Part shown: one piece after another, positions 1 to 64,000 of the stretch
How the letters are laid out: the number at the start of each line of letters is the position of its first letter
How positions within the stretch are numbered: position 1 is the stretch's first letter
From: Glutamicibacter soli
GTDB taxonomy: Bacteria > Actinomycetota > Actinomycetes > Actinomycetales > Micrococcaceae
DNA: 64,000 bases
NCBI RefSeq assembly: GCF_003309065.1
Contig: NZ_POAF01000002.1
Span: forward strand, 124,001 to 188,000
Direction: 5' to 3'
Program-made: the position numbers and the translations under genes
Notes under the pieces: model-generated
Database searches by the model: none
What the model saw: only the letters and a program-made list of their open reading frames with translations
What the model was told of the DNA's origin: nothing

Positions 1-690
1 GGCACCAGCCCGCTGGAAGGTGCCAAGTCCGTGGTCGCGGACACCAAGGTCCCGTACCTGAAGTCGTTCCTGACCCCCAGCTGGCTGATCGCCGTGCTGT
101 GCTCCTTCCTGGGCTACTGGACCTTCACCGTGGCGATGACCTGGTTGCCGGCCTACTTCGAAACCGTGATGGGCACCAGCACCCAGAAGGGCGGATCGCT
201 GATCGCCCTGCCAGCCATCTGGGGCGCCATTTCCACCGTGGGGCTGTCCTGGCTCACCCAGGTGCTGGGCAACCGGGGCCTGAGCACCCGCGTCTCCCGC
301 GGGCTGGTTCTGGGCGGATCGGCCGTCTTCTCCGGCGTCATGGTGCTGCTGGGCACCGCGGCCGACTCCCAAGGCGCGGCACTGGCCTTCTTCACCTTCG
401 GCTTCGGCACCGCTCCGGCACTGTTCGCCATCACCTACCTGGTCGCGGCGGAAACCACCAGCATTGCCCAGCGTGGTGCGGTCCTGCAGATCACCAACGC
501 ATTCCTGACCGCGGGCGGCCTGTTCGCCCCGGCCGTGGTCGGCGCCATGGTCAGCGCCGCCGCCACCCCGGCCATCGGCTACGAGCAGGCGTTCGTGCTC
601 ACCGGAGTCATGATCGCGGTCATCGGCGTCGTCGCCTGCCTGGGGATCAACCAGCAGCGCGACCGCAAGAAGCTGGGCCTGGAGGTCTAA
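1..690 (+). CDS. MFS transporter, C-terminal part (5' end outside window)
   Basis: The reading frame is open from the first base and ends at TAA 688-690, so about 229 C-terminal residues of a longer protein are visible. They alternate hydrophobic helices with short charged loops, and the tail is basic (QQRDRKK). About six membrane segments can be drawn, equal to the second half of a 12-helix major facilitator. The helix starting near residue 20 (WLIAVLCSFLGYWTFTVAM) and the GTAPALFAITYLVAAE stretch look like typical MFS helices. A strong hairpin follows the stop, so this is the last gene of its transcript. The substrate cannot be read from this half. An aromatic- or organic-acid carrier is possible given the dehydrogenases nearby, but that is only inference. 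Confidence 0.8.
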   Translation, partial: GTSPLEGAKSVVADTKVPYLKSFLTPSWLIAVLCSFLGYWTFTVAMTWLPAYFETVMGTSTQKGGSLIALPAIWGAISTVGLSWLTQVLGNRGLSTRVSRGLVLGGSAVFSGVMVLLGTAADSQGAALAFFTFGFGTAPALFAITYLVAAETTSIAQRGAVLQITNAFLTAGGLFAPAVVGAMVSAAATPAIGYEQAFVLTGVMIAVIGVVACLGINQQRDRKKLGLEV

Positions 691-723
691 TCCCCCCCTC
701 TCTTGGCCTTGAGGTCCACCGCA

Positions 724-763
724 CACTGAGCGGCCCGCCCCATTGGTGGCGGGCCGCTCAGTG
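724..763 (+). terminator. rho-independent terminator after the MFS gene
   Basis: A perfect 16-bp stem (724-739 pairing with 748-763) has an 8-nt loop and is followed by a short T run (gttttgat). It lies 34 nt after the MFS stop codon. Confidence 0.85.
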
Positions 764-1134
764 TTTTGATCCGAGAGACCGGACGTGGGTGGCGGCAGCT
801 GGGTTCGGCGTTGCGGGCACACCCTCATCGTTGTGCCATGAGACGTCCTCATGGCCACTTGCCATGGCAAGGTCCAGTGCTGCGGAAGGCGGGGGCATCA
901 GGCGTCGCGTAGGCCGTCATGGATTCCGGGCAAGAGCTCGGCGCACCGGTCAGGCATCTGGCGAGAGCCCGGGAGCGCGGCCATCAGTAAAGATGCGGCC
1001 TATGACGTGGGCCCGCGAAAACGGACCCACGAAGACCCCGCCATGCCCAACCCACGGCACGACCCGTCGATCCGGGCCATGCTCCACCGGCCAAGGTGGG
1101 CTAGGCTGTGCGATTAACATGGCGAAAGGGTCCG
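764..1134. other. gene-free stretch
   Basis: No frame here has a ribosome site together with a protein-like composition. The stretch presumably carries the promoter of the lipoprotein gene that follows; I could not pick out a convincing -35/-10 pair. Confidence 0.5.
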
Positions 1135-1548
1135 ATGAAAAAGACGATGCTCTTCGCCGGTGTCGCGGTATTGCTTATGCCCGCGTTCCTTTTGGCCGGA
1201 TGCGCCAGCACCACCAGTCGGTGTTTGCCCGGTGCACTAGAGATTTCACCCGGCAGTGCAGTGCCCGGTTCGGCGGTGACGATTTCCTCTGAGCCCACGG
1301 CATGTGACCTTCAGATCGCCAATGGAACAATCTACGGGTACACGCTGGTCGCCGAAGCTCACGGTGACGACCCGGTTGACCTGGGATCAACGCCCGTCAA
1401 CTCGGACGGTTCCTTTTCCAGCGCTGTCCTGATACCGGAAGATTTCCCATCCGGAAACGCCACCCTGCTTGTCACCGGCAGCGCCTTTGATGATTGCGTT
1501 CTTGGTGACTCCTGCGCCGCATATTCAGCGGCGTTGAGGATCAGGTAG
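1135..1548 (+). CDS. small secreted lipoprotein of unknown function
   Basis: This 137-residue protein begins MKKTMLFAGVAVLLMPAFLLAGC, a lipoprotein signal peptide with lipobox LLAGC, so it should be lipidated and anchored outside the membrane. The ATG at 1135 is preferred because gaaaggg lies 4 nt upstream; an in-frame GTG at 1108 would add nine residues and spoil the signal. The mature part has four further cysteines (SRC, TAC, DDC, DSC), enough for two disulfides, and reads like a beta-sandwich (PGSAVPGSAVTISSEPTAC). The third-position GC is lower than in the flanking genes, so it may be a later arrival. I do not recognise the family. Confidence 0.75.
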   Translation: MKKTMLFAGVAVLLMPAFLLAGCASTTSRCLPGALEISPGSAVPGSAVTISSEPTACDLQIANGTIYGYTLVAEAHGDDPVDLGSTPVNSDGSFSSAVLIPEDFPSGNATLLVTGSAFDDCVLGDSCAAYSAALRIR

Positions 1549-1673
1549 CCTGTTTTCTTTTCGTTACAACAGTTCAAGACGCCATCGGCAGATGAAACCA
1601 ACCCTGAACCATGCTTGATGATTCGATGACGTATTGGCCCGGACGAGTCCGGTTGCGGTTCGCTTAAATAGAG

Positions 1674-1705
1674 CCGGGGCCCTCAGATGTATCCTTGGGC
1701 CCCGG
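1674..1705 (-). terminator. hairpin terminator downstream of the metallo-hydrolase
   Basis: A 9-bp perfect stem (ccggggccc at 1674-1682 with gggccccgg at 1697-1705) sits 15 nt beyond the minus-strand stop. On that strand it is followed by an A/T-rich stretch (tctatttaag). It separates two convergent genes. Confidence 0.6.
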
Positions 1706-1720
1706 TGGGAAACGCTGCCG

Positions 1721-2656
1721 CTAGATGCGCGCGGCGGCTGGCGCGCCGGTCACGCTGAAGCGCTGTCCGCTGGTGGCCACGTTGACCTGACCGCTAAAGG
1801 TGCTCGCTGCGCGGGTGCGCCATTCCTCCACGCTGGCCACGCCGGCCAGATGCGATAGCACCAGCTGGCCCGCCCCGCAGGCTTCGGCGATCCGGCCGGC
1901 ACCCTCCGGCGACGTGTGTGATTCGCGCTGGTGGTTGATGAATGTCGGGCTGAATCCCATGGAGGTGAAGAAGTCCAGGTTGACGGCCTCATGCACGAGG
2001 ATGTCGGTCCCGCGGGCCAGTTCGACCAGCGCGGGGCACTCGGCGGTATCCCCGGAAAACGTCACCGAACCGTGCGCGGTGTCGAAGCGGAACGCAAAGG
2101 CCGGGTAGACCGGCGGGTGCAGCACCAGCACGGCGGTGACCTTCACCCGTTCGTCCTCGAACACGACGAACGGACGGTGCCCGGCACCCTGCTCGACCGA
2201 AGGGATCTCGATCTCGTGCACGTCCAGCAGCGAGGTCATTTCCGGGCGGGCCTCATCGGTCACGCGGATGTCCAGGTCGTAGGAGAATGCCTGCAGGGTA
2301 TGGGAAACCAGGTCCTTGGTTCCCGAGAGCTTGTCCCCGCGCACATGCTGCGGGTCGCGTCCGGGGCCGTAGACCCCCACCGGCGAGGTGAACCCGTCCA
2401 CGGGCTCGCCCCAGTTCCACAGCAGGTAGGCGGGAAGCTCGCCCACGTGGTCCGAATGCAGGTGCGTGATGAACCCGGCGACGAAGTCCTGGCCGCGCAG
2501 CCCGGCCTGGTGGGCAGCGCGAACGCAGCCCAGGCCGAAGTCCACCATGTAGTATTTTCCGTCGACCACCAGCGCGCTGGCCATGCCGTTTTCCTTGCCG
2601 CGAATAGCGGGGCCGGCGGCCGTGCCCAGGGTGATGAGTTCCGTTACTGACGTCAT
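1721..2656 (-). CDS. MBL-fold metallo-hydrolase
   Basis: A 311-residue protein of the metallo-beta-lactamase fold. The zinc signature HLHSDH lies at residues 65-70 (His65, His67, Asp69, His70), and later ligands are probably in FSGDTAE, ILVHEAV and the closing LSHL. The layout is that of ribonuclease Z/arylsulfatase-like hydrolases acting on small molecules, not a beta-lactamase. No signal peptide is seen, so it is cytoplasmic. The start at 2656 is chosen because aaggaaag lies 9 nt upstream; an open frame continues upstream but overlaps the aldehyde dehydrogenase gene. It lies 37 nt after that gene on the same strand, so the two are probably co-transcribed and may act on the same substrate. 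Confidence 0.85.
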   Translation of the reverse strand: MTSVTELITLGTAAGPAIRGKENGMASALVVDGKYYMVDFGLGCVRAAHQAGLRGQDFVAGFITHLHSDHVGELPAYLLWNWGEPVDGFTSPVGVYGPGRDPQHVRGDKLSGTKDLVSHTLQAFSYDLDIRVTDEARPEMTSLLDVHEIEIPSVEQGAGHRPFVVFEDERVKVTAVLVLHPPVYPAFAFRFDTAHGSVTFSGDTAECPALVELARGTDILVHEAVNLDFFTSMGFSPTFINHQRESHTSPEGAGRIAEACGAGQLVLSHLAGVASVEEWRTRAASTFSGQVNVATSGQRFSVTGAPAAARI

Positions 2657-2693
2657 GCTCAATTGCTTTCCTTGAAAATCTGCGAGGTGCCGG

Positions 2694-4073
2694 TCAGCCG
2701 TGGGTCCGGGCGTTGATGGTGCGTGGTTCCAGGTACTCGTGCAGTCCCCAGGCCCCGCGCTCTCGTCCGGTGCCCGAGGTCTTCCAACCGCCAAAGGGTG
2801 CGTCCAACTCGACCACGGTGTGCTGGTTGATCCACACGGTGCCGGCTTCGATCTCGAAGGCGGCCTGTCGTGCCCGCTCCAGATCCGGCGACCAGATGGA
2901 GGCGCCCAGGCCGAAGGGGCCGTCGTTGACATGGTCGATGACCTCGCCCAGGTCGTCGTAGCCGATGATCGGCAGGGCGCTGCCGAATTGTTCCTCGTCG
3001 ACCAGTCCCATGCCCGGGACGGCGTCGGTGATGATCGTCGGCTCCATGAAGTAGCCGGGCAGGTCGCAGCCGACCCCGCCTCCGTGGGCCACCCGCGCAC
3101 CGGAGGACACCGCCGAGGACACCAGTTCGCGCACGGTCTCGCGCTGCTTCTGGTTGTGCATCGGGCCCATGGTGGTTCCCTCCGCGATGCCGTGGCCCAG
3201 CGACAGCTTGGCGCTTTCGGCCACGATCGCCTCGGTGAAGCGGGCCTGCAGGTGGCGCGGCACATAGGCGCGCTTCACCGCCATGCACACCTGGCCGGCG
3301 TTGCGGAAGGCGCTGCCCACGATGCCACGCGCGGTAGCTTCCAGGTCGGCGTCTTCCAGCACAATGGCCGGGTCGTTGCCGCCCAGTTCGAGGGTGACGC
3401 GCTTGACCGATGCCGTGGCGCTCGCGGCGACCGCGGTACCGACATCGGTGGAACCGGTGAAGGAAATCTTGCGCACCTGCGGCAGGCTGGCCAAAGCCAC
3501 GTTGACGGTGCGGCGGCTGCTGGTACGCACCTGCAGCACACCGGCGGGCAGGACCTCGTTGACCAGGTCCACCAGGGCCATGGTGGACAGCGGGGTGGTG
3601 GCCGATGGCTTGGCGATGACGGTGCAGCCGGCGACCAGCGCCGGGGCCAACTTGACGCACAGCAGCGAGATCGGGAAATTCCACGGGGTGATGGTTCCGA
3701 CCAGGCCCACCGGGCGGTACTGCACCTGGAGGCTGCGGCCATCGCGCTGCGGCAAGTCCTCGGACTCGTTCCAGGCGAGGTCCGCATAGTAATCGAAGAG
3801 GTCAGCGGCGAGGCGGAACTCGCCAATGGCCTCCATAAGCACCTTGCCCTGCTCGCGGGAAAGCAGGCGGCCAAGCTGCGGGGCCCTGGCGCGGATGCGC
3901 TCGGCGACCAGGCGCAGCATGCCACGGCGCACCTCGCGGTCCGCCGCCCAGGCCCGTGCAGCGCCGCGGGCTGTGGCGATGGCGGCTTGCACATCGTTCT
4001 CGGTGTGCTCGGGAGCCTGCCCGATCACCTCCAAGGTGGCCGGATCAAGCACATCGTAAACTGGCACAGGCAT
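2694..4073 (-). CDS. NAD(P)-dependent aldehyde dehydrogenase
   Basis: This 459-residue cytoplasmic enzyme oxidises an aldehyde to the acid. The family marks are all present: PWNFP near residue 130, the cofactor loop FTGSTDVG near 205, the general base in TLELGG (Glu229), and the catalytic thiol in NAGQVC (Cys263). Two ATGs lie 6 nt apart. The second, at 4073, is chosen because gggagg abuts the first but is properly spaced from the second. It is the promoter-proximal gene of a pair with the metallo-hydrolase and diverges from the short-chain dehydrogenase across about 180 bp, which fits an alcohol to aldehyde to acid route. The substrate is unknown. Confidence 0.92.
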   Translation of the reverse strand: MPVPVYDVLDPATLEVIGQAPEHTENDVQAAIATARGAARAWAADREVRRGMLRLVAERIRARAPQLGRLLSREQGKVLMEAIGEFRLAADLFDYYADLAWNESEDLPQRDGRSLQVQYRPVGLVGTITPWNFPISLLCVKLAPALVAGCTVIAKPSATTPLSTMALVDLVNEVLPAGVLQVRTSSRRTVNVALASLPQVRKISFTGSTDVGTAVAASATASVKRVTLELGGNDPAIVLEDADLEATARGIVGSAFRNAGQVCMAVKRAYVPRHLQARFTEAIVAESAKLSLGHGIAEGTTMGPMHNQKQRETVRELVSSAVSSGARVAHGGGVGCDLPGYFMEPTIITDAVPGMGLVDEEQFGSALPIIGYDDLGEVIDHVNDGPFGLGASIWSPDLERARQAAFEIEAGTVWINQHTVVELDAPFGGWKTSGTGRERGAWGLHEYLEPRTINARTHG

Positions 4074-4252
4074 GTGCATCCTCCCTGATGAAAAACTTTG
4101 CTTGTAGTTAGCTTGTCGCTTTACGTTCGGGCGAGCGTCCCAAGCTTCCATTGGATGGAAAACGTGTCGGCGACCACTGGCCGCATGCCCGACGATGAAA
4201 GCACTACGAAGGCACGGCTTGGCCGGCGCCGACACCAGCCTAAGGAGCACAC

Positions 4253-5053
4253 ATGTCACTGACCGGCCTGCCCGTCGTCGTCACCGGAATCTCCTCCGGG
4301 ATCGGCGCCGCCACTGCGGCGCTGCTGATCTCCCAGGGATACCAGCTGATCGGCGTCGACCGCACCGAACCTTCCGATTTCCCGGGCGCGTTCATCCACG
4401 CCGACCTGTCGTCCCCGCAGGGCATTGCGGACGTTGTGTCCCGGGTGCAGGAGCTGGCCCCAGCCGGGCTGCGCGGGCTGGCGAACATCGCCGGCGTCCC
4501 GGGCACCGCCCCGCTGGCGACCGTGCTGTACGTCAACGTCTTCGCGGTGCGCGAGCTGGCACGCCAGCTGGCCCCGCTGCTGGTCGAGGGTGCTTCCGTG
4601 GTCAACCTTGCCTCCTCCGTGGCCACCGGCTGGCGCATCATGGCCGCGGAATGCCGCGGCTTCGCGCTGGCCCAGGACCAGCAGGATGCAATTCAGCAGG
4701 CCGCCGATTCGCCGCAGATCGCGGACAACAGCTACTTGTTTTCCAAGCAGTGCGTCCGCCTGCTCACCGAACAGCTGGCGGCCGAGTTCGTGGCGCAGCG
4801 CATCCGTGTCAATTCCGTGAGCCCCGGCCCGGTCCAGACCCCGATCCTGGAGGACTTCAAGAAGGACCATGGACAGGACAAGGTGAACTCCGCCGCGCAG
4901 TTGCTGGGCCGGTTCGCAGTGCCGGAGGATATCGCCGAGGTCATCGGCTACCTGCTTTCCGAGCAGCCCGGATGGGTCAATGGCTCGGACATTCGCGTGG
5001 ACGGCGGCCTGGTGGCCCACCGTTCAAGCACCGTGGCCATCGCGACCACATAG
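4253..5053 (+). CDS. short-chain dehydrogenase (coniferyl-alcohol/3-alpha-hydroxysteroid dehydrogenase type)
   Basis: A 266-residue Rossmann-fold SDR. The nucleotide loop TGISSGIG is at residues 11-18, the conserved NxAG equivalent reads ANIAG, the catalytic serine region is LASSVA (about 119-124), and the YxxxK pair is Tyr161/Lys165 (YLFSK). The short beta4-alpha4 segment and the long insert before the active tyrosine resemble the 3-alpha-hydroxysteroid and coniferyl-alcohol dehydrogenase subgroup; that assignment is from memory of the family. The ATG at 4253 has taaggag 7 nt upstream. It is divergent from the aldehyde dehydrogenase and could supply its substrate by oxidising an alcohol. Confidence 0.88.
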   Translation: MSLTGLPVVVTGISSGIGAATAALLISQGYQLIGVDRTEPSDFPGAFIHADLSSPQGIADVVSRVQELAPAGLRGLANIAGVPGTAPLATVLYVNVFAVRELARQLAPLLVEGASVVNLASSVATGWRIMAAECRGFALAQDQQDAIQQAADSPQIADNSYLFSKQCVRLLTEQLAAEFVAQRIRVNSVSPGPVQTPILEDFKKDHGQDKVNSAAQLLGRFAVPEDIAEVIGYLLSEQPGWVNGSDIRVDGGLVAHRSSTVAIATT

Positions 5054-5266
5054 CCGCGCCCATTCCCGAGGAAAAGCACTGGGAACAGCCGAGTGTCGCA
5101 GTTCGGCCCCAAGCATTGATGACCGTTATGGGACCGCGCATACTCGGTTACCTCGGCCGGTTTTGCGGTGAGTGCATTCTTCTTGTCGTTCGGTGTCCGC
5201 CAGCGAGGCTGTTGTCGAGTTATCGAACGACTCAGATCCAACCGCTGCAACAAGTGGGACCGCTGC

Positions 5267-5938
5267 TCAGGAGCCCACGGCATACCGGCGCTCGGGCCGC
5301 CCGACCCCGCCGTACTTCAGGCTGACCTGGGCGATCCCCTCTTCGGCAAGATATTCGAGGTACCGGCGAGCGCTCACCCGCGAGGTGCCGAGCTTTTCCG
5401 CGGTTTCGCTGGCTGAAATCGGGCCCGCGGATTCGCGCAGGATCCGCTCGACAAGTCCCATGGTTTCAACGCTGCAGCCCTTGGGCAGCGGCTTCCTGCT
5501 CTGCCCGCCCAGCCCGAAGAGCCGGTTGACGTCCTCTTGGTCCAGCGGCTGGTCGGGCGCGCGCAGCGAACGGTAGGTCTTCCGGTAGTGCTCCAGGCGG
5601 TCGTGCAGGTCCTCGCGGGAGAACGGCTTCATCAGGTAGTGGACTATTCCACCGCGCAGAGCCCGACGCACGGTCTCCATTTCGCGGGCGGCGCTGATCA
5701 CGATCACGTCCAGTTCCGGTTTGGCATCGCGCAGGTGCTGGAGCAGGTCCAAGCCGTTCATGTCCGGCAGGTGGATGTCCAGCAGCACGAGGTCGGGCTG
5801 CAGCGTATTCACCGCGCGCAGCGCTTCGACAGCGGTGTAGGCGACACCCACCACCTCATAGCCGGGTTCGCTGTTCACGAATCCTGAATGGACCTTGGCG
5901 ACCATGAAATCGTCATCGATCACCAGTACCTTGATCAC
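5267..5938 (-). CDS. citB: CitB/DcuR-family response regulator
   Basis: A 223-residue regulator. The N-terminal receiver domain has the acidic cluster Asp8-Asp9-Asp10, phospho-acceptor Asp54 (LLDIHLPD) and Lys104 (MKPF). The C-terminal part (about 160-215) carries a winged-helix/HTH reading ASETAEKLGTSRVSARRYLE, as in CitB and DcuR. The start is GTG at 5938, only 9 nt after the stop of the sensor kinase gene, so the pair is one transcript. Its likely target is the divergent tctCBA operon; in Corynebacterium glutamicum the CitAB pair is known to control a homologous citrate uptake operon. The symbol is given by family and context. The ligand could be another tri- or dicarboxylate. Confidence 0.88.
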   Translation of the reverse strand: MIKVLVIDDDFMVAKVHSGFVNSEPGYEVVGVAYTAVEALRAVNTLQPDLVLLDIHLPDMNGLDLLQHLRDAKPELDVIVISAAREMETVRRALRGGIVHYLMKPFSREDLHDRLEHYRKTYRSLRAPDQPLDQEDVNRLFGLGGQSRKPLPKGCSVETMGLVERILRESAGPISASETAEKLGTSRVSARRYLEYLAEEGIAQVSLKYGGVGRPERRYAVGS

Positions 5939-5947
5939 GCGGTTTTC

Positions 5948-7555
5948 CTACTTTCTGAGTGTAGCGGTGAAACGGGCGCCGTCGTCGTTGACTGCCTGCA
6001 CGTCGCCGGAGCGCCTGCGGCAGACCAGCCGGGTCAGCGCCAGCCCGAACCCCCGGCCGCCGGCGCTGGAACTGTCCTTGGTGGAGTAGCCCTGGGTGAA
6101 GATCTCGGCGAGTTCGGCCTCGTTGATTCCCACCCCATTGTCCCTGACGACGACGGTGACCTGCCCGCCGGTCCCTGCCACCGAAATCCGGATGGCCGGG
6201 TCCGAGGTTTCGCCGACCGCATCCATAGCGTTGTCCAGCAGGTTCCCGATGACCGTGGTGAGGTCGCGGGCCAGCTCGTCGTCGCAGCGTTCAAGCCGCG
6301 ATTCCTCGCCCAGCTGAACCTTGATCCCCTTTTCGGTGGCCACGCTGGTTTTGGCGATCAGCAACGCGGCGATGGTCGGGTCGGCTATGCGGGCGGCGAT
6401 GTCCTCGAAGATGCGGCTGCGGCTGAAGCTGACCCCGTCGATGAAGTTCACCACCTCCGCGTACTCCCGCAGCTGCACCAGTCCGGAAATCGTGTGCAGC
6501 TGGTTGGCGAATTCGTGGGTCTGGGCGCGCAGCATGTCGGTGGTGGCCTTGGTGTCGCCGAGCTCCTGCTCCAGCAGCGTCAGGTCCGTCCGGTCGCGCA
6601 GGGTGGTGACCGATCCCAGGTCCCGTCCGGAAGAGGAGACCAGCATGCGGTTGAAGACGATGACCTTCTCCCCCACCAGCATCTGCCGGTCCGGGATCGG
6701 CTGCTCGATCATCAGCGCCTGGCTCACGGCCTTGGGCACGTCCAGCTCCTCCAGCGTACGGCCCACGCACTGCGCGGGCAGTTCGAGCAGGTGGCGTGCC
6801 TCGTCGTTGACCAGGGTGATCCGACGGTCAGAGCCGATGGACACCACTCCCTCGCGCACCCCGTGCAGCAGCGCCTCGCGGTACTCCACCAGCCCGGCGA
6901 TCTCCGCCGGCTCCATGCCCAGGGTCTGCTTCTTGACCCGGCGCGAGAGCAGCACCGACCCGACGCCGCCCAGCAGCACCGAGACCAGCAGCACCACGGC
7001 GGTGGTCGGGGCGACCTCGCTGAAGATCTCCTCGGTGCTCGGATAGTTCTGCCCGACGCTCACGAATCCCACCATTTCGCTGCCCAGGTCGTAGACCGGG
7101 ACCTGGGCGACAAGCACTCGGTTTCCGCCGCGTTTCACGTCCCCGGTCCAGGCCCTCCCGGCGAGCACGGTGCTCTCCGGCGGCATGGCTTTCGTGCCGA
7201 TGTCCTCCGGCCGGCTGGAGGTGAGGATGACCCCGTCGCTGCCGGAGATGCTGACGAAACGCAGCCCGGAGACGCTGCGCACGGTTTCGGCCATGGCCGG
7301 CAGCGCGGCGCCCTGCCGCGGCTCGGCGTCCGGGAGCAGCGTGCGCAGCAACGGGTTGGCCGCCAGCGATTCGGCCGCGGACAGGCTGCGCCGGCCTTCG
7401 GATTCCTCGAAGCTGTCGATGGCCTGCCCGACGGTCAGGGCAATCACCCCGACCAGCACCACGCAAATCAGCAGCAGCTGCAGGATCAGGTACTGGCCGG
7501 CTAGGGTGAACTTGAATCTGGGCCCGGCGGAAGCAGGGGCACCGGCTGCTGGCAT
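5948..7555 (-). CDS. citA: CitA/DcuS-family sensor histidine kinase
   Basis: A 535-residue membrane sensor with this order: helix at about 21-43, an extracellular PAS/Cache domain (45-180, including RPEDIGTKA), a second helix at 185-204, a cytoplasmic PAS domain (220-325), then the kinase core. The phosphorylated His347 is in QTHEFANQLH, the SpoB-like box typical of CitA/DcuS, and the ATP-binding domain shows NLLDNAMDAV and DNGVGI. The start at 7555 has aaggag 5 nt upstream; longer frames run into the intergenic region. Divergent placement next to a tricarboxylate transporter suggests it senses citrate or a similar acid outside the cell and activates its uptake. Confidence 0.9.
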   Translation of the reverse strand: MPAAGAPASAGPRFKFTLAGQYLILQLLLICVVLVGVIALTVGQAIDSFEESEGRRSLSAAESLAANPLLRTLLPDAEPRQGAALPAMAETVRSVSGLRFVSISGSDGVILTSSRPEDIGTKAMPPESTVLAGRAWTGDVKRGGNRVLVAQVPVYDLGSEMVGFVSVGQNYPSTEEIFSEVAPTTAVVLLVSVLLGGVGSVLLSRRVKKQTLGMEPAEIAGLVEYREALLHGVREGVVSIGSDRRITLVNDEARHLLELPAQCVGRTLEELDVPKAVSQALMIEQPIPDRQMLVGEKVIVFNRMLVSSSGRDLGSVTTLRDRTDLTLLEQELGDTKATTDMLRAQTHEFANQLHTISGLVQLREYAEVVNFIDGVSFSRSRIFEDIAARIADPTIAALLIAKTSVATEKGIKVQLGEESRLERCDDELARDLTTVIGNLLDNAMDAVGETSDPAIRISVAGTGGQVTVVVRDNGVGINEAELAEIFTQGYSTKDSSSAGGRGFGLALTRLVCRRRSGDVQAVNDDGARFTATLRK

Positions 7556-7610
7556 CAGCACTCCTTCGGCCTTCGCATCCCGCCCCGCACCGACGGTGCG
7601 GCAACATTGG

Positions 7611-7645
7611 GATGGGGTAGATTTTTGCGACTTCACTACCCCATC
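7611..7645. promoter_or_regulatory. perfect inverted repeat in the citA/tctC intergenic region
   Basis: gatggggtag (7611-7620) and ctaccccatc (7636-7645) are exact reverse complements separated by 15 nt. The site lies about 55 nt upstream of the kinase start, so it could be an operator or a 5'-leader hairpin of citA. Confidence 0.45.
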
Positions 7646-7680
7646 ATGTTCGAGACCTGAATCACAGGCTCCCGTCCGGT

Positions 7681-7709
7681 TACACAATGAACATTATCTA
7701 CTTTGTGTA
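7681..7709. promoter_or_regulatory. AT-rich inverted repeat, candidate CitB operator
   Basis: tacacaa (7681-7687) and ttgtgta (7703-7709) form a perfect 7-bp dyad with a 15-nt AT-rich centre in otherwise GC-rich DNA. It is about 78 nt upstream of tctC. CitB/DcuR regulators bind AT-rich sites, so this is a reasonable operator candidate, unproven. Confidence 0.45.
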
Positions 7710-7786
7710 CGCAAGAGTGAGCCGTGTCACCGCCGCGCATAGCGTGGAGGAATTCCACTCACCCACCGATTCGATGAGGAATCACC

Positions 7787-8794
7787 ATGCGAACATTCAA
7801 GACCCTGCGCCTGGCCGCCGTCGCCGCCGGCCTAGCCCTGGCCGCCACCGGCTGCGGAGTGACCAGCTCCGGCACCGACTCCAGCGAAGCACCGGCCGCG
7901 TCCGGCCCGGTCGAGGGCCTGCGGATCCTGGTGCCGAACACCCCCGGCGGCGGCTATGACACCACCGCCCGCGTGGCCGCCAAGGTCATGGAGGAAACCG
8001 ACATCGCAGCCAACCCCGAGGTCTTCAACCTCGCCGGGGCCGGCGGCACCGTGGGCCTGGCCCGCATCGTCAACGAGTCCGGCAACGGCGACCTGGCCAT
8101 GCTCATGGGACTTGGCGTGGTCGGCGCCAGCTACACCAACGACACCGACGCCAAGCTGACCGACACCACCCCGATCGCCAAGCTCATCGAGGAGCCCGGC
8201 GCGATCATGGTCTCCAAGGACTCCGAGTTCAAGACCATCGACGATCTGGTCGAGGCCTGGAAGAAGGATCCGGGCAGCATCAGCGTCGGCGGCGGCTCCT
8301 CACCGGGCGGCCCGGACCACCTGCTGCCGATGCAGCTGGCCCAGACCGTGGGCATCGATCCGACCAAGGTGAACTTCGTGTCCTACGACGGCGGCGGCGA
8401 CCTGCTGCCGGCCATCCTGGGCAACAAGGTCGATGTGGCCGCCTCGGGAGCCGGCGAGTACATGCAGCAGATCGAGAAGGGCGAGATCCGCGTGCTGGCC
8501 ACCAGTGGCGATAAGCGCCTGGAGAACGTGGACGCTCCGACCTTCATCGAGTCCGGCATCGACCTGAACTTCACCAACTGGCGCGGCGTGGTCGCCCCGC
8601 CGGAGATCTCCGAGGCTGACAGGGAAAAGTGGATCAACGTGCTGACCACCATGCACGAGTCCGACGCCTGGAAGCAGGCGCTGGAAACCAACGGCTGGAC
8701 CGACGCATTCATCACCGGCGATGAGTTCTCCTCCTTCCTCACCGAGCAGGACCAGCGTGTGGCCGACGTGCTGAAGGCCCTGGGGCTGGCGTGA
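7787..8794 (+). CDS. tctC: tripartite tricarboxylate transporter substrate-binding lipoprotein
   Basis: A 335-residue extracellular solute-binding protein. The signal peptide ends in the lipobox AATGC (Cys23), so it is a membrane-anchored lipoprotein as expected in a Gram-positive. The body follows the TctC pattern: ILVPNTPGGGYDTTAR at the start of the first lobe, NLAGAGGTVG for the ligand-binding loop, and GGSSPGGPDHL near the middle. It captures a carboxylate such as citrate and hands it to TctAB. The ATG follows gatgagga. The gene ends in a GTGA overlap with tctB, so translation is coupled. Confidence 0.93.
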   Translation: MRTFKTLRLAAVAAGLALAATGCGVTSSGTDSSEAPAASGPVEGLRILVPNTPGGGYDTTARVAAKVMEETDIAANPEVFNLAGAGGTVGLARIVNESGNGDLAMLMGLGVVGASYTNDTDAKLTDTTPIAKLIEEPGAIMVSKDSEFKTIDDLVEAWKKDPGSISVGGGSSPGGPDHLLPMQLAQTVGIDPTKVNFVSYDGGGDLLPAILGNKVDVAASGAGEYMQQIEKGEIRVLATSGDKRLENVDAPTFIESGIDLNFTNWRGVVAPPEISEADREKWINVLTTMHESDAWKQALETNGWTDAFITGDEFSSFLTEQDQRVADVLKALGLA

Positions 8795-9294
8795 GCCAGG
8801 TAGCCACGCCGGCGAAGAAACGCGTCGAACTGCTGTTCGCCGCGTTTCTTTTCCTGATCGGCGTCCTGGTGCTCGTTGACGCGTCGCAGATCCATGTGAC
8901 GTACTCCCAGGCCGACCCGGTGGGACCCAAGACGGTCCCCTACCTGGTCGCCGGGCTGCTGATGGCCTCGGCCATCGCCCTGGGCGTGACGGTGCTGCGC
9001 GGCAATCTGGCCGAAGGCGACGAAGGCGAGGACGTCGATCTGGGCCAGCCGACGGACTGGAAGACGCTGCTGCCGCTGGTCGGCGTGTTCGTGCTGAACA
9101 TCGTGCTGATCAACTGGGCCGGCTGGGTCATCTCCGGCACACTGCTGTTCTTCGGATCGGTGCTCGCCCTGGGCGGCCGCCGCTACGTGCTGACCTTCCT
9201 CATTTCGCTGCTGCTGGCCGTGGGCTCCTTCTACGGCTTCTATCTGGGCCTGGGCATCAAGCTGCCGGCCGGAATCCTTCAGGGGGTGCTGTAG
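8791..9294 (+). CDS. tctB: tripartite tricarboxylate transporter small membrane subunit
   Basis: A 167-residue integral membrane protein with four predicted helices (about 13-32, 48-66, 91-112 and 122-150), the usual TctB layout. Its GTG start at 8791 overlaps the tctC stop by 4 nt, and its stop is directly followed by the tctA ATG. TctB is the poorly conserved small subunit that pairs with the large TctA channel. The hydrophilic loop GNLAEGDEGEDVDLGQPTDW lies between helices 2 and 3. The assignment rests on helix pattern plus position. Confidence 0.88.
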   Translation: MSQVATPAKKRVELLFAAFLFLIGVLVLVDASQIHVTYSQADPVGPKTVPYLVAGLLMASAIALGVTVLRGNLAEGDEGEDVDLGQPTDWKTLLPLVGVFVLNIVLINWAGWVISGTLLFFGSVLALGGRRYVLTFLISLLLAVGSFYGFYLGLGIKLPAGILQGVL

Positions 9295-10950
9295 ATGGAT
9301 ACCCTGAATCTGCTGATGGAGGGCTTCGCTTCCGCGCTGACCCCGATCAACCTGCTGTTCGCCTTCCTTGGGGTGCTGCTGGGCACCGCCGTGGGCGTGC
9401 TGCCGGGCATCGGCCCGGCCATGGCCATCGCGCTGCTGCTGCCGGCCACCTACGGCATGCAGACCGATGCGGCGCTGATCATGTTCGCCGGCATCTATTA
9501 CGGCGGCATGTACGGCGGGTCGACCACCTCGATCCTGCTGAACACCCCGGGCGAATCCGCCACGGTGATCACCGCGATCGAAGGCCACAAGATGGCCAAG
9601 GCCGGGCGCGCCGCGCAGGCGCTGGCCACCGCCGCCATCGGCTCGTTCATCGCCGGCACCATCGGCACCGCGCTGCTGGTGGCCTTCGCCCCGATCGTGG
9701 CTGACTTCGCGGTCAGCATGGGCGCCCCGAGCTACATGGCCATCATGCTGCTGGCGCTGATCACCGTCACCGCGGTGCTCGGCTCCTCCAAGATCCGCGG
9801 GTTCGCCTCGCTGGGTCTGGGCCTGGCCATCGGCCTGGTCGGCATGGACCCGGTCTCCGGCCAGAACCGCCTGGTCTTCGGTTTCGCGCCGCTGGCCGAC
9901 GGGCTGGACATCGTGGTGGTGGCCGTGGCGATCTTCGCCATCGGCGAAGCGCTGTGGATCGCCGCTCACCTGCGCCGCACCCCGGTGAAGACCATCCCGG
10001 TGGGCACCCCGTGGATGGGCAGGCAGGACTGGAAACGCTCCTGGAAGCCGTGGCTGCGCGGCACCGCGTACGGCTTCCCGTTCGGCGCGCTGCCGGCCGG
10101 CGGCGCCGAGGTACCCACCTTCCTGTCCTATGTCACCGAGAAGAAGCTGAGCAAGCACCCGGAGGAATTCGGGCACGGCGCCATCGAGGGAGTCGCCGGC
10201 CCGGAGGCGGCGAACAACGCCTCGGCCGCCGGCACGCTGACCCCGATGCTCACCCTGGGCCTGCCGACCAACGCCACCGCCGCGGTCATGCTGGCATTCC
10301 TGGTGCAGAAGGGCATCCAGCCCGGCCCGTTCCTGTTCGACAACGAGCCGGACCTGCTATGGACCATGATCGCCAGCCTGTTCATCGGCAACGCCCTGCT
10401 GCTGCTGATCAACCTGCCGCTGGCGCCGATGTGGGCCAAGCTGCTGAAGATCCCGCGCCCGTACCTCTACTCCGGGATCCTGTTCTTCGCCACGCTCGGC
10501 GCCTTCGCCGTCAACTTGCAGGCCACCGACCTGGTGCTGCTGCTGGTCATCGGCGCGCTGGGCTTCGCGATGAGGCGCTTCGGGCTGCCGGTGCTGCCGC
10601 TGATCCTCGGTGTGATCATCGGCCCGCGCGCCGAGAAGCAGCTGCGCCAGACCCTGCAGCTGTCCAGCGGCGAGGTCTCCGGGCTGTTCGGCGAACCGCT
10701 GGCCGTGGCGATCTACGTGATCATCGCGCTGGTGCTGCTCTTCCCGCTGATCCTCAAGCTGGTGCGCCGCCTGCGTGGCGGTTCAGCCCCGGCCCTGGTG
10801 GCCCCCGCCACCGGGCCGCTGGACGGGCCCGGCACGCTGGATGCCGCCGCGGAATCTGATACCGCGCAGGAGCAGGACCCCGACCGCGCCGCGCACACCG
10901 TGCCGCAGCCGGCCCCGCAGGACGAGCATCGACGGAAGGATCAGCCATGA
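9295..10950 (+). CDS. tctA: tripartite tricarboxylate transporter large membrane subunit
   Basis: A 551-residue permease with about 11-12 membrane helices. The family hallmarks [20 protein letters not shown] (near residue 30) and [19 protein letters not shown] (near 65) are plain, and a second PGG-type loop reads [17 protein letters not shown]. It forms the cation-coupled channel for the acid delivered by TctC. The C-terminal 60 residues are a hydrophilic Pro/Ala/Asp-rich tail ([18 protein letters not shown]) that is not part of the core. The ATG starts on the base after the tctB stop, and the end overlaps the next gene (ATGA). Confidence 0.94.
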
Positions 10951-11348
10951 GCATCGTGGTGGGATACATCCCTTCCCCGGCCGGGGAGGCGGCGCTGGAC
11001 CGGGCGGTCCTCGAAGCCCGGCGCGCCGGCTGCACCCTGGTTGTGGTGAACTCCTCCAGGGGAGACGCCCCGGTCGACGACCGGCTGATCGACGCCCGGC
11101 AGTTCAACGAGCTGGAAGCCAGGCTGGCTGGGGAGGACATCGACTTCTGGATCGAGCGTTTCCCGCAGGGCGGCGACGCGGCGGCCGAGGTGCTGCGCGT
11201 GGCCGAGGCCCGCCGCGCGGAGCTGATCGTCATCGGGCTGCGCAAGCGCAGCGCAGTGGGCAAGTTCCTCATGGGCAGCACCGCCCAGCGGATCATCCTG
11301 CAGGCCACGTGCCCGGTCTTGTCCCTCAAAGCACCCGACCATTTGTAA
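10947..11348 (+). CDS. UspA-family universal stress protein, fourth gene of the tct operon
   Basis: A 133-residue single-domain protein with the alpha/beta UspA fold. The start VVGYIPSPAGEAALDRA matches strand 1 plus helix 1, and the ATP-binding glycine loop near the end reads GLRKRSAVGKFLMGSTAQRI (compare G-2x-G-9x-G-S/T), followed by the closing strand CPVLSL. It should bind ATP and be cytoplasmic. The start overlaps the tctA stop by 4 nt (ATGA), so it is made together with the transporter. USP genes inside solute-uptake operons are known for TRAP transporters (TeaD); a similar role in tuning uptake is inferred here. Confidence 0.88.
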   Translation: MSIVVGYIPSPAGEAALDRAVLEARRAGCTLVVVNSSRGDAPVDDRLIDARQFNELEARLAGEDIDFWIERFPQGGDAAAEVLRVAEARRAELIVIGLRKRSAVGKFLMGSTAQRIILQATCPVLSLKAPDHL

Positions 11349-11357
11349 ACGCAGTTC

Positions 11358-11402
11358 GGCGAAGGTCGCGGATTCCCCCTTGCGGGATCCACGGCCTTCG
11401 CC
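11358..11402. terminator. imperfect hairpin between convergent genes
   Basis: ggcgaagg (11358-11365) pairs with ccttcgcc (11395-11402), and the pairing continues inward with two mismatches to a ccc/ggg end. There is no long T run, so termination may be weak or bidirectional. Confidence 0.5.
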
Positions 11403-11425
11403 ATGTCCGGTGTGCAGCGGGCAGG

Positions 11426-12829
11426 CTACCCTTGCAACAGGTAGCGCGAGAGTTCTGCCAGCCGTTCCGGGATCCGCTCCGCCATGTCCTCGGCGCGCAG
11501 CCGGTAGTCCAACAAGTGCTCGAGCAGATACCAGGACTGCAGGGAGGGCAGGCGGGACTGCTCGTTGACCGGGCAGCGCTGGTTCGGATCCCAGTAGCCG
11601 AAAATCTCCAGCAGCTCAGACTTGTCCATGAACAGCCCCGGCTGCGGCGTGTAGCGCTGCATCCGGTCCGGAATGAATCCCCCGGCGCGGATAAACCACC
11701 CGGCGAACGTCGAGTCGCTGTCGATGTCCCGGTCCTTCGGACCCTCCGCCTTGGGCTGGGCCAGCTTCCGGGCCACGTATTCGGCCAGGGCTACCGGGTC
11801 CTCCATGAGTTGGCGTCCGCGCCGGGTCGCGGTGAGCACGCCCTTGGCCTTGCGCAGCAGTCCCATCTGCTGGGCCGATTCGCGCAGCCGGATCACCGTG
11901 ATCATGTTGTTCTCGCGCTTCGTGCTCCCGCTTTCGTAGTCGATGCCATCCAGCCCGGAGCGTTCCACCAGCTCTCCCACGATCTTCGGAGGCAGCCACC
12001 CGGCGGCCGAGAGCTTGACCGGGGCGTCGCACAGGGCGGTGAGCACCGCGAAGGACCGCATCAGATCGACAAACCACGGCGGGATCGTGATGCCGCCCGG
12101 TTGCAAGCCCAGGCCGATCTGGGCGGCAGGCACGGAGATCGCCCGGCGCAGCTCCGGTTCCATCGTGTCGAACCAGCGGCCCAGTCCGTTGTCGCCGGTG
12201 AATTGCGCGGCAAGCATGGCCAGGCGAGCGTCGGCCACGTCCGCGCGGAATTCCGCGGGTTTCAACGGATTCCAGCGTCCGCCGCGCCAGTGCATCCAGG
12301 CCACGATGTCCTGCGCTTCGAGGTCCTCCGGCGCCGGGTTGCCCTGGAGGATCGAGAGTTTCTCCTGCCAGCCGTGGATCCCGCCGCTGTCCTCCAGCGG
12401 GGCGCGCAGCTGCCCGGCCACCACACGGTAGGGCGCCTCACCCGGTGCCTTGGCCCGCTGCGCTTCAACGGTGATCTTGTGCATCCAGCAGTCTCCGAAG
12501 TCGTATTCGAAGTAGAGTTCGCCGCCGGCTGCGGCCAGGGCCTGGCCCAGCGTGGTGGTCTCCTGGGGCTCGCCGACCCCGATCTCCGGCCGGCTCTGCT
12601 CTTCGTACCAGGTGATGGCCTGTCCGGCATCCTCGCGGGCATAGGGGACGGCGCTGTGAAACGCTTGGAGGTGCGCATGTTCCCAGCCCATGACGCATTG
12701 CAGGGCCAGCCCGGCTTCATCGAGCATGATGCCGTCGTCAATTTCCATGGTGCGCCAGATGGGCGGCGCGGAGCCTTCCAGCACGATTCGCAGTGTGAGC
12801 ATCCGACGCAGTGGTATCACGTGTGGCAT
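11426..12829 (-). CDS. plasmid pRiA4b ORF-3-like protein
   Basis: A 467-residue cytoplasmic protein. Residues about 10-180 match the pRiA4b ORF-3 fold (also called the IS1096 TnpR-like domain): LRIVLEGSAPPIWRTMEI, LALQCVMGWEHAHLQAF, ELYFEYDFGDCWMHKITVE and a GGIHGW turn. The C-terminal 280 residues are alpha-helical and look like a winged-helix region (RLRESAQQMGLLRKAKGVLT, TRRGRQL). The start ATG at 12829 lacks a good ribosome site, so a start up to ten codons later is possible. The family has no settled biochemical role, and it sometimes rides on plasmids and transposons; no transposase is nearby here. Confidence 0.75.
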   Translation of the reverse strand: MPHVIPLRRMLTLRIVLEGSAPPIWRTMEIDDGIMLDEAGLALQCVMGWEHAHLQAFHSAVPYAREDAGQAITWYEEQSRPEIGVGEPQETTTLGQALAAAGGELYFEYDFGDCWMHKITVEAQRAKAPGEAPYRVVAGQLRAPLEDSGGIHGWQEKLSILQGNPAPEDLEAQDIVAWMHWRGGRWNPLKPAEFRADVADARLAMLAAQFTGDNGLGRWFDTMEPELRRAISVPAAQIGLGLQPGGITIPPWFVDLMRSFAVLTALCDAPVKLSAAGWLPPKIVGELVERSGLDGIDYESGSTKRENNMITVIRLRESAQQMGLLRKAKGVLTATRRGRQLMEDPVALAEYVARKLAQPKAEGPKDRDIDSDSTFAGWFIRAGGFIPDRMQRYTPQPGLFMDKSELLEIFGYWDPNQRCPVNEQSRLPSLQSWYLLEHLLDYRLRAEDMAERIPERLAELSRYLLQG

Positions 12830-13143
12830 GGCTATGACTCTACCGATGCCGGGCGCCCGACGCTTCCCGCGTCCCACCTCATCGACGCCTGATCTGGCTG
12901 GCCGCCGCCGTCGGGCGCGCGGTCGCATTGATGGCCGATATTCACGGCCGATTATCAGCGTCCATACAGCAATGCATGGGTTTTTTCGAGCTATCGGCTG
13001 AAATGCCTGCGGAAATAGGGGGAACCGCGCTTGAGGGAATACCGTTAGAGGAGGAAACCCGCTCGTTGGCTCCCGACGGGCCCACCGAGCACCCGGCGCC
13101 GTGGCCCCGTTTGGCACGCCTGTCCCCTGTAAAGGCTTTAATC
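12830..13143. promoter_or_regulatory. divergent promoter region between the pRiA4b-like gene and oleA
   Basis: About 310 bp, with an AT-richer core around 12940-13000. The frame of oleA stays open through most of it, with ATGs at 12928, 12973 and 13003. The extra residues (MGFFELSAEMPAEIGG and onward) do not resemble OleA, so I treat the stretch as leader and promoter DNA. Confidence 0.4.
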
Positions 13144-14169
13144 TTGAACGGCAATGCAACCTTCAGACACAACAACGTAGCGCTGCTCTCGGTGAACAGC
13201 GTGCTCGCCGACGAGGTGCTCAGCTCCGCCGAGTTCGACGAGCGGCTGGCCCCGAGTCTGAAACGGCTGCGCCTGTCCAAGAAGCTGCTCGAACGCGTCT
13301 CCGGGGTCGCCGAACGCCGCTGGTGGTCGGCGGGAACCACCTTCGACGACGCCGCGATCTCGGCCGGCAAGCAGGCGCTGGACGCCGCAGGCATCGAACC
13401 CGGGCAGATCGGCCTGCTGATCAACACCTCGGTAACCCGACGCAACCTTGAGCCATCGGTGGCCTCCAAGGTGCACCACGGCCTGGGCCTGCCCTCCTCC
13501 GCCATGAACTTCGACATCGCCAACGCCTGCCTGGGCTTCGTCAACGGCATGACCTTGGCCGCGAACATGATCGACTCCGGGCAGATCAGCTACGCGCTGA
13601 TCGTCGCCGGCGAGGACGCCCAGCCCACCCAGGAAGTCACCTTCCAGCGGCTGAACGACCCGAACTCCACCCGCGAGGACTACCTGCGCCAGTTCGCCAC
13701 CCTGACCTTGGGCTCCGGCGCGGCAGCCGCGGTCATCGGCCCGGCCGATCTGCACCCGGGCAAGCCGCGGATCCTGGGCGGGGTCTCCCGCGCCGGCACC
13801 GCGCACCACGAGCTGTGCGTGGGCGGGCCGGCTGGCATGTACACCGACAGCAAGGGACTGCTGGACAACGGCCTGGAACTGGTGGTCGACGCCTGGGACG
13901 AGGCGCACGCCGCCGGCTGGAACTGGAAGTCCATGGACCGCTACGTCACGCACCAGGTCTCCAAGTCGTACACCAACGCCATCATCAAGGCCGTGGGCCT
14001 GGTCAAGGACAAGGTCCCGGTGACCTTCCCCAAGTGGGGCAACGTGGGCCCTGCCTCGCTGCCGATGACCCTGTGGCAGGAGGCGAAGTCGCTCAAGCCC
14101 GGGGACCGGGTGCTGTGCATGGGGGTGGGCTCGGGACTGAACACCGCGATGATGGAGCTGGCCTGGTGA
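13144..14169 (+). CDS. oleA: OleA, 3-oxoacyl synthase III family acyl-CoA condensing enzyme
   Basis: OleA joins two long-chain acyl-CoAs head to head to a 2-alkyl-3-ketoacid, the first step of olefin synthesis. The thiolase-fold triad is visible, numbered from this start: Cys129 in NACLGF, His270 in YVTHQVS and Asn300 in WGNVGPAS. The end shows the family's GVGSGLNTAMMEL. I place the start at TTG 13144 (N-terminus MNGNATFRH, aaagg about 9 nt upstream). That gives 341 residues, about six more than the Xanthomonas enzyme before the shared core; earlier in-frame starts would add up to 70 unrelated residues. The stop overlaps the next gene's GTG. Confident on function, less so on the start. Confidence 0.92.
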   Translation: MNGNATFRHNNVALLSVNSVLADEVLSSAEFDERLAPSLKRLRLSKKLLERVSGVAERRWWSAGTTFDDAAISAGKQALDAAGIEPGQIGLLINTSVTRRNLEPSVASKVHHGLGLPSSAMNFDIANACLGFVNGMTLAANMIDSGQISYALIVAGEDAQPTQEVTFQRLNDPNSTREDYLRQFATLTLGSGAAAAVIGPADLHPGKPRILGGVSRAGTAHHELCVGGPAGMYTDSKGLLDNGLELVVDAWDEAHAAGWNWKSMDRYVTHQVSKSYTNAIIKAVGLVKDKVPVTFPKWGNVGPASLPMTLWQEAKSLKPGDRVLCMGVGSGLNTAMMELAW

Positions 14170-16751
14170 CCGGCCCATTCCCCGGCGTCGCCCAGCAGCA
14201 CTCCCGCCACCTGACAGTTCCGTCCACCTCCCTGGTCGACGTCCCGGGCACCAGCCACCGCTGGCACCTGCTGGACAACCAGGCTGAACTCGAATCCCGC
14301 GGCGTCACCCCGGTCGGCACCCTGCTGTGCGTGCACGGCAACCCCACCTGGTCCTACCTGTGGCGCTCCTTGTTCGCCCACGTCTCACGGCACGCCCTGC
14401 CCTGGCGCATCGTCGCGGTGGACCAGCTGGACATGGGCTTCTCCGAGCGCACCGGAGTCTTCCGCCGCCTGGCCGACCGGGTCAACGACCTGGGCGACCT
14501 GACCGCTGCGCTGCAGCTGTCCGGCCCGGTCACCACCGTGGGCCATGACTGGGGCGGGATCATCTCCCTGGGCTGGGCCGTGGCCCACCGCGGGCAGCTG
14601 GCGAATGTGGTGCTGACCAATACCGCGGTGCACCCGGCCGGCTTCGAGCTGCCCGCCGCGCTGCAGCTGGCCTCCCACCCGGCGGTGCACGGCTGGGGCA
14701 CCACCAGCACCGATGCGTTCCTGCGGGTCACCCACTCGCTGGCCACCCCCGCGCTGGCCCCCGAGGTCAGGAAGGCCTACATGTCCCCCTACACCAGCGC
14801 CGCGCAGCGCACCGGGGTGGGCAACTTCGTCGCAGACATCCCCTTCGCACCCGGCCATCCCAGCCGCCCGGCCCTGGATTCCATCTCCGAGGCCATCCGC
14901 GAACTCACCGTGCCGGCCCTGATGCTGTGGGGACCGAAGGACCCGGTCTTCTCCGACCGCTACCTGCGCGACTTGATGGACCGCCTGCCGCAGGCCAAGG
15001 TGCACCGCTTCGAGGGCGCCGGGCACCTGGTGGCCGAGGACCGCGACATCGCCACCCCGATCTTCGACTGGCTCCAGTCCGCCGGCGCCGGCGAGACCGT
15101 GCGCGCGGGCAGCCTGCAGGACTACCGTCCGATGCTCGCGCAGCTCGACGAGCGCACCGCGGATCACAGCCCCGCGGTGGTGGACATCAGCCCGCCTCGC
15201 ACGCTGTCCTGGGCGCAGCTCGGCCAGCGCGTGAACGCCCTGGCCAAGGGCCTGGAGCGGATCGGCGTGCGCCCTGGCTCCCGGGTCAACCTGCTGGTCC
15301 CGCCGGGCATCGAGCTGACCACGCTGATCTACGCCTGCCTGCGCCTGGGCGCAGTGATCGTGGTGGCCGACGCGGGCCTGGGCACCAAGGGACTGGGCCG
15401 GGCCATCAAGGGCGCCGGGCCGCAGTTCCTGATCGGCATCCAGCGCGCGCTCATCGGCGCCAAGACGCTGAACTGGCCGGGCACGCGCATTTCCGCCACG
15501 CAGCTGCCGCCGGCCCTGGCCAAGGTCCTTGGCGTCGGGCACTCGGTGCCGCAATTGCTGGAAGCCGGTGCCGCGGGCGCCCCGCAGGCCGGGGACTTCA
15601 CCCCGGCGGACCCTGACGCGGATGCAGCGGTGCTGTTCACCTCCGGCTCCACCGGCCCGGCCAAGGGCGTGGTGTACACCCACCGCCAGCTGGCCGCCAT
15701 GCGCGATACGCTGTCCGCCACCTACCAGCTGAAGCCCGGTTCCGCGCTGGTGGCGGGCTTCGCCCCGTTCGCGCTGCTGGGCCCCGCCCTGGGCGCCACC
15801 TCGGTGACCCCGGACATGGATGTCACCTCCCCGAAGACGCTCACCGCCGCGGCGCTGGCCGACGCGGCCGCCGCGGTGGGCGCCACCGTGGTCTTCGCTT
15901 CCCCGGCGGCTCTGGCCAACGTGCTGGCTACTCGGGACGAGCTGACCACCGCGCAGCGCCGGGCCCTGGAGCAGGTGTCCCTGCTGCTGTCGGCCGGGGC
16001 GCCGATCCCGGAGCCGCTGCTGGCCGAGGTCCAGCAGCTGGCCCCGCAGGCCTCGGTGCACACCCCCTACGGCATGACCGAGGCCCTGCCGGTCACCGAC
16101 ATCGACCTGGCCGGCATCCGCGCGGCAGGTTCCGGCAATGGCGTCTGCGTGGGCACCCCGGTCGCCGGGGCCAGCGTGGCCATCGCGGTGCTGGACTCCG
16201 CGGGCGAGCCCGCCGCCGAGCCGTCCACCGAGCCCGGGCTGACCGGCGAGATCCTGGTCCGCGCCCCGCATGTGAAGGACCGCTACGACCGGTTGTGGAT
16301 CACCGAGCAGCACAGCACGTCCATCCCCGGGTGGCACCGCACCGGCGACGTGGGGCATCTGGATACCGAAGGACGGCTCTGGGTCGAGGGCCGCCTGGCC
16401 CATGTGCTGCGCACCGCCGGCGGACCGCTCACCCCGGTGGCGGCCGAGAACCTGGCGCAGGGCGTGCCCGGCGCCGGGCGCGCCGCCCTGGTTCCGGTCG
16501 GGCCGGCCGGCACGCAGAGCGCGGTCATCGTGATGGAAACCGTGCCTGCCGCCCGCAAGCCGGCCCCGGCATCCCCCGAGCTGGCTCGGCGAATCCGCCG
16601 GGCCGTCGCACCCGCCGGCGTCGAGGTCTCGGCCGTGCTGGTGGTTCCCGAGCTGCCCACGGACATCCGCCACAATTCGAAGATCGACCGGGCTCACCTG
16701 GCCGGCTGGGCCGCCGCCACGCTGGCCGGAGGAAGGATCCGCAAGCCATGA
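14166..16751 (+). CDS. oleBC: OleBC fusion: beta-lactone decarboxylase plus beta-lactone synthetase
   Basis: One 861-residue chain holds two olefin enzymes. Residues 1 to about 310 are OleB, an alpha/beta hydrolase of the haloalkane dehalogenase type: HGNPTWSYLW oxyanion region, nucleophile Asp128 in GHDWGG, and His287 in GAGHLVAED. Residues about 320-861 are OleC of the AMP-forming acyl-CoA synthetase superfamily: FTSGSTGPAKG (491-501), YGMTE at 635-639, and HRTGDVGHLD further on. OleC adenylates the beta-hydroxy acid from OleD to close a beta-lactone; OleB then releases carbon dioxide to leave the alkene. Such fusions are described in actinobacteria including Micrococcus luteus. GTG start at 14166 in a GTGA overlap with oleA; the end overlaps oleD. 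Confidence 0.93.
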   Translation: MTGPFPGVAQQHSRHLTVPSTSLVDVPGTSHRWHLLDNQAELESRGVTPVGTLLCVHGNPTWSYLWRSLFAHVSRHALPWRIVAVDQLDMGFSERTGVFRRLADRVNDLGDLTAALQLSGPVTTVGHDWGGIISLGWAVAHRGQLANVVLTNTAVHPAGFELPAALQLASHPAVHGWGTTSTDAFLRVTHSLATPALAPEVRKAYMSPYTSAAQRTGVGNFVADIPFAPGHPSRPALDSISEAIRELTVPALMLWGPKDPVFSDRYLRDLMDRLPQAKVHRFEGAGHLVAEDRDIATPIFDWLQSAGAGETVRAGSLQDYRPMLAQLDERTADHSPAVVDISPPRTLSWAQLGQRVNALAKGLERIGVRPGSRVNLLVPPGIELTTLIYACLRLGAVIVVADAGLGTKGLGRAIKGAGPQFLIGIQRALIGAKTLNWPGTRISATQLPPALAKVLGVGHSVPQLLEAGAAGAPQAGDFTPADPDADAAVLFTSGSTGPAKGVVYTHRQLAAMRDTLSATYQLKPGSALVAGFAPFALLGPALGATSVTPDMDVTSPKTLTAAALADAAAAVGATVVFASPAALANVLATRDELTTAQRRALEQVSLLLSAGAPIPEPLLAEVQQLAPQASVHTPYGMTEALPVTDIDLAGIRAAGSGNGVCVGTPVAGASVAIAVLDSAGEPAAEPSTEPGLTGEILVRAPHVKDRYDRLWITEQHSTSIPGWHRTGDVGHLDTEGRLWVEGRLAHVLRTAGGPLTPVAAENLAQGVPGAGRAALVPVGPAGTQSAVIVMETVPAARKPAPASPELARRIRRAVAPAGVEVSAVLVVPELPTDIRHNSKIDRAHLAGWAAATLAGGRIRKP

Positions 16752-17776
16752 CACCACGCAACCAGCCGATGACCGCACGCCGGGTGCTGGTCACCGGCGC
16801 CAGCGGCATGCTCGGCGCAGCCGTCGCGCAGCTGCTGCGCAAACAGGGCCACCACGTGCGCACCTTCCAGCGCCGCGCCTCGCACGGCGCCACCGACGAG
16901 GTGCTGGGATCGCTGACCGACCCGCAGCAGATCGCCCGGGCGGTCGAGGGCATGGACGCCGTCATCCACCTGGCCGCCAAGGTGTCGTTCACCGGGCACT
17001 GGGACGACTTCGTCGCCACGAACATCGAGGGGACCAGGCGCCTGCTGGATGCTGCGCAGGCGGCCGGGGTGGAGGACTTCGTGTTCGTCTCCTCCCCTTC
17101 CGTCGCGCACTTCGGCCAGCCGCTGGCCGGCGCCGCGGCAGGGACAGCCGACCCGGCCAAGGCCCGAGGCAACTATGCCCGGTCCAAGGCGGCGGCGGAG
17201 CTCGAAGCCCTGTCCCGCAACAACGACCGGTTCCGAGTCGCAGCGATCCGCCCGCACGTGGTGTGGGGCCCGGGCGACACCCAGCTGGTGGAGCGCGTCA
17301 TCGAGCGCGCCGCCGGCGGCCGGCTGCCGCTGCTGGATGGCGGCGCGGCGCTGATCGACACCACCTACATCGACAACGCGGCCGACGCCATCGTCCGGGG
17401 GCTGGAGCGCATGCAGCAGGCGCAGGGGCTCGCGCTGGTTGTCACCAACGGCGAACCGCGCCCCGTCGGCGAGCTGATCGCCGGCATCTGCCGAGCCGGC
17501 GGGGCGCCGGCTCCGAAGCTCAGCGTGCCGGGCTGGCTGGCGCGCGGCGCCGGGGCGGTCATCGAACGCGCCTGGCTGGCCGCCGGTGCACGCAACCTGG
17601 TCCAGGACGAGCCGCCCATGACCCGGTTCCTGGCAGAGCAGCTGTCCACCGCGCACTGGTTCGACCAGCGCGAAACCCGCCGGGTGCTGGATTGGCGGCC
17701 CGGGGTCACGATCGACCAGGGGCTGGCACAGCTTGCGGCGCACTACGGAGGAAAAGCCCCGTTGCAGGCCCGCTGA
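16748..17776 (+). CDS. oleD: OleD, NADPH-dependent 2-alkyl-3-oxoalkanoate reductase
   Basis: A 342-residue extended short-chain dehydrogenase. The Rossmann loop TGASGMLG is at residues 16-23, AVIHLAAKVSF carries the NAD-dependent epimerase/3-beta-HSD signature, and the catalytic pair is Tyr143/Lys147 (YARSK). It reduces the keto group of the OleA product before lactone formation. Reading the protein alone one could call it a 3-beta-hydroxysteroid dehydrogenase-like enzyme; its position, overlapping oleBC by 4 nt (ATGA), makes OleD the better call. It is the last gene of the operon, followed by a short hairpin with a run of seven Ts. Confidence 0.92.
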   Translation: MTPRNQPMTARRVLVTGASGMLGAAVAQLLRKQGHHVRTFQRRASHGATDEVLGSLTDPQQIARAVEGMDAVIHLAAKVSFTGHWDDFVATNIEGTRRLLDAAQAAGVEDFVFVSSPSVAHFGQPLAGAAAGTADPAKARGNYARSKAAAELEALSRNNDRFRVAAIRPHVVWGPGDTQLVERVIERAAGGRLPLLDGGAALIDTTYIDNAADAIVRGLERMQQAQGLALVVTNGEPRPVGELIAGICRAGGAPAPKLSVPGWLARGAGAVIERAWLAAGARNLVQDEPPMTRFLAEQLSTAHWFDQRETRRVLDWRPGVTIDQGLAQLAAHYGGKAPLQAR

Positions 17777-17778
17777 TT

Positions 17779-17808
17779 CCCCTTGCCCGGGGCAGGGCCA
17801 ATTTTTTT
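17779..17808 (+). terminator. terminator of the ole operon
   Basis: A short G/C hairpin (cccttgccc against ggggcaggg, imperfect) is followed by seven Ts starting just before 17802, directly after the oleD stop. Confidence 0.6.
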
Positions 17809-17830
17809 GAAACTACTTAGTTTCGAAAAA
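17804..17830. promoter_or_regulatory. palindromic operator-like site upstream of the DUF6069 gene
   Basis: gaaact (17809-17814) and agtttc (17819-17824) are inverted around actt. The symmetry extends outward through t/a runs (ttttgaaact and agtttcgaaaa, with one extra base). AAACT...AGTTT dyads are typical of TetR-family operators. The T run is shared with the ole terminator. Confidence 0.45.
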
Positions 17831-17997
17831 GGGAATATTGCCCACGGGTATTGCGTTTAGGGGCTTTCACTAGGCTTTTTCTTTTTCGGCTGCCCCGAAG
17901 GTGGTGTCGCTCTCACTTCCCCTGATTACCGGGTTTTCCCTCCGGGCGACACGTATGGTGGGGTGGAGAATCCCACCTACCAGGAGAAGCGAAAAAC

Positions 17998-18417
17998 ATG
18001 AGTGCCGTCATCACCCGGGCCGAAGCACGACCTAAGTACAGAGTCAGCATGGTCGAGCTGCTGATTCTTGCTGTGGGCGCGACAACCGTGAACTCCGCGC
18101 TGTACTTCACCGGAATGTCCGCCGGGGCCTCTTTCAATGTCACCGGGGCGCCGATCGACGAAATCAGCTACGCCTTGGTGGGCGCGGCGAGCTTCGTGCC
18201 GATCCTACTGATGGGCACCATCGCCCTGTACCTGGGCTGGCTCAAGCCGTCCATTCTCCCGGCCGCCCGCTGGATCGGCGTCATCGTCGCATTAGGCTCC
18301 ATCGCCAGCTCCTACATCGCGACCGACAGCTTTGCCGCCGGCACCTGGCTGGGCCTGATGCACGTCGTCAGCGCCATCGCCTGGTTCCTCGCAATAGGAC
18401 GCACGTCCGCACACTAG
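17998..18417 (+). CDS. DUF6069-type small integral membrane protein
   Basis: A 139-residue protein with four membrane helices: about 19-38, 54-80, 90-107 and 116-134. The N-terminal tail is basic and cytoplasmic (RAEARPKYR). The first helix (VELLILAVGATTVNSALYF) and the GTIALYLGWLK turn suggest the actinobacterial DUF6069 family, which has no known function. The start has aggagaagcg about 6 nt upstream. A TetR-like operator lies 170 nt ahead of it, but no repressor gene is adjacent. It appears to be a single-gene transcript. Confidence 0.75.
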   Translation: MSAVITRAEARPKYRVSMVELLILAVGATTVNSALYFTGMSAGASFNVTGAPIDEISYALVGAASFVPILLMGTIALYLGWLKPSILPAARWIGVIVALGSIASSYIATDSFAAGTWLGLMHVVSAIAWFLAIGRTSAH

Positions 18418-18625
18418 GCCCCGAGCTTTCCACGCCGCGTCGCCCCCTCGGGGTGGCGCGGCTTGCGCGTTAATCCGTCCAGCACGCCGGCATTGCGCCC
18501 ACGACGACGACCGCCATCCATCGGGCGGCGTAGTGTGGTTCACTGTATTCAACAAGGGCGGCGATCACCTACCGCAGTTCCTTGGCTTGCACAACCGTTA
18601 GCGGAGCTTCTGGACGTCGGGAGGC

Positions 18626-19579
18626 ATGATGGGACTGTGGGACGGGACGGACGTCCCTACGCGGGAACAATTCGACTACTGGCAGGATGTCATTTGCCGC
18701 GAGTTCGTGCCCTTGTCGGCCGTCAAGACCGACGAGATCACGGGCTTCGCTTCGAAGGTCGAAACTTCCGCGCTCGGTTCGCTCAACCGCGCCAGCATCA
18801 TGTCCAAGGCGCAGATCACCCGGCGCAGTTCCCGGGAAATCGCGGTTTCTGATCATGCGTATTTCTTCGTGAACCTGCAGCTTGCCGGGCAATGCTTGGC
18901 CCGTGTCGGGGGAACCTGCTCCGTGGTTGCTCCGGGGGATTTCATGGTTGTCGACACCACCGAACCCTATGAATTCGAGTTCAAGGGCGATTGGAGGATG
19001 CTCTCCTTCCGCGTGCAGCATGCCAGCCTCGCCCATCGGCTGGCGGCTTTCCGCACCCGGTTGGGCACTTCGATCGGCTCAACCGGCGCCGGTGCGGCGG
19101 TGACCAGCCTGATGACCAGCTTGAGCTCCCTGCCTGACGACCTCCCGCCCGCTTCGGCAGAAGCCTTGGTCCAGGCGTTCGAGTCTGCGGTCATCGGAAC
19201 CCTGGCGGCGGCTCCCGGCCCGGCCGGCGACTCCATCGGCACAACACCCCTGCGGGCCGCCGTCATGGAATTCGTGAGGCGGAACTACGGGGATCCTGGC
19301 TTGGGTGTTGACCTCGTCAGCCGCGCATTCTCGATTTCCCCGCGCACCCTGCACACTCTTTTCGAGGGCACCGGCATCTCCTTCGCGAAGATGGTCAGGC
19401 AGCTTCGGCTCCAGCACGCGTTCGACGTGCTCTCGGATCCCTCCTGCTCGCTGTCCGTGACCGAGCTTGCCCGGATCTGCGGATTCTACGACCCCAGTTC
19501 CTTCTCCAGGGCGTTTCGTCGGCACTTCGATGTGAGCCCCCTCGAGCTGCGCCGCGCCCGCGCTGCGCAAACTGCATAG
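18626..19579 (+). CDS. AraC-family regulator with AraC-binding-like sensor domain
   Basis: A 317-residue regulator. Residues about 20-190 form the cupin-type AraC-binding-like domain seen in FeaR (FDYWQDVICREFVPL, then DHAYFFVNLQLAGQ and PGDFMVVDTTEPYEFEF). Residues about 215-310 hold the two HTH motifs: VDLVSRAFSISPRTLHTLF, then LARICGFYDPSSFSRAFRRH, the classic second AraC helix. Two ATGs overlap at 18626 and 18629; gggagg is 1 nt from the first and 4 nt from the second, so the second may be the true start. The acyl-CoA dehydrogenase gene just downstream on the same strand is the obvious candidate target. The effector is unknown. Confidence 0.87.
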   Translation: MMGLWDGTDVPTREQFDYWQDVICREFVPLSAVKTDEITGFASKVETSALGSLNRASIMSKAQITRRSSREIAVSDHAYFFVNLQLAGQCLARVGGTCSVVAPGDFMVVDTTEPYEFEFKGDWRMLSFRVQHASLAHRLAAFRTRLGTSIGSTGAGAAVTSLMTSLSSLPDDLPPASAEALVQAFESAVIGTLAAAPGPAGDSIGTTPLRAAVMEFVRRNYGDPGLGVDLVSRAFSISPRTLHTLFEGTGISFAKMVRQLRLQHAFDVLSDPSCSLSVTELARICGFYDPSSFSRAFRRHFDVSPLELRRARAAQTA

Positions 19580-19686
19580 GACCGCCGCACGGACTGCATA
19601 GCTATTGCACGGAAAAAGCAGTGATATGGATCTCAAGACCAGTTCGCTCGGGCCACCAGCGCCTAGGAAATTTGAGAGAGATCATC

Positions 19687-20922
19687 ATGACCGTTTCATT
19701 TTCGCTCACCGCAGACCAGGAACAGCTGAAGCGGCAGGCCCGCAGCTTCGCCCGCGAGCAGCTGCGGCCGCTCATGACCGCCGTCGGCCAAAGTGCGGAC
19801 CCGCTGCAGCGTGCGCTGCTGCTGCGCCCGGTGATGGAACAGGCAGTGCAGGCCGGCTTCCTGAAGTCGCTGATCCCGGTCCCCTTCGGCGGCCTGGCCA
19901 ACAGCGGCGTGGACGCGGCGATCTTCATTGAGGAACTGGCTTCCGAAAGCCCGGACTTCGTGATCTCGATGGCCGGACCGTTGATCGCGCTGGCGCCGGT
20001 TTACGAAGTGGGAACCGCCGAACAGATTGCCCGCTTCGTCACGCCGTTCCTAGCCGATCACGGGGCACCCGTAGCGGCCATGGCCTACAGTGAACCCGGC
20101 GGCAGCGCAAACTTCGATGCCGAGTCGCCGGCCGAGGGCGTGCGGACACGAGCGGTCCTGGACGGCGATGAATGGGTGATCAACGGATCCAAGGCCTGGG
20201 CCTCGCATCTGGGCGGCTGGGATGGCGAGGGGCCTGACCTGATGACCATCGTCTGCCGGACGGACAGGGGCGTATCGCTCATCGTTGCCGAACGCGAACA
20301 GCTTCGCGGGCATATCGACGTGGACGAGTACTACGATCTTCCCGGCCTGCGTGGCTGCCTCACCACGCGGGTCACGTTGCGGGATGTGAGGGTTCCCAAG
20401 GACTACCTGCTGGGGGACGAAGGAGACGGAGTCCGGCTGACGCGCAATGCGTTCCAGGCCAGCGGAGCCTCCATCGGGACCTTTTCGGTGGCGGCCATGC
20501 GCCAGGCCTTCGACATCGCCCTGCGTTTCGCCCAAAGCGAGAAGCGCGGCGGCCTTGTCCCCGTCATCGAGCACCAGGCGGTCGCCGATATCCTCGCCGA
20601 CGCCAAGGGAAAAATCGAAGCGGTGCGCCTGCTGTCGTGGTCGGCGCTGGATGCGGTGTTCGCCGGGCGGCCCGGCGCCCCCGAACTGTCGCTGCACGCG
20701 AAGATCTTCGGCTCCGAAACCGGGGTCGAGGTGATCAACGCGCTTATCAAGGCCGTCGGCGTCACCGCCTACGACCACGATTTCCCCATGCTCCGCCACC
20801 TGATGGATGTCCTGGCCTACCCGATCATCGAAGGCGGCAACGTCGGCGTACGCCGCCGCCAGCTCCAGGCGATGATGAGCGACCATGCCTTCGAACCGCT
20901 GGCCGCATCGGGCCTGGCTTAG
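19687..20922 (+). CDS. acyl-CoA dehydrogenase family flavoprotein
   Basis: A 411-residue enzyme with the three-part ACAD layout: alpha domain (LTADQEQLKRQARSFAREQL), beta domain (AMAYSEPGGSANFD, INGSKAWAS) and C-terminal alpha domain. The acidic residue of IIEGGNVG near residue 380 lies where the catalytic glutamate is usually found. It would bind FAD and remove two hydrogens from an acyl-CoA; the central loop YYDLPGLRGCLTTRVTLRDV is the usual substrate-side strand. The start at 19687 has gagag 9 nt upstream. It lies 107 nt behind the AraC regulator. No thiolase or hydratase is near, so it may act outside standard fatty acid oxidation. Confidence 0.9.
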   Translation: MTVSFSLTADQEQLKRQARSFAREQLRPLMTAVGQSADPLQRALLLRPVMEQAVQAGFLKSLIPVPFGGLANSGVDAAIFIEELASESPDFVISMAGPLIALAPVYEVGTAEQIARFVTPFLADHGAPVAAMAYSEPGGSANFDAESPAEGVRTRAVLDGDEWVINGSKAWASHLGGWDGEGPDLMTIVCRTDRGVSLIVAEREQLRGHIDVDEYYDLPGLRGCLTTRVTLRDVRVPKDYLLGDEGDGVRLTRNAFQASGASIGTFSVAAMRQAFDIALRFAQSEKRGGLVPVIEHQAVADILADAKGKIEAVRLLSWSALDAVFAGRPGAPELSLHAKIFGSETGVEVINALIKAVGVTAYDHDFPMLRHLMDVLAYPIIEGGNVGVRRRQLQAMMSDHAFEPLAASGLA

Positions 20923-21037
20923 CCGATCCGAGGACTGCCGCTTCCGCATTTCCCTGCTGCCGGTCCTTCGCCGGAATTGGCTACCCGTAGATATGGATGC
21001 TTCCACCGTACCCGGTGGGAAGCCTGCGCCCGGAAAC

Positions 21038-21476
21038 TCACCCGGCCAGGACCTCGTAGGTCTGGGCCAGTGTCAGCGACTGCGGCCCGTAGCGCTCCAC
21101 GTCGTCATCCGGATGGCTGGTCATCTGGTCCGCATCCGGACCATATGCGATGCGCATGTTGTAGGCCCCCGTCGTCGACCACTGCCAGCTCCAGCATGAA
21201 ATTGCCGTCGTCCAGGCGTGCGCCCTGCGCATATTTGTTGATCGGTTCCTCCCCCTGGAAAGTGAAGGTTTGTCCCGGCTCCGTCAGCGACTGCAGCACC
21301 TCGGCAATCTGCGGGATCGATTCGAGCTCTTCCCACACGGGCGTTTCGCTGGTTGTCCAGAACATCTCTTCATCCGGTTCAGGATCCTCCGGCAGGAGGT
21401 TCAGTTCCTCCGCGGAATACCACTCGCGCCGGTGGTGCAGAACCAGCCGGCCCACAGCGTGTGAAGTATCAATCAT
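21038..21476 (-). pseudogene. small hypothetical gene interrupted by a one-base frameshift
   Basis: The start at 21476 (MIDTSHAVGRLVLHH) reads well to LELAVVDDGG, then runs into an early stop at 21105. If one G is dropped from the five-G run (CCCCC on the plus strand, 21166-21170), the frame continues VDDGAYNMRIAYGPDADQM and ends at 21038 with a coherent acidic tail (DDDVERYGPQS). The repaired protein is 145 residues, acidic, with no membrane segment or signal. No family is recognised. Either a homopolymer sequencing error or a real loss-of-function mutation would explain it. The start lacks a strong ribosome site. Confidence 0.65.
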
Positions 21477-21592
21477 GGGCCCCAGCCTAGGAGGCGGCAC
21501 CGACGATTCGGCGCCGGGCGCGCACCGGCGGCCGCGGAACCGTTGGCGGCCGGTCCGGAGGCCGCCGATGAATCGGGCATCGGCGCTGGGCG

Positions 21593-21826
21593 TCAGCCGA
21601 TGGTCGCGATCACCGTTTGCTGTTTGACGATGGCTCCTTCCTCCACCAGGTGGGTCAGGGTCCTGGCTTCGGGTGCGGTGATCTCCATGTCCACCTTGTC
21701 CACGGCGAGCTCCGCAATCAGTTCGTCCTGGCCACTGCGGTGCCGCCCGGGGGCGAACCAGGTGGCCACGGTCCCTCCGGCTTCGAGGTTCTTCTCGGAC
21801 AGGACAGGAAACAGGATCTCGCTCAT
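21593..21826 (-). CDS. stand-alone biotin/lipoyl-attachment domain protein
   Basis: A 77-residue protein consisting only of a lipoyl/biotinyl carrier domain. The strand pattern ends ...AELAVDKVDMEITAP, with Lys44 in the DKVD turn where the E2 components of 2-oxoacid dehydrogenases carry lipoyl-lysine; the closing half VEEGAIVKQQTVIATIG matches too. The first half has an insert (WFAPGRHRSGQDEL) not usual in E2 domains. The start at 21826 follows aaggcggtgg. No E2 catalytic domain, carboxylase or ligase is adjacent, so its partner is elsewhere or it is a remnant. DKV favours lipoylation over biotinylation (which prefers MKM). Confidence 0.78.
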   Translation of the reverse strand: MSEILFPVLSEKNLEAGGTVATWFAPGRHRSGQDELIAELAVDKVDMEITAPEARTLTHLVEEGAIVKQQTVIATIG

Positions 21827-21953
21827 CGTGCCACCGCCTTCCATCGGGCGAGCAGGACCCGCGGGAGAGTGCAATGACCTCTGGTGCAGGCACTTGCGTA
21901 CGCCACCGCCCCGGGCCGTCAGCTGGCCCAGGGTGGTTGTTGAGCCCTGCCGT

Positions 21954-22394
21954 CTACTGCTTGTACGGGTTCGGTGGCGCCGAGGAACCGCCCTCCGTAG
22001 TCTGCCCCGCCGGAGGCCGGGGTGCGGAAGGCCCTGGATTCGGCATTCGCGGAGCGGCCGGTCCCGATGGCGGGGCCGGATTAATCTGGAACGAACCCTG
22101 CTCGCTTGGTGGAGTGCCGCCTGCCAGGCGAACCAGCTCGGCGGTGTTTTCCGCGGTGCGGATCTGTGCGATCAGGGATTCAAGCCCTGCACGCGCCAGC
22201 ACCAGATAGATGAGCACGAACAGCGGACCGACCAAGATCAGCACCGTGAATCCAAGGGCGCCATTGGCCCTGAAACTGGCGATCACGAACACGAGGTAGC
22301 CGATGACGAGCAACACCATAATCAAGATGTAGACGATCTTGATGATCGACGGGGTAATGAATTTCCTGAAGTCGAAATCGAAAAGGGCTTTCAC
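21954..22394 (-). CDS. DUF4282-type membrane protein
   Basis: A 146-residue protein. An N-terminal FDFRKFITPSIIKIVYIL motif opens a helix (about 14-40), and a second helix covers about 48-68; this two-helix unit followed by a soluble part is the DUF4282 pattern. The tail from about residue 95 is low-complexity Pro/Gly/Ala/Ser (APRMPNPGPSAPRPP) and ends NPYKQ. The start is GTG at 22394 with a weak gcagg site. Function is unknown. Nothing in the neighbourhood points to a pathway. Confidence 0.75.
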   Translation of the reverse strand: MKALFDFDFRKFITPSIIKIVYILIMVLLVIGYLVFVIASFRANGALGFTVLILVGPLFVLIYLVLARAGLESLIAQIRTAENTAELVRLAGGTPPSEQGSFQINPAPPSGPAAPRMPNPGPSAPRPPAGQTTEGGSSAPPNPYKQ

Positions 22395-22676
22395 TGTTTT
22401 GCCTGCTTTCCCATGCCACTGCGGATGATGATGCCGAGACTACCCAACAAATCGTCGCTTGATAAGAGCGTTCAATCGGATTTTCCATCAATTGCACCAA
22501 GCCCCGGGAACTGGCAGAGCTCGTTCAGCTCCAGCGCGTTGTCCCGGGCTCCCCCGGCGGACCTGAGGCTGGCAGCCGGTCGAGGTCCTTTCCCCGTCCC
22601 ATGACGCCCCGCCGGAAACTGCCTTCCCGGTCTTCGCCGCACCCCGTCCGGCCGGCTGCAGGCCTAGGATGGGAAA

Positions 22677-23696
22677 ATGACAGCCTCGACCCCGCCTCCG
22701 CAGATCGCCCGCAGGCTTGTCCCCGGAGCCACGCTGCGGGTGATCGCCCCATCCTGCTCGCGTGCCTACGTCATGGAACACGACAATACGCAATGGGTCA
22801 ACGAGCGCTTCAACGCCGCGGGACTCCAGCTGCAGTACGGGGAGCACGTGGATGAGCTGGACGACTTCGACAGCTCCCCCATTGCCTCCCGGCTGGCGGA
22901 CCTGCACGCCGCGTTCGCGGATCCGGGAGTCGACGGGATCATCAGCGTCATCGGCGGATTCAACGCCAACGAGCTGCTGCCCTACCTGGATTGGGAGCTG
23001 ATCGCCGCCAACCCCAAGGTCTGCTGCGGATACTCGGACTTCACCGTCCTTGCCAACGCCATTTATGCGAAGACCGGGCTGATCACCTATGTCGGCGCCC
23101 ATTGGTCATCCTTCGGGATGCGGGACCATTTCGAACCCACCGGATGGTGGTTTCGGCAGGCCACCCACGAACTCTCGTGGTCCATTGAGCATGCCGGCCA
23201 GTTCACCGACGACCTGTGGTTCATGGACCAGGACCGCCGCACCGTGCATGGCACCGACGGCCCATGGGTACTGAATCCCGGGCAGGCGGCCGGCCGGGTC
23301 ATCGGCGGAAACCTCGGAACGCTGCGACTGCTGCAGGGCGGCGAGCTGATGCCTCAGTTGGCTGGCGCGTTCTTGTTCCTCGAAGACGACTGCGCCGCGG
23401 ACGTCGATGAATTCGCGCGAAGCCTCGCCTCGCTGCTGCAAATGCCGGAGGCGTCCAGGATCCGGGGCCTGGCCCTCGGCAGGTTCCAGCTCGAATCCAA
23501 GATCACCCGCTCGTTGCTGGAACAGGTGATCGCGAAACATCCGATGCTGTCTACCGTGCCGGTTGTCGCCAATCTGGATTTCGGGCATACCAGCCCGATG
23601 TTCACATTGCCCATCGGAGGCTGGGCGGCACTGGATGCCACCGGCGGCAGGGTTCGGCTGGACTTCGCCCACGAGCCCGAGGGCCTTGCTGGCTAA
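22677..23696 (+). CDS. S66-family peptidase (LD-carboxypeptidase / MccF-like)
   Basis: A 339-residue serine peptidase. The family S66 triad can be placed: Ser120 in GYSDFT, Glu236 in FLFLEDD and His304 in DFGHTSPM. GGFNANELLPYLDW and GGNLGTLRLL are the usual landmarks between domains. There is no signal peptide, so it should act inside the cell, either in murein tetrapeptide recycling (LdcA-like) or in cleaving microcin C-type aminoacyl-nucleotide amides (MccF-like). The fold allows both, and the long middle segment (WWFRQATHELSWSIEH) leans to MccF-like. The ATG follows ggatggga. It converges on the aminotransferase gene. Confidence 0.87.
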   Translation: MTASTPPPQIARRLVPGATLRVIAPSCSRAYVMEHDNTQWVNERFNAAGLQLQYGEHVDELDDFDSSPIASRLADLHAAFADPGVDGIISVIGGFNANELLPYLDWELIAANPKVCCGYSDFTVLANAIYAKTGLITYVGAHWSSFGMRDHFEPTGWWFRQATHELSWSIEHAGQFTDDLWFMDQDRRTVHGTDGPWVLNPGQAAGRVIGGNLGTLRLLQGGELMPQLAGAFLFLEDDCAADVDEFARSLASLLQMPEASRIRGLALGRFQLESKITRSLLEQVIAKHPMLSTVPVVANLDFGHTSPMFTLPIGGWAALDATGGRVRLDFAHEPEGLAG

Positions 23697-23716
23697 ATTC
23701 CAGCCGAAAAGACGCA

Positions 23717-23760
23717 ACGGGCCGGCACCCGCCGAATTCCTTCGGCGAGCACCAGCCCGT
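23717..23760. terminator. hairpin between the convergent peptidase and aminotransferase genes
   Basis: acgggc (23717-23722) pairs with gcccgt (23755-23760), with inner pairing cgccgaa/ttcggcg and a small bulge. It is followed by cagcatttta on the plus strand, so it could serve the peptidase gene. Confidence 0.6.
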
Positions 23761-23802
23761 CAGCATTTTATGCGTGATTGCCGCGGCAAGGCGGCGTTGC
23801 AA

Positions 23803-24900
23803 CTACGCCTTGTCGATCGCTTCCTTCAGTGCTGCCAGCAGCAGCGCCACCGACGAAGGGTTTGCGTTGGGGCCCATCAGCCCGATGCGCCACACGGTAT
23901 TGGCGTACTGTCCCACGCCGCCTCCGATCTCGATGTTGAACCGCTCCAGCAGGTAGCCCCGGACCTTGGCGGAATCCACGGACTGGGGAACCTTGACGGT
24001 GGTCAGCTGCGGCAGTCGATGGCCCTCCGCGGCAAACAGCTCCAGCCCCATCTCCTGAAGGCCGTTCTGCAGCGCCGTGCCGGCTGCCTGGTGGCGTGTG
24101 GTCACCGTGTCGAGGCCTTCGCTGAGGATGCGCTCGAGGCCTGCCTCTAGCGAAGCGACCATGGCCACCGGAGCGGTGTGGTGGTAAGTGCGGCCGCCGC
24201 CGGTTGAACCGGTGGTGTATCCGCCCAGCAGGCCCAGGTCCAGGTACCAGGACTGGGGCTTCTGCACCCGACGCTCGAAGGCGCGGTCCGAAATGGTGAA
24301 TGGCGCTAGGCCCGGGGCCACGCCGATGCACTTCTGGGTGCCGGCATAACCCACGTCGATGCCCCATTCGTCGGCAAGCACGGGCATGCCGCCGATGGAA
24401 GTCACCGCGTCGGTGATCAGCAAGGCATCGCCCTTGATGGCTCCCAATGCGGCGATGTCAGACAGCACGCCGGTGCTCGTCTCGGCATGCACACCGGCAA
24501 TCACCGTCGGGTTCGGGTGCGCCTCGGCAACACGCTGCGCATCGATCGGAGTCCCGTATTCGTGGTCTACCCTGACGACCTCGGCGCCCACACGCGAAGC
24601 CACCTCGCACATGCGCTCGCCGAACAGGCCGTTGACTGCGATTACTGCCACATCGCCCGGGTTGATGGTGTTCACGAAGGCGGCTTCCATGCCGGCGGAG
24701 CCGGTGGCGCTCAGCGGCAGGGTGCGAGCGTTGGACGTTCCCCACAGGGTTCGCAGCGAATCGCAGACCCGGTCCATGCGGGCAATGAATGCCGGGTCCA
24801 GATGCCCAAGCAACGGCAAGCCCAGGGCTGCGGTGGCCTCCGGGTAGGGGTTGCTGGGACCAGGTCCGAAAAGTTGGCGTTGAAGAACTGGCTGGGTCAT
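23803..24900 (-). CDS. class V aminotransferase (alanine/serine-glyoxylate type)
   Basis: A 365-residue PLP enzyme. The N-terminal FGPGPSNPYPEATAAL is the signature opening of alanine-glyoxylate aminotransferases, TGSAGMEAAF binds the cofactor phosphate, and DAVTSIGGMPVLADEWGID carries the Asp for the pyridine nitrogen. Lys190 in GTQKCIG forms the Schiff base. It would move an amino group from alanine, serine or a purine-derived donor to glyoxylate; which donor is not visible. The ATG at 24900 has aagaaag about 10 nt upstream; an earlier in-frame ATG would add seven residues. A perfect palindrome lies about 75 nt upstream. Confidence 0.9.
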   Translation of the reverse strand: MTQPVLQRQLFGPGPSNPYPEATAALGLPLLGHLDPAFIARMDRVCDSLRTLWGTSNARTLPLSATGSAGMEAAFVNTINPGDVAVIAVNGLFGERMCEVASRVGAEVVRVDHEYGTPIDAQRVAEAHPNPTVIAGVHAETSTGVLSDIAALGAIKGDALLITDAVTSIGGMPVLADEWGIDVGYAGTQKCIGVAPGLAPFTISDRAFERRVQKPQSWYLDLGLLGGYTTGSTGGGRTYHHTAPVAMVASLEAGLERILSEGLDTVTTRHQAAGTALQNGLQEMGLELFAAEGHRLPQLTTVKVPQSVDSAKVRGYLLERFNIEIGGGVGQYANTVWRIGLMGPNANPSSVALLLAALKEAIDKA

Positions 24901-24972
24901 GACGGCTCGCTTTCTTGACACGGTGAAGCTCTAACGTGCCCCAAGCCTATCGCCCGTCACCGATCAAAACGA

Positions 24973-24982
24973 AAGTTAACTT
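24973..24982. promoter_or_regulatory. palindrome upstream of the aminotransferase gene
   Basis: aagttaactt is a perfect 10-bp palindrome inside a locally AT-rich stretch, 73 nt before the aminotransferase start. It could be an operator; no regulator gene is adjacent. Confidence 0.3.
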
Positions 24983-25017
24983 CCGTATGACAAAAATTCC
25001 ACCATTTCGAAAGTCAG

Positions 25018-25527
25018 CTACACGTCGACATTTCCGCTCTTCCGCCTGCGTCGGCGCTGGATCCGGTACTCTCGCACGGTGAGCCAGACAATAAACACGT
25101 CGAAGAGTGTCAAGGCCAATATTCCCAGGCTGAATCCGGCAAGCAGTTCATAGCTCTGGTAGCCAATGAACATCAGCAGGAAGGCGATCATCCACGGATA
25201 GGCCCAGAGTTTGTCGAGCAACACCGCCCAGACCAATACCACTTTGACGATTCCGTGCAGCAAGAGATAGGCGGCGACGAACCATGATCCCGAAATTGTC
25301 AGCGACCCGCTGGCATGGAGCAGGAAATTGGCGATCGCGTCTCCCGGATCTTCCGAAAGCTCATGCTGCGTAAGTGCCTGGGACAGGGAATTCAACTGGT
25401 CGGGCTTGAACAGGAGAAAAAGCGCGCCGCCGACGATTTCCAAGCCACCGTCGAGGCCTTTGAACAGCAGCCCTACCTGAAAGATCCAGTCAAGAACCCG
25501 TGCACGGCGCTGATGCTCTTCGGCCAT
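25018..25527 (-). CDS. DUF2127-type integral membrane protein
   Basis: A 169-residue protein with four hydrophobic helices. The opening RVLDWIFQVGLLFKGLDGGLEIVGG, the FVAAYLLLHGIVKVVLVWAVL helix and the IGYQSYELLAG turn match DUF2127. The C-terminus is strongly basic (REYRIQRRRRRKSGN). I start at 25527 (MAEEHQRR) because gggagga is 7 nt upstream; an ATG at 25569 lacks a ribosome site. The function of the family is unknown. It points away from the DJ-1 gene and shares the strand of the aminotransferase, with 117 bp between them. Confidence 0.8.
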   Translation of the reverse strand: MAEEHQRRARVLDWIFQVGLLFKGLDGGLEIVGGALFLLFKPDQLNSLSQALTQHELSEDPGDAIANFLLHASGSLTISGSWFVAAYLLLHGIVKVVLVWAVLLDKLWAYPWMIAFLLMFIGYQSYELLAGFSLGILALTLFDVFIVWLTVREYRIQRRRRRKSGNVDV

Positions 25528-25938
25528 TTCGAAGTCCTCCCACCACCTACGCCATCTCCCGAACACCATTAATTCGGATTGTTCCACACTCGCATCGTTC
25601 GTTTGACGGATCAGTGCAATCTCACGGCCGGTACATTTCCCGAACACAACTTTCCAGCGCGGATGATTCGTGAACAGTTTTTCTAATCAGATTTTTTGAT
25701 CAGATTCTCGGGCGGGGACGACAAGCACGGTTGCCAAACAGATTTCGTGATCAAAAAAATTGATCAGATTCCCGGCCACGACTCGCAAAGGACTGCTTCC
25801 GAAGGCCGCCAGAGATCCGTCCTGGACTCCAACGCCGGCTATCAGCGTCCCAAGACCTAGCTGGCAAGTCCCTCCATTTCCTTGAATCACCGGTAGCCAT
25901 CAACAAGGCTGGGGATACGAAAGCGAAAGGAGCACACC
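25528..25938. other. gene-free divergent region with repeats
   Basis: No protein-like frame is present. The middle is AT-rich and holds a direct repeat and an inverted repeat (separate entry). It presumably carries the promoters of both flanking genes. Confidence 0.5.
25696..25775. repeat. repeated TTGATCAGATT elements
   Basis: ttgatcagattctcgg (25696-25711) recurs as ttgatcagattcccgg (25760-25775), 64 bp apart with one change. The second copy overlaps an inverted repeat, tgatcaa (25748-25754) against ttgatca (25760-25766), around five As. This is about 165-240 bp before the DJ-1 family gene. Confidence 0.6.
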
Positions 25939-26682
25939 TTGAAGAAAATCCTCATGGTCCTTACCAGCGTTTCAGAACTCGGCGATACCGGGGAGCCGAC
26001 CGGCTACAACGTCGCTGAAGCCGCCCACCCGTGGAAGGTCTTCCGCGATTCCGGACACTTCGTGGATTTCGCTTCCATCAAGGGAGGCCAGCCACCGCGG
26101 GACACAGTGGATACCTCGGACCCGATTCAGGTGGCATTCACACAGGACGAGACAACCCGTGCCGGCTTGTACAACACCGCCAGGGTTGAAGTCATAGACC
26201 CGCAGCAGTACGACGCGGTCTATCTTGTCGGCGGCCACGGCACCATGTGGGACTTCCCGAACAACGAAGGCCTGCAGAAGCTGATTTCAAGCATCTATCT
26301 CAAGGGCGGCATCGTCGGTGCGGTCTGCCACGGCCCGGCTGGGTTGCTTGATGTGGAACTCGACCACGGCATGAAGCTGCTGACGGGCAAGCATGTCGCC
26401 GCCTTCACGAATTCGGAGGAGATCGCGGTGGGCAAGGAGAAGATCGTCCCGTTCCTGCTGGCGGACCGCTTGGAGGAGCAGGGAGCCACCCACGTGGCAG
26501 CGGACGACTTCGAGGAGAACGTCCAGGTCTCCGACCGGCTGGTGACAGGACAGAATCCTGCTTCCGCCGGAGGCGTGGCCAAAGAAATGGAAAAGCTACT
26601 GGCCGAGGTGATTCACCACGAGAAGGCTGCAGCAGCCGAAGCGGAAGAAGCCGCTGAAGCCGCCACCCAGCCAGCTGAGTAG
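25939..26682 (+). CDS. DJ-1/PfpI family protein (Hsp31-like)
   Basis: A 247-residue class I glutamine-amidotransferase-like protein. The nucleophile Cys130 sits in the elbow GAVCHGPAGLLD and a substrate-side glycine loop reads VGGHGTMWDF; an acidic residue early on (GEPTGYNVAEAAHP) completes the Hsp31-like arrangement. Relatives act as glyoxalases, deglycases or chaperones; which applies cannot be told. The last 25 residues are an Ala/Glu-rich helix (AAAAEAEEAAEAATQ) not part of the fold. It starts with TTG at 25939, supported by gaaaggag 6 nt upstream. It ends at a strong bidirectional terminator shared with rpsO. Confidence 0.87.
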   Translation: MKKILMVLTSVSELGDTGEPTGYNVAEAAHPWKVFRDSGHFVDFASIKGGQPPRDTVDTSDPIQVAFTQDETTRAGLYNTARVEVIDPQQYDAVYLVGGHGTMWDFPNNEGLQKLISSIYLKGGIVGAVCHGPAGLLDVELDHGMKLLTGKHVAAFTNSEEIAVGKEKIVPFLLADRLEEQGATHVAADDFEENVQVSDRLVTGQNPASAGGVAKEMEKLLAEVIHHEKAAAAEAEEAAEAATQPAE

Positions 26683-26704
26683 CCGCTTCCTCACCGGCAG
26701 ATGC

Positions 26705-26738
26705 GAAACCCCCGATTCCGGCAGGAATCGGGGGTTTC
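26705..26738. terminator. strong bidirectional terminator between the DJ-1 gene and rpsO
   Basis: A perfect 15-bp stem (26705-26719 with 26724-26738) and the loop ggca. The outer pairs are A/T, so each strand has a T run after the GC stem. Confidence 0.9.
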
Positions 26739-26755
26739 GGCTGAACAGCCGGAGA

Positions 26756-27025
26756 CTACTTGCGCAGGCCCAGACGCTCGATCAGCGAACGGTAACGCTC
26801 GATGTCGGTGTTCTTGAGGTAGCCGAGCATACGACGACGACGACCAACCAGAGCCATCAGGCCACGGCGGGTGTGGTGGTCATGCTTGTGCATCTTCAGG
26901 TGCTCGGTCAGGTCCGAAATACGACGGGACATGACAGCGATCTGAACCTCAGGCGAACCGGTGTCACCCTCGTGGGTGGCGTAAGCCTTGATGATTTCGT
27001 TCTTGATTGCGGCATCCAGTGCCAT
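26756..27025 (-). CDS. rpsO: 30S ribosomal protein S15
   Basis: An 89-residue protein matching S15 over its whole length: [20 protein letters not shown], the helix [19 protein letters not shown] pattern (here [19 protein letters not shown]) and the end [13 protein letters not shown]. It binds 16S rRNA in the platform of the small subunit. ATG 27025 has aggag 7 nt upstream. In most actinobacteria pnp follows rpsO closely; here a terminator and a convergent gene follow instead, so pnp must be elsewhere. Confidence 0.98.
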
Positions 27026-27130
27026 AACAAACTCCTAGAGTTGGACCGCGTTTCATTCAAATGCGAGCGTCAGACGCTCACGGTGGCATCTCGCAACCGC
27101 GGACTGCAGCGAAGGCCATCAATAATCATA

Positions 27131-27916
27131 TCATCGACGGGTGCGTCGACGCGCCCTCCAGGCATGCGTGAGATAGGGCACCTGCACCTTTGCTTCGGCG
27201 GTGTATCCCAGATGCTCCATCCAGTACCAAGCGAGGTTCCCCTCCACCTTGGCGCGCGTTCTCTCGCTGGCCCGGCGGTAGTAGCTTCGGGACTGGGTCA
27301 GTTCGACGATCTGCGCGAAATCAAGTTCCATGGACCAATGCCAGATCCCGTGCTCGGGCTTCCCGAACTGCCCGCCCAGTGGCGGCTCCAACTCCGGCCG
27401 GTGGACGTCGCCTGCATGCATGATCCGCGCCAACCGGTGCACCCACGGAATGGTGACATCCAGCTGGTTCCACAGCAGGGTCAGCCAACCGTCATTGCGC
27501 AGCAGTCGCGCGGCTTCGGCGCTGGCCTTGGGGTGGTCCACCCAGTGCCAGGCCTGCGCATAGGTGACCAGGTCGAAAGCGTTCTCGGGCAGCCCTGTGT
27601 CCTCCCCGGGGGCGCAGGTGCGCACTACCTGGGGCAGGCGTTCGGCCAGCACCCGGAGCATGTCGGCGGACGGATCGACCGCGCTGACCTCCAGCCCGCG
27701 GGCCGCGAGCTGCTCGGTGAAGATGCCCGAGCCGCAGCCGATGTCCACCACGGTTTTCGGCTGCGACTGCAGCGTGAAGTCCAGCGCCTGCTCCGGATAG
27801 GAGGGGCGGATCTTGTCGTAGCTGTCCGCCCCGCTCTGGAAGGCGGAGGCCAGGTCGGTGCGCCGCGCGGCGTCGACAGTGAAGGCGCGCCGCGGCAACG
27901 AGGGAATTTCAGCCAT
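27131..27916 (-). CDS. class I SAM-dependent methyltransferase
   Basis: A 261-residue methyltransferase. Motif I VVDIGCGSGIF spans residues 56-66, motif II VSAVDPSADML supplies the acidic residue for the SAM ribose, and FDLVTYAQAWHWVD is the post-motif typical of the UbiE/TehB-like group that includes small-molecule methylases. The C-terminus is basic (WRARRRTRR). It begins 5 nt after ribF, so the two are co-transcribed. Such genes often follow ribF in Micrococcaceae without a known tie to flavin metabolism. The substrate is unknown. Confidence 0.85.
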   Translation of the reverse strand: MAEIPSLPRRAFTVDAARRTDLASAFQSGADSYDKIRPSYPEQALDFTLQSQPKTVVDIGCGSGIFTEQLAARGLEVSAVDPSADMLRVLAERLPQVVRTCAPGEDTGLPENAFDLVTYAQAWHWVDHPKASAEAARLLRNDGWLTLLWNQLDVTIPWVHRLARIMHAGDVHRPELEPPLGGQFGKPEHGIWHWSMELDFAQIVELTQSRSYYRRASERTRAKVEGNLAWYWMEHLGYTAEAKVQVPYLTHAWRARRRTRR

Positions 27917-27921
27917 CGAGC

Positions 27922-28875
27922 CTAGTGCTGCTCCAGCGCCAGGACCGCGCGGGCCTGCTCGACGTCCTCGGCCATCTGGTCGATCAGGGCCTCGATGCCA
28001 CGGTAGGCGACCATCGGGCGCAGGTGCGAGACGAATTCGACGATGACCTGCTGCCCGTAGAGGTCGAAGTCCTCGACGCCCTCGTCCGGGCGGTCCATGA
28101 CGTGGGCTTCCACGACGCGGGAGATGCCTTCGAAGGTCGGGTTGGAGCCCACAGAAATCGCGGCAGGCCAGCGCACGTCGGCCTCGTCGACCAGCCAGCC
28201 GGCGTACACGCCGTCGGCCGGGATGATGCCGGAGGCGTCGGAGGACAGGTTCGCAGTCGGGAAACCAAGTTCCCGGCCGCGGGCGGCCCCGTGGACCACT
28301 TCACCGCGCATGCGGTGCGGGCGGCCGAGGATCGAGGCGGCGGCTTCGACGTTGCCGGCGGCCAGTTCCTCGCGCACCCAGGTGGAGGACAGGCGGCGCT
28401 TGTCGCCCACGTCGTCCACGCCGATGACGTCGAAGCCGTACTTCCGGCCCAGTTCCTGCATGAACTCGAAGTCGCCGGAGTTGTTGCGACCGAAGCGCAC
28501 GTCATGGCCCACCACGACGGCGGTGGCGTGCAGCGTGTCCACGATGATGGACTTCACGAATTCCTCGGCGCTCTGGTCCGCGAATTCCAGGGTGTAGTGG
28601 ATCATCAGGACGGCGTCCAGGCCCACGCTGGCCAGGGTGTCCACGCGGTCGGCGAGACCCATGATCAATTCCGGTGCGCTGTCCGGGCGGTGCACCAATG
28701 CCGGGTGGGGTTCAAAGGTGATGGCCACCGACTTGGCCGCCCGCTGCTTCGCCAGCGAGACGACGGCGTCCAGGACTTCGCAGTGTCCCAGATGGACCCC
28801 GTCGAAGTTGCCAATGGTCACAACGGTGGGAGCCACGTCAGTGGGGACTGCGTCCAGGCCCTTCCAATAGTGCAC
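27922..28875 (-). CDS. ribF: bifunctional riboflavin kinase / FAD synthetase
   Basis: A 317-residue enzyme turning riboflavin into FMN and then FAD. The N-terminal adenylyltransferase half has IGNFDGVHLGH (residues 21-31, with the HxGH-type nucleotide motif) and VVGHDVRFGRNNSGD; the middle STWVREEL belongs to the same half. The C-terminal kinase half begins near 185 with RMRGEVVHGAARGRELGFPTANL, whose PTAN binds Mg-ATP. It starts at GTG 28875 with aaaggag 4 nt before. No FMN riboswitch is seen upstream, as expected for ribF, which is rarely riboswitch-controlled. Confidence 0.96.
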   Translation of the reverse strand: MHYWKGLDAVPTDVAPTVVTIGNFDGVHLGHCEVLDAVVSLAKQRAAKSVAITFEPHPALVHRPDSAPELIMGLADRVDTLASVGLDAVLMIHYTLEFADQSAEEFVKSIIVDTLHATAVVVGHDVRFGRNNSGDFEFMQELGRKYGFDVIGVDDVGDKRRLSSTWVREELAAGNVEAAASILGRPHRMRGEVVHGAARGRELGFPTANLSSDASGIIPADGVYAGWLVDEADVRWPAAISVGSNPTFEGISRVVEAHVMDRPDEGVEDFDLYGQQVIVEFVSHLRPMVAYRGIEALIDQMAEDVEQARAVLALEQH

Positions 28876-28912
28876 TTTGCTCCTTTATGGGTACTTTCCT
28901 CGGCAGATCAAA

Positions 28913-28943
28913 AAACCCGCCGAAGCAATTCTTACACGGGTTT
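28913..28943 (-). terminator. terminator upstream of ribF
   Basis: aaacccg (28913-28919) and cgggttt (28937-28943) pair and are followed on the minus strand by a run of six Ts. It overlaps the stop codon of the membrane gene, so read-through into ribF is probably limited. Confidence 0.5.
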
Positions 28944-29409
28944 AGCTGTGACGCTCACTACGATTACGGTACAGCCACCACAGGCCGATGATCGGAAGCA
29001 CCAGCGGGATGTATCCGTAGCCTTCTCCGAAACCGCTCCACACCGACGGGTGGGCGAAGATCTCAGGGTGGGTCAGCGACAGCGTGCCGACCACCAGCAC
29101 TCCGACCAGCTCGATGCTCACGGCCCACAGCGACACCATCCACGCGCGCGGCTTGGCCGAGGACAGCGAGAAGGTTGCGACGAAGTAGATCAGGCCGGAA
29201 ATCAGCGACAGCACGTAGGCTTCCGGGGCTTCGTCGAACTTGCTCACAATTTGGTAGACGGCGCGCACCGTCGCAGCCAGGGCGAGGATGCCGTAGACCG
29301 CGATGATGACCCGGCCCAGGCCGGTGGTGCGGCTGGGCTTGGGTCCGTCAGCGCTTTTCTTGGCTTCGGCCGCCTGCAGGATGCGCGAATTGCGTGGCTT
29401 CTGACTCAT
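28942..29409 (-). CDS. conserved actinobacterial membrane protein
   Basis: A 155-residue protein. A charged N-terminal tail (SQKPRNSRILQAAEAKKSAD) precedes four hydrophobic helices at about 32-50, 64-80, 88-108 and 130-147, the last ending GLWWLYRNRSERHS. The start has aggag 9 nt ahead of the ATG. It follows the 120-residue membrane gene by 10 nt, and both sit between truB and ribF. I do not know the family's function. The pair appears to be transcribed together, in line with truB. Confidence 0.72.
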   Translation of the reverse strand: MSQKPRNSRILQAAEAKKSADGPKPSRTTGLGRVIIAVYGILALAATVRAVYQIVSKFDEAPEAYVLSLISGLIYFVATFSLSSAKPRAWMVSLWAVSIELVGVLVVGTLSLTHPEIFAHPSVWSGFGEGYGYIPLVLPIIGLWWLYRNRSERHS

Positions 29410-29419
29410 GTGGAGGCTC

Positions 29420-29782
29420 CTACTGCCAGATCTGTTCCATGCGGAACAACATTACGAACGTGACCAGTGCCGAAGCCGCGAGCAAGGCGTTTGACCAGCG
29501 GCTTTTCTCGCTGACGGCCCAGAAGAACGCGATCGGCGGCATGATCAGCGCGGTGATGAAGTAGCCCCAGAACTCGATCGGGTCTCCTGCCACAGCATCT
29601 CCCCCGGCCTGGCGGATGGCCGCGGCAATGCCGTAGACGATCAGGAACACCTCGGTGGCGATCGCGCCGACCAGGGCCCAGTCGTCAGGGTGCTTGCGGA
29701 TGAGCGTGGCGATCACCGCGACAAGCAGCGCTACCGCGCAGACAATCGCGCCGGCGACGAAAAAGCCGTTCATGACAATCAA
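29420..29782 (-). CDS. conserved small membrane protein
   Basis: A protein of about 117-120 residues with four hydrophobic helices: GFFVAGAIVCAVALLVAVIA, ALVGAIATEVFLIVYGIAAA, a third through YFITALIMPPIAFFWAV, and ALLAASALVTFVMLF. The start is either TTG 29782 (gggagg 9 nt upstream) or ATG 29773 (poorer spacing); I list the longer form. It lies 39 nt after truB and 10 nt before the next membrane gene. The function is unknown. Confidence 0.7.
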   Translation of the reverse strand: MIVMNGFFVAGAIVCAVALLVAVIATLIRKHPDDWALVGAIATEVFLIVYGIAAAIRQAGGDAVAGDPIEFWGYFITALIMPPIAFFWAVSEKSRWSNALLAASALVTFVMLFRMEQIWQ

Positions 29783-29821
29783 AAGGGCAATCCTCCCTGG
29801 ATTACGTTCCGGGTCCGCGGC

Positions 29822-30775
29822 TTACTTGGCGGTGAAAACCAGCGTGGTGCGGGCCTTGTCGCCCTTGTCTTCCAGCAGCGCGACCAGCACGCCGTTGGGC
29901 GCGAAAGCGGCCACGGGCTGGTCTGCCGCGACGTCCATGGTCTTGGATGACGCAGCGATGGGGCGGCCGAAGGACAGCTCGACTGCTTCGTCGACGCTCA
30001 CGGTGCGGTTCGGGAAGATCGCCGCGGCAGCCTTTTCCAGGGGCAGGATCTCGAACTCCTGCGCCAGTTGCTCTAGGGTGCGGGCCAGCTCGATCTTGTA
30101 CGGGCCGACTTCGGTGCGGCGCAGCGCGGTCAGGTGGCCGCCGACGTTCAAGGCTTCGCCCAGGTCGCGGGCCAGGGCGCGGATGTAGGTACCCGAAGTG
30201 CAGGAGACGGTGACGTCCACATCCAGGATCTTGCCGCCATTCTCGCGGCGGATCTCGTGGATGTCGAAGCGCTTGATCGTCACCGGGCGGGACTTCAATT
30301 CCACCTGCTCGCCGGCGCGAACGCGCGCATAGGAGCGCTTGCCGTCGACCTTGATCGCAGAAACCTGGCTCGGGACCTGCTGGATGTCCCCGCGCAGCTT
30401 GGCCACCTCGCGCTCGATGTCCTCGTCGGTCACCGCAGCGGCGATGCGCTCGGAGACGATATCGCCCTCGGCGTCGTCGGTAACGGTGCTCTGGCCCAGG
30501 CGAATGGTGGCGGTGTAGGTCTTGTCGTGGCCGACGATGTAAGTGAGCAGGCGGGTAGCCTTGTTGACGCCGATGACCAGCACGCCAGTGGCCATGGGAT
30601 CCAGCGTTCCGGCATGCCCGACCTTGCGGGTGCCCGCCAGCCGGCGGATGCGACCAACCACATCGTGGGAGGTCATGCCCTGTTCTTTATCGACTAGTAC
30701 GAGGCCAGAGGCCTGCTCTTCAGTGTTCTGCCCGGCTTTACTCACGCGTTCCAGTATAGGCGCTGCCCCGGTCAT
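29822..30775 (-). CDS. truB: tRNA pseudouridine(55) synthase
   Basis: TruB converts uridine 55 of the tRNA T-loop to pseudouridine. The catalytic motif KVGHAGTLDPMATGVL is at about residues 51-66, with Asp59 as nucleophile; KTYTATIRLG and the later SGTYIRALARDLGE are the other family blocks, and the C-terminal PUA-like end follows. 317 residues from ATG 30775; a GTG at 30745 would give 307 residues and is about equally likely. The gene lies on the strand of rbfA but 13.6 kb away from it, although the two are normally neighbours. Confidence 0.95.
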   Translation of the reverse strand: MTGAAPILERVSKAGQNTEEQASGLVLVDKEQGMTSHDVVGRIRRLAGTRKVGHAGTLDPMATGVLVIGVNKATRLLTYIVGHDKTYTATIRLGQSTVTDDAEGDIVSERIAAAVTDEDIEREVAKLRGDIQQVPSQVSAIKVDGKRSYARVRAGEQVELKSRPVTIKRFDIHEIRRENGGKILDVDVTVSCTSGTYIRALARDLGEALNVGGHLTALRRTEVGPYKIELARTLEQLAQEFEILPLEKAAAAIFPNRTVSVDEAVELSFGRPIAASSKTMDVAADQPVAAFAPNGVLVALLEDKGDKARTTLVFTAK

Positions 30776-31326
30776 TAGCCTGTTTGGGACGCAGATGTGG
30801 TCGATCCCATCACCAGCGCGCTGTCGGCCCATCAGGCCCGGAAAACACCGCGTTGAGTTCGGCTGTGCGATAGCGCGCCAACGCGATGCCGGCTGCAACA
30901 CACCCCCCTGCGCTGCCGAGCGCTGGTCCCACGCCGTCCGCGCAGCGAAGAATGAACAAAAAATATGTTCACGCCGGAATTTCTGCAGACCTCAACGACG
31001 TCCCGGATCCTGGGCCGGAACCAAAGGTTACTGCTCGGAAACGATTGACCGGCGACGTCAACACTCCTAAACTCTAACCACTTGCGTGGTTTTATCACGC
31101 CTGTGACGTTGGGGACGAGGTGGCTGGGGCACTTCGCCGCGAGCCGCCTCGCACGGCTTCCACTCACTCGCAAAATTCTTGGGGCTATCAAAAACTGTTC
31201 CCTGTGGCCGCGCGCCATCAGGGGAGTATTTGCGCATGATGACTTCCACGGATCTTGCGGGTGACGATCCACAGCGCGCGATCCCTGTGATGGATCGCGA
31301 GTCACCAGCAAGGCAAGGAACACCCC
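30776..31326. other. gene-free stretch at the truB side of the inserted block
   Basis: About 550 bp without a supported gene. It contains an A-rich patch (aacaaaaaatatgttc) near 30955 and a 6-bp hairpin with a T4 tail (aaccac 31076-31081, gtggtt 31086-31091). It should hold the promoters of truB (minus) and of the secreted protein (plus). I see no integrase site or tRNA remnant. Confidence 0.45.
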
Positions 31327-32448
31327 ATGAAATTCCGTGCATTCGCAGCTGTTGCTGCGGGGGCGCTTCTGGCAACAACGTTGAACATCGCCCCGGCACA
31401 AGCCGGCGGTGACTCCCACCATAACTCCCGGACGACGGTGCAGCATGTCGAAACCCTCATCGAGGGGCTCGGCGGGCCGTTGAAAGTGGCCTATGGATCC
31501 CACGGCAACATCCTGGTCGCAGAATCTTTCGCCGGCATGTTGTCGTCGGTGGCATCGGACGGAACCAAAAAGGTTCTGGCTTCTGCGCCGGGTAAGGAAA
31601 TCGGAGCCGTGTCGTACTCTCGCGGCACCACCTACTACTTTGAAAACGTGGCGGGCACCGATGAAAATCCAGAGGCCATCGGCCCGGCATTGCTCAAGTC
31701 CATCAGCCACCATGGCAAGACCCGGACCATCACCGACATGACCAAGTGGGAAGTCAAGCTCAACCCGGACGGTAAGACCGTCTACGGTGTGCGCGATGCC
31801 CCTCAGACCTGTCTGGATCAAGCTCCGTGGATGCAATCCACCGGCGAGGTCTATTCCCATCCGTATTCCACCTCCGTGTGGCGCGGCAATGTCTATGTGG
31901 GCGACGCGGGCGGCAACGCACTCTGGAAGGTGAATTCACACGGCAAGGCGAGCGTAGTCAAAGTGCTCCCCGCCGAACCTGTTGTGATCGATGAAGCAGC
32001 CGTCGCTGCAGCCGCAGAAGCAGGACTGACGGTTCCCGATTGCATGATGGGACGCACCTACTGGGCCCAGGCCGTTCCTACCGACATCGAACTTCGTGGC
32101 AATTGGCTGTACTACACCGTACTGCCGGGAGCTCCGGGCGAGTCCATGTCCAAGGGCAAGATCTACAAGTTGAATCTCCACAGCAAGAAAAGCTACCTCG
32201 TGGCCAGCGGCCTGAGCGCGCCCACCGGCATCGCAGTGGATGATCGCGGAAGCATCTACGTGACCGAGCTGTTCGGCGGAGGCGTATCCAAGATCGTGAA
32301 GGGCAAGGCAGTTAATGTGCTCCCAGCGCCGATGGCCTCCGATGTCGCCATCAGCGGGCACAGGATGGCTGTCAGCACGAACGCGCTGACGCCGTCCGGA
32401 TCAATAGTCACTGCAACGTTGGGCCACAGCCATCATGGCCATCGCTGA
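31327..32448 (+). CDS. secreted ScyD/ScyE-family beta-propeller protein
   Basis: A 373-residue exported protein. The Sec signal (KFRAFAAVAAGALLATTLN, cleavage probable after APAQA) is followed by repeated blades with the pattern GP.KVA...GNILVAES, STSVWRGNVYVGDAGGNALW, and GLSAPTGIAVDDRGSIYVTE, as in NHL/SMP-30-like propellers. This resembles the ScyD/ScyE family named after a scytonemin gene cluster, where the molecular role is unclear. The C-terminus is His-rich (GHSHHGHR) and HHNS occurs at the N-terminus of the mature form, so metal binding is possible. Good start with caaggaac before the ATG. It ends at a strong hairpin. Confidence 0.82.
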   Translation: MKFRAFAAVAAGALLATTLNIAPAQAGGDSHHNSRTTVQHVETLIEGLGGPLKVAYGSHGNILVAESFAGMLSSVASDGTKKVLASAPGKEIGAVSYSRGTTYYFENVAGTDENPEAIGPALLKSISHHGKTRTITDMTKWEVKLNPDGKTVYGVRDAPQTCLDQAPWMQSTGEVYSHPYSTSVWRGNVYVGDAGGNALWKVNSHGKASVVKVLPAEPVVIDEAAVAAAAEAGLTVPDCMMGRTYWAQAVPTDIELRGNWLYYTVLPGAPGESMSKGKIYKLNLHSKKSYLVASGLSAPTGIAVDDRGSIYVTELFGGGVSKIVKGKAVNVLPAPMASDVAISGHRMAVSTNALTPSGSIVTATLGHSHHGHR

Positions 32449-32463
32449 GTGAAATAGGAAACC

Positions 32464-32503
32464 GAAATCCGTGCAGGTCTCTGGAGAGACCTGCACGGAT
32501 TTC
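32464..32503 (+). terminator. terminator after the ScyD/ScyE-like gene
   Basis: A perfect 18-bp stem (32464-32481 with 32486-32503) and a 4-nt loop begin 15 nt after the stop codon; the A/T outer pairs give a short T stretch. Confidence 0.85.
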
Positions 32504-32701
32504 TCCTGTCCGGCGAATAATCCTGCGTGGGAGCGATGGTGGTCAGAGCGTGACAATTCCAAGTCGATTAACCTATCCGCAAAGAGTATGAAAGTTGTAG
32601 CGGTTGCTTGCGAAGCTCTGGATCTGCCAGACGACCCGTCAACGATCTCAAGATCCCCCGGACCGAAGTCTGCGCATACTCTGTCTACCCATCAACAGGA
32701 A

Positions 32702-34642
32702 TTAGGCAGCGGTGTAGAGCCGGTTCCGCTGCGGTATCTGCAACGGATCCACATGCTTCGGGAACAAGATATACGCCAATCCCCCGATCTTGACCAAGGT
32801 CAGCAACCCGGCATGGATCGCCAAATGATGCCGACGGCACAAACACGACGCATTACGGCAACTGGTCTGCCCGCCATGCTCCCACCAATCATCATGATGG
32901 CACTCAAGCATCTCCGGCGGCGCGGTGCACCCGGGCACAATACACCCTCGGTCCCGGGCCAACGCGGCCCGCTTGATCGCCTCGGTGAAGAACCGCTGGG
33001 TCCGCCCCACATCCAAGGGCTGCCCGTCGGGCCCGAAGATCACCCGGTAAATCGCTCCCTCGCACATCAACCTCCCGGTCTCCGCCGCGTCGAGCCCCAC
33101 CCCGTGATCCGTGGTCGAGGTGAGCATCTCGGGGTGCCGCAAATCCTCCAAGGCCTTGAGCTGGATGTGGATCCCGACCCGCGGCGCGATGGTCTTCGCC
33201 CCCGGCCCCTGATGACCGGAGCTGAGGGCTGCGAGGAACGCGTTCAACCGGCGCTGGGCCGGCGGCACGTCCGCGTCGCCGCCCAACTCCGGGTCCTGAT
33301 CGCTGTATTCGGTCCGCGGCTGCCCGGCGGCATCCCCGAAGCCATGGCCTGCATCCTCGTGGCCGGTTTCCGCACCCCCGGAATCCTGGCCTTCCTGGCC
33401 CTCGGAGGACTCCTGAGCGTGCTGGCTCTCCGAGATGTCTTGGCCGTACTGGCCCTCCGAGGCACCCTGCGAGCCTTTGCCCGCGCTATGCCACGTATCA
33501 AAGTCAATGAGATTCTCCCGGCCTTCCTCGGCCGGGCCGCCACCAGTGCCGCCATCGGGGACGGGACCGGCATCGGGGCTGCTGTCGGGGCCGGAATTGA
33601 TGCCGGACCAGTCAGGAGCCGGGGCATCCGAACTGAACAACGGGTCGGTCTGCACCTCGCCGCGTTCTATTGCCTCGGCGTCCGCAGCCGAGCGGTCGGG
33701 GTTCGAGGAACCAGGCCGGGCGGCCCGGGCGGCCCGGGCGGCCTTGCCGGCCTGGGTCCGCGGGTTGTCCGCCTGCCCCATCAGCGAGCGCAACTGCTCG
33801 GCCTGCTCCCCCGCCGCGCGCAGGTCGTAGCAGTCCACCCCGGCGCGGGTGCCGCGGAAGAAGATCCCGGTCTCCGGGGCCCGTTGCTTGCCGTGCTCGC
33901 GCCGGTAGTCGGAGATCAAGGTGGAGACCTGTTTCTCGCTGGTGGTGCGGTTCGGCTCGGCCAAGGCGGCCAGTACGTGCTCTTCCATGAGTGCCCCGTC
34001 GGCGTGCCGGGCGGTTGGCGGCAACGGGAGCCCTTCGAAGCAGGTGTCGGCTGGTTCGAACTTGTCCAGTGCCCGGGCCGCCTGCGCGATCCGGCGCGGG
34101 TCCACGGCTCCCGGCTCCTGGTACAGCCGGGCCAGCCCGGCCAGCCGCGGGGTCAGCGTGCCGCCGTCCATGGCGCGGCGGGCGATCAGCAGGTGCGCAT
34201 CGTGCAGCCGGGACGCGGCGCCATAGTAGTTCAGTCCCAGCCAGGCCGCGGAGAAGTCCGCGGTGCTGGTGTAGTGGGCGCGGCCCGCGTGCAGGCGCGG
34301 GGCCGTTGCCAGGTCCAGCTGCCGGTAGGCGTGCTGGTCCCTGGCTTGGCGCAGGGCGTCCAGCTCGTCGTCTTCGAGCAGGTGCGCGCCGGTGGATTCC
34401 AGATGGATCTGGCTGCGCAGCTGCTCGCGCTGGGTGTAGTGGAACAGCTGCTCGATCAGGTGGGCGTGGGCGGCGGCGACCCGAGGGTCCTCGATGCCGT
34501 GCAGGGCTTCGGAGAGTTTCACCAGCAGGGCGCAGCACGAGGCCATGACTTCGAGCAGGGCGGCGGCCGCGCCGCGCGGGATGCTCGTGGTGATGGCGTT
34601 GTGCAGGACCTGGAGTGCTGCGGCTAGCTGGTGGATACTCAT
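32702..34642 (-). CDS. DUF222 / HNH endonuclease family protein
   Basis: A 646-residue protein of the DUF222 (13E12 repeat) group common in many copies in actinobacteria. Residues up to about 310 and the segment after about 480 form the DUF222 helices. They are separated by an acidic, low-complexity linker (EGQYGQDISESQHAQESSEG, GHEDAGHGFGD). The C-terminal HNH nuclease reads DRGCIVPGCTAPPEMLECHH, then CLCRRHH and the final His, with Cys pairs for a structural zinc. I start at 34642 (MSIHQLAAAL); a GTG at 34723 would add 27 residues. The biological role is not established; some copies lie in mobile regions. Confidence 0.87.
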   Translation of the reverse strand: MSIHQLAAALQVLHNAITTSIPRGAAAALLEVMASCCALLVKLSEALHGIEDPRVAAAHAHLIEQLFHYTQREQLRSQIHLESTGAHLLEDDELDALRQARDQHAYRQLDLATAPRLHAGRAHYTSTADFSAAWLGLNYYGAASRLHDAHLLIARRAMDGGTLTPRLAGLARLYQEPGAVDPRRIAQAARALDKFEPADTCFEGLPLPPTARHADGALMEEHVLAALAEPNRTTSEKQVSTLISDYRREHGKQRAPETGIFFRGTRAGVDCYDLRAAGEQAEQLRSLMGQADNPRTQAGKAARAARAARPGSSNPDRSAADAEAIERGEVQTDPLFSSDAPAPDWSGINSGPDSSPDAGPVPDGGTGGGPAEEGRENLIDFDTWHSAGKGSQGASEGQYGQDISESQHAQESSEGQEGQDSGGAETGHEDAGHGFGDAAGQPRTEYSDQDPELGGDADVPPAQRRLNAFLAALSSGHQGPGAKTIAPRVGIHIQLKALEDLRHPEMLTSTTDHGVGLDAAETGRLMCEGAIYRVIFGPDGQPLDVGRTQRFFTEAIKRAALARDRGCIVPGCTAPPEMLECHHDDWWEHGGQTSCRNASCLCRRHHLAIHAGLLTLVKIGGLAYILFPKHVDPLQIPQRNRLYTAA

Positions 34643-34994
34643 GAGCCCAGCCTGCGCCGGGTCTACGGGTGGCGGCGGGAGGTGGTTGCGGGGTGTGGAG
34701 AAGTCGGGGAAATATTTTTCCACCCACCAGCTGGGCCTCCGTTATCCCAGAAGGACATCACATTGCCGTAATCCTCGATCCATATCACCACGCTGCGCTG
34801 GTTCCGACCGCATGTTGACTAGCCCTTTGCGTACTTCTGAATTGGCCGCAAAAGCGAAAATCCGGTGATGTTTCCCTCGCAGCCCATTCAACGTCCTTTG
34901 ACGATTCGTCCGTTTGGGAAACATATTTTTGTGAGCCCACTCACCCATGACAATATGTCTTCAACCAAAGATAAAACCTACATCAAGGAACCTC
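34643..34994. other. gene-free divergent region
   Basis: About 350 bp between the HNH gene and the deacylase gene. It is AT-rich from about 34700 to 34960 (gggaaatatttttccac, gggaaacatatttttgtgag), where the promoters probably lie. The two similar patches ggaaatatttttcc and gggaaacatatttttg are not long enough to call a repeat. Confidence 0.4.
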
Positions 34995-36164
34995 ATGACG
35001 CGCCCATCATCGGCAAGCCTTCGCGAGATCAGCGACCTCATTGCCCTCGACACCACTAGCAGGGACACCAACCTGCCGCTGATCGATCTGCTCGAAGCAA
35101 AACTTCAAGCGGTCGGAATCGATTCCAAACGGATCTACAACGAAGATCGAAGCAAGGCCAATTTGCTGGCAACCATTCCGGCGGACGATGGAAGCCGCCG
35201 CGGGGGCGTGGTCCTCTCCGGCCACACCGACGTCGTCCCGGTCGACGGACAGAACTGGTCCAGCGATCCGTTTACTGTCCATGAGCGTGATGAGAAGCTG
35301 TACGGGCGTGGCACCTGCGACATGAAGTCCTACATCGGGGTCATCCTGGGCAAACTGCCCGAGTTCATCTCCGCCAAGCTTTCGCAGCCGATTCACCTCG
35401 CATTCTCCTATGACGAAGAAATCGGTTGCGTCGGTGCGGTGAGCCTCGTTGATGAAATCGTGAGCCAGGAACTGGCCCCTCGCGGCTGCTTCGTCGGTGA
35501 GCCAAGCAGTATGCGCGCAATCCGCGGGCACAAGTCCATGAATGTTTTCAAGGTTTCCTTCCACGGGGTCGCAGCGCACTCATCGCTGCCCAGCGAAGGA
35601 CTCAACGCCATCTCCTACGGCCTTCGTTTCGCCAGGTTCGTGGAAGAGATCGCCCATGAGCTGCGGACGGAGGGCCCTTCCGACCCGGCTTTCATCGAAC
35701 CCACCACGACAATGAACGTGAATCTGATCAACGGTGGAATTGCTGTCAATACGATCCCTTCAGACTGCACAGTGCATTTTGAGTTCCGTTCGCTGGCGGT
35801 CGTGGACCGCGAGGCGCTGACCGCCCGAATCAAGAATTTCGCGAGCCAACTGGGCGAAGAAATGCGCGCCAGGAACCCACAGGCATCCATGACCTTCGAG
35901 CAGGTAGCAGGTGCCCCGGGCCTGGACACCGCCCCGTCGGAAGAGATCGTCGATCTTGCCGCTCGATGCGGCGCCATCGCCGCCGACGACAAGGTCACCT
36001 ACGGCACGGAGGCCGGACTGTTCGCCGCCGCAGGCATTCCGACCGTGGTTTGCGGTCCGGGCGACATCGCCCAGGCCCATGCACCGGACGAATTCATTGA
36101 ACTCGAACAAATCGTTGCCTGCGAAGGATTCATGGATCAACTGATCAAGGAACTTTCCTCATGA
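34995..36164 (+). CDS. M20 family acetylornithine deacetylase-like metallohydrolase
   Basis: A 389-residue dinuclear zinc amidohydrolase of the ArgE/DapE group. The metal residues are in order: His77 and Asp79 (SGHTDVV), Asp109 (GRGTCDMKS), Glu141-Glu142 (YDEEIGC) and a late His (IAQAHAPDE); HGVAAHSSLP carries the dimer-domain His. It should remove an acyl group from an N-acylated amino acid. True ArgE is not expected in actinobacteria, which use ArgJ, so a catabolic substrate is more likely. ATG 34995 has aaggaa 5 nt upstream. Its stop overlaps the transporter's ATG, so the two form an uptake-and-cleave pair. Confidence 0.88.
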   Translation: MTRPSSASLREISDLIALDTTSRDTNLPLIDLLEAKLQAVGIDSKRIYNEDRSKANLLATIPADDGSRRGGVVLSGHTDVVPVDGQNWSSDPFTVHERDEKLYGRGTCDMKSYIGVILGKLPEFISAKLSQPIHLAFSYDEEIGCVGAVSLVDEIVSQELAPRGCFVGEPSSMRAIRGHKSMNVFKVSFHGVAAHSSLPSEGLNAISYGLRFARFVEEIAHELRTEGPSDPAFIEPTTTMNVNLINGGIAVNTIPSDCTVHFEFRSLAVVDREALTARIKNFASQLGEEMRARNPQASMTFEQVAGAPGLDTAPSEEIVDLAARCGAIAADDKVTYGTEAGLFAAAGIPTVVCGPGDIAQAHAPDEFIELEQIVACEGFMDQLIKELSS

Positions 36165-37438
36165 CCGCTTCACCGCAGTCCCCGACCACGCAGCAGCTTG
36201 CCGACGCACGCAAGGCAGTGATTTCTTCTTCCATCGGCGCAGCCCTGGAATGGTTCGACATCATTGTCTATGCAACCTTCGCCACGACAATCGCCAAATT
36301 GTTCTACCCCGAGTCGGATGCAACCTTCGCGCTAATCCTCACATTCGCCACCTTCGCTATTTCCTATGTCATCCGTCCCTTGGGCGGCATGGTTCTGGGC
36401 AGCTACGCTGATCGCAAGGGACGCAAAGCTGCGCTGACCCTCACATTGATGCTCATGATGGTCGGCACCTTGATCATGGCCATTGCCCCGACCTACGAAA
36501 TGGTGGGTGTCTGGGGCGCCTTGATCATCCTGCTCTCACGCCTGCTCCAGGGTTTCTCGGCGGGTGGCGAATTCGGCACCGCCACGGCATTTCTCATTGA
36601 AACCGCCCCGCACAAGAAGGCCTTCTACGCCTCCTGGCAGGTCGCGGCACAGGGAGCCTCCATGCTGCTCGCTTCTGCTTTCGGGTTCGTCCTGACTACA
36701 CAGTTGTCCACCGAGGCCCTGGAGAGCTGGGGATGGCGCGTTCCGTTCTTTGTCGGTTTGCTCATCGGTCCGGTCGGGCTGTACATCCGAGCACGGCTCG
36801 AAGAGACCGAAGAATTCATCAAGGTTGAAAAGTCGAAGTCTCCGCTGGGGCAGCTTTTTGCCCACAATTACGGACGGCTTTTGGCCGGAGCAGCGGCGAT
36901 CGGCGTCGCCACGATCTCTGTCTACATGATTCTCTACATGCCGACATTTGCCGTACAGAATCTGCACATCCCTGCCGATGCCGCATTCCTGGGTGGCGTG
37001 GTTGCTGGCATCGTAACGCTGGTCAGCGTGCCGTTCATCGGCCATCTTGCCGACAGGGTGGGGCCAGCGCGCGTTATGACTTGGGCAGCGGTGGCCGCGC
37101 TCGTGGGAGCCTGGCCGCTGTTCAAGTTGATGACAGGTAATCCCACAGTTCCAGTCATGATCGTCGTGATCGCTCTGCTGGGTGTCATCATGGCGTTCTA
37201 CTTCGGTCCACTTCCGGCGCTGATTTCGTCGTTGTTCCCTGCAGCGATTCGCGGATCAGGAATCTCGGTCACGTACAACGTAGGTGTCACCGTACTCGGC
37301 GGCATCGCGCCACTCGTGCTCACCTGGCTGATTAGCGCAACCGGTTCCCTGGATGCCCCAAGTTTCTACTACATGGCTATCGCAGTCCTTTCGCTCATCG
37401 GACTAGCGGTCATTCGCCTCAGGTACAAGTTGGCATAG
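36161..37438 (+). CDS. MFS transporter of the metabolite:H+ symporter (MHS) family
   Basis: A 425-residue permease with 12 helices. Its MHS marks are SSSIGAALEWFDIIVYATFA at the start, RPLGGMVLGSYADRKGRKAAL in the loop between helices 2 and 3, and RLLQGFSAGGEFGTATAFLIE in helix 4 onward, close to ProP and KgtP. It would import a small acid or zwitterion with protons. Translational overlap with the deacylase suggests that the cargo is that enzyme's N-acyl substrate or its product. It is followed at once by a strong hairpin, so this is a two-gene operon. Confidence 0.9.
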   Translation: MTASPQSPTTQQLADARKAVISSSIGAALEWFDIIVYATFATTIAKLFYPESDATFALILTFATFAISYVIRPLGGMVLGSYADRKGRKAALTLTLMLMMVGTLIMAIAPTYEMVGVWGALIILLSRLLQGFSAGGEFGTATAFLIETAPHKKAFYASWQVAAQGASMLLASAFGFVLTTQLSTEALESWGWRVPFFVGLLIGPVGLYIRARLEETEEFIKVEKSKSPLGQLFAHNYGRLLAGAAAIGVATISVYMILYMPTFAVQNLHIPADAAFLGGVVAGIVTLVSVPFIGHLADRVGPARVMTWAAVAALVGAWPLFKLMTGNPTVPVMIVVIALLGVIMAFYFGPLPALISSLFPAAIRGSGISVTYNVGVTVLGGIAPLVLTWLISATGSLDAPSFYYMAIAVLSLIGLAVIRLRYKLA

Positions 37439-37456
37439 CCGCATAACGTCATTCTC

Positions 37457-37498
37457 AGGGCCCGCGCTCCTCGAAAATTTTCGGGCAGCGCGGGCCCT
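37457..37498 (+). terminator. terminator of the deacylase-MHS operon
   Basis: agggcccgcgct (37457-37468) pairs perfectly with agcgcgggccct (37487-37498); an inner cgaaaa/ttttcg pairing closes the loop. TTT follows. Confidence 0.9.
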
Positions 37499-38364
37499 TT
37501 GTCATGTCAGCGCCAGGTTCACCTGCGGCCCGCCGAATTCCGCCGATCAGAACCTGTTGCCGGCATACGACTGCCGCGAAACAGCCCGACCTTTTCGTCC
37601 TCACGGTCGGAGAACAGGGCACGACGCCGTTCCGGCATGACTCCGCGGGAAATATCCACTCTTCAGAATCCAGGTGTTGCGAGCGGGAAATAGACGTCAA
37701 AATAATAATTCATTTTCGACAAATTTCAACCCCAGATAACGATTTATCACCATTTTTGAATTATCGAAATAGGAGGCGATGCGACACGAACTAAGTCCTG
37801 ACTTGAGATACTAATCCGGAGCGATTTGAGCAGAATCCTGTGATTCATGCTACGCTCAAACAGTCGATGATCCCGCCGGATCTACGGCGCTAGTCGGACG
37901 TGACGAGCTCCACAACACCGGTTTTCCGGTGAACTGCAGGCGCAGGACAGTTGCCGTCTCGACCGAGCGGAGCATCGACGGGTTCTCTGACCGGCTTGAA
38001 TTTCGCCGTCAATTGGGAAAGAACCGCGCACGAACGGCAATTTTGTCACCGAGCACTTTACTCGGTGCGTTCGATTCAATCAGGATCGAATTCCCAGCCA
38101 TTCACCAAGTATTAGGCCTCAACTAGGCATGTATGAGGACGACAGCGAACTGACTCAGCGCGCGTAAAAATAGGCTGGTTCTGGAAAGAGATGAGCCGAA
38201 GAACGGACGGAGAGTGATTGATGGCCCCAGGGCTTGTGTGCGTCGGCTAATCGAACCCCGCCATCGCAGTGTGCGGGATGAGACGTGCAGAACCATGCAC
38301 CGCGGAGGATCCTTGTCCGATCCGGTGTCGTTTCTCGAACTCGTCGATCCTAAGGAGGTGGAGT
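37499..38364. other. long gene-free, AT-richer region before the symporter gene
   Basis: About 865 bp. Short frames occur on both strands but none combines a ribosome site with protein-like composition. The GC is visibly lower between 37680 and 37860 (aataataattcattttcg). A ribosome-like taggagg at 37770-37776 precedes an 11-codon frame at 37779 (MRHELSPDLRY), but the 2-nt gap makes translation doubtful. The stretch may be a long 5' leader or decayed DNA. Confidence 0.45.
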
Positions 38365-40065
38365 GTGAACCCGGAAGCAGTCGGTTTCAGCGCTCTGACC
38401 ATTGTACTTTTATTGGTCTTGTTTTACGGTGGAACGTTTTTCGTTTCCACTCGCATTGGTAAGAAAAACGAAAATGCCGACGGGTACATGACCGCCGGCA
38501 ATAAAATCGGCTTCGGCATTTCGGCGGCAAGCATGACCGCTACCTGGATCTGGGCCTCTTCCATGTATGCCTCGGCGTCGTCCGGCTACACCTACGGAAT
38601 CAGCGGCCCCATCCACTACGGCCTGTGGGGCGCGTTGATGATCCTGTTCATCTACCCCTTCGGCAAGCGCATCCGCAAGGTGGCGCCCAAGGCCCACACG
38701 CTGGCCGAGGTCATGTACGTACGCCACGGCCGCTCCAGCCAGCTCATGCTGGCAGGGTCCAACGTCGTCGGCTCGGTCATCTCGCTGATGTCCAACTTCA
38801 TCGCCGGTGGCGTGCTGATTTCGATGCTCTCCCCCTTCAACTTCATCCAGGGCGTATTCGCCGTGGCCGGCGGCGTGCTGCTCTACACCCTGTGGTCGGG
38901 GTTCCGCGCTTCGGTGCTCACCGATTTCATGCAGGTCATCGCCATGCTCGGCGCAGTGGCCATCATCGTGCCGTTCATCTTCTTCGCCGCGGGATTCCCC
39001 GCCGCGTTCGAGACCGGGGCAGCGAACCTCACCGCGCAGCAGTCGAACTTCTTCTCCTCCGAGGCCTTCCTGAACCAGGGTGCCCCGTACATCGCCGCGG
39101 TGCTGGCCTACGCCATCGGCAACCAGACCATCGCCCAGCGGCTGTTCGCGGTGCGCGAGGACCTGATCAAGCCGACCTTCATCACCGCGACCATCGGCTA
39201 CGGCGCCATGGTCATCGGCGTGGGCATGCTCGGCGTGCTGGCGCTGTATCTGGGCTTCACCCCGACCGGCGGGGATTTGAACAACATCATCCCCGAAATG
39301 GCGGCAAGCTACCTCCCGGGCATCCTGTTGGCGCTGTTCTTCATCATGATCATCGGCGCGCTGTCCTCGACCGCCGATTCGGACCTCTCCGCGCTATCCT
39401 CCATCATGATGGCCGACATCTACGGACAGAACATCGCGGGCAAGAAGAAGGCGAACCCGAAAACCATGCTGCTGGTCGGACGGCTGACGATGGTCGCCGC
39501 AACAGCCCTGGCCGTCGCTTTGGCCAGCATGCAGATGAACATCCTGGACCTGCTGGTCTTCGTCGGCGCCTTGTGGGGCGCGCTGGTGTTCCCGGTGCTG
39601 GCGAGCTTCTACTGGAAGAAGGTCACCAACAAGGCCTTCACCGTTTCGGTGATCGCCGCGCTGGCGGTATTCATTCCGGTGCGTTTCGACCTGATCCCGA
39701 TGACGGGCATCACCGCCGTGCTGATCGAGCTGCTGGCCATCCTGGGCATCGGCATCGTCCTGGGCCTGATGGCCTTCGGCTTCTTCGGCCTGCGCCCGGC
39801 AATGGTTATCGGCATCGGGGCCAGCGTAGTCGCCGCGCCGTTCTGCTTCGGCTTCCTGCGCGACTACACGACCCTGTCGGCCTCGCTGGTCGCCTATTCG
39901 GTCAGCACCATCATCTGCTATCTCATGTCCTTCAGGTCCACGCAGAACTTCGACTTCGCGGTGATCGCCGAGCGGGCCGGAGACTTCGATACCGGGGAAC
40001 AGCCGGTCGCTGCAGTGCCTGCCGGCAGCCGCAACTCAACCAGAACAGCCCAGGAGCGTGAATAA
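38365..40065 (+). CDS. sodium:solute symporter (SSS) family transporter
   Basis: A 566-residue permease with about 13 membrane helices. The SSS features are ENADGYMTAGNKIGFGISA after helix 1, ATWIWASSMYASASSGY (helix 2), and ALFFIMIIGALSSTADSDLS in the sodium-site helix, where the SSTADS serines coordinate sodium. The C-terminal tail is hydrophilic. GTG 38365 is chosen because the full anti-SD match taaggagg lies 6 nt upstream. The next codon block after the stop encodes a small one-helix protein, which supports a two-part transporter as in the MctC- and MetP-type systems. The substrate cannot be read; short carboxylates, urea or polyamines are all possible for this family. Confidence 0.9.
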   Translation: MNPEAVGFSALTIVLLLVLFYGGTFFVSTRIGKKNENADGYMTAGNKIGFGISAASMTATWIWASSMYASASSGYTYGISGPIHYGLWGALMILFIYPFGKRIRKVAPKAHTLAEVMYVRHGRSSQLMLAGSNVVGSVISLMSNFIAGGVLISMLSPFNFIQGVFAVAGGVLLYTLWSGFRASVLTDFMQVIAMLGAVAIIVPFIFFAAGFPAAFETGAANLTAQQSNFFSSEAFLNQGAPYIAAVLAYAIGNQTIAQRLFAVREDLIKPTFITATIGYGAMVIGVGMLGVLALYLGFTPTGGDLNNIIPEMAASYLPGILLALFFIMIIGALSSTADSDLSALSSIMMADIYGQNIAGKKKANPKTMLLVGRLTMVAATALAVALASMQMNILDLLVFVGALWGALVFPVLASFYWKKVTNKAFTVSVIAALAVFIPVRFDLIPMTGITAVLIELLAILGIGIVLGLMAFGFFGLRPAMVIGIGASVVAAPFCFGFLRDYTTLSASLVAYSVSTIICYLMSFRSTQNFDFAVIAERAGDFDTGEQPVAAVPAGSRNSTRTAQERE

Positions 40066-40191
40066 ATGCTAGCCCTCAGCCTCTACGTCCTCATCTGGCC
40101 GGTCATCGTGGCCGTCGTCGCCATCGTCATCTCCAAGGCCTTCATTTCCGAAGCCCGCGAGGCGAAGCGCCGTGGCGAGGACCTGATCTAG
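40066..40191 (+). CDS. 41-residue single-helix protein, probable symporter accessory subunit
   Basis: ATG 40066 follows the symporter's TAA with no gap and gives MLALSLYVLIWPVIVAVVAI, the remainder of one membrane helix, then a charged end (SEAREAKRRGEDLI), 41 residues in all. caggagcg lies 8 nt ahead. One helix plus a basic/acidic cytoplasmic tail is the pattern of the small partners found directly behind SSS and NSS transporters in actinobacteria (for example MetS behind MetP in Corynebacterium). Its role would be assembly or activity of the symporter; that is by analogy. Such genes are often missed in annotation because of size. Confidence 0.8.
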   Translation: MLALSLYVLIWPVIVAVVAIVISKAFISEAREAKRRGEDLI

Positions 40192-40213
40192 GCGCCCCGC
40201 CCACTAGCCGTAC

Positions 40214-40262
40214 AGCGCGCGTGCCGGTTCTCCCCTGCATCGGGGGAGGGCCGGCGCGCGTG
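40214..40262 (+). terminator. hairpin after the symporter operon
   Basis: Nested pairing: gcgcgc with gcgcgc outside, gccgg with ccggc in the middle, and tcccc with gggga at the tip; a few bulges. No clear T run follows directly. Confidence 0.5.
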
Positions 40263-40298
40263 CTTGGTGCGGAGGTTGCAAAATTTTTTCGATCCGGT

Positions 40299-40326
40299 CC
40301 AATCCGCACCGTGCCGCGCCCCGAAT
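40299..40326 (+). promoter_or_regulatory. candidate SigK-type promoter of the fasciclin gene
   Basis: ccaatcc (40299-40305), 15 nt, ccgaat (40321-40326), 73 nt before the fasciclin ATG. The mycobacterial SigK consensus as I recall it is CCATCC, 16-17 nt, CCGAAT. The same pair with the same spacing lies before the molybdopterin oxidoreductase gene. Confidence 0.6.
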
Positions 40327-40399
40327 ACCGTGTGAAAGCCCGCCCCGACGGGGAGGGACACCACGACGGTTCTTGCCGTCGCCACAGGAGGAGAACGAC

Positions 40400-41083
40400 A
40401 TGAAGCACACGCAGAGAACGTTCGCCGGAGCCCTGGGATTGATCGCGGTCGCCGCGCTGGGACTCAGTGCCTGTTCGATGGACAGCGACACCCCGGAATC
40501 ATCGAGCGCACCCGCCCCCGAAGCCTCCAGCTCGGAGATGGCCACCGAAAGCAGCCCGGCCGCGGACAGCAGCATGGACCCGACCGCGAATCTTGTCGGC
40601 TCGGGATGCTCGGCCTACGCCGAAGCCGTGCCGAGCGGCGACGGCTCGGTCGCCGGGATGGCCCAGGACCCGGTCGCCGTCGCGGCGTCCAACAACCCGC
40701 TGCTGAAGACCTTGACCAAGGCCGTCTCCGGGAAGCTGAACCCGGACGTCGATCTGGTCGACACCTTGAACGGGGCCGAATTCACCGTCTTCGCACCGGT
40801 AGACGAAGCCTTCGCCGCCATCCCGGAGAAGGACCTGAACGCCGTCGTCAAGGATTCGGACATGCTGACCAAGGTGCTCACCTACCATGTGGTTCCCGGG
40901 GAGATCCAGCCCGCCGACATCGCGGGAACGCACACCACGGTTGAGGGCCGGGACCTGGAAGTGACAGGCAGCGCAGACAACCTGATGGTCAATGACGCCA
41001 AGGTCGTCTGCGGCGGAGTCCAGACCGCCAATGCGGTGGTCTACCTGGTCGACACCGTCCTGATGCCGCCGGCCGACAAGTAG
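40400..41083 (+). CDS. fasciclin (FAS1) domain lipoprotein
   Basis: A 227-residue lipoprotein. The signal ends in LSAC; then comes a Ser/Ala/Pro/Glu linker ([19 protein letters not shown]) and one FAS1 domain from about residue 95: [10 protein letters not shown]...[26 protein letters not shown] (H1 block) and [14 protein letters not shown] (the H2/YH block), ending [12 protein letters not shown]. This matches the mycobacterial MPT83/MPT70 layout, an exported surface adhesin-like domain. Those genes are the classic SigK targets, and here sigK-rskA follows directly. ATG 40400 has aggaggag 7 nt upstream. Two cysteines (SGC and VVC) may form a disulfide. Confidence 0.9.
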
Positions 41084-41259
41084 CCGCGGCGCCTGGATTC
41101 TGTCCGACGTAAACCAGCCATGGCGGCGTCCGGTTCCGGCACAGGAGCCGGGCGTCGCCGTGCGCCGCGCGCCCCGGAACCCGCGGGGAACGCCCCTGAA
41201 ACTGAATGGTGGATGAGAGCCATGGGAATGATCGCCTCGTGCATGAGATTCTTGGGTCC

Positions 41260-41841
41260 ATGAGTTCGGAGATGAGCGACGCAGTTCCAGAGCCGGTGAC
41301 GGCAGCACCCGAGGAACTGCTGCGCCGTATCGCCGGCGGCGACGAGCGCGCCTTCGAGCAGTTTTACGACTGCCTCGCGCCGCGCGTGTACGGCCTGGTG
41401 CGGCGCCTGCTGAGGGACGAGGCGCAAAGCGAGGAGATCCTGCAGGAAGTCTTCGTTCAGGCCTGGCAGCATGCGGCCCGCTTCGACCCTGCCCGCGGCA
41501 GCGCCGCGGGCTGGTTGCTGACCCTGGCGCACCGCCGCACGGTGGACCGCATCCGCTCCAGCCAGGCAAGCCGCGAACGAGACCTGCGCATGGGGCTACA
41601 GGAGATCGGCACGGAATACAACGACGTGGAAGAGAACGCGATCCTGCATGACGAGAGCCGGCGCATCGTGCAGGCGCTCAAGCGCCTGAGCGAGGCCCAG
41701 CGCGCCGCCATCGAACTGGCCTACTTCGGGGGCTACACGCACCACGAGGTGGCCGACCTGCTGAAAATCCCGGTGGGCACCGCCAAGACGCGCATCCGCG
41801 ATGGCATGATTAAGCTTCGAGACCTGATGGGGGTGGCGTAG
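41260..41841 (+). CDS. sigK: ECF sigma factor SigK
   Basis: A 193-residue extracytoplasmic-function sigma factor. Region 2 covers LLRRIAGGDERAFEQFYD through VYGLVRRLLRDEAQSEEILQ, EVFVQAWQHAARFDP, GSAAGWLLTLAHRRTVDRIR; region 4 covers LKRLSEAQRAAIELAYFGGY, THHEVADLLKIPVGTAKTRI. The sequence tracks mycobacterial SigK closely. ATG 41260 gives an N-terminus about the right length; 41206 and 41272 are alternatives. The stop codon shares its last base with the GTG of the anti-sigma gene, so the pair is made in step. Likely targets are the flanking fasciclin and oxidoreductase genes. Confidence 0.9.
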   Translation: MSSEMSDAVPEPVTAAPEELLRRIAGGDERAFEQFYDCLAPRVYGLVRRLLRDEAQSEEILQEVFVQAWQHAARFDPARGSAAGWLLTLAHRRTVDRIRSSQASRERDLRMGLQEIGTEYNDVEENAILHDESRRIVQALKRLSEAQRAAIELAYFGGYTHHEVADLLKIPVGTAKTRIRDGMIKLRDLMGVA

Positions 41842-42656
41842 TGGAACGGAACGAGAACGAGCTGACCGGCAGCTACGCCCTGAATGCGCTGAGCGACGAG
41901 GAACGCGCCAGGCTGCTGGCGCAGGCCGCGAACTCCCCCGCGCTTCAAGCCGACATGGATGCCATGGACGAGACCGCCGCCATGCTGGCGCTGGGCAGCG
42001 CACCGGTGCCCCCGCCGACCAGGGTGAAATCCCGGCTCATGGAGGAGATCGCCCGCCGCCCGCAGCTGCCGGCGGAGGATCCCACGGACGAACGAGCGGA
42101 CGAGCCGGCGGCAATTCCGCAGCCCGAGCACGCGCCAGCCCCGGATTCCGTGCCCGCGCGGCAGGGATGGCCTGCCCGCCGCAAGTCCGCGAAGTTCTTC
42201 GCCCTGGCCGCGGCCATCCTGCTGCTGGGCTCGGCGGGGCTGGGAACCGTGGTCTACCTGCAGCAGGCCGAACAGCGCCAGCTGCAGGCCCAGCTCACCG
42301 ATCTCAGCACTCGCCAGGCCGAGCTCACCGAGCTGCTGGGCGCGCCGGATGTGGAAACCAAAACCCAGACCATGGCCGACGGGGCGACGGTGACGCTGTC
42401 CTATTCCGTCGAGCGGGGCCTGATGGCAGTCACCACCGCCGGAATGCCCGAGCTGTCCAAGGACAAGGGCTACGAGCTGTGGCTCATCTCCGCCGACGGC
42501 GCCCAGCCGGCCGGCATGCTGCCGGGCACCGGGGCCGACGGCCTGAAATTGCTTACCGGTGCCATGGACGGGGTCTCGCATTTCGGCATCACCGTTGAAC
42601 CGGCCACGGGTTCTCCGGCGCCGACCACCGAACCGCTGATGGTCCAGGAACTCTGA
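41841..42656 (+). CDS. rskA: RskA-type anti-sigma factor
   Basis: A 271-residue single-pass membrane protein. The N-terminal cytoplasmic part is the sigma-binding domain (ELTGSYALNALSDEERARLL, RVKSRLMEEIARRP), without the HxxxCxxC zinc motif, as in RskA. It is followed by a Pro/Glu linker, a membrane helix at about 118-138 (FFALAAAILLLGSAGLGTVV) and an extracytoplasmic RskA domain (YSVERGLMAVTTAGMPELS, GYELWLISADGAQPAGML). It should hold SigK at the membrane until regulated proteolysis frees it. GTG 41841 overlaps the sigK stop by 1 nt. Confidence 0.92.
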   Translation: MERNENELTGSYALNALSDEERARLLAQAANSPALQADMDAMDETAAMLALGSAPVPPPTRVKSRLMEEIARRPQLPAEDPTDERADEPAAIPQPEHAPAPDSVPARQGWPARRKSAKFFALAAAILLLGSAGLGTVVYLQQAEQRQLQAQLTDLSTRQAELTELLGAPDVETKTQTMADGATVTLSYSVERGLMAVTTAGMPELSKDKGYELWLISADGAQPAGMLPGTGADGLKLLTGAMDGVSHFGITVEPATGSPAPTTEPLMVQEL

Positions 42657-42667
42657 GCATGCCCGGG

Positions 42668-42695
42668 CCAATCCGCCCCCGGCCCGGCTCCGAAC
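42668..42695 (+). promoter_or_regulatory. candidate SigK-type promoter of the molybdopterin oxidoreductase gene
   Basis: ccaatcc (42668-42674), 15 nt, ccgaac (42690-42695), 65 nt before the GTG start. It is the second copy of the arrangement seen before the fasciclin gene. Confidence 0.6.
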
Positions 42696-42760
42696 CAGTT
42701 GCTGAAGGACCAGCCGACCCGGAACGCCGGGCGGCAGCTACTCACCGGAGGTGACATGCC

Positions 42761-44314
42761 GTGAAGGAAACACCAAGGCGCAACCTGGGAGCACGCGGAG
42801 CGTATGCGCTGACGGGGCTCTGCTCGGCCGGGGTGCTGTTCGGCGTCGCCCAGCTGGTGTCAGCCTTTTTCGCTTCGTCGTCAGCACCTTTGGTGGCGCT
42901 GGGCTCCGCTGTCATCGACTTCACCCCGCCGGGGCTGAAGGACCTGGCGATTTCGCTGTTCGGCACCAACGACAAGCTGGCCCTGTTCGTCTCGATGGGC
43001 GCGGTGGCCGTGGTGCTCGCCGCGCTGATCGGCCTGCTGGCGCGGCGCAGCGCCGCCGCGGCCTCGGCAACGGTGCTGGTGCTGGCGGGGATCCTGGGCG
43101 CCGCGGTGATCTCGCGTTCATCCACCGGTCCGCTGGATCTGGTCCCGACCGCCCTGGGCACCGCGGCGGCGCTGCTTGTCCTGCGGTGGCTGTGCTCGTT
43201 GGCTTCCCGGCTGGATCCCGCGCACTCGGAGTCGCCCGATGGCGTGGCCCGGCGCAACTTCATGCTCGGGGCCGCCGGGGCCGTGGTGCTCGCGGCGGGC
43301 GCCGCCATCCTGTCCACGCCGCTGTTCGCGGCCCGGAACACCGCGCAGCTGGCTCGCAAGGCCCTGCGGCTTCCGGCCGCCAAGACCACGGCTCCCGCGG
43401 TGCCGCCGGGCGCCCAGATCAATCTGGCGGGGATGCCCGAGTTCGTCACCCCGAACCAGGATTTCTACCGCATCGACACCGCGTTGAGGGTGCCCGGCAT
43501 CGACCCGGCGCAGTGGTCGCTGCGGGTCCATGGCCTGGTGGAGCACGAGTTCACGATGAATTTCCAGGAGCTGCTCAGCCAGGACCTGGTGGAGCACTAC
43601 CTGACGCTGACCTGCGTTTCGAACCCGGTGGGCGGGGATCTGGTGGGCAACGCAAAGTGGCTGGGCTATCCGCTGCGCGAGGTGCTGGCCCGCGCCAAGC
43701 CGGCCGCGGGCGCGGACATGGTGCTGTCCACCTCGATCGACGGATTCAGCGCGTCCACCCCGCTCGAAGCCCTGACCGATGAACGCATGGCGCTGCTGGC
43801 CGTGGGCATGAACGGCGAGGCGCTGCCCATGGAGCACGGCTTCCCGGTGCGCATGGTGGTTCCCGGGCTCTACGGGTACGTCTCGGCCACCAAATGGGTG
43901 GTGGACCTTGAGGTGACCCGCTTCGCGGACAAGGCGGCCTACTGGACCACCCGCGGCTGGTCCGAACGCGGCCCGATAAAGATGTCATCCCGCGTGGACA
44001 CCCCGCAGTCCTTCGCCACGGTGCCCGCCGGACGGGTGGATCTCGGCGGCAGCGCCTGGGCGCAGACCCGCGGCATTTCCCGGGTCCAGGTCAGCATCGA
44101 CGGCGGTTCCTGGCGCGAGGCAACGCTGGCCGAGGAGGCGACGCTCGATACCTGGCGGCAATGGAGCTACCGCTGGGAGGACGCGGCGCCCGGCACGCAT
44201 GCGGTCGCCGTGCGGGCCTACGACCGCAGCGGCAAGCTGCAGACCGAAGAGCGCGCCGACCCGGTGCCCGACGGAGCGTCAGGCTGGCACCGGGTGCAGT
44301 TCACGGTGGAATGA
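42761..44314 (+). CDS. membrane-anchored molybdopterin-dependent oxidoreductase (sulfite oxidase family)
   Basis: A 517-residue protein. The first 185 residues hold four to five membrane helices; the last of these is preceded by [12 protein letters not shown], a twin-arginine-like motif at the edge of the extracytoplasmic part. From about 215 comes the sulfite oxidase-type molybdopterin domain ([28 protein letters not shown]), with the molybdenum-ligating Cys in [14 protein letters not shown]-terminal Ig-like dimer domain contains [16 protein letters not shown] and WRQWSYRWE. The helices before a Moco domain resemble YedY/MsrP-like exported enzymes; the substrate is unknown. GTG 42761 follows ggaggtgac. 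It probably belongs to the SigK set. Confidence 0.9.
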
Positions 44315-44353
44315 GCCGCGTCGCCGCGGGCGGCGCAAGGTATCGGGAAAAAC

Positions 44354-44403
44354 GAAATCCCCGGCGCCTGCACGATATGCATCGTGCAGGCGCCGGGGAT
44401 TTC
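44354..44403. terminator. very strong bidirectional terminator between the oxidoreductase gene and rbfA
   Basis: A perfect 23-bp stem (44354-44376 with 44381-44403) with the loop atgc; A/T ends serve both strands. It separates convergent genes at the rbfA border of the inserted block. Confidence 0.92.
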
Positions 44404-44446
44404 CCGGCTTTGGGCCCCGGATCCGGGCCAGGCAGCGCAGGTGCGC

Positions 44447-44887
44447 CTAGGCCTGTTCGGCGTCCTGGTCCTCGTCCTTCTTGTACGGGTCCTCGTCGCC
44501 GGCGAAGTGCTTGCCTTCGCGCAGGGCCGCGACCTCGGCGTCCTTCTCGCGGGCCTTGGCCAGCAGTTCCTCAAGGTGCGAAGCGCCCTCGGGGATCTCG
44601 TCGGCCACGAAGGTCAGCGTCGGGGTCAGCCGGATGGTCAGGTTGCGGCCCAGCTCCTTGCGCAGGGCTCCCCCGCGCTTGGACAGCAGCTCGGCGATTT
44701 CTGCCTTGGCAGTGTCGTCGCCGAACACCGTGTAGTACACGGTGGCGTGCTGCAGGTCGTTGGTGACGCGGGCGTCGGTCACCGTCACGTTGTCGATGCG
44801 CTCGTCCTTGATGACGGTGCGCAGGGACTGGGCCATGAGGACCTGCACGCGCTTGGCAAGGCGTGCGGCACGGGCTGAATCAGCCAT
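44447..44887 (-). CDS. rbfA: 30S ribosome-binding factor A
   Basis: A 146-residue protein with a KH-like fold: ARLAKRVQVLMAQSLRTVI at the start, then LQHATVYYTVFGD and LRKELGRNLTIRLTPTLTFV, the standard RbfA blocks. It helps late maturation of the 30S subunit and is used in cold adaptation. The C-terminal 25 residues are acidic (DEDPYKKDEDQDAEQA). ATG 44887 has aaggag 6 nt before it; an earlier in-frame ATG is not supported. It lies 100 nt after infB, same strand. Confidence 0.95.
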   Translation of the reverse strand: MADSARAARLAKRVQVLMAQSLRTVIKDERIDNVTVTDARVTNDLQHATVYYTVFGDDTAKAEIAELLSKRGGALRKELGRNLTIRLTPTLTFVADEIPEGASHLEELLAKAREKDAEVAALREGKHFAGDEDPYKKDEDQDAEQA

Positions 44888-44987
44888 GATTATCTCCTTA
44901 TGGTTCAAAATTCGTGGGCGCCTGACCGCTTGGAAGCGGTCAAACGCCCACGAATCGGCAAGTCACGAAGCTACCAGCGGGTTGCTG

Positions 44988-47927
44988 CTAGGCGCGTGGC
45001 TTCTCGCGCATCTCGAAGGTCTCGATGATGTCGCCTTCCTTGATGTCGTTGAACGACCCCAGGCCGATACCGCACTCGAAGCCCTCGCGGACTTCGGTGA
45101 CGTCGTCCTTCTCGCGGCGCAGCGAGTCGATCGACAGGTTGTCGGCGACCACGTTGCCGTCGCGCACCAGGCGGGCCTTGGTGTTGCGCTTGATGGTGCC
45201 CGAGCGGATGATCGAACCGGCGATATTGCCGAACTTCGAGGAGCGGAAGACCATGCGGATCTCGGCGGTGCCCAGCTCCACTTCTTCGTACTCCGGCTTG
45301 AGCATGCCCTTGAGCGCCGCTTCGATGTCGTCGATGGCTGCGTAGATGACCGAGTAGAAGCGCATGTCAACGCCTTCCTTGTCGGCCATTTCGGCAACGC
45401 GCTCAGCAGGACGCACGTTGAAGCCAATGATGATCGCGTTGTCCACGGTCGCCAGGTTGACGTCGTTCTGGGTGATCGCGCCGACGCCGCGGTGGATGAC
45501 GCGCAGCTGCACGTCCTCGCCCACGTCGATCTTCATCAGGGAGTCTTCCAGTGCCTCGACGGCACCGGAGGCGTCGCCCTTCAGGATCAGGTTGAGGGTA
45601 TCGATCTTGCCCTCGGCCACTGCCTTGTCGAAGTCCTCCAGGGTGATGCGCTTGCGACGCTTGGCCAGCATGGCGTTGCGCTCAGCGGTCTCGCGCTTGT
45701 CGGCGATCTGGCGGGCGGTGCGCTCGTCCTCGGTGACCAGGAAGCTGTCGCCTGCACGCGGCACGGAGGACAGGCCGAGAACCTGCACCGGACGCGACGG
45801 CAGGGCGATGTCCAGGTTCTCGCCGTTCTCGTTGAACATTGCGCGCACGCGGCCGTGGGCGGTGCCCACCACCATGGTGTCGCCGACTGCGAGGGTACCT
45901 GACTGCACCAGGACGGTGACCACGGAACCGCGGCCCTTGTCCAGGTTGGCTTCGATGGCCACACCGCGGGCGGACTTGTCGGGGTTCGCCTGCAGCTCCA
46001 TGACGTCGCTGGTCAGCAGCACGGCGTCGAGCAGTTCCTCGATGCCCAGCTTCTGCAGCGCGGAAACCTTCACGAACATGGTGTCGCCACCGTATTCCTC
46101 GGGCACCAGGCCGTACTCGGTGAGCTGGCCCATGACCTTGTCCGGGTTGGCTTCCGGCTTGTCGACCTTGTTCACTGCGACGATGATCGGCACGCCTGCG
46201 GCCTGCGCGTGGTTCAGCGCCTCAACGGTCTGCGGCATGACGCCGTCGTCCGCTGCGACCACCAGCACAGCCACGTCGGTGACCTCGGCACCACGGGCAC
46301 GCATGGCGGTGAACGCCTCGTGGCCCGGGGTATCGATGAAGGTCATCGCGCGTTCGCGGCCCTCGTGCTCGTGGGTGATCTGGTAGGCGCCGATGTGCTG
46401 TGTGATGCCGCCGTGCTCGCCCTCGATCACGTTGGACTGGCGGATGGCATCCAGCAGTCGGGTCTTACCGTGGTCGACGTGGCCCATGATGGTGATGACC
46501 GGGGCGCGCTCCTCGAGCACGTCCTCGCCCTCAGCCTCGAGCTCGGCATCCAGGTCCAGGCCGAAGCCTTCGAGCAGTTCCTTGTCCTCGTCCTCCGGGG
46601 AGACGACCGAAACCTTGTAGCCCAGCTCTTCGCCGAGGACCTCGAAGGTTGCCTCGTCCAGCGACTGGGTGGCGGTGGCCATTTCACCGAGGTGGAACAG
46701 CACGGTCACCAGTGCGGCCGGGTTTGCGCCGATCTTGTCAGCGAAATCGGTGATCGATGCGCCGCGGCGCAGACGGATCTCGGTGTCGCCGGTGCCGCGT
46801 GGAACATTCACGCCGCCCAACGACGGAGCGCTCATCTGCTCCAATTCCTGGCGCTTCGCGCGCTTGGACTTGCGCTGCTTGCCGCGACCGGCGCCTCCCT
46901 TGCCGAAGGCACCGCCCACGCCGCCGCGGCCGCGTGGTGCACCTGGGCGGAAGCCGCCACCGGTACCGCCGCCGCCACCTGCGCCGCCTGGACGACCACG
47001 GCCGCCGGCGCCTGCGCCTGGGCGACCGCCGCCGGCTGGAGCCGGACGATCGGTGCGGTTAGGCATCATGCGCGGGGTGGCAGTGGTGCCGCCCGGACGC
47101 GGTGCGCCTGCTGGGCGTGGTCCGCCGGCACCGGCTGGACGTGGGCCGCCCTGACCGGCTGGACGCGGGCCACCGGCACCGGCTGGACGTGGACCGCCCT
47201 GGCCAGCTGGACGCGGGCCGCGCTGGCCGTCGCGTGATGGGCGTGGACCGCCCTGGCCTGCGCCGCCCGGACGCGGGCCGCGCTGGCCGTCGCGTGATGG
47301 ACGCGGGCCGCCCTGGCCGCCCTCGGAGCGCATGCCCTGCTGGGAGCTGAACGGGTTGTTGCCCGGGCGTGGGCCGCCTGGACGCGGAGCACCCGGACGA
47401 GGAGCGCGCGAACCATCGCGGCCGCCGCCACGGCGGTCGGTCGATTCGCCGGTGCGCATGCCCTGCTGGGAGCTGAACGGGTTGTTGCCCGGACGCGGGG
47501 TGCCCGGCTTCGGAGCCGGACGGGCGCCTGGCTTCGGGGCACCTGGGACAGGTGCGCCCGGGGTGGCCTGGGCCTTCGGTGCAGCCGGGGCTGCCGGTGC
47601 CGCTGGGGCAGCCGGTGCGGTCTTCGGCGCGGCGTCGGCAGGCTTGGCTGCCGGACGCGGGCCCGGAGTAGCAGCAGTCTTGGCGCCAGCTGGCTTCGGA
47701 GCAGCCGGGCGGCCGGCGCCCGGGGTTGCCGCCGGACGTGCGGCGGCGGGCTTGGCTGCGCCGCCATTGGCGCCCGGGAATGCGTCGCGCAGCTTGCGGG
47801 CGACCGGGGGCTCAACGGTTGAGGACGCGGAGCGAACGAACTCGCCCATGTCCTGCAGTTTGGTCAGTGCTTCTTTCGAAGTGATTCCGAGCTCTTTGGC
47901 GAGCTCGTGAACGCGGGGTTTAGCCAC
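44988..47927 (-). CDS. infB: translation initiation factor IF-2
   Basis: A 979-residue GTPase that places initiator tRNA on the 30S subunit. It has an IF2_N helix unit at residues 1-50 ([20 protein letters not shown]), then about 320 residues of Pro/Gly/Arg/Ala-rich linker. The GTPase core has G1 GHVDHGKT at 482-489, G3 DTPGHEAF and G4 NKVDK, followed by two beta-barrels and the C-terminal initiator-tRNA binding domain. The linker contains clear internal repeats, including [12 protein letters not shown] twice and many RPAGQGG/RPAGAGG units. GTG 47927 with aggagag 5 nt upstream. Long linkers are usual in actinobacterial IF-2. Confidence 0.97.
47095..47520 (-). repeat. infB: repeat-rich linker-coding DNA within infB
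   Basis: Degenerate GGxCGxCCx-type units encode the Pro/Gly/Arg linker. The block encoding [12 protein letters not shown] occurs at about 47331-47366 and again at about 47457-47492, and [11 protein letters not shown] occurs twice near 47220-47300. It is coding, not a CRISPR array. Confidence 0.8.
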
Positions 47928-48094
47928 ATCTCTCCTGTTTTGATGTGATCTGCATAAACCCCGAGTCCCTGGGGACTTAGGTGTTCTGGCAGATCAGCTG
48001 TGTAATTCGTGAAATTCTTCCGCCGCACGGTGGATCACGCAGAACTGATTGTTCATCGGTGTGCGCTCAACATTGCGGACTCATCGGGTTGCCA

Positions 48095-48415
48095 TCAGAT
48101 TTCTGACCCGCTTTCATCATGTTTGCCAGATGGCCGGCCTGCGGCCGGTCGATCTTCGTATGCGGTGAATTGCGCGAGCACCGTATCGGCGTTGACCGCG
48201 GACTTGAAAGCCCTGGAGAACGCTCGTCGCTGCACTGCCTGCCGCACACACTTTTCAATCCCGTGGGTCCAGGCGCCCCGCCCAGGGGCGGAAGCGCCGA
48301 CATCAAGAAGCACCGCGTGAAGCGGTGCCTGCTCGGTGAGAACCCAACGAATCAGATCATTTCTGGAGGTAGAGGTCCGACAGCCAATGCACGTGCGTTG
48401 CTGATGCAGCTTCAT
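48095..48415 (-). CDS. ylxR: YlxR (DUF448) RNA-binding protein
   Basis: A 106-residue protein. RTCIGCRTSTSRNDLIRWV is the signature of the YlxR fold, followed by APGRGAWTHGIEKCVRQAV and the RAFSRAFK helix. It is a small nucleic-acid binding protein placed between nusA and infB in most Gram-positives; the role is not firmly settled. ATG 48415 is chosen to match the family's usual beginning (MKLHQQRTCIGC), although gaaggtgg is about 13 nt away; the frame is open for another 31 codons upstream. Confidence 0.88.
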   Translation of the reverse strand: MKLHQQRTCIGCRTSTSRNDLIRWVLTEQAPLHAVLLDVGASAPGRGAWTHGIEKCVRQAVQRRAFSRAFKSAVNADTVLAQFTAYEDRPAAGRPSGKHDESGSEI

Positions 48416-48553
48416 GCGAGCGCCGTCGCCACCTTCCCGTTGAAATGAACCAACTACCAGTCTAGCGCGTTTGCGCCCCGGTGTGCGCGTGAGTTTGGTA
48501 TCACACACGTTCAGGGCGCACCGCGGCAGACCGCAAACTTATCCCAGCCAGTT

Positions 48554-49537
48554 CTAGTACTGGGGCTCCTTGCCGCCCGAAGCGGCCAGGATGTCGATGC
48601 GCCAGCCGGTCAGCTTGGCGGCCAGTCGGGCGTTCTGCCCTTCCTTGCCGATGGCCAGCGAAAGCTGGGAATCCGGAACCACCACGCGGGCGCGGCGTTC
48701 GGCTTCATCCAGGATCTCCACGGAGACCACCTTCGACGGCGACAGGGCGGCGGCGATGAACTTGGCCGGATCCTCGTTGTAGTCAACGATATCGATCTTC
48801 TCGTCGCTCAGCTCGTTCATCACGGCGCGCACGCGGGTGCCCATTTCGCCGATGCAGGCGCCCTTGGCGTTGACGCCCGGCTTGGTGGCGCGGACGGCGA
48901 TCTTGGTGCGGTGCCCGGCTTCGCGGGCCAGTGCCTCGACCACGACGGTGCCGTCGGCGATCTCGGGAACTTCCATTTCGAACAGCAGGCGAACCAGGTT
49001 CGGGTGCGACCGCGACAAGGTCACGGCAGGGCCCTTGTTGCCGCGTTCCGCGGAGACCACGTAGGCGCGCAGGCGGTTGCCGTGCTGGTACTTCTCGCCC
49101 GGCACCTGCTCCACGGGAGGCAGCAGCGCTTCGACGGCGCCGATGTTGACCTGCACCATGTGCGAGGAGTAGCCCTGCTGGATGACACCGGAGATCAGGG
49201 TGCCCACGCGGGCGGCGTATTCGCCGACAACCTGGGCATCCTCTGCTTCGCGCAAGCGCTGCATGATGACCTGGCGCGCGGTCGACGCCGCGATGCGGCC
49301 GAAGCCGTGCGGGGTGTCGTCGAATTCGCCCAGCAGCACGCCGGCTGCGTCGCGGTCCTCAACGAGGATCGAGACGTGGCCGTTGCTGCGCTCGATGTGG
49401 GCACGGGCGCCGGGCATGGCGCCTTCGGTCTTGTTGTAGGCAAGCAGCAGCGCGGACTCGATGGTCGGGATCAGGACATCCATCGGGATATCGCGGTCTT
49501 TTTCCAGAATGCGTAGTGCGTCGAGATCAATATCCAC
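48554..49537 (-). CDS. nusA: transcription termination/antitermination factor NusA
   Basis: A 327-residue protein. The N-terminal RNA-polymerase-binding domain ([35 protein letters not shown]) is followed by an S1 domain from about 110 ([20 protein letters not shown]) and two KH domains ([40 protein letters not shown]). There are no C-terminal acidic repeats, as is normal for actinobacterial NusA of 330-350 residues. GTG 49537 with ggagg 8 nt upstream, 2 nt after the rimP stop. Confidence 0.96.
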
Positions 49538-49539
49538 GC

Positions 49540-50106
49540 CTAGCCCTCCAAATCTTCAGTGTCAATGGTGTCAAACAGCTCGTCGTCGAAGTTCAGCTCC
49601 GGATCGACCACGGCCTTGCGGATGTTTTCAAAGGAGTAGCTGACTGGATCAAGGATCTTGGTCTTCATGCCCTTTTTGGCAGGCTCCCGGTGTTCGGCAA
49701 TAACGACCTCGTCGTCGGAAACCTCGTTAATGCGTCCGCGAAGCTTGGTGCCGTCGGTCAGCGTGAGCTTGACCATGCGGTTCAGTGCGCGCACCCAGTG
49801 GCGTGGCGCGGTCAGCGGACGGGACAGGCCTGGCGAGCTGACTTCAAGTTCATAGGGGGATGCCGAGGCGTAGACGACGTCCTTATCCAAGGCGTTTGAA
49901 ATGGTGGTGGTGACTTCACCGAGCGCATCGAGATTCACCGACTCGCGGCCGTCGGCCTTGTCGACGATGACCTGGATGATCATCTGTTTGCCCGACGGGC
50001 GAAGAGAGACTTCTTCCAGAATTAATCCGTGGGATTCTACTTCCGGTTTCAACGCAGTACTCAGACGCTGCGCTTCCTGTTCGGTATCGGCCGGCATACC
50101 GGTCAT
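49540..50106 (-). CDS. rimP: ribosome maturation factor RimP
   Basis: A 188-residue protein with the two RimP domains: an N-terminal alpha/beta part (GLILEEVSLRPSGKQMIIQV, DLDALGE variant NLDALGEVTTTIS, YELEVSSPGLSRPLTAPRHW) and a C-terminal SH3-like barrel (RMVKLTLTDGTKLRGRINEV). It works in early 30S assembly. ATG 50106 has gggagg 6 nt before. It is the first gene of the minus-strand block and presumably carries the main promoter in the 175 bp upstream. Confidence 0.95.
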   Translation of the reverse strand: MTGMPADTEQEAQRLSTALKPEVESHGLILEEVSLRPSGKQMIIQVIVDKADGRESVNLDALGEVTTTISNALDKDVVYASASPYELEVSSPGLSRPLTAPRHWVRALNRMVKLTLTDGTKLRGRINEVSDDEVVIAEHREPAKKGMKTKILDPVSYSFENIRKAVVDPELNFDDELFDTIDTEDLEG

Positions 50107-50280
50107 GGATATCCTCCCACGCTATTCGATGTTGTCCGTTAAGCGTATCTCCCCGAACCCCGCTTGAGAACTCGTTGACCGGCTCAGGTGAAGGAACTCA
50201 CGCCAGTCTTTTGCACCACGCCACGGAAGAATGGCCAAAGGCCGGGTCGCCGGCCCACTTCATGGGATGATCATTTCGCT

Positions 50281-51351
50281 ATGACTGATCCATCGCCCCG
50301 CCCCGCAAAGCCCGTTCAGCCGCCGGCCAAACGCGCCCCCGGCTGGATCGCCCCGGTGCTGGTCGCTTCCATTGCCGGGGCCGCCACCTGGGGAATCGGC
50401 GTCACAGTGTTCCGCGGCGCGCTAGTGGACCGCGGCCTTCCGGATGCAGTCAGCGAGGCTTCGGCCGACCAACAGGCGCAGTGGGGGTACGGAGCCCAAC
50501 TGGCCGACCTGGGAAGCCAGGCGGCCGCGATGGCTTCACTGGCCGAGAACGAGAAGATCGCCGCGGCGCTTGCCGATCTGGGCACGTCGCTCTCGCAGGG
50601 CGCGGCCCTGCTAGGCGAGCTGCATTTCGACGATCAGCCTCCGGCCGACGCGCCGGAGAGCTACTCCCCCGAAAAACTGGCCGCCTTGGCGTCATCGGTT
50701 GCGACCTTGAGTTCGAGCATTCCCGAGTTCGCTGATCCCGATCTCCAGCGTGGCGAGACCTTGGCGCGAATAGCGTTCCAGATCAACTTCGATGCCCGGG
50801 ACGCCTTGAAGCTGGTGGACAAGAAACAAGCGGCACAGCTGCCCCCGGCAATCAGCGCAGGCAAGGCGGACTCGCCGGAGGCCGCGCAAACCGTGGCATG
50901 CCTTGCTGACCACAGCTTGATCGAAGGCACGTCGTCGCCAGCAGACCAGGAACTCCTTGAATCCGTCGTGCTGGCCCGCGCCCTGGATCGCGGATACGCC
51001 TTGGACAACACCTTGCAGCTCAACGCGGCCAGGGGAAGCAACGCGACGGCGCAAGCAGCAGAAAAGCAGCGGACCGCCCTGAACTCACAGCTGCGCACCC
51101 TGCGTTCAGCCTTGCCCGAGGACTGCCCGGATCTCCGCCTGCCCGCCTACGAACTCCCGGAGAACGGGCTGGACCGGCTGGAAAAGGTCGCCGCTGCGGC
51201 ACAATCCGACTACTCGAATGCGCTGCTCGCGGCGGCGGGGAATATCACCGGGGACCAGCGATCCACCGTTGCCGGTGTCGTCAATAGCGCATTGGGCGCC
51301 CAGCAGTCGCAGTCCGAGGCGGAGCGCATCCTGCGCTCGCGCGCCGAGTAG
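50281..51351 (+). CDS. hypothetical membrane-anchored protein
   Basis: A 356-residue protein. A Pro/Lys-rich N-terminal tail (SPRPAKPVQPPAKRAP) leads into a single hydrophobic segment at about 21-41 (WIAPVLVASIAGAATWGIGV). After it comes a long soluble, Ala/Leu/Glu-rich helical domain, probably outside the cell, with two cysteines (VACLAD, EDCPDL). In related genomes the place between rimP and proS is often filled by a DUF4439 protein; the all-helical C-terminal third (SQSEAERILRSRAE) would fit, but I am not sure. The ribosome site is weak. Divergent from rimP. Confidence 0.7.
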   Translation: MTDPSPRPAKPVQPPAKRAPGWIAPVLVASIAGAATWGIGVTVFRGALVDRGLPDAVSEASADQQAQWGYGAQLADLGSQAAAMASLAENEKIAAALADLGTSLSQGAALLGELHFDDQPPADAPESYSPEKLAALASSVATLSSSIPEFADPDLQRGETLARIAFQINFDARDALKLVDKKQAAQLPPAISAGKADSPEAAQTVACLADHSLIEGTSSPADQELLESVVLARALDRGYALDNTLQLNAARGSNATAQAAEKQRTALNSQLRTLRSALPEDCPDLRLPAYELPENGLDRLEKVAAAAQSDYSNALLAAAGNITGDQRSTVAGVVNSALGAQQSQSEAERILRSRAE

Positions 51352-51853
51352 AGCGCTCGCTTCCAGGTCTCCGCCGCGCAACCGAACCGGCACCGTCCAA
51401 TTCTCGAACCATTACCGAATTCCACACCACCACAGCAGTAAAAATAAATCCAGCATTCCGGCGGCAAGTTTATTCTTGCGGCCTCGTGCCCACCAAGTGA
51501 AATCTTCGCTTTCCGCCAAGTGAATTCCCTGGTTCATAAAAACTTCAAATCGGCACGACAGCTACCGTCCTGCCGTCCTCAGCTCTCGATAAAACCTACA
51601 TCGACCAGTTCCTTTACGTACTTTCCGAAGATCGGCATCCTCGGAGAACCGGATCGCTCCCCGTTCGAACCGAATGATTCGACCTCGCAATTTTGCCCTA
51701 TGAGAGTTAGGGTCTAATTATTAGAAGTTTTAAATTCGAGATTTTAAATCATCGAATCCGTCATTTTTCCGGAGAGGAATATTCCGCTTCGAGTGCCAGG
51801 CTTCAGCCAGTGCAGCCACTCGTTTTGCTCCCATCAGATAGAGGTAGAAAACC
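51352..51853. other. gene-free, AT-rich stretch
   Basis: About 500 bp with noticeably lower GC (around 51430-51780, for example aaaaataaatcc and attattagaagttttaaattcg). No frame is convincing. It contains the promoter for the next small gene and may be decayed or imported DNA. Confidence 0.5.
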
Positions 51854-52303
51854 ATGACAGGACGCATTGTCCGCTCGAAGATCGCAGAGCTCGCTGCGGA
51901 GACCATCGGGTCGCGCCACGGTCGAGAGGTATTGAAGGAGCATGGTTGGAGCGAGGGCATGCCCATCGTCATCGCCCAGCATGACGAGAAGCTCACCGAT
52001 GTCATGGCCTTGACAGTAGTGCACCAACCGCCGGTGTTGATCGCGACGCTGGATCCGCAGTCCAACGACCTCTGCTTCACCTATGTCGTGATTGGATGCA
52101 CCGATCTTGAAGTTGTCGCCCCACGCGACGCGAAGGACTCCATCTTGGACCTTTACCGCGAAGCGCAATCGACCCCATGCCTGACCTTCCGGGTCGCACC
52201 GCTGACACACAGCGCAATCGCCCACGCAATTCCTCCACTGCAGAAGTCTGCAGGAGTGAAGTACCCGGGGCTGCCCAGCGCCGTCGACGTCCGCCGCGCC
52301 TGA
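51854..52303 (+). CDS. hypothetical protein
   Basis: A 149-residue soluble protein starting MTGRIVRSKIAELAAETIGS. The sequence alternates strands and helices (PIVIAQHDEKLTDVMALTVV, QPPVLIATLDPQ, CFTYVVIGCTDLEVVAPRD), a compact alpha/beta fold without membrane segments. Three cysteines are spread through it. gaggtag lies 8 nt ahead of the ATG. I do not recognise the family. It converges on the YihY gene with 77 nt between the stops. Confidence 0.6.
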   Translation: MTGRIVRSKIAELAAETIGSRHGREVLKEHGWSEGMPIVIAQHDEKLTDVMALTVVHQPPVLIATLDPQSNDLCFTYVVIGCTDLEVVAPRDAKDSILDLYREAQSTPCLTFRVAPLTHSAIAHAIPPLQKSAGVKYPGLPSAVDVRRA

Positions 52304-52380
52304 ATTCGACTCCATCTTCGCCAGCCGCACTTCCGGTCCAGCTCCTTGCGGGCGGCCCGAAGCGGCTGGCGTTTCGTTTT

Positions 52381-53526
52381 CTAATCGCGTTCCCGCTGCC
52401 CGGATTCCTGCTCGACCTTGTCGACCGCGGCGATTTCGCTCACGATCCTGATCTGTTCGCCGTCGCGAATGTCCTGCTCCTTCTGTTGAGTCTGTTTTTG
52501 CAGTCCGGCGACATCGCGCGGCGGCAGCTGCAGGGAATGCTCGGCGCTGAGACCTGCCTGCAGTTCGCGACCGCGTTCGAGCTCCGCATCCAGCACCGCG
52601 CCAAAGAGCAGCGACAAGTTGGCGATCCAGATCCAGAGCAGAAGCACGATGACGCCACCGATCGCGCCGTAGGTCTTGTTGTAGTTCCCGAAGTTGGAGA
52701 CATAGAAGAAGAAGCCGGACGTGGCCAGTGCCAGGACGATGAGTGCGACAAAGGCCCCGACACTGAGCACCCTGAACTTTGCGTGCTTGACGTTCGGAGT
52801 CCCGTAGTAGAGCACCGCGACCAGCATGACCGCGAAGACGGCCATCACCGGCCATTTGGCGATATTCCATACCAGCAGCGCCGATTCCCCGAGCCCGATG
52901 AAGTTGCCCAGTTTCTGGGCGATGGGACCGGACAGCACAAACAAGGCGCCCATGACCGCCGCGGCAACCAGCAGGAAAAGCGTCACCAGAAGCATCATCG
53001 GCTTGAGCTTGTAGAACGGACGGCCTTCATCCACCGAATAGATCTGGTTCATTGCCCGGCCGAACGCACCGACGTACCCGGAGGCACTCCAGATCGCGCC
53101 CAAGAGACCAGCGGCCAAAGCCAGCCCCGCCGCGGGTGTCGAGGTCAGCTGCTCGATGGGTTGGCGCAGCATTTCTACCACCTGCGGGCTGGCGAATTCC
53201 TCCAGCAGCGACAGCATCGATTTAGTGGTGGTCTCCGCCTGCCCGACGACGCCCAGCAAGGAGACAACTGCCAGCAATGCCGGGAAAATCGAGAGCATGG
53301 TGTAGTAGGTCAGCGCCGCGGCCAGATCGGTGCATTTGTTCCTGGAGAACTCATGCAGGGAGCGTTTAACGACATATTTCCATGAATCCGCGCGCAGCCT
53401 TTGCGGCTTGTCCAGTTGCGTCTTGACCGCTGTTTCAAATTCCCCGTCAATGCCGGCAAGCCCGGTCATGCTGGTGCCCGGTTGCGCTTCCGTACCCAGT
53501 GGATTCGTCTGGTTGTTATCGGACAT
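52381..53526 (-). CDS. YihY/BrkB-family inner membrane protein
   Basis: A 381-residue protein of the YihY (formerly RNase BN) family. The N-terminal 60 residues are hydrophilic, then CTDLAAALTYYTMLSIFPAL opens the first helix with the family's hallmark, and IWSASGYVGAFGRAMNQIYSV and YGAIGGVIVLLLWIWIANLSLLFGAVLDAE are further conserved blocks; six helices in all. The C-terminal 60 residues are charged (KQTQQKEQDIRDGEQ). The function is unresolved; the old RNase BN label is wrong for this family. ATG 53526 follows ggggtggg. Confidence 0.9.
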   Translation of the reverse strand: MSDNNQTNPLGTEAQPGTSMTGLAGIDGEFETAVKTQLDKPQRLRADSWKYVVKRSLHEFSRNKCTDLAAALTYYTMLSIFPALLAVVSLLGVVGQAETTTKSMLSLLEEFASPQVVEMLRQPIEQLTSTPAAGLALAAGLLGAIWSASGYVGAFGRAMNQIYSVDEGRPFYKLKPMMLLVTLFLLVAAAVMGALFVLSGPIAQKLGNFIGLGESALLVWNIAKWPVMAVFAVMLVAVLYYGTPNVKHAKFRVLSVGAFVALIVLALATSGFFFYVSNFGNYNKTYGAIGGVIVLLLWIWIANLSLLFGAVLDAELERGRELQAGLSAEHSLQLPPRDVAGLQKQTQQKEQDIRDGEQIRIVSEIAAVDKVEQESGQRERD

Positions 53527-53787
53527 CTGCCCACCCCGAAGTCTGCGTGTTCTGTACGTACCCTTTCGGCCATTCAAACAGGGTTACCGCATCGGCTCAA
53601 CATACTTTCCCCAATACGCAGCCTGAAACCAGCTTCCTTGCCCGGAGCGCTCTACGGCACAGACCTCCCCTGCGCCAGCTGGCCGACGGTGTCAAGGGCC
53701 TGAGGCAGACATACAGTGCACGGATGATGCACCCGGATAGCGAATGTGTCACGATTCTTCTAACGGCACTCGCTTGAGGAGAACACC

Positions 53788-54165
53788 ATGTCAGAGACTT
53801 CCGGGGGCGCAACGTCGGGGAAAAATCGCCCCTTGCTTCCTGTTGCCCGTTCATATCCGGTCCATGTCGACGATTTGTTGCTGGTCGGCTGGGCTATCCG
53901 ATCCGACGCAATCCTGGTCCAGGCTGGCGGCTTGGGCGAGTCCGTCCATGTTGATATCCACGGCAAGCATGTCGAACCCGCAACGATCCGCTACGTCGGC
54001 CGCGAGCTCAAGGGTTGGGAGCCTTGGACCCTGCTGCTCCTGGAAACGGGCACCCTGCATGTCGGGCACGACGCCTTCCCGCCAGGCTTCCAAGGTCTGG
54101 ACCCCGACGACGACCTCGGGGAATCCCCCTGGTGCCGGCTGTTTCCATGGCTTCCGGGATGCTAA
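53788..54165 (+). CDS. hypothetical protein preceding the NarL-type two-component genes
   Basis: A 125-residue soluble protein. ATG 53788 has gaggag 6 nt upstream. It holds HVDDLLLVGWAIRSDAILVQ and PWTLLLLETGTLHVGHDAF, a mostly beta pattern, then an acidic turn (GLDPDDDLGE). No family recognised. Its last 19 nt overlap the start of the sensor kinase gene in another frame, which suggests co-translation and perhaps a part in the same signalling system. Confidence 0.6.
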   Translation: MSETSGGATSGKNRPLLPVARSYPVHVDDLLLVGWAIRSDAILVQAGGLGESVHVDIHGKHVEPATIRYVGRELKGWEPWTLLLLETGTLHVGHDAFPPGFQGLDPDDDLGESPWCRLFPWLPGC

Positions 54166-55361
54166 AGCGCCGGCACGTTGTGCGTGTAGTTGTCGGCCTG
54201 TTCGCCTTCGTATTTGACCTGTTCCTGTGGCAAGGAGCCGTCACCACGCCGGGCGGTGCGGTGCTGCCGGTGTGGCTGGTCCCCGCAGCGCTGATTAGCG
54301 CGTATGCGGTCCTGCTGATCCAGCGCAGGATCTGGATAGGGTTCAGCGTTTTCCTCCTCATCTCGCTGCTGGGTCTCGCGGTGGCCTCCATCGTTGGAAT
54401 CGTCGGAACCTACATGGCGTTTTTCCTCATGGTCCGGCATTCGAGCACGCGAGTGGCTAATACGGCACTGGCGGGAATGATCCTGCCTGTTTTCGTGGCG
54501 ACCTACAGCTCCGTGAGCTACGACGGCCGATCCGAGGATCTGCTGGGTCTGATGGCGTGGAATATCGGCTTCTATGCCGCAGTTGCATTCCTCTGCTACT
54601 TCGCCGCCCGGACGCAGCGGAGAACCGAGCACCGGTTGCAAACCGAACGGCGGTGGGCTGACGCTGCGCTGGAGGAAGCCCGCGCCGGAGAGCGCCTGCG
54701 CATCAGCCGCGACCTGCATGACTCGGTAGCGCACTCCATGACCGCTGTGGTGCTACAGGTCGCCGGTGTGCGCGCAATCTTGAAGAAGGGCGCAGAGTTC
54801 GAGAAGGTCGACCCGGTGCTCGCCGACATCCAGGTGACCGCCGAGCAGAGCATGCGCGAGCTGCACCGACTGCTGGGGATGCTGCGCAGCGAGGAAGAAT
54901 CCCAGGTCGGGCAGTCGCATTCCTTTGACGACATCCCCTCGCTGGTTTCGTCAGCGCAGGATTCCGGCCTCGATGTCGTGGTGACCTGCAACGGCGAAGC
55001 ACAAATGCTGGACCCCAGTATCAGCCATGCCGGCTACCGCGTTGTGCAGGAAGGCCTGTCCAATGCGATGAAGCACGGTGGCGAAGGCTGCCGGGTGGAA
55101 ATCGCGACGCACTGGATGCCGACGGAACTGACGATCTCCGTGACGTCCATTTCCGGGGTCGCGAAAAGGCCTGCGGTATCCGGCGGTTTCGGGCTGCTCG
55201 GGCTACGCGAGCGGGTCGGAGTCTCCGGTGGTTCGCTGAGCCACGGCCCAACCCCTGGCGGTTACCTGCTCAAGGCCTCGCTTCCGGTCGACAAGCCCGA
55301 AGATGCTTCCGCCTCCGACCAGCGAAGTACGCATACAGCAAAGACCCAGGAGGCGTCGTGA
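54147..55361 (+). CDS. NarL-type sensor histidine kinase (HisKA_3)
   Basis: A 404-residue membrane kinase. Four to six hydrophobic segments fill residues 8-150 (VVRVVVGLFAFVFDLFLW, LVPAALISAYAVLLI, AGMILPVFVATYSSV). The dimerisation and phosphotransfer helix then reads ERLRISRDLHDSVAHSMTAV, with the His of DLHDSVAH phosphorylated. The ATPase domain shows YRVVQEGLSNAMKHG and GGFGLLGLRERVGVSGG. The short loops suggest sensing within the membrane, as in LiaS/DesK-like kinases. The start at 54147 or 54159 is undecided. The stop overlaps the GTG of the response regulator. Confidence 0.9.
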   Translation: MASGMLKRRHVVRVVVGLFAFVFDLFLWQGAVTTPGGAVLPVWLVPAALISAYAVLLIQRRIWIGFSVFLLISLLGLAVASIVGIVGTYMAFFLMVRHSSTRVANTALAGMILPVFVATYSSVSYDGRSEDLLGLMAWNIGFYAAVAFLCYFAARTQRRTEHRLQTERRWADAALEEARAGERLRISRDLHDSVAHSMTAVVLQVAGVRAILKKGAEFEKVDPVLADIQVTAEQSMRELHRLLGMLRSEEESQVGQSHSFDDIPSLVSSAQDSGLDVVVTCNGEAQMLDPSISHAGYRVVQEGLSNAMKHGGEGCRVEIATHWMPTELTISVTSISGVAKRPAVSGGFGLLGLRERVGVSGGSLSHGPTPGGYLLKASLPVDKPEDASASDQRSTHTAKTQEAS

Positions 55362-56032
55362 TTCGAGTGGTGATTGTCGACGACCAGCCCCAGGTTCGAG
55401 CCGGGATCAGCATGATTCTCTCCGCGGAGGACGACATTGAAATCGTCGGACAGGCTGGATCCGGTGCCGAAGCCCTGGCGCTCGCCCAAGAGGTCGCTCC
55501 CGATGTGGTTTTGATGGATGTGCGCATGCCGGGCATGGACGGGGTCACCGCAACCAGCGAGCTCATCCGGCAGAACGGCAGTGACCCGGACCATCTGGTC
55601 CGGGTGCTGATCATGACAACGTTCGATGACGAGGACATCGTCGTCTCCTCGCTCCAGGCCGGCGCCAGCGGCTACCTGCTCAAGCACGCGTCCCCCACCG
55701 AAATTGCCGACGCGCTGCGCCGGGTAGCCGGCGGGGATACCTGGCTTGATGCCACCGCGGCCACGCGGCTGGTGGCCAAATTGCGCGAGCGCAGCGATGA
55801 GCAGATTGACATCCGCCAGGTGCTCACCCGCAGGGAGCAGGAAGTCCTGCGCCATGTTGCCGCCGGACGGTCAAACCAGCAGATTCTCGAGTCGCTGGTG
55901 CTCAGCGAGGCGACGGTGAAAACACATGTTGCCAGGATCCTGTTCAAGACCGGTGCCCGGGACCGCGCCGCGGTGGTCGCGTTGGCCTATCGCTCGGGTT
56001 TCGTCCGCCCGGACGACCCGCTGCCGGCCTGA
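55358..56032 (+). CDS. NarL/LuxR-type response regulator
   Basis: A 224-residue regulator. The receiver domain has Asp8-Asp9 and the phospho-acceptor in VVLMDVRMPGMDG (about Asp54), with Lys in YLLKHASP. The output domain from about 155 reads LTRREQEVLRHVAAGRSNQQ, ILESLVLSEATVKTHVARIL, a LuxR HTH. GTG 55358 overlaps the kinase stop (GTGA) and has caggagg 4 nt upstream. Targets are unknown; none of the immediate neighbours is an obvious one. Confidence 0.93.
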   Translation: MIRVVIVDDQPQVRAGISMILSAEDDIEIVGQAGSGAEALALAQEVAPDVVLMDVRMPGMDGVTATSELIRQNGSDPDHLVRVLIMTTFDDEDIVVSSLQAGASGYLLKHASPTEIADALRRVAGGDTWLDATAATRLVAKLRERSDEQIDIRQVLTRREQEVLRHVAAGRSNQQILESLVLSEATVKTHVARILFKTGARDRAAVVALAYRSGFVRPDDPLPA

Positions 56033-56349
56033 ACATACCGTCCTGGTATGACGTTTTACCTCGAATTCTAAGCGATGATTTAAGGGAAATGGATCTCTTC
56101 GGGCACCTTGGAGAGGCATTTTGAAATACGCGCAGGTTCTCGACCACGCGTAATAGAGATAAAGATTCCTAATCGGTTGAGCGGTCTTCACCGCAATCTG
56201 TTCGGCATGACGAACTTTGCGTCACTCAACGGAATCGATTGTGGTGTTCCTTGGGGGAGGATAACCACAAGCCCATTGTGTACCCGGGTCTTCGCCGGGC
56301 ACGCAATGGGCATTATCCTTTTCCACGGCCCTGCCGCGGCCGCTCCGGG
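56033..56349. other. gene-free stretch between convergent genes, with a hairpin
   Basis: About 315 bp. The left part is AT-rich and shows nothing. A hairpin lies at the right end (56271-56311): gcccattg pairs with caatgggc and inner cccgg with ccggg, followed by attatcctttt, so it can end transcription of the response regulator gene. Confidence 0.55.
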
Positions 56350-57159
56350 TCAGTTTCCCAAGACCAGATCGGAACCGAGCTTCAGGATCAGCGCGGCAAC
56401 TACCACCACAAAAACAATGCGGATGAACTTGCTGCCCTTGGATATGGCCATGCGCGCGCCGAGATAGCCGCCGAGCATGTTCATCACGCCCATGGCCAGC
56501 CCCACGCCCAGCAGCACGTGGCCGGTGGGCAGGAACAAGGCCAGGGCGCCGAAGTTGGTAAGCAGGTTGACGATCTTCGCCTTCGCCGACGACTGCAGGA
56601 AATTGTACCCGAGGACCGTCACCATGGCGATGATCAAAAAGGACCCGGTGCCCGGGCCGATAATCCCGTCGTAGCCGCCGATCACCAGGCCTATGAGCAC
56701 CGCGCGCAGGTAGTGCTGCTTGCCGCTGTAGCGCAGGCGGGAAAGTTCGCCGGCCCTGGGCTTGAGCATCGTGAACAGCAATACCGCCACCAGCGCGGCG
56801 ATGATGATCGGCTTGATGGCGGCGGCCGGAAGCATCGTGGCCAGCGCCGCGCCGCCGAAGGCGCCGACCATCGCGGTCAGCGCCATGGGTATGGCGGTTT
56901 TCAGGTCTGGACTGGTCCGCCGGTAATAGGTCACGGCGCTGGTTGCGGTTCCGAAGATGGAGGCCATCTTGTTCGTTGCCAGCGCCTGGACCGGGCTGAT
57001 GCCGGGAAAGAGCAGCAGCGCGGGCAATTGGATCAATCCCCCGCCGCCAACCACCGCATCAATCCACCCGGCCCCGAACCCTGCCAACAGCAGCAGGAGC
57101 AGGGGCCACAGGGAGACTGGTTCGCCGTTGACGGACAGGAAATCGAGAACCTCTTGCAC
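56350..57159 (-). CDS. TSUP-family (TauE/SafE) transporter
   Basis: A 269-residue membrane protein with eight helices in two repeated halves. The family repeats are plain: WIDAVVGGGGLIQLPALLLF in the first half and GGYDGIIGPGTGSFLIIAMV in the second, plus ALATNKMASIFGTATSAVTY. TSUP proteins export or import sulfite, sulfoacetate, taurine-derived anions and similar compounds; which one is unknown. GTG 57159 with aggagag 7 nt upstream. It sits 46 nt behind proS on the same strand and may share its transcript. Confidence 0.92.
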   Translation of the reverse strand: MQEVLDFLSVNGEPVSLWPLLLLLLAGFGAGWIDAVVGGGGLIQLPALLLFPGISPVQALATNKMASIFGTATSAVTYYRRTSPDLKTAIPMALTAMVGAFGGAALATMLPAAAIKPIIIAALVAVLLFTMLKPRAGELSRLRYSGKQHYLRAVLIGLVIGGYDGIIGPGTGSFLIIAMVTVLGYNFLQSSAKAKIVNLLTNFGALALFLPTGHVLLGVGLAMGVMNMLGGYLGARMAISKGSKFIRIVFVVVVAALILKLGSDLVLGN

Positions 57160-57205
57160 CGCGCTACTCTCCTATTCAATTGTCATGGCTTCGCCGGCTG
57201 GCGTC

Positions 57206-58993
57206 CTAGGCGGACAGCTCGACCACCACGTCGCTCAGTTGCACATCGCGGCGTTCGCCGGTGGCGCGGTCCTTGACCTCGACCAGGCCGTCGGCCAGGC
57301 CGCGGCCGACGACCACGATGGTCGGCACACCGATCAGCTCGGCGTCGGAGAACTTCACGCCGGCCGAGACCTTCGGACGGTCATCGAAGATGACCTCCTT
57401 GCCGGCGGCTTCGAATTCCTTGGCCAGCTTGTCGCCGGCTTCCAGCAGCTCGGCGCTCTTGCCGGTGACCACGATGTGGATGTCGGCGGGGGCAATCTGC
57501 TTTGGCCAGGCCAGGCCGTTCTCGTCATGGTAGGCCTCGGCCAGCGCCGCCACCGCGCGGGTGACGCCGATGCCGTAGGAGCCCATGGTGACAACCTGCA
57601 GCTTGCCGTTCTGGTCCAGGACCTTCAGGTCCAGGGACTGCGCGTACTTGCGGCCGAGCTGGAAGATGTGGCCCATCTCGATGCCGCGCTCGGTGCGCAA
57701 CGGACCGGAGCCGTCCGGTGCCGGATCGCCTTCCAGCACGTTGACAGCTTCGATGGTGCCGTCGAAGGTGAAGTCGCGGCCGGCCACCAGGCCGAAGACG
57801 TGCTTGCCCTTCTCGTTGGCGCCGGTGATCCAGGTGGTTCCGGAGACCACGCGCGGGTCGACCAGGTAGGTGACGCCGTGCTCGGTTTCGCTGCCCAGCA
57901 GCTGCTGGTCCAGTCCCAGGGCGGGGCCCAGGTAGCCGGTGACAATCTCCGGGTGGCTCTTCAGGTCCTCGGCGGTGGCCTGCTCGACCTCGACCTCGCC
58001 GTTGATGCCCAGGGCCGCGCCGATGGTTGCTTCCAAGCGCTTCTCGTCGACCTGGCGGTCGCCGGGAACACCCAGCACGACCAGGTGGCGGTTGCCCTCG
58101 GGGTCGATGATCGCCAGCACGACGTTCTTCAGGGTGTCCTTGGCTTCCCAGGCGCGGTCGGTGCGCGGGCGCAGCTCGTTGGCGGCGGCGACCAGGGTGT
58201 CGATGGTCGGGGTATCCGGGGTGTCGAGCACCTCGAAGGCCGGGGCATCGGTGAAGTCGATGGCCTCCGGGACCACTGTGGTCACTGCCTCCACGTTGGC
58301 CGCGTAGCCGCCCGGCGAGCGCACGAAGGTGTCCTCGCCGATGGCGGTCGGGTGCAGGAATTCCTCGGACTTCGAGCCGCCCATGGCGCCTGCCTGGGCA
58401 AACACCGGGACAACTTCCAGGCCCAGGCGCTCGAAGATCTTCAGGTAGGCGCCGCGGTGGGCCATGTAGGCCTCGTCCAGGCCTTCGTCGTCGATGTTGA
58501 AGGAGTAGGAGTCCTTCATGATGAATTCGCGGCCGCGCAGCAGGCCTGCGCGGGGGCGCGCCTCGTCGCGGTACTTGTTCTGGATCTGGTACAGGTAGAC
58601 CGGCAGGTCCTTGTACGAGTTGTACAGGTCCTTGACCAGCAGGGTGAACATTTCCTCGTGGGTCGGAGCCAGCAGGTAATCGGCGTCCTTGCGGTCCTTG
58701 AGGCGGAACAGGCCCTCGCCGTATTCGGTCCAGCGGCCGGTCTGCTCGTACGGCTCGCGCGGCAGCAGCGCCGGGAAGTGGACTTCCTGGGCGCCGATGG
58801 CGTTCATCTCTTCACGGACGATGGCTTCCACACGTGCCAGGACCCGCAGACCCAGCGGGAGCCAGGTGTAGATGCCAGGTGCGGCGCGGCGGATGTAGCC
58901 GGCGCGAACCAAGAGTTTGTGGCTGGCAACCTCGGCGTCAACCGGATCTTCGCGCAGGGTGCGCAGGAACGTTGTGGAAAGCTTCAAAACCAC
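57206..58993 (-). CDS. proS: prolyl-tRNA synthetase
   Basis: A 595-residue class II synthetase of the bacterial type with an editing insertion. The N-terminus [40 protein letters not shown], motif 2 ([20 protein letters not shown]), the editing domain (about 225-385), motif 3 ([20 protein letters not shown]) and the C-terminal anticodon-binding domain ([20 protein letters not shown]) are all in place. The start is GTG 58993 with aaggac 7-8 nt upstream, giving the usual length; an open frame continues 54 codons further without family similarity. Confidence 0.96.
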
Positions 58994-59168
58994 GCGTGGT
59001 GTCCTTTTCCGTATGACGGCAGACCCATGGATGAGCAGCTGCCGCCGTGCTAGGCAAAATCTGTTGTGAGCTGCCGTCGTGGCAACCACCTCCAATCCTA
59101 CCGGGTTCGGCTCTTCGCCCGGGCACTGCGGTTCCGGCGCCGACACACGATGCACCGGGCACAGGCTC

Positions 59169-61130
59169 CTAGCCCACGTGCACCCAGGGCCGGCGCTGCA
59201 GGTCCGGTTCCGCTTCGCGCAGGACCTCGCGGGTCAGCGGCGCGATTTCGCCCTGCCCCAGGAGCAGGAAGCGGGCCAGGTTGCTCAGCGGGTTGCCCTC
59301 GGTCCAGCGAAAGTAGATGTGCGGCATGACCTCGTAGTTGTCCCTGATCGCCAGGCAGATCGCGGCGATCGCGGTGGGCACCGACGGCGCGGTCGCCTCC
59401 AGGATCCAGAAGCCATGCCGCGTGATGCCGCGGACCTCGATATCCTCGGCGAAGTCTGAGTAGTCCGAGACCTTGACCTCCAGGAAGACCACCGGGGCCT
59501 TGTCCGAGATGTGGCTTGCCAGCACCGCATGGTGCAGTTTGCGGCGGTAGCGTGCCTTGGTGGTGTTGGCCGGCTCGTGGGCAATCAGCTGCACGATCCC
59601 CCGCCGCGCTGATTCGGAAATCAGGTGTTCCGCGACCGCGTCGAAGCGCACCGAGGTGGCGCGCAGCTCGGTCGACCGGCGGAAGCGCGAGGACAGCGAC
59701 ACCAGCAGCACGGCGCCGATGAAGAACGCCGCGATCTTCAGGCCCTCGGGCCTCTCAAAGCAGTTGACCACCGTGGTGTAGAGGAAGACCAGCGAGACGA
59801 ATACGTAGAGGATTGTTTTTCCGCGCTCGCGCCGCCGCCGGGCGGAGATCGTCACCGCGATGGCGGCCGAGCTCATCAGCACCAGCACGCCGGTGGCGTA
59901 GGCCGCGCCCTGGGCATTGACGTCTGCCTCGAAATGCCAGGTGATGGCCAGCGCCACTAGGATGACCACAACCACCAGCGGGCGCACGGCACGGGCCCAT
60001 TCGGGCGCCATGCCGAACCGCGGCAGATAGCGCGGGATCAGGTTCAGCAGCCCGGCGATGGCCGAGGCGCCGGCAAACCAGAGGATCAGGATGGTGGAGA
60101 CGTCGTAGACGGTGCCGAAGCCGTCCCCCATCAGCCGGTGCGCCAGCCAGGACAGGGCGCGGCCGTTGGCGGTTCCGCCTTCCTGGAATTCCGGGGCGGG
60201 GATCAGCACCGTGGTGGCCACCGAGGACAGCACCAGAAAGCTGCTCATGATCAAGGCGGCGGTGGTCAGCAGCTTGCGGGCGCCGCGGATGCGGCTGGAG
60301 GGATCTGCGGCCGATTCACCAGGTTTCAGGTTGATCTGTGGCATGACGGCCACACCCGTTTCGAATCCGGACAGGCCCAGGGCAAGTTTCGGGAACACGA
60401 TGAGGCAAACCAGCAGCATCATCACTGGATTGCCGTGCGCGGCCAGCAAGGAGTCCATCCAATTGCCCAGGACGACCGGGTGCGCGGCGATATTGGTGAA
60501 TGAGACGGCGATGACCACCAAGTTCAAGGTTAAGAAGGTGCCGACAAGCGTCACCGCGATCCAGGTGACCTCGTTGAATCCGCGCATGAACAAGGCACCG
60601 AGCAGGAGCAGCAGGATCACCGTCAAGGGGATCTGCTTGCCAGTGAACCATGCGGGGGTGAAGGGGTTCTCGATGAGGTGGGCGGACGCGTCCGCCGCGG
60701 AAAGAGTCGCGGTGATCATGAAGTCGGTGGCCGCGAATCCCAGCAGGATCAACACCAATAGCTTGCCTTTCCAGTGCGGCAGCAGGCGTTCGAGCATGGC
60801 GATGGATCCTTGCCCGTGCGGCGATTCCGCGGCGACGCGGCGGTATACCGGCAAGGCCGCTCCCAGCGTGACGGCAATCAGGATCAGTGTGGCGAATGGG
60901 GCCAAAGCCCCGGCGGCCAAGGCGGCGATGGCGGGCTGGTATCCCAGGGTGGAGAAGTAGTCCAGGCCCGAGAGGCACATGACCTGCCACCATTTTCCGG
61001 CGTGCTTCTTGTCATCGCCGGGGTCTTCGTGGCCCACGGATTGGTCATTCAACCACCGGTAGAGGCGGCGGCGGGCCGAGTCCGAATTCGAAGACTGAGA
61101 GACGTTCAGCGTCCCAATATTCGTATTCAC
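59169..61130 (-). CDS. APC-superfamily amino acid/cation transporter with C-terminal cytoplasmic domain
   Basis: A 653-residue protein. A 50-residue hydrophilic N-terminus is followed by about 12 helices ([60 protein letters not shown]), the last ending near residue 480. The C-terminal 170 residues are soluble ([40 protein letters not shown]). The [11 protein letters not shown] and GLSGFETG blocks are APC/LeuT-fold permease features. The soluble tail recalls potassium carriers of the KUP/KimA kind, but the helices do not let me choose a substrate. No c-di-AMP riboswitch is seen upstream. Confidence 0.82.
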
Positions 61131-61222
61131 GAATGAGAACTGTACGCCTGTATCGTCCCCGCGTCACTGGTTTTCACAAAAGAAATCAGGGGATTTTCCC
61201 GGGCCTCGAAATCCACAAAAAC

Positions 61223-61258
61223 GGGGCCGGAACAGGTTATCCCCGAAATTCCGGCCCC
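61223..61258 (-). terminator. terminator after the first lipoprotein gene
   Basis: ggggccggaa (61223-61232) pairs with ttccggcccc (61249-61258); on the minus strand it is followed by gtttttgtgg. It lies 24 nt beyond the lipoprotein stop. Confidence 0.75.
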
Positions 61259-61281
61259 CGCTTCCGGGTGCTTTCGCGTGG

Positions 61282-62028
61282 CTACTTGGCCACTGCCTTG
61301 ACCTCAGCGACGGCCTTGTTCAGCTCGTCGGTGAGCTTCTTGAGCATGTCGGCCTCGGACTTTGAACCGGTTCCGGTCATGGCCACCGAGACCGCGTTGT
61401 TTCCGACCAGTCCCTGCATCTGGTAGCTGCCGCCGGGCACCTCGGTGCCGTTCATCTTCATGGCGCTGCTGGTGGCGTAGGTCAGGTCGGCATCCGAGGA
61501 AGCGTCCAGGATCTTCGCGCTGGCTTCGACTTCCTGGCCGGATACCGCCATGCTGAATGAATCGCAGCCCTGCAGGTCCTTGTTCTTGGCCTGTTCAGTG
61601 ATCTTGTCCAGCTTCGCGGTGTCCTCATACCCTGCCACGCTGTAGCTGGTCGAGGCCATAGTGGCTTCATCCATCAGCACGGCAACAGCCATGTTGATGC
61701 CTTCGATGTCCCATGAACCCTGCTGGCTGACGAACTCCGCGCACTTCTCCGGCTTGATTTCCATCTGCTCGATCAGCTTCTTGGCCTGCGGCAGCGAAGC
61801 GGCGATAGTGTCGCCGTCCATGATCTGGGCGCCGCTGGAATCTCCGGCGAGTTTGGTGACGATGGCAGTGGCTTGCTCGGTGCTCAGCGCTGCGGTCGCA
61901 GGGGCCGACTGCTCCTGGGCGGCTCCGGCGTCCGCGGATCCCTCAGTGGTGTCGCTGCCCGAGCCGCCGCAGCCGGAAAGCGCCAGTGCGCCAGCGAGCG
62001 GAAGCAGCAGGAATGAACGCTTCTTCAT
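61282..62028 (-). CDS. lipoprotein, paralog 1 of a tandem trio
   Basis: A 248-residue lipoprotein: the signal MKKRSFLLLPLAGALALSGC ends in the lipobox LSGC, then a Gly/Ser/Asp linker. The folded part has AATAALSTEQATAIVTKLAG, a Cys in EIKPEKCAEFVS, a second Cys in DLQGCDSFSMAVSG, and the end helix MLKKLTDELNKAVAEVKAV. The same landmarks occur in the next two genes. The plan recalls the extracellular sensor-like domains of mycobacterial lipoproteins (LpqN/PknH_C kind), by overall look only. ATG with gagga 8 nt upstream. Third gene in the direction of transcription. Confidence 0.82.
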   Translation of the reverse strand: MKKRSFLLLPLAGALALSGCGGSGSDTTEGSADAGAAQEQSAPATAALSTEQATAIVTKLAGDSSGAQIMDGDTIAASLPQAKKLIEQMEIKPEKCAEFVSQQGSWDIEGINMAVAVLMDEATMASTSYSVAGYEDTAKLDKITEQAKNKDLQGCDSFSMAVSGQEVEASAKILDASSDADLTYATSSAMKMNGTEVPGGSYQMQGLVGNNAVSVAMTGTGSKSEADMLKKLTDELNKAVAEVKAVAK

Positions 62029-62106
62029 GATGTTTTGTCCTCACAGTTGGTGGTGATGGACACAACTCTATTTCACAACCAACTAGAAATAAAACATTTT
62101 TACCGC

Positions 62107-62820
62107 TTAGTTGAGCGTTTCTATCTCAGCGAAGGCCTTGTTAATCAATTCGACAGCTTCTGCGGACATCGTTGCCGGCTCGGCGAGCCCGGTCTGGAAA
62201 GTGACGATGACGAAGTTGTTGCCCTTCAATGCCTGCACAACTACTGAACTCATTTTTTGTCCACCTCCGACGTCCATCTGGGTGGACATCGTCAGCGACT
62301 GGTCGGCGTCGACCTTCAAGGGCAGGATCTGCCGATCGGCGCTCAGCTTTTCGCCGCTTTGTTCCACTGTCACTTTTTCGCAGCCGGAAATGTCATCCAG
62401 CATAAGCGCATCGGAAATTTTCTTACGTGTCGCTTCATCCGTAATGGAGAAGACCTGGACCACCTTGCCCAGGCTTTCAGCCGTGACGCTTCCGGTGGCG
62501 GAAACCGACGCGGTCAGGTCGGTGACGGTGTATTTTTCCATCTGCTTGGCGCATTTTTCCGGGGTGATTCCGGAGGTCGAGCCCATGCCCTTGGCCATTT
62601 GAAGCTGCTGTTGCATGGTCTCGTTTCCGACGACCGTCAGCGAGGGATCCTCCCCCAACAGGGTCCTGACCACCGTTTCAACCTGCCCTGCATCCAGGTT
62701 CCCGTCCTGCGACTGGGTCTGGGCCTGCTCTGGTTCCGGCTGCGTCTGGCCTGCGGATGAACAACCGGTCAAGGCAAGCGCTGCGGCCAGGGGAAGGAAC
62801 CAGAGGAACCGATGTGACAT
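62107..62820 (-). CDS. lipoprotein, paralog 2 of a tandem trio
   Basis: A 237-residue lipoprotein. The signal ends in LTGC and is followed by a Gln/Pro/Glu linker (SSAGQTQPEPEQAQTQSQDG). It shares with its neighbours the early helix (GQVETVVRTLLGEDPSLTVV), a first Cys in GITPEKCAKQMEKY, a second Cys in DISGCEKVTVEQSG, the strand VQALKGNNFVIVTFQTG and a C-terminal helix (AVELINKAFAEIETLN). The two conserved cysteines are spaced to form a disulfide. aagga lies 9 nt before the ATG. The gap of 78 nt to the next gene allows a shared transcript. Function unknown. Confidence 0.82.
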   Translation of the reverse strand: MSHRFLWFLPLAAALALTGCSSAGQTQPEPEQAQTQSQDGNLDAGQVETVVRTLLGEDPSLTVVGNETMQQQLQMAKGMGSTSGITPEKCAKQMEKYTVTDLTASVSATGSVTAESLGKVVQVFSITDEATRKKISDALMLDDISGCEKVTVEQSGEKLSADRQILPLKVDADQSLTMSTQMDVGGGQKMSSVVVQALKGNNFVIVTFQTGLAEPATMSAEAVELINKAFAEIETLN

Positions 62821-62869
62821 GAAGTATTTTCCTTATGTTTTGGTGTCGGGGACGGATTTCAGCTCTGCG

Positions 62870-63556
62870 TCAGTTCAGCTGCTCGATGAGCTTGTCTACG
62901 GTTTCGGCAGCGGCTGCCAGATGTTCCGGCATCGTGGCCCCGTTGGTATCCTGCTGGACGCCAAGCAGGATATTCGCGGTGGCGGCGCGGACTACCAGCT
63001 GCTGGGAGGTCTTCTTGCCGTCGCTGCCGGTGACAACGTACCCCTCGGTGAGTTTCGCTGTGCTCTGGACCGATTGCTTGGCCAGATGGAAGGCGCGGGA
63101 TTCGCCATCGACCTTGACCGAGTAACGAGAGCAGTCCGCGCTGGCGGCCGCCTGCGCGTCCCACTGGGATTTGAGGGTTTCGGAATCAGGGTACACGGCG
63201 ACGGTGATCAGCCGGTCCCCCGCTTCGACGGCGCCCATCACTGAATTCTGCAGCTGCTCGGCGATGGGGGCGGCGAAGGTGATTCCGCATTTGCTGGGGT
63301 TCACCTCCACGTCTTCAAGCCATTGCTGCGCCTTGGGAATCATCGAGCGCAGCTGGGCGTCGGTGATCACCGTGGCCCCCGGCTGGTCGCCGGCGAACTG
63401 GTTGAGCGCCTCTTCCAGCTGCTGGGCGTTGCGTTCAATGGCAGGGCCCAGTGAATCATTGGTGTCCGACGGCGCCGGGGCGCTGCAGGAGGCCATCACG
63501 AGCGCGACGACGGCCAGGGATGCCGCCCGCAGAATTTGTGGTCGATGCGCCAGCAC
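62870..63556 (-). CDS. lipoprotein, paralog 3 of a tandem trio
   Basis: A 228-residue lipoprotein whose signal ends VALVMASC. It is the most diverged of the three but keeps the helix AQLRSMIPKAQQWLEDVEV, the first Cys in VNPSKCGITF, the second in SADCSRYSVKVDG, and the ending NILLGVQQD with AAETVDKLIEQL. The start is GTG 63556 with gggaa about 8 nt upstream. It is the promoter-proximal gene; the trio probably arose by duplication and is transcribed together toward proS. Function unknown. Confidence 0.8.
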   Translation of the reverse strand: MLAHRPQILRAASLAVVALVMASCSAPAPSDTNDSLGPAIERNAQQLEEALNQFAGDQPGATVITDAQLRSMIPKAQQWLEDVEVNPSKCGITFAAPIAEQLQNSVMGAVEAGDRLITVAVYPDSETLKSQWDAQAAASADCSRYSVKVDGESRAFHLAKQSVQSTAKLTEGYVVTGSDGKKTSQQLVVRAATANILLGVQQDTNGATMPEHLAAAAETVDKLIEQLN

Positions 63557-63652
63557 TTCACTTCCCGTCGTTTACAGAGACTGCAATCGAGTCTATGGGA
63601 TGGACCGGGGCAAGTGCGGGATGCCGGATGCCGGCCCCGTTCCCGGTTCGGC

Positions 63653-64000
63653 CTAGAACAAGACCGTTGCGAAGGTTCCAACCTGGGTGAAACCGACCTT
63701 CAGGTAGGTGCGTACCGCCGCCTCGTTGAAGTCGTTGACGTACAGGCTGACGATCGGCGCTTGCTGAAGGGCGTAGTCAACAGTCGATGCCATATACCCA
63801 GCGGCCAGCGAGTGGCCCCGGTACATCGGGTTGATCCAGACGCCTTGGATCTGCGCGACCTGTTCGGTGACGGTTCCCAGGTCGGCCTTGAAAACGATGT
63901 GCCCCATCTCGTCCGTGTCAATCAGGGTGTGGCCCTGGCGGATGAGTTGGCGAACGCGGCCCCGGTAGAAGCTGCCGCCGTTTTCCAGCGGCGAATACCC
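63653..64000 (-). CDS. GNAT acetyltransferase, C-terminal part (5' end outside window)
   Basis: The frame stays open to the window edge, giving 115 C-terminal residues beginning GYSPLENGGSFYRGRVRQLI. The GNAT fold is plain: beta4 VAQIQGVWINPMYRG, then the acetyl-CoA loop GHSLAAGYMASTV (in place of Q/RxxGxG/A), and the final NEAAVRTYLKVGFTQVG with the usual Asn and Tyr. The visible upstream end (YRGRVRQLIRQGHTLIDTDE) suggests the two-domain DUF4081-GNAT form found near ispG and proS in actinobacteria; that is inference from partial sequence. Confidence 0.85.
   Translation of the reverse strand, partial: GYSPLENGGSFYRGRVRQLIRQGHTLIDTDEMGHIVFKADLGTVTEQVAQIQGVWINPMYRGHSLAAGYMASTVDYALQQAPIVSLYVNDFNEAAVRTYLKVGFTQVGTFATVLF

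Follow-up and report, generated by a model that had tools for sequence, protein, structure and literature searches.

The DNA stretch considered here (64,000 nt of a Glutamicibacter soli contig, referred to as the window) contains a sigK-rskA gene pair with a SigK-type promoter element on either side, and the question it raises is whether these elements join the two flanking genes into a local SigK regulon, as the original prediction had it. All four genes lie on the + strand. The first (40400..41083) encodes a 227-aa fasciclin lipoprotein of the MPT83/MPT70 type (Pfam Fasciclin 1.1e-28) with a lipobox-like LSAC visible in its sequence; its closest PDB match was MPT70 (1nyo, E 1e-55). The fasciclin proteins MPT70 and MPT83 are the classic targets of mycobacterial SigK. 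The second gene, sigK (41260..41841, with an alternative in-frame ATG at 41206), encodes an ECF sigma factor of 193 aa that passed the cut-off of the SigK subfamily model (NF007228, 255.1 vs 226 bits) and had SigK of M. tuberculosis as its best PDB match (4nqw, E 7.7e-50). It is adjoined by rskA (41841..42656), whose GTG start overlaps the final base of the sigK stop codon and whose 271-aa product is an RskA-type membrane anti-sigma factor (Pfam RskA_C 1.2e-24; NF052375, 144 bits), with an N-terminal part that weakly matched chain B of 4nqw (E 0.0053). The last gene (42761..44314) encodes a sulfite-oxidase-family molybdopterin oxidoreductase of 517 aa, the Moco enzyme (Pfam Oxidored_molyb 8.7e-43), and a palindromic hairpin with a 20-bp stem lies 3' of it (44355..44402), with a terminator-like score on the - strand only.

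The two elements were found where they had been predicted, on the + strand and with a 15-nt spacer. Promoter 1 (CCAATCC-N15-CCGAAT, 40299..40326) lies 101 nt 5' of the fasciclin start codon, and promoter 2 (CCAATCC-N15-CCGAAC, 42668..42695) begins 12 nt past the rskA stop codon and starts 93 nt 5' of the Moco start. They had been called identical, which is true of the boxes and the spacer length but not of the last base (T vs C) or the spacer sequence. The pattern CCAATCC-N13..18-CCGAAY matched the 64-kb window twice, against a mean of 0.03 in shuffled sequence, and none of 100 shuffles contained two matches. Relative to a mycobacterial SigK consensus of CCATCC, 16-17 nt and CCGAAT, of which no printed form was found in the paper passages searched, the elements had been described as having an extra A in the -35 and an altered spacing. 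This description had to be abandoned: aligned in register, the mycobacteria-like loci L098 and L100 read CCCATCC-N15-CCGAAT, so that the difference is a single substitution in the third base of the -35 (A in the window for C) beside the same 15-nt spacer, and there is no extra base. The ten mycobacteria-like loci (L098-L107) were assigned by SigK identity only; the pattern used gave no site in L101, L103 and L106, and the site lay more than 3.5 kb away from sigK in L105 and L107. Among the 137 loci with a readable -35 letter, A was found in 111 and C in 26 (four loci with one A and one C copy each were assigned one of the two letters). Residue 177 of SigK (window numbering), located in the sigma-4 region, was T in all but one of the A loci (110 of 111) and S in 10 of the 26 C loci, a correlation with the -35 letter (CCAATCC or CCCATCC) that is suggestive and confounded with phylogeny.

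The simplest objection to a regulon is that the motif pair reflects chance or compositional resemblance, and the genome-wide scan that had been proposed alongside the prediction gives this objection some footing. In the 3.84-Mb assembly, the exact pattern CCAATCC-N14..17-CCGAA occurred six times (three at N15, three at N14, and none at N16 or N17), and spacings N18 and N19 together gave another three matches. The background is thus about one match per spacing and the motif is not enriched genome-wide. Since other spacings yielded comparable counts, the number of N15 matches is no evidence; their placement is. All three exact N15 copies precede genes of sigK-rskA cassettes: two are the window sites, and the third is found upstream of Moco in a second cassette, on a 64.6-kb contig (C2), that carries fasciclin, sigK, rskA and Moco genes in the same order as the window and a SigK that is 51-52% identical to that of the window. 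A scan with one mismatch allowed (24 matches vs 11 for the reversed control, four of the 24 at the cassettes) added a site with TCGAAT before the second fasciclin gene, so that the fasciclin and Moco genes of both cassettes are preceded by a site, where about 1e-4 matches would be expected by chance in four stretches of ~150 nt (a rough estimate). A wider trans regulon in this genome was considered on the basis of that scan and set aside. A Pfam search (E <= 0.001) found two fasciclin genes in the genome, one per cassette and both with a site. In the 49 family genomes with a SigK at least 50% identical, moreover, matches at N15-16 outnumbered those at N18-19 by 159 to 61, compared with 108 vs 86 for the remaining 100 genomes (Fisher p 4.7e-4). 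With the same gene starts hit in two diverged cassettes and in many genera, and with reversed controls at zero, chance resemblance is extremely improbable; it was rejected on conservation and not on the number of matches.

This conservation was determined in 201 SigK loci, divided into a family set (61), a class set (60) and a named set (80). The family set (Micrococcaceae) consisted of the best 62 rows, including the window and the second cassette, minus L093, which was moved to the class set; the latter comprised L093 and L098-L156, hand-chosen across families, of which L093 and L156 belong to the window's family. The named set held 80 loci among the matches listed, and eight of them repeat loci of the other sets. 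A site was defined as CCMATCC-N14..16-CCGAA with at most one mismatch, between -400 and +40 of the extrapolated gene start (some positions are approximate), and the same pattern reversed served as control. In family loci with at least 50% SigK identity (n=50), a site preceded 41 of the 46 fasciclin genes and 26 of the 38 Moco genes, with no control match before either. Family loci below this identity (n=11) had a site before the one fasciclin gene and the one Moco gene present. The corresponding counts were 13/20 and 15/19 for the class loci, and 22/24 and 14/22 for the named loci among the matches listed (14/16 and 11/14 with the eight repeats removed), again with zero controls. The link between SigK-RskA and fasciclin is conserved, and the conservation in relatives on which the original prediction was to be judged turned out to be strong for promoters before both neighbors of sigK-rskA.

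The genes that had no site within these limits were 7 of the 20 class fasciclins and 4 of the 19 class Moco genes, as well as 2 of the 24 fasciclins (L219, L253) and 8 of the 22 Moco genes in the named loci listed. Five of these eight repeat misses of other sets, namely four DUF4383 loci (L184, L187, L188, L215) and L248, which is class miss L150. In the family set, all five fasciclin misses (L068, L072, L078, L079, L081) had a site further upstream, before a DUF4383 gene. The same five loci account for five of the 12 Moco misses, the site heading a DUF4383-fasciclin-sigK-rskA-Moco string; in another five (L051, L054, L055, L057, L074) rskA and the Moco gene are separated by a site-bearing DUF4383 gene, and the remaining two (L059, L060) have neither arrangement.

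Gene order itself also varied. The Glutamicibacter-type order is fasciclin-sigK-rskA-Moco. Loci of the Nocardioides type (e.g., L236, L258 and L259) have the order Moco-fasciclin-sigK-rskA, and both their Moco and their fasciclin genes are preceded by sites; in the Actinoplanes-type loci L242 and L254 (sigK-rskA-fasciclin-Moco) the sites precede sigK and fasciclin, while Moco follows fasciclin without a site of its own. That the sites exist, where they lie, that they are conserved and that they accompany the genes when loci are rearranged can be read directly from the DNA, and such co-movement with transcription units would be hard to explain unless the sites were functional. Linked Moco genes with sites were also present in Nocardioides, in Nocardiopsis and in class loci of other families. 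The Moco enzyme had seemed to be an addition to the regulon in a Micrococcaceae-type genome; its conserved sites support membership, but the distribution of these genes does not support a local addition.

Of the 201 loci, 30 contained a DUF4383-like gene, which in 26 cases had its own site within 300 nt (reversed control 0). By set, this was 21/23 in the family, 0/0 in the class and 5/7 in the named loci listed; five of these seven named rows repeat family loci, giving a distinct count of 22/25. Pfam confirmed the domain in three of three proteins tested, and the DUF4383 membrane protein would thus be a third recurrent SigK target in relatives. DUF4383 and CHRD genes were rejected as targets in the genome of the window, where none were detected (the DUF4383 search was run without a positive control). 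In relatives we also read 20 regions around sites located apart from the sigK locus, taken among the matches listed and mostly common to related genomes. Such trans sites precede extra fasciclin lipoprotein genes (L173, L174), and also genes for a DUF4383 membrane protein (L158), a CopD protein (L161), a Moco enzyme (L176) and CHRD-like secreted proteins (L163, L170, L171). Of two CHRD-like proteins submitted to Pfam, one gave a CHRD match under the cut-off (0.0049) and the other gave none. Sites inside a predicted ORF or before an unidentified frame were not counted as promoters (for example L164, L165, L166, L167, L168, L172, L175 and L177). A photolyase gene lies between rskA and the site-bearing Moco gene in one genome of the same genus (L176).

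Sites that are functional could still be read by another sigma factor, or jointly by the SigK proteins of the chromosomal and the second cassette. Both cassettes use the same -35 and spacing despite the low identity between their SigK proteins, as expected for shared regulation. Against it stand the tight linkage of the sites to sigK loci and their frequent position before sigK itself where there is no co-directional fasciclin gene, and shared use of the sites would be compatible with SigK control in any case. We therefore regard this alternative as unlikely, and SigK as the probable reader of the sites. The second cassette region is closely related to plasmid NZ_CP013298.1 of Arthrobacter sp. 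YC-RL1 (94.4% identity over 92% of an 11-kb query), a 112,763-bp MOBP plasmid predicted to be mobilizable, which retains both sites and the four genes in order. Because of this match, contig C2 is probably part of a related plasmid.

It had further been suggested that sigK may not be autoregulated from its own promoter. Indeed, no site was found within 400 nt upstream of sigK in the window, but an absence of autoregulation does not follow from this. The gene lies on the same strand as fasciclin, 176 nt downstream of it, and fasciclin has a SigK-type site. Of the 110 loci without a fasciclin gene, or without a co-directional one, 68 had a site in the 400 nt upstream of sigK (2/4 for family loci with at least 50% SigK identity, 8/10 for those below, 25/40 for class loci and 33/56 for named loci among the matches listed, a count that stayed at 33/56 with the eight repeats out), and the reversed pattern gave 0. 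The 176-nt gap contains a GC hairpin lacking a U-rich tail (41119..41162, + strand), a candidate attenuator or terminator. This 44-nt structure was the best in the gap, at -37.2 kcal/mol and a z of -5.8 relative to whole-gap shuffles. Across the fasciclin-sigK gaps of 46 family loci, the best hairpin had a median of -32.5 kcal/mol, reached z <= -3 in 35 and beat all 12 shuffles in 39; for the rskA-Moco gaps (n=24) the median was -19.3 kcal/mol, with z <= -3 in 7 and all 12 shuffles beaten in 9. This whole-gap test replaced a smaller one on 22 chosen loci, in which only the chosen window was shuffled and z was <= -4 in 18. In genus g24 (L061-L067) the hairpin was missing from the first gap, and L061, L062, L063, L066 and L067, five loci out of seven, had one in the second gap, as if the end of the transcription unit had moved.

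We read the gap hairpin as a putative attenuator that would hold SigK low relative to fasciclin, and as possibly a full terminator. In the former case, sigK of the window may be autoregulated through transcripts that pass the strong hairpin, which would resemble M. tuberculosis, where passages of PMC7509140 describe autoregulation of sigK through the promoter of the upstream gene Rv0449c. In the latter case, a constitutive promoter in the gap would be the sole source of sigK-rskA transcripts, without autoregulation by SigK. The frequency of the hairpin in the first gap compared with the second fits such a terminator, and the same source mentions that sigK of M. tuberculosis is directly preceded by a putative promoter independent of SigK. 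A scan of 40180-44500 for sigma-70-like promoters, which was not tuned to high-GC promoters, found none, and this argues against the constitutive alternative, as does the M. tuberculosis arrangement. We consider exclusive constitutive transcription a possibility to be taken seriously, though on balance a doubtful one, and continue with limited read-through.

The enzyme behind promoter 2 was nearest by sequence to SorA and sulfite oxidase (PDB SorA 1.6e-18), and its Oxidored_molyb domain scored 146.3 bits against a cut-off of 24. It missed the cut-offs of the curated models by a wide margin (SorA 112/600, SoxC 96/420, SorT 72/570 and MsrP 60/207 bits), so the models assign it to none of these four. 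It shares with them the Moco domain and the conserved cysteine (Cys285, invariant in 18 of 18 aligned Moco proteins) and adds an N-terminal domain of hydrophobic segments as well as a twin-arginine segment. The twin arginine (R164-R165) precedes a hydrophobic stretch and was likewise invariant in the alignment of 18, so the catalytic domain is probably placed outside the membrane via this Tat-like segment.

Taken together, we are confident that the locus is a self-contained SigK-RskA regulon in which both elements are predicted SigK promoters, one for the fasciclin lipoprotein and one for the Moco enzyme. In such a regulon, membrane-bound RskA would keep SigK inactive until an extracytoplasmic signal frees it, after which RNA polymerase with SigK would start at both elements. 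Promoter 1 would yield the MPT83-like surface lipoprotein and, by limited read-through past the hairpin, more sigK-rskA, and promoter 2 the membrane-anchored Moco enzyme. We infer SigK binding, activation and read-through, and a role of both products in the upkeep or repair of surface proteins in oxidative stress.

As to the signal, SigK of M. tuberculosis has a cysteine pair (Cys133/Cys183) that is needed for its full activation by RskA according to passages of PMC7509140. In SigK of the window these positions hold A and L, and none of the 64 sequences in the clade to which it belongs has both cysteines (support 0.985 in a midpoint-rooted tree of 202 sequences, repeats included). The M. tuberculosis type of redox-sensitive SigK does not apply here, and a cysteine switch cannot be assumed. 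Absence of the pair is not unusual, since PMC7509140 puts its frequency at 94% for ECF18 members and at 56% for those of ECF19. The activating signal probably enters through RskA. The stimuli of SigK-RskA are called obscure in a passage of PMC9861118, which also describes induction of the M. kansasii MPT83/MPT70 homologues by light. Less RskA protein after UV was noted for a soil actinobacterium in part of PMC8965627, which, like part of PMC7406223, also treats ECF19; the sigma network of M. tuberculosis is covered in part of PMC4821874. In a broader scenario, the SigK regulon would have been, in the ancestor of Actinomycetes, a photo-oxidative or redox-repair module acting outside the cytoplasm, in which the fasciclin lipoprotein, a Moco reductase and, in relatives, DUF4383 share a single promoter type. 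In the genome of the window, a second, plasmid-type copy of the whole switch would use the same promoter code and could cross-activate the copy on the chromosome. The M. kansasii light induction, the L176 photolyase and the carotenoid-binding fasciclins present in the PDB lend it loose support, and we think it quite improbable.

With respect to novelty, the word molybdopterin is absent from PMC7509140, and no SigK-Moco link was found in passages of PMC1949818, PMC1796856, PMC6323826, PMC5885015 (whose sole "molybdopterin" there is in a reference title) or PMC12226641 (no word beginning "RskA" in its main text). Judged by title or abstract start, none of the matches listed from the open-access full-text literature described a Moco gene in a SigK regulon, and no open-access paper was found that combined fasciclin, molybdopterin and "sigma factor". 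DUF4383 appeared in one open-access paper, whose subject is the M. avium DosR regulon (PMC11876180). Within the open-access literature searched, the trio mpt83-sigK-rskA with its SigK site was already known, and no description of the Moco arm or the DUF4383 arm was found; we regard these two and the plasmid-borne copy as new within that scope. The SigK-RskA system is best known from major antigens of tubercle bacilli; finding the same promoter type before a Moco gene, and before DUF4383 in relatives, across many environmental actinomycetes offers a tractable non-pathogenic system, in which the Moco and DUF4383 arms hint at surface redox chemistry and a complete sigma/anti-sigma regulon, promoters included, is carried on a plasmid predicted to be mobilizable.

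SigK-dependent fasciclin promoters were demonstrated by reporter work in mycobacteria and Yersinia, as described in passages of PMC7509140, which also cite the minimal mpt83-sigK-rskA cassette of Yersinia enterocolitica with its known SigK site (Veyrier 2008). The window shares with that cassette the gene trio and the site before fasciclin. With the mycobacterial SigK-RskA/MPT83-MPT70 regulon, of which autoregulation via the promoter of an upstream gene is a feature, it shares a SigK-subfamily sigma factor, RskA and an MPT70-like fasciclin, and its promoter spacing and -10 are those of the mycobacteria-like loci. It differs from the mycobacterial regulon in its -35 (CCAATCC rather than CCCATCC), in lacking equivalents of Cys133 and Cys183, and in the presence at the locus of a Moco gene that carries a site of its own.

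The genome that contains the window carries a second complete fasciclin-sigK-rskA-molybdopterin oxidoreductase cassette, with both predicted promoters present, on a 64.6-kb contig (C2, 28000-39000). This region shares 94% identity with an Arthrobacter plasmid predicted to be mobilizable, and genes for a ferrochelatase, an AAA-family ATPase and a transglycosylase neighbour the cassette.

Within the Micrococcaceae, a gene for a DUF4383 membrane protein beside sigK was recurrently found to have its own SigK-type site, as was the case at 21 of the 23 family loci that hold such a gene (the 21 are L051, L054, L055, L057-L060, L068-L079, L081 and L082), and at L158 such a site-bearing gene lies distant from sigK. 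Also distant from sigK, CCAATCC-N15/16-CCGAA was observed upstream of genes for CHRD-like secreted proteins at three loci (L163, L170 and L171), which span two genera.

Other genomes of the family hold a second type of SigK-like locus with CCCATCC sites (L089, L090, L092, L093, L095, L096 and L156), where no fasciclin gene was found locally; three of these (L090, L093 and L156) have the mycobacterial-type cysteines.

In one genome of the window's genus (G075), the order at L176 is rskA, a photolyase gene and a molybdopterin oxidoreductase gene with a SigK-type site, and the SigK search of this genome gave no match at 1e-30 or better. On the Mycobacteroides abscessus plasmid NC_021278.1 (L261), a related oxidoreductase gene has a different sigma factor close by, together with a cupredoxin and a Rieske protein, which suggests a parallel association.
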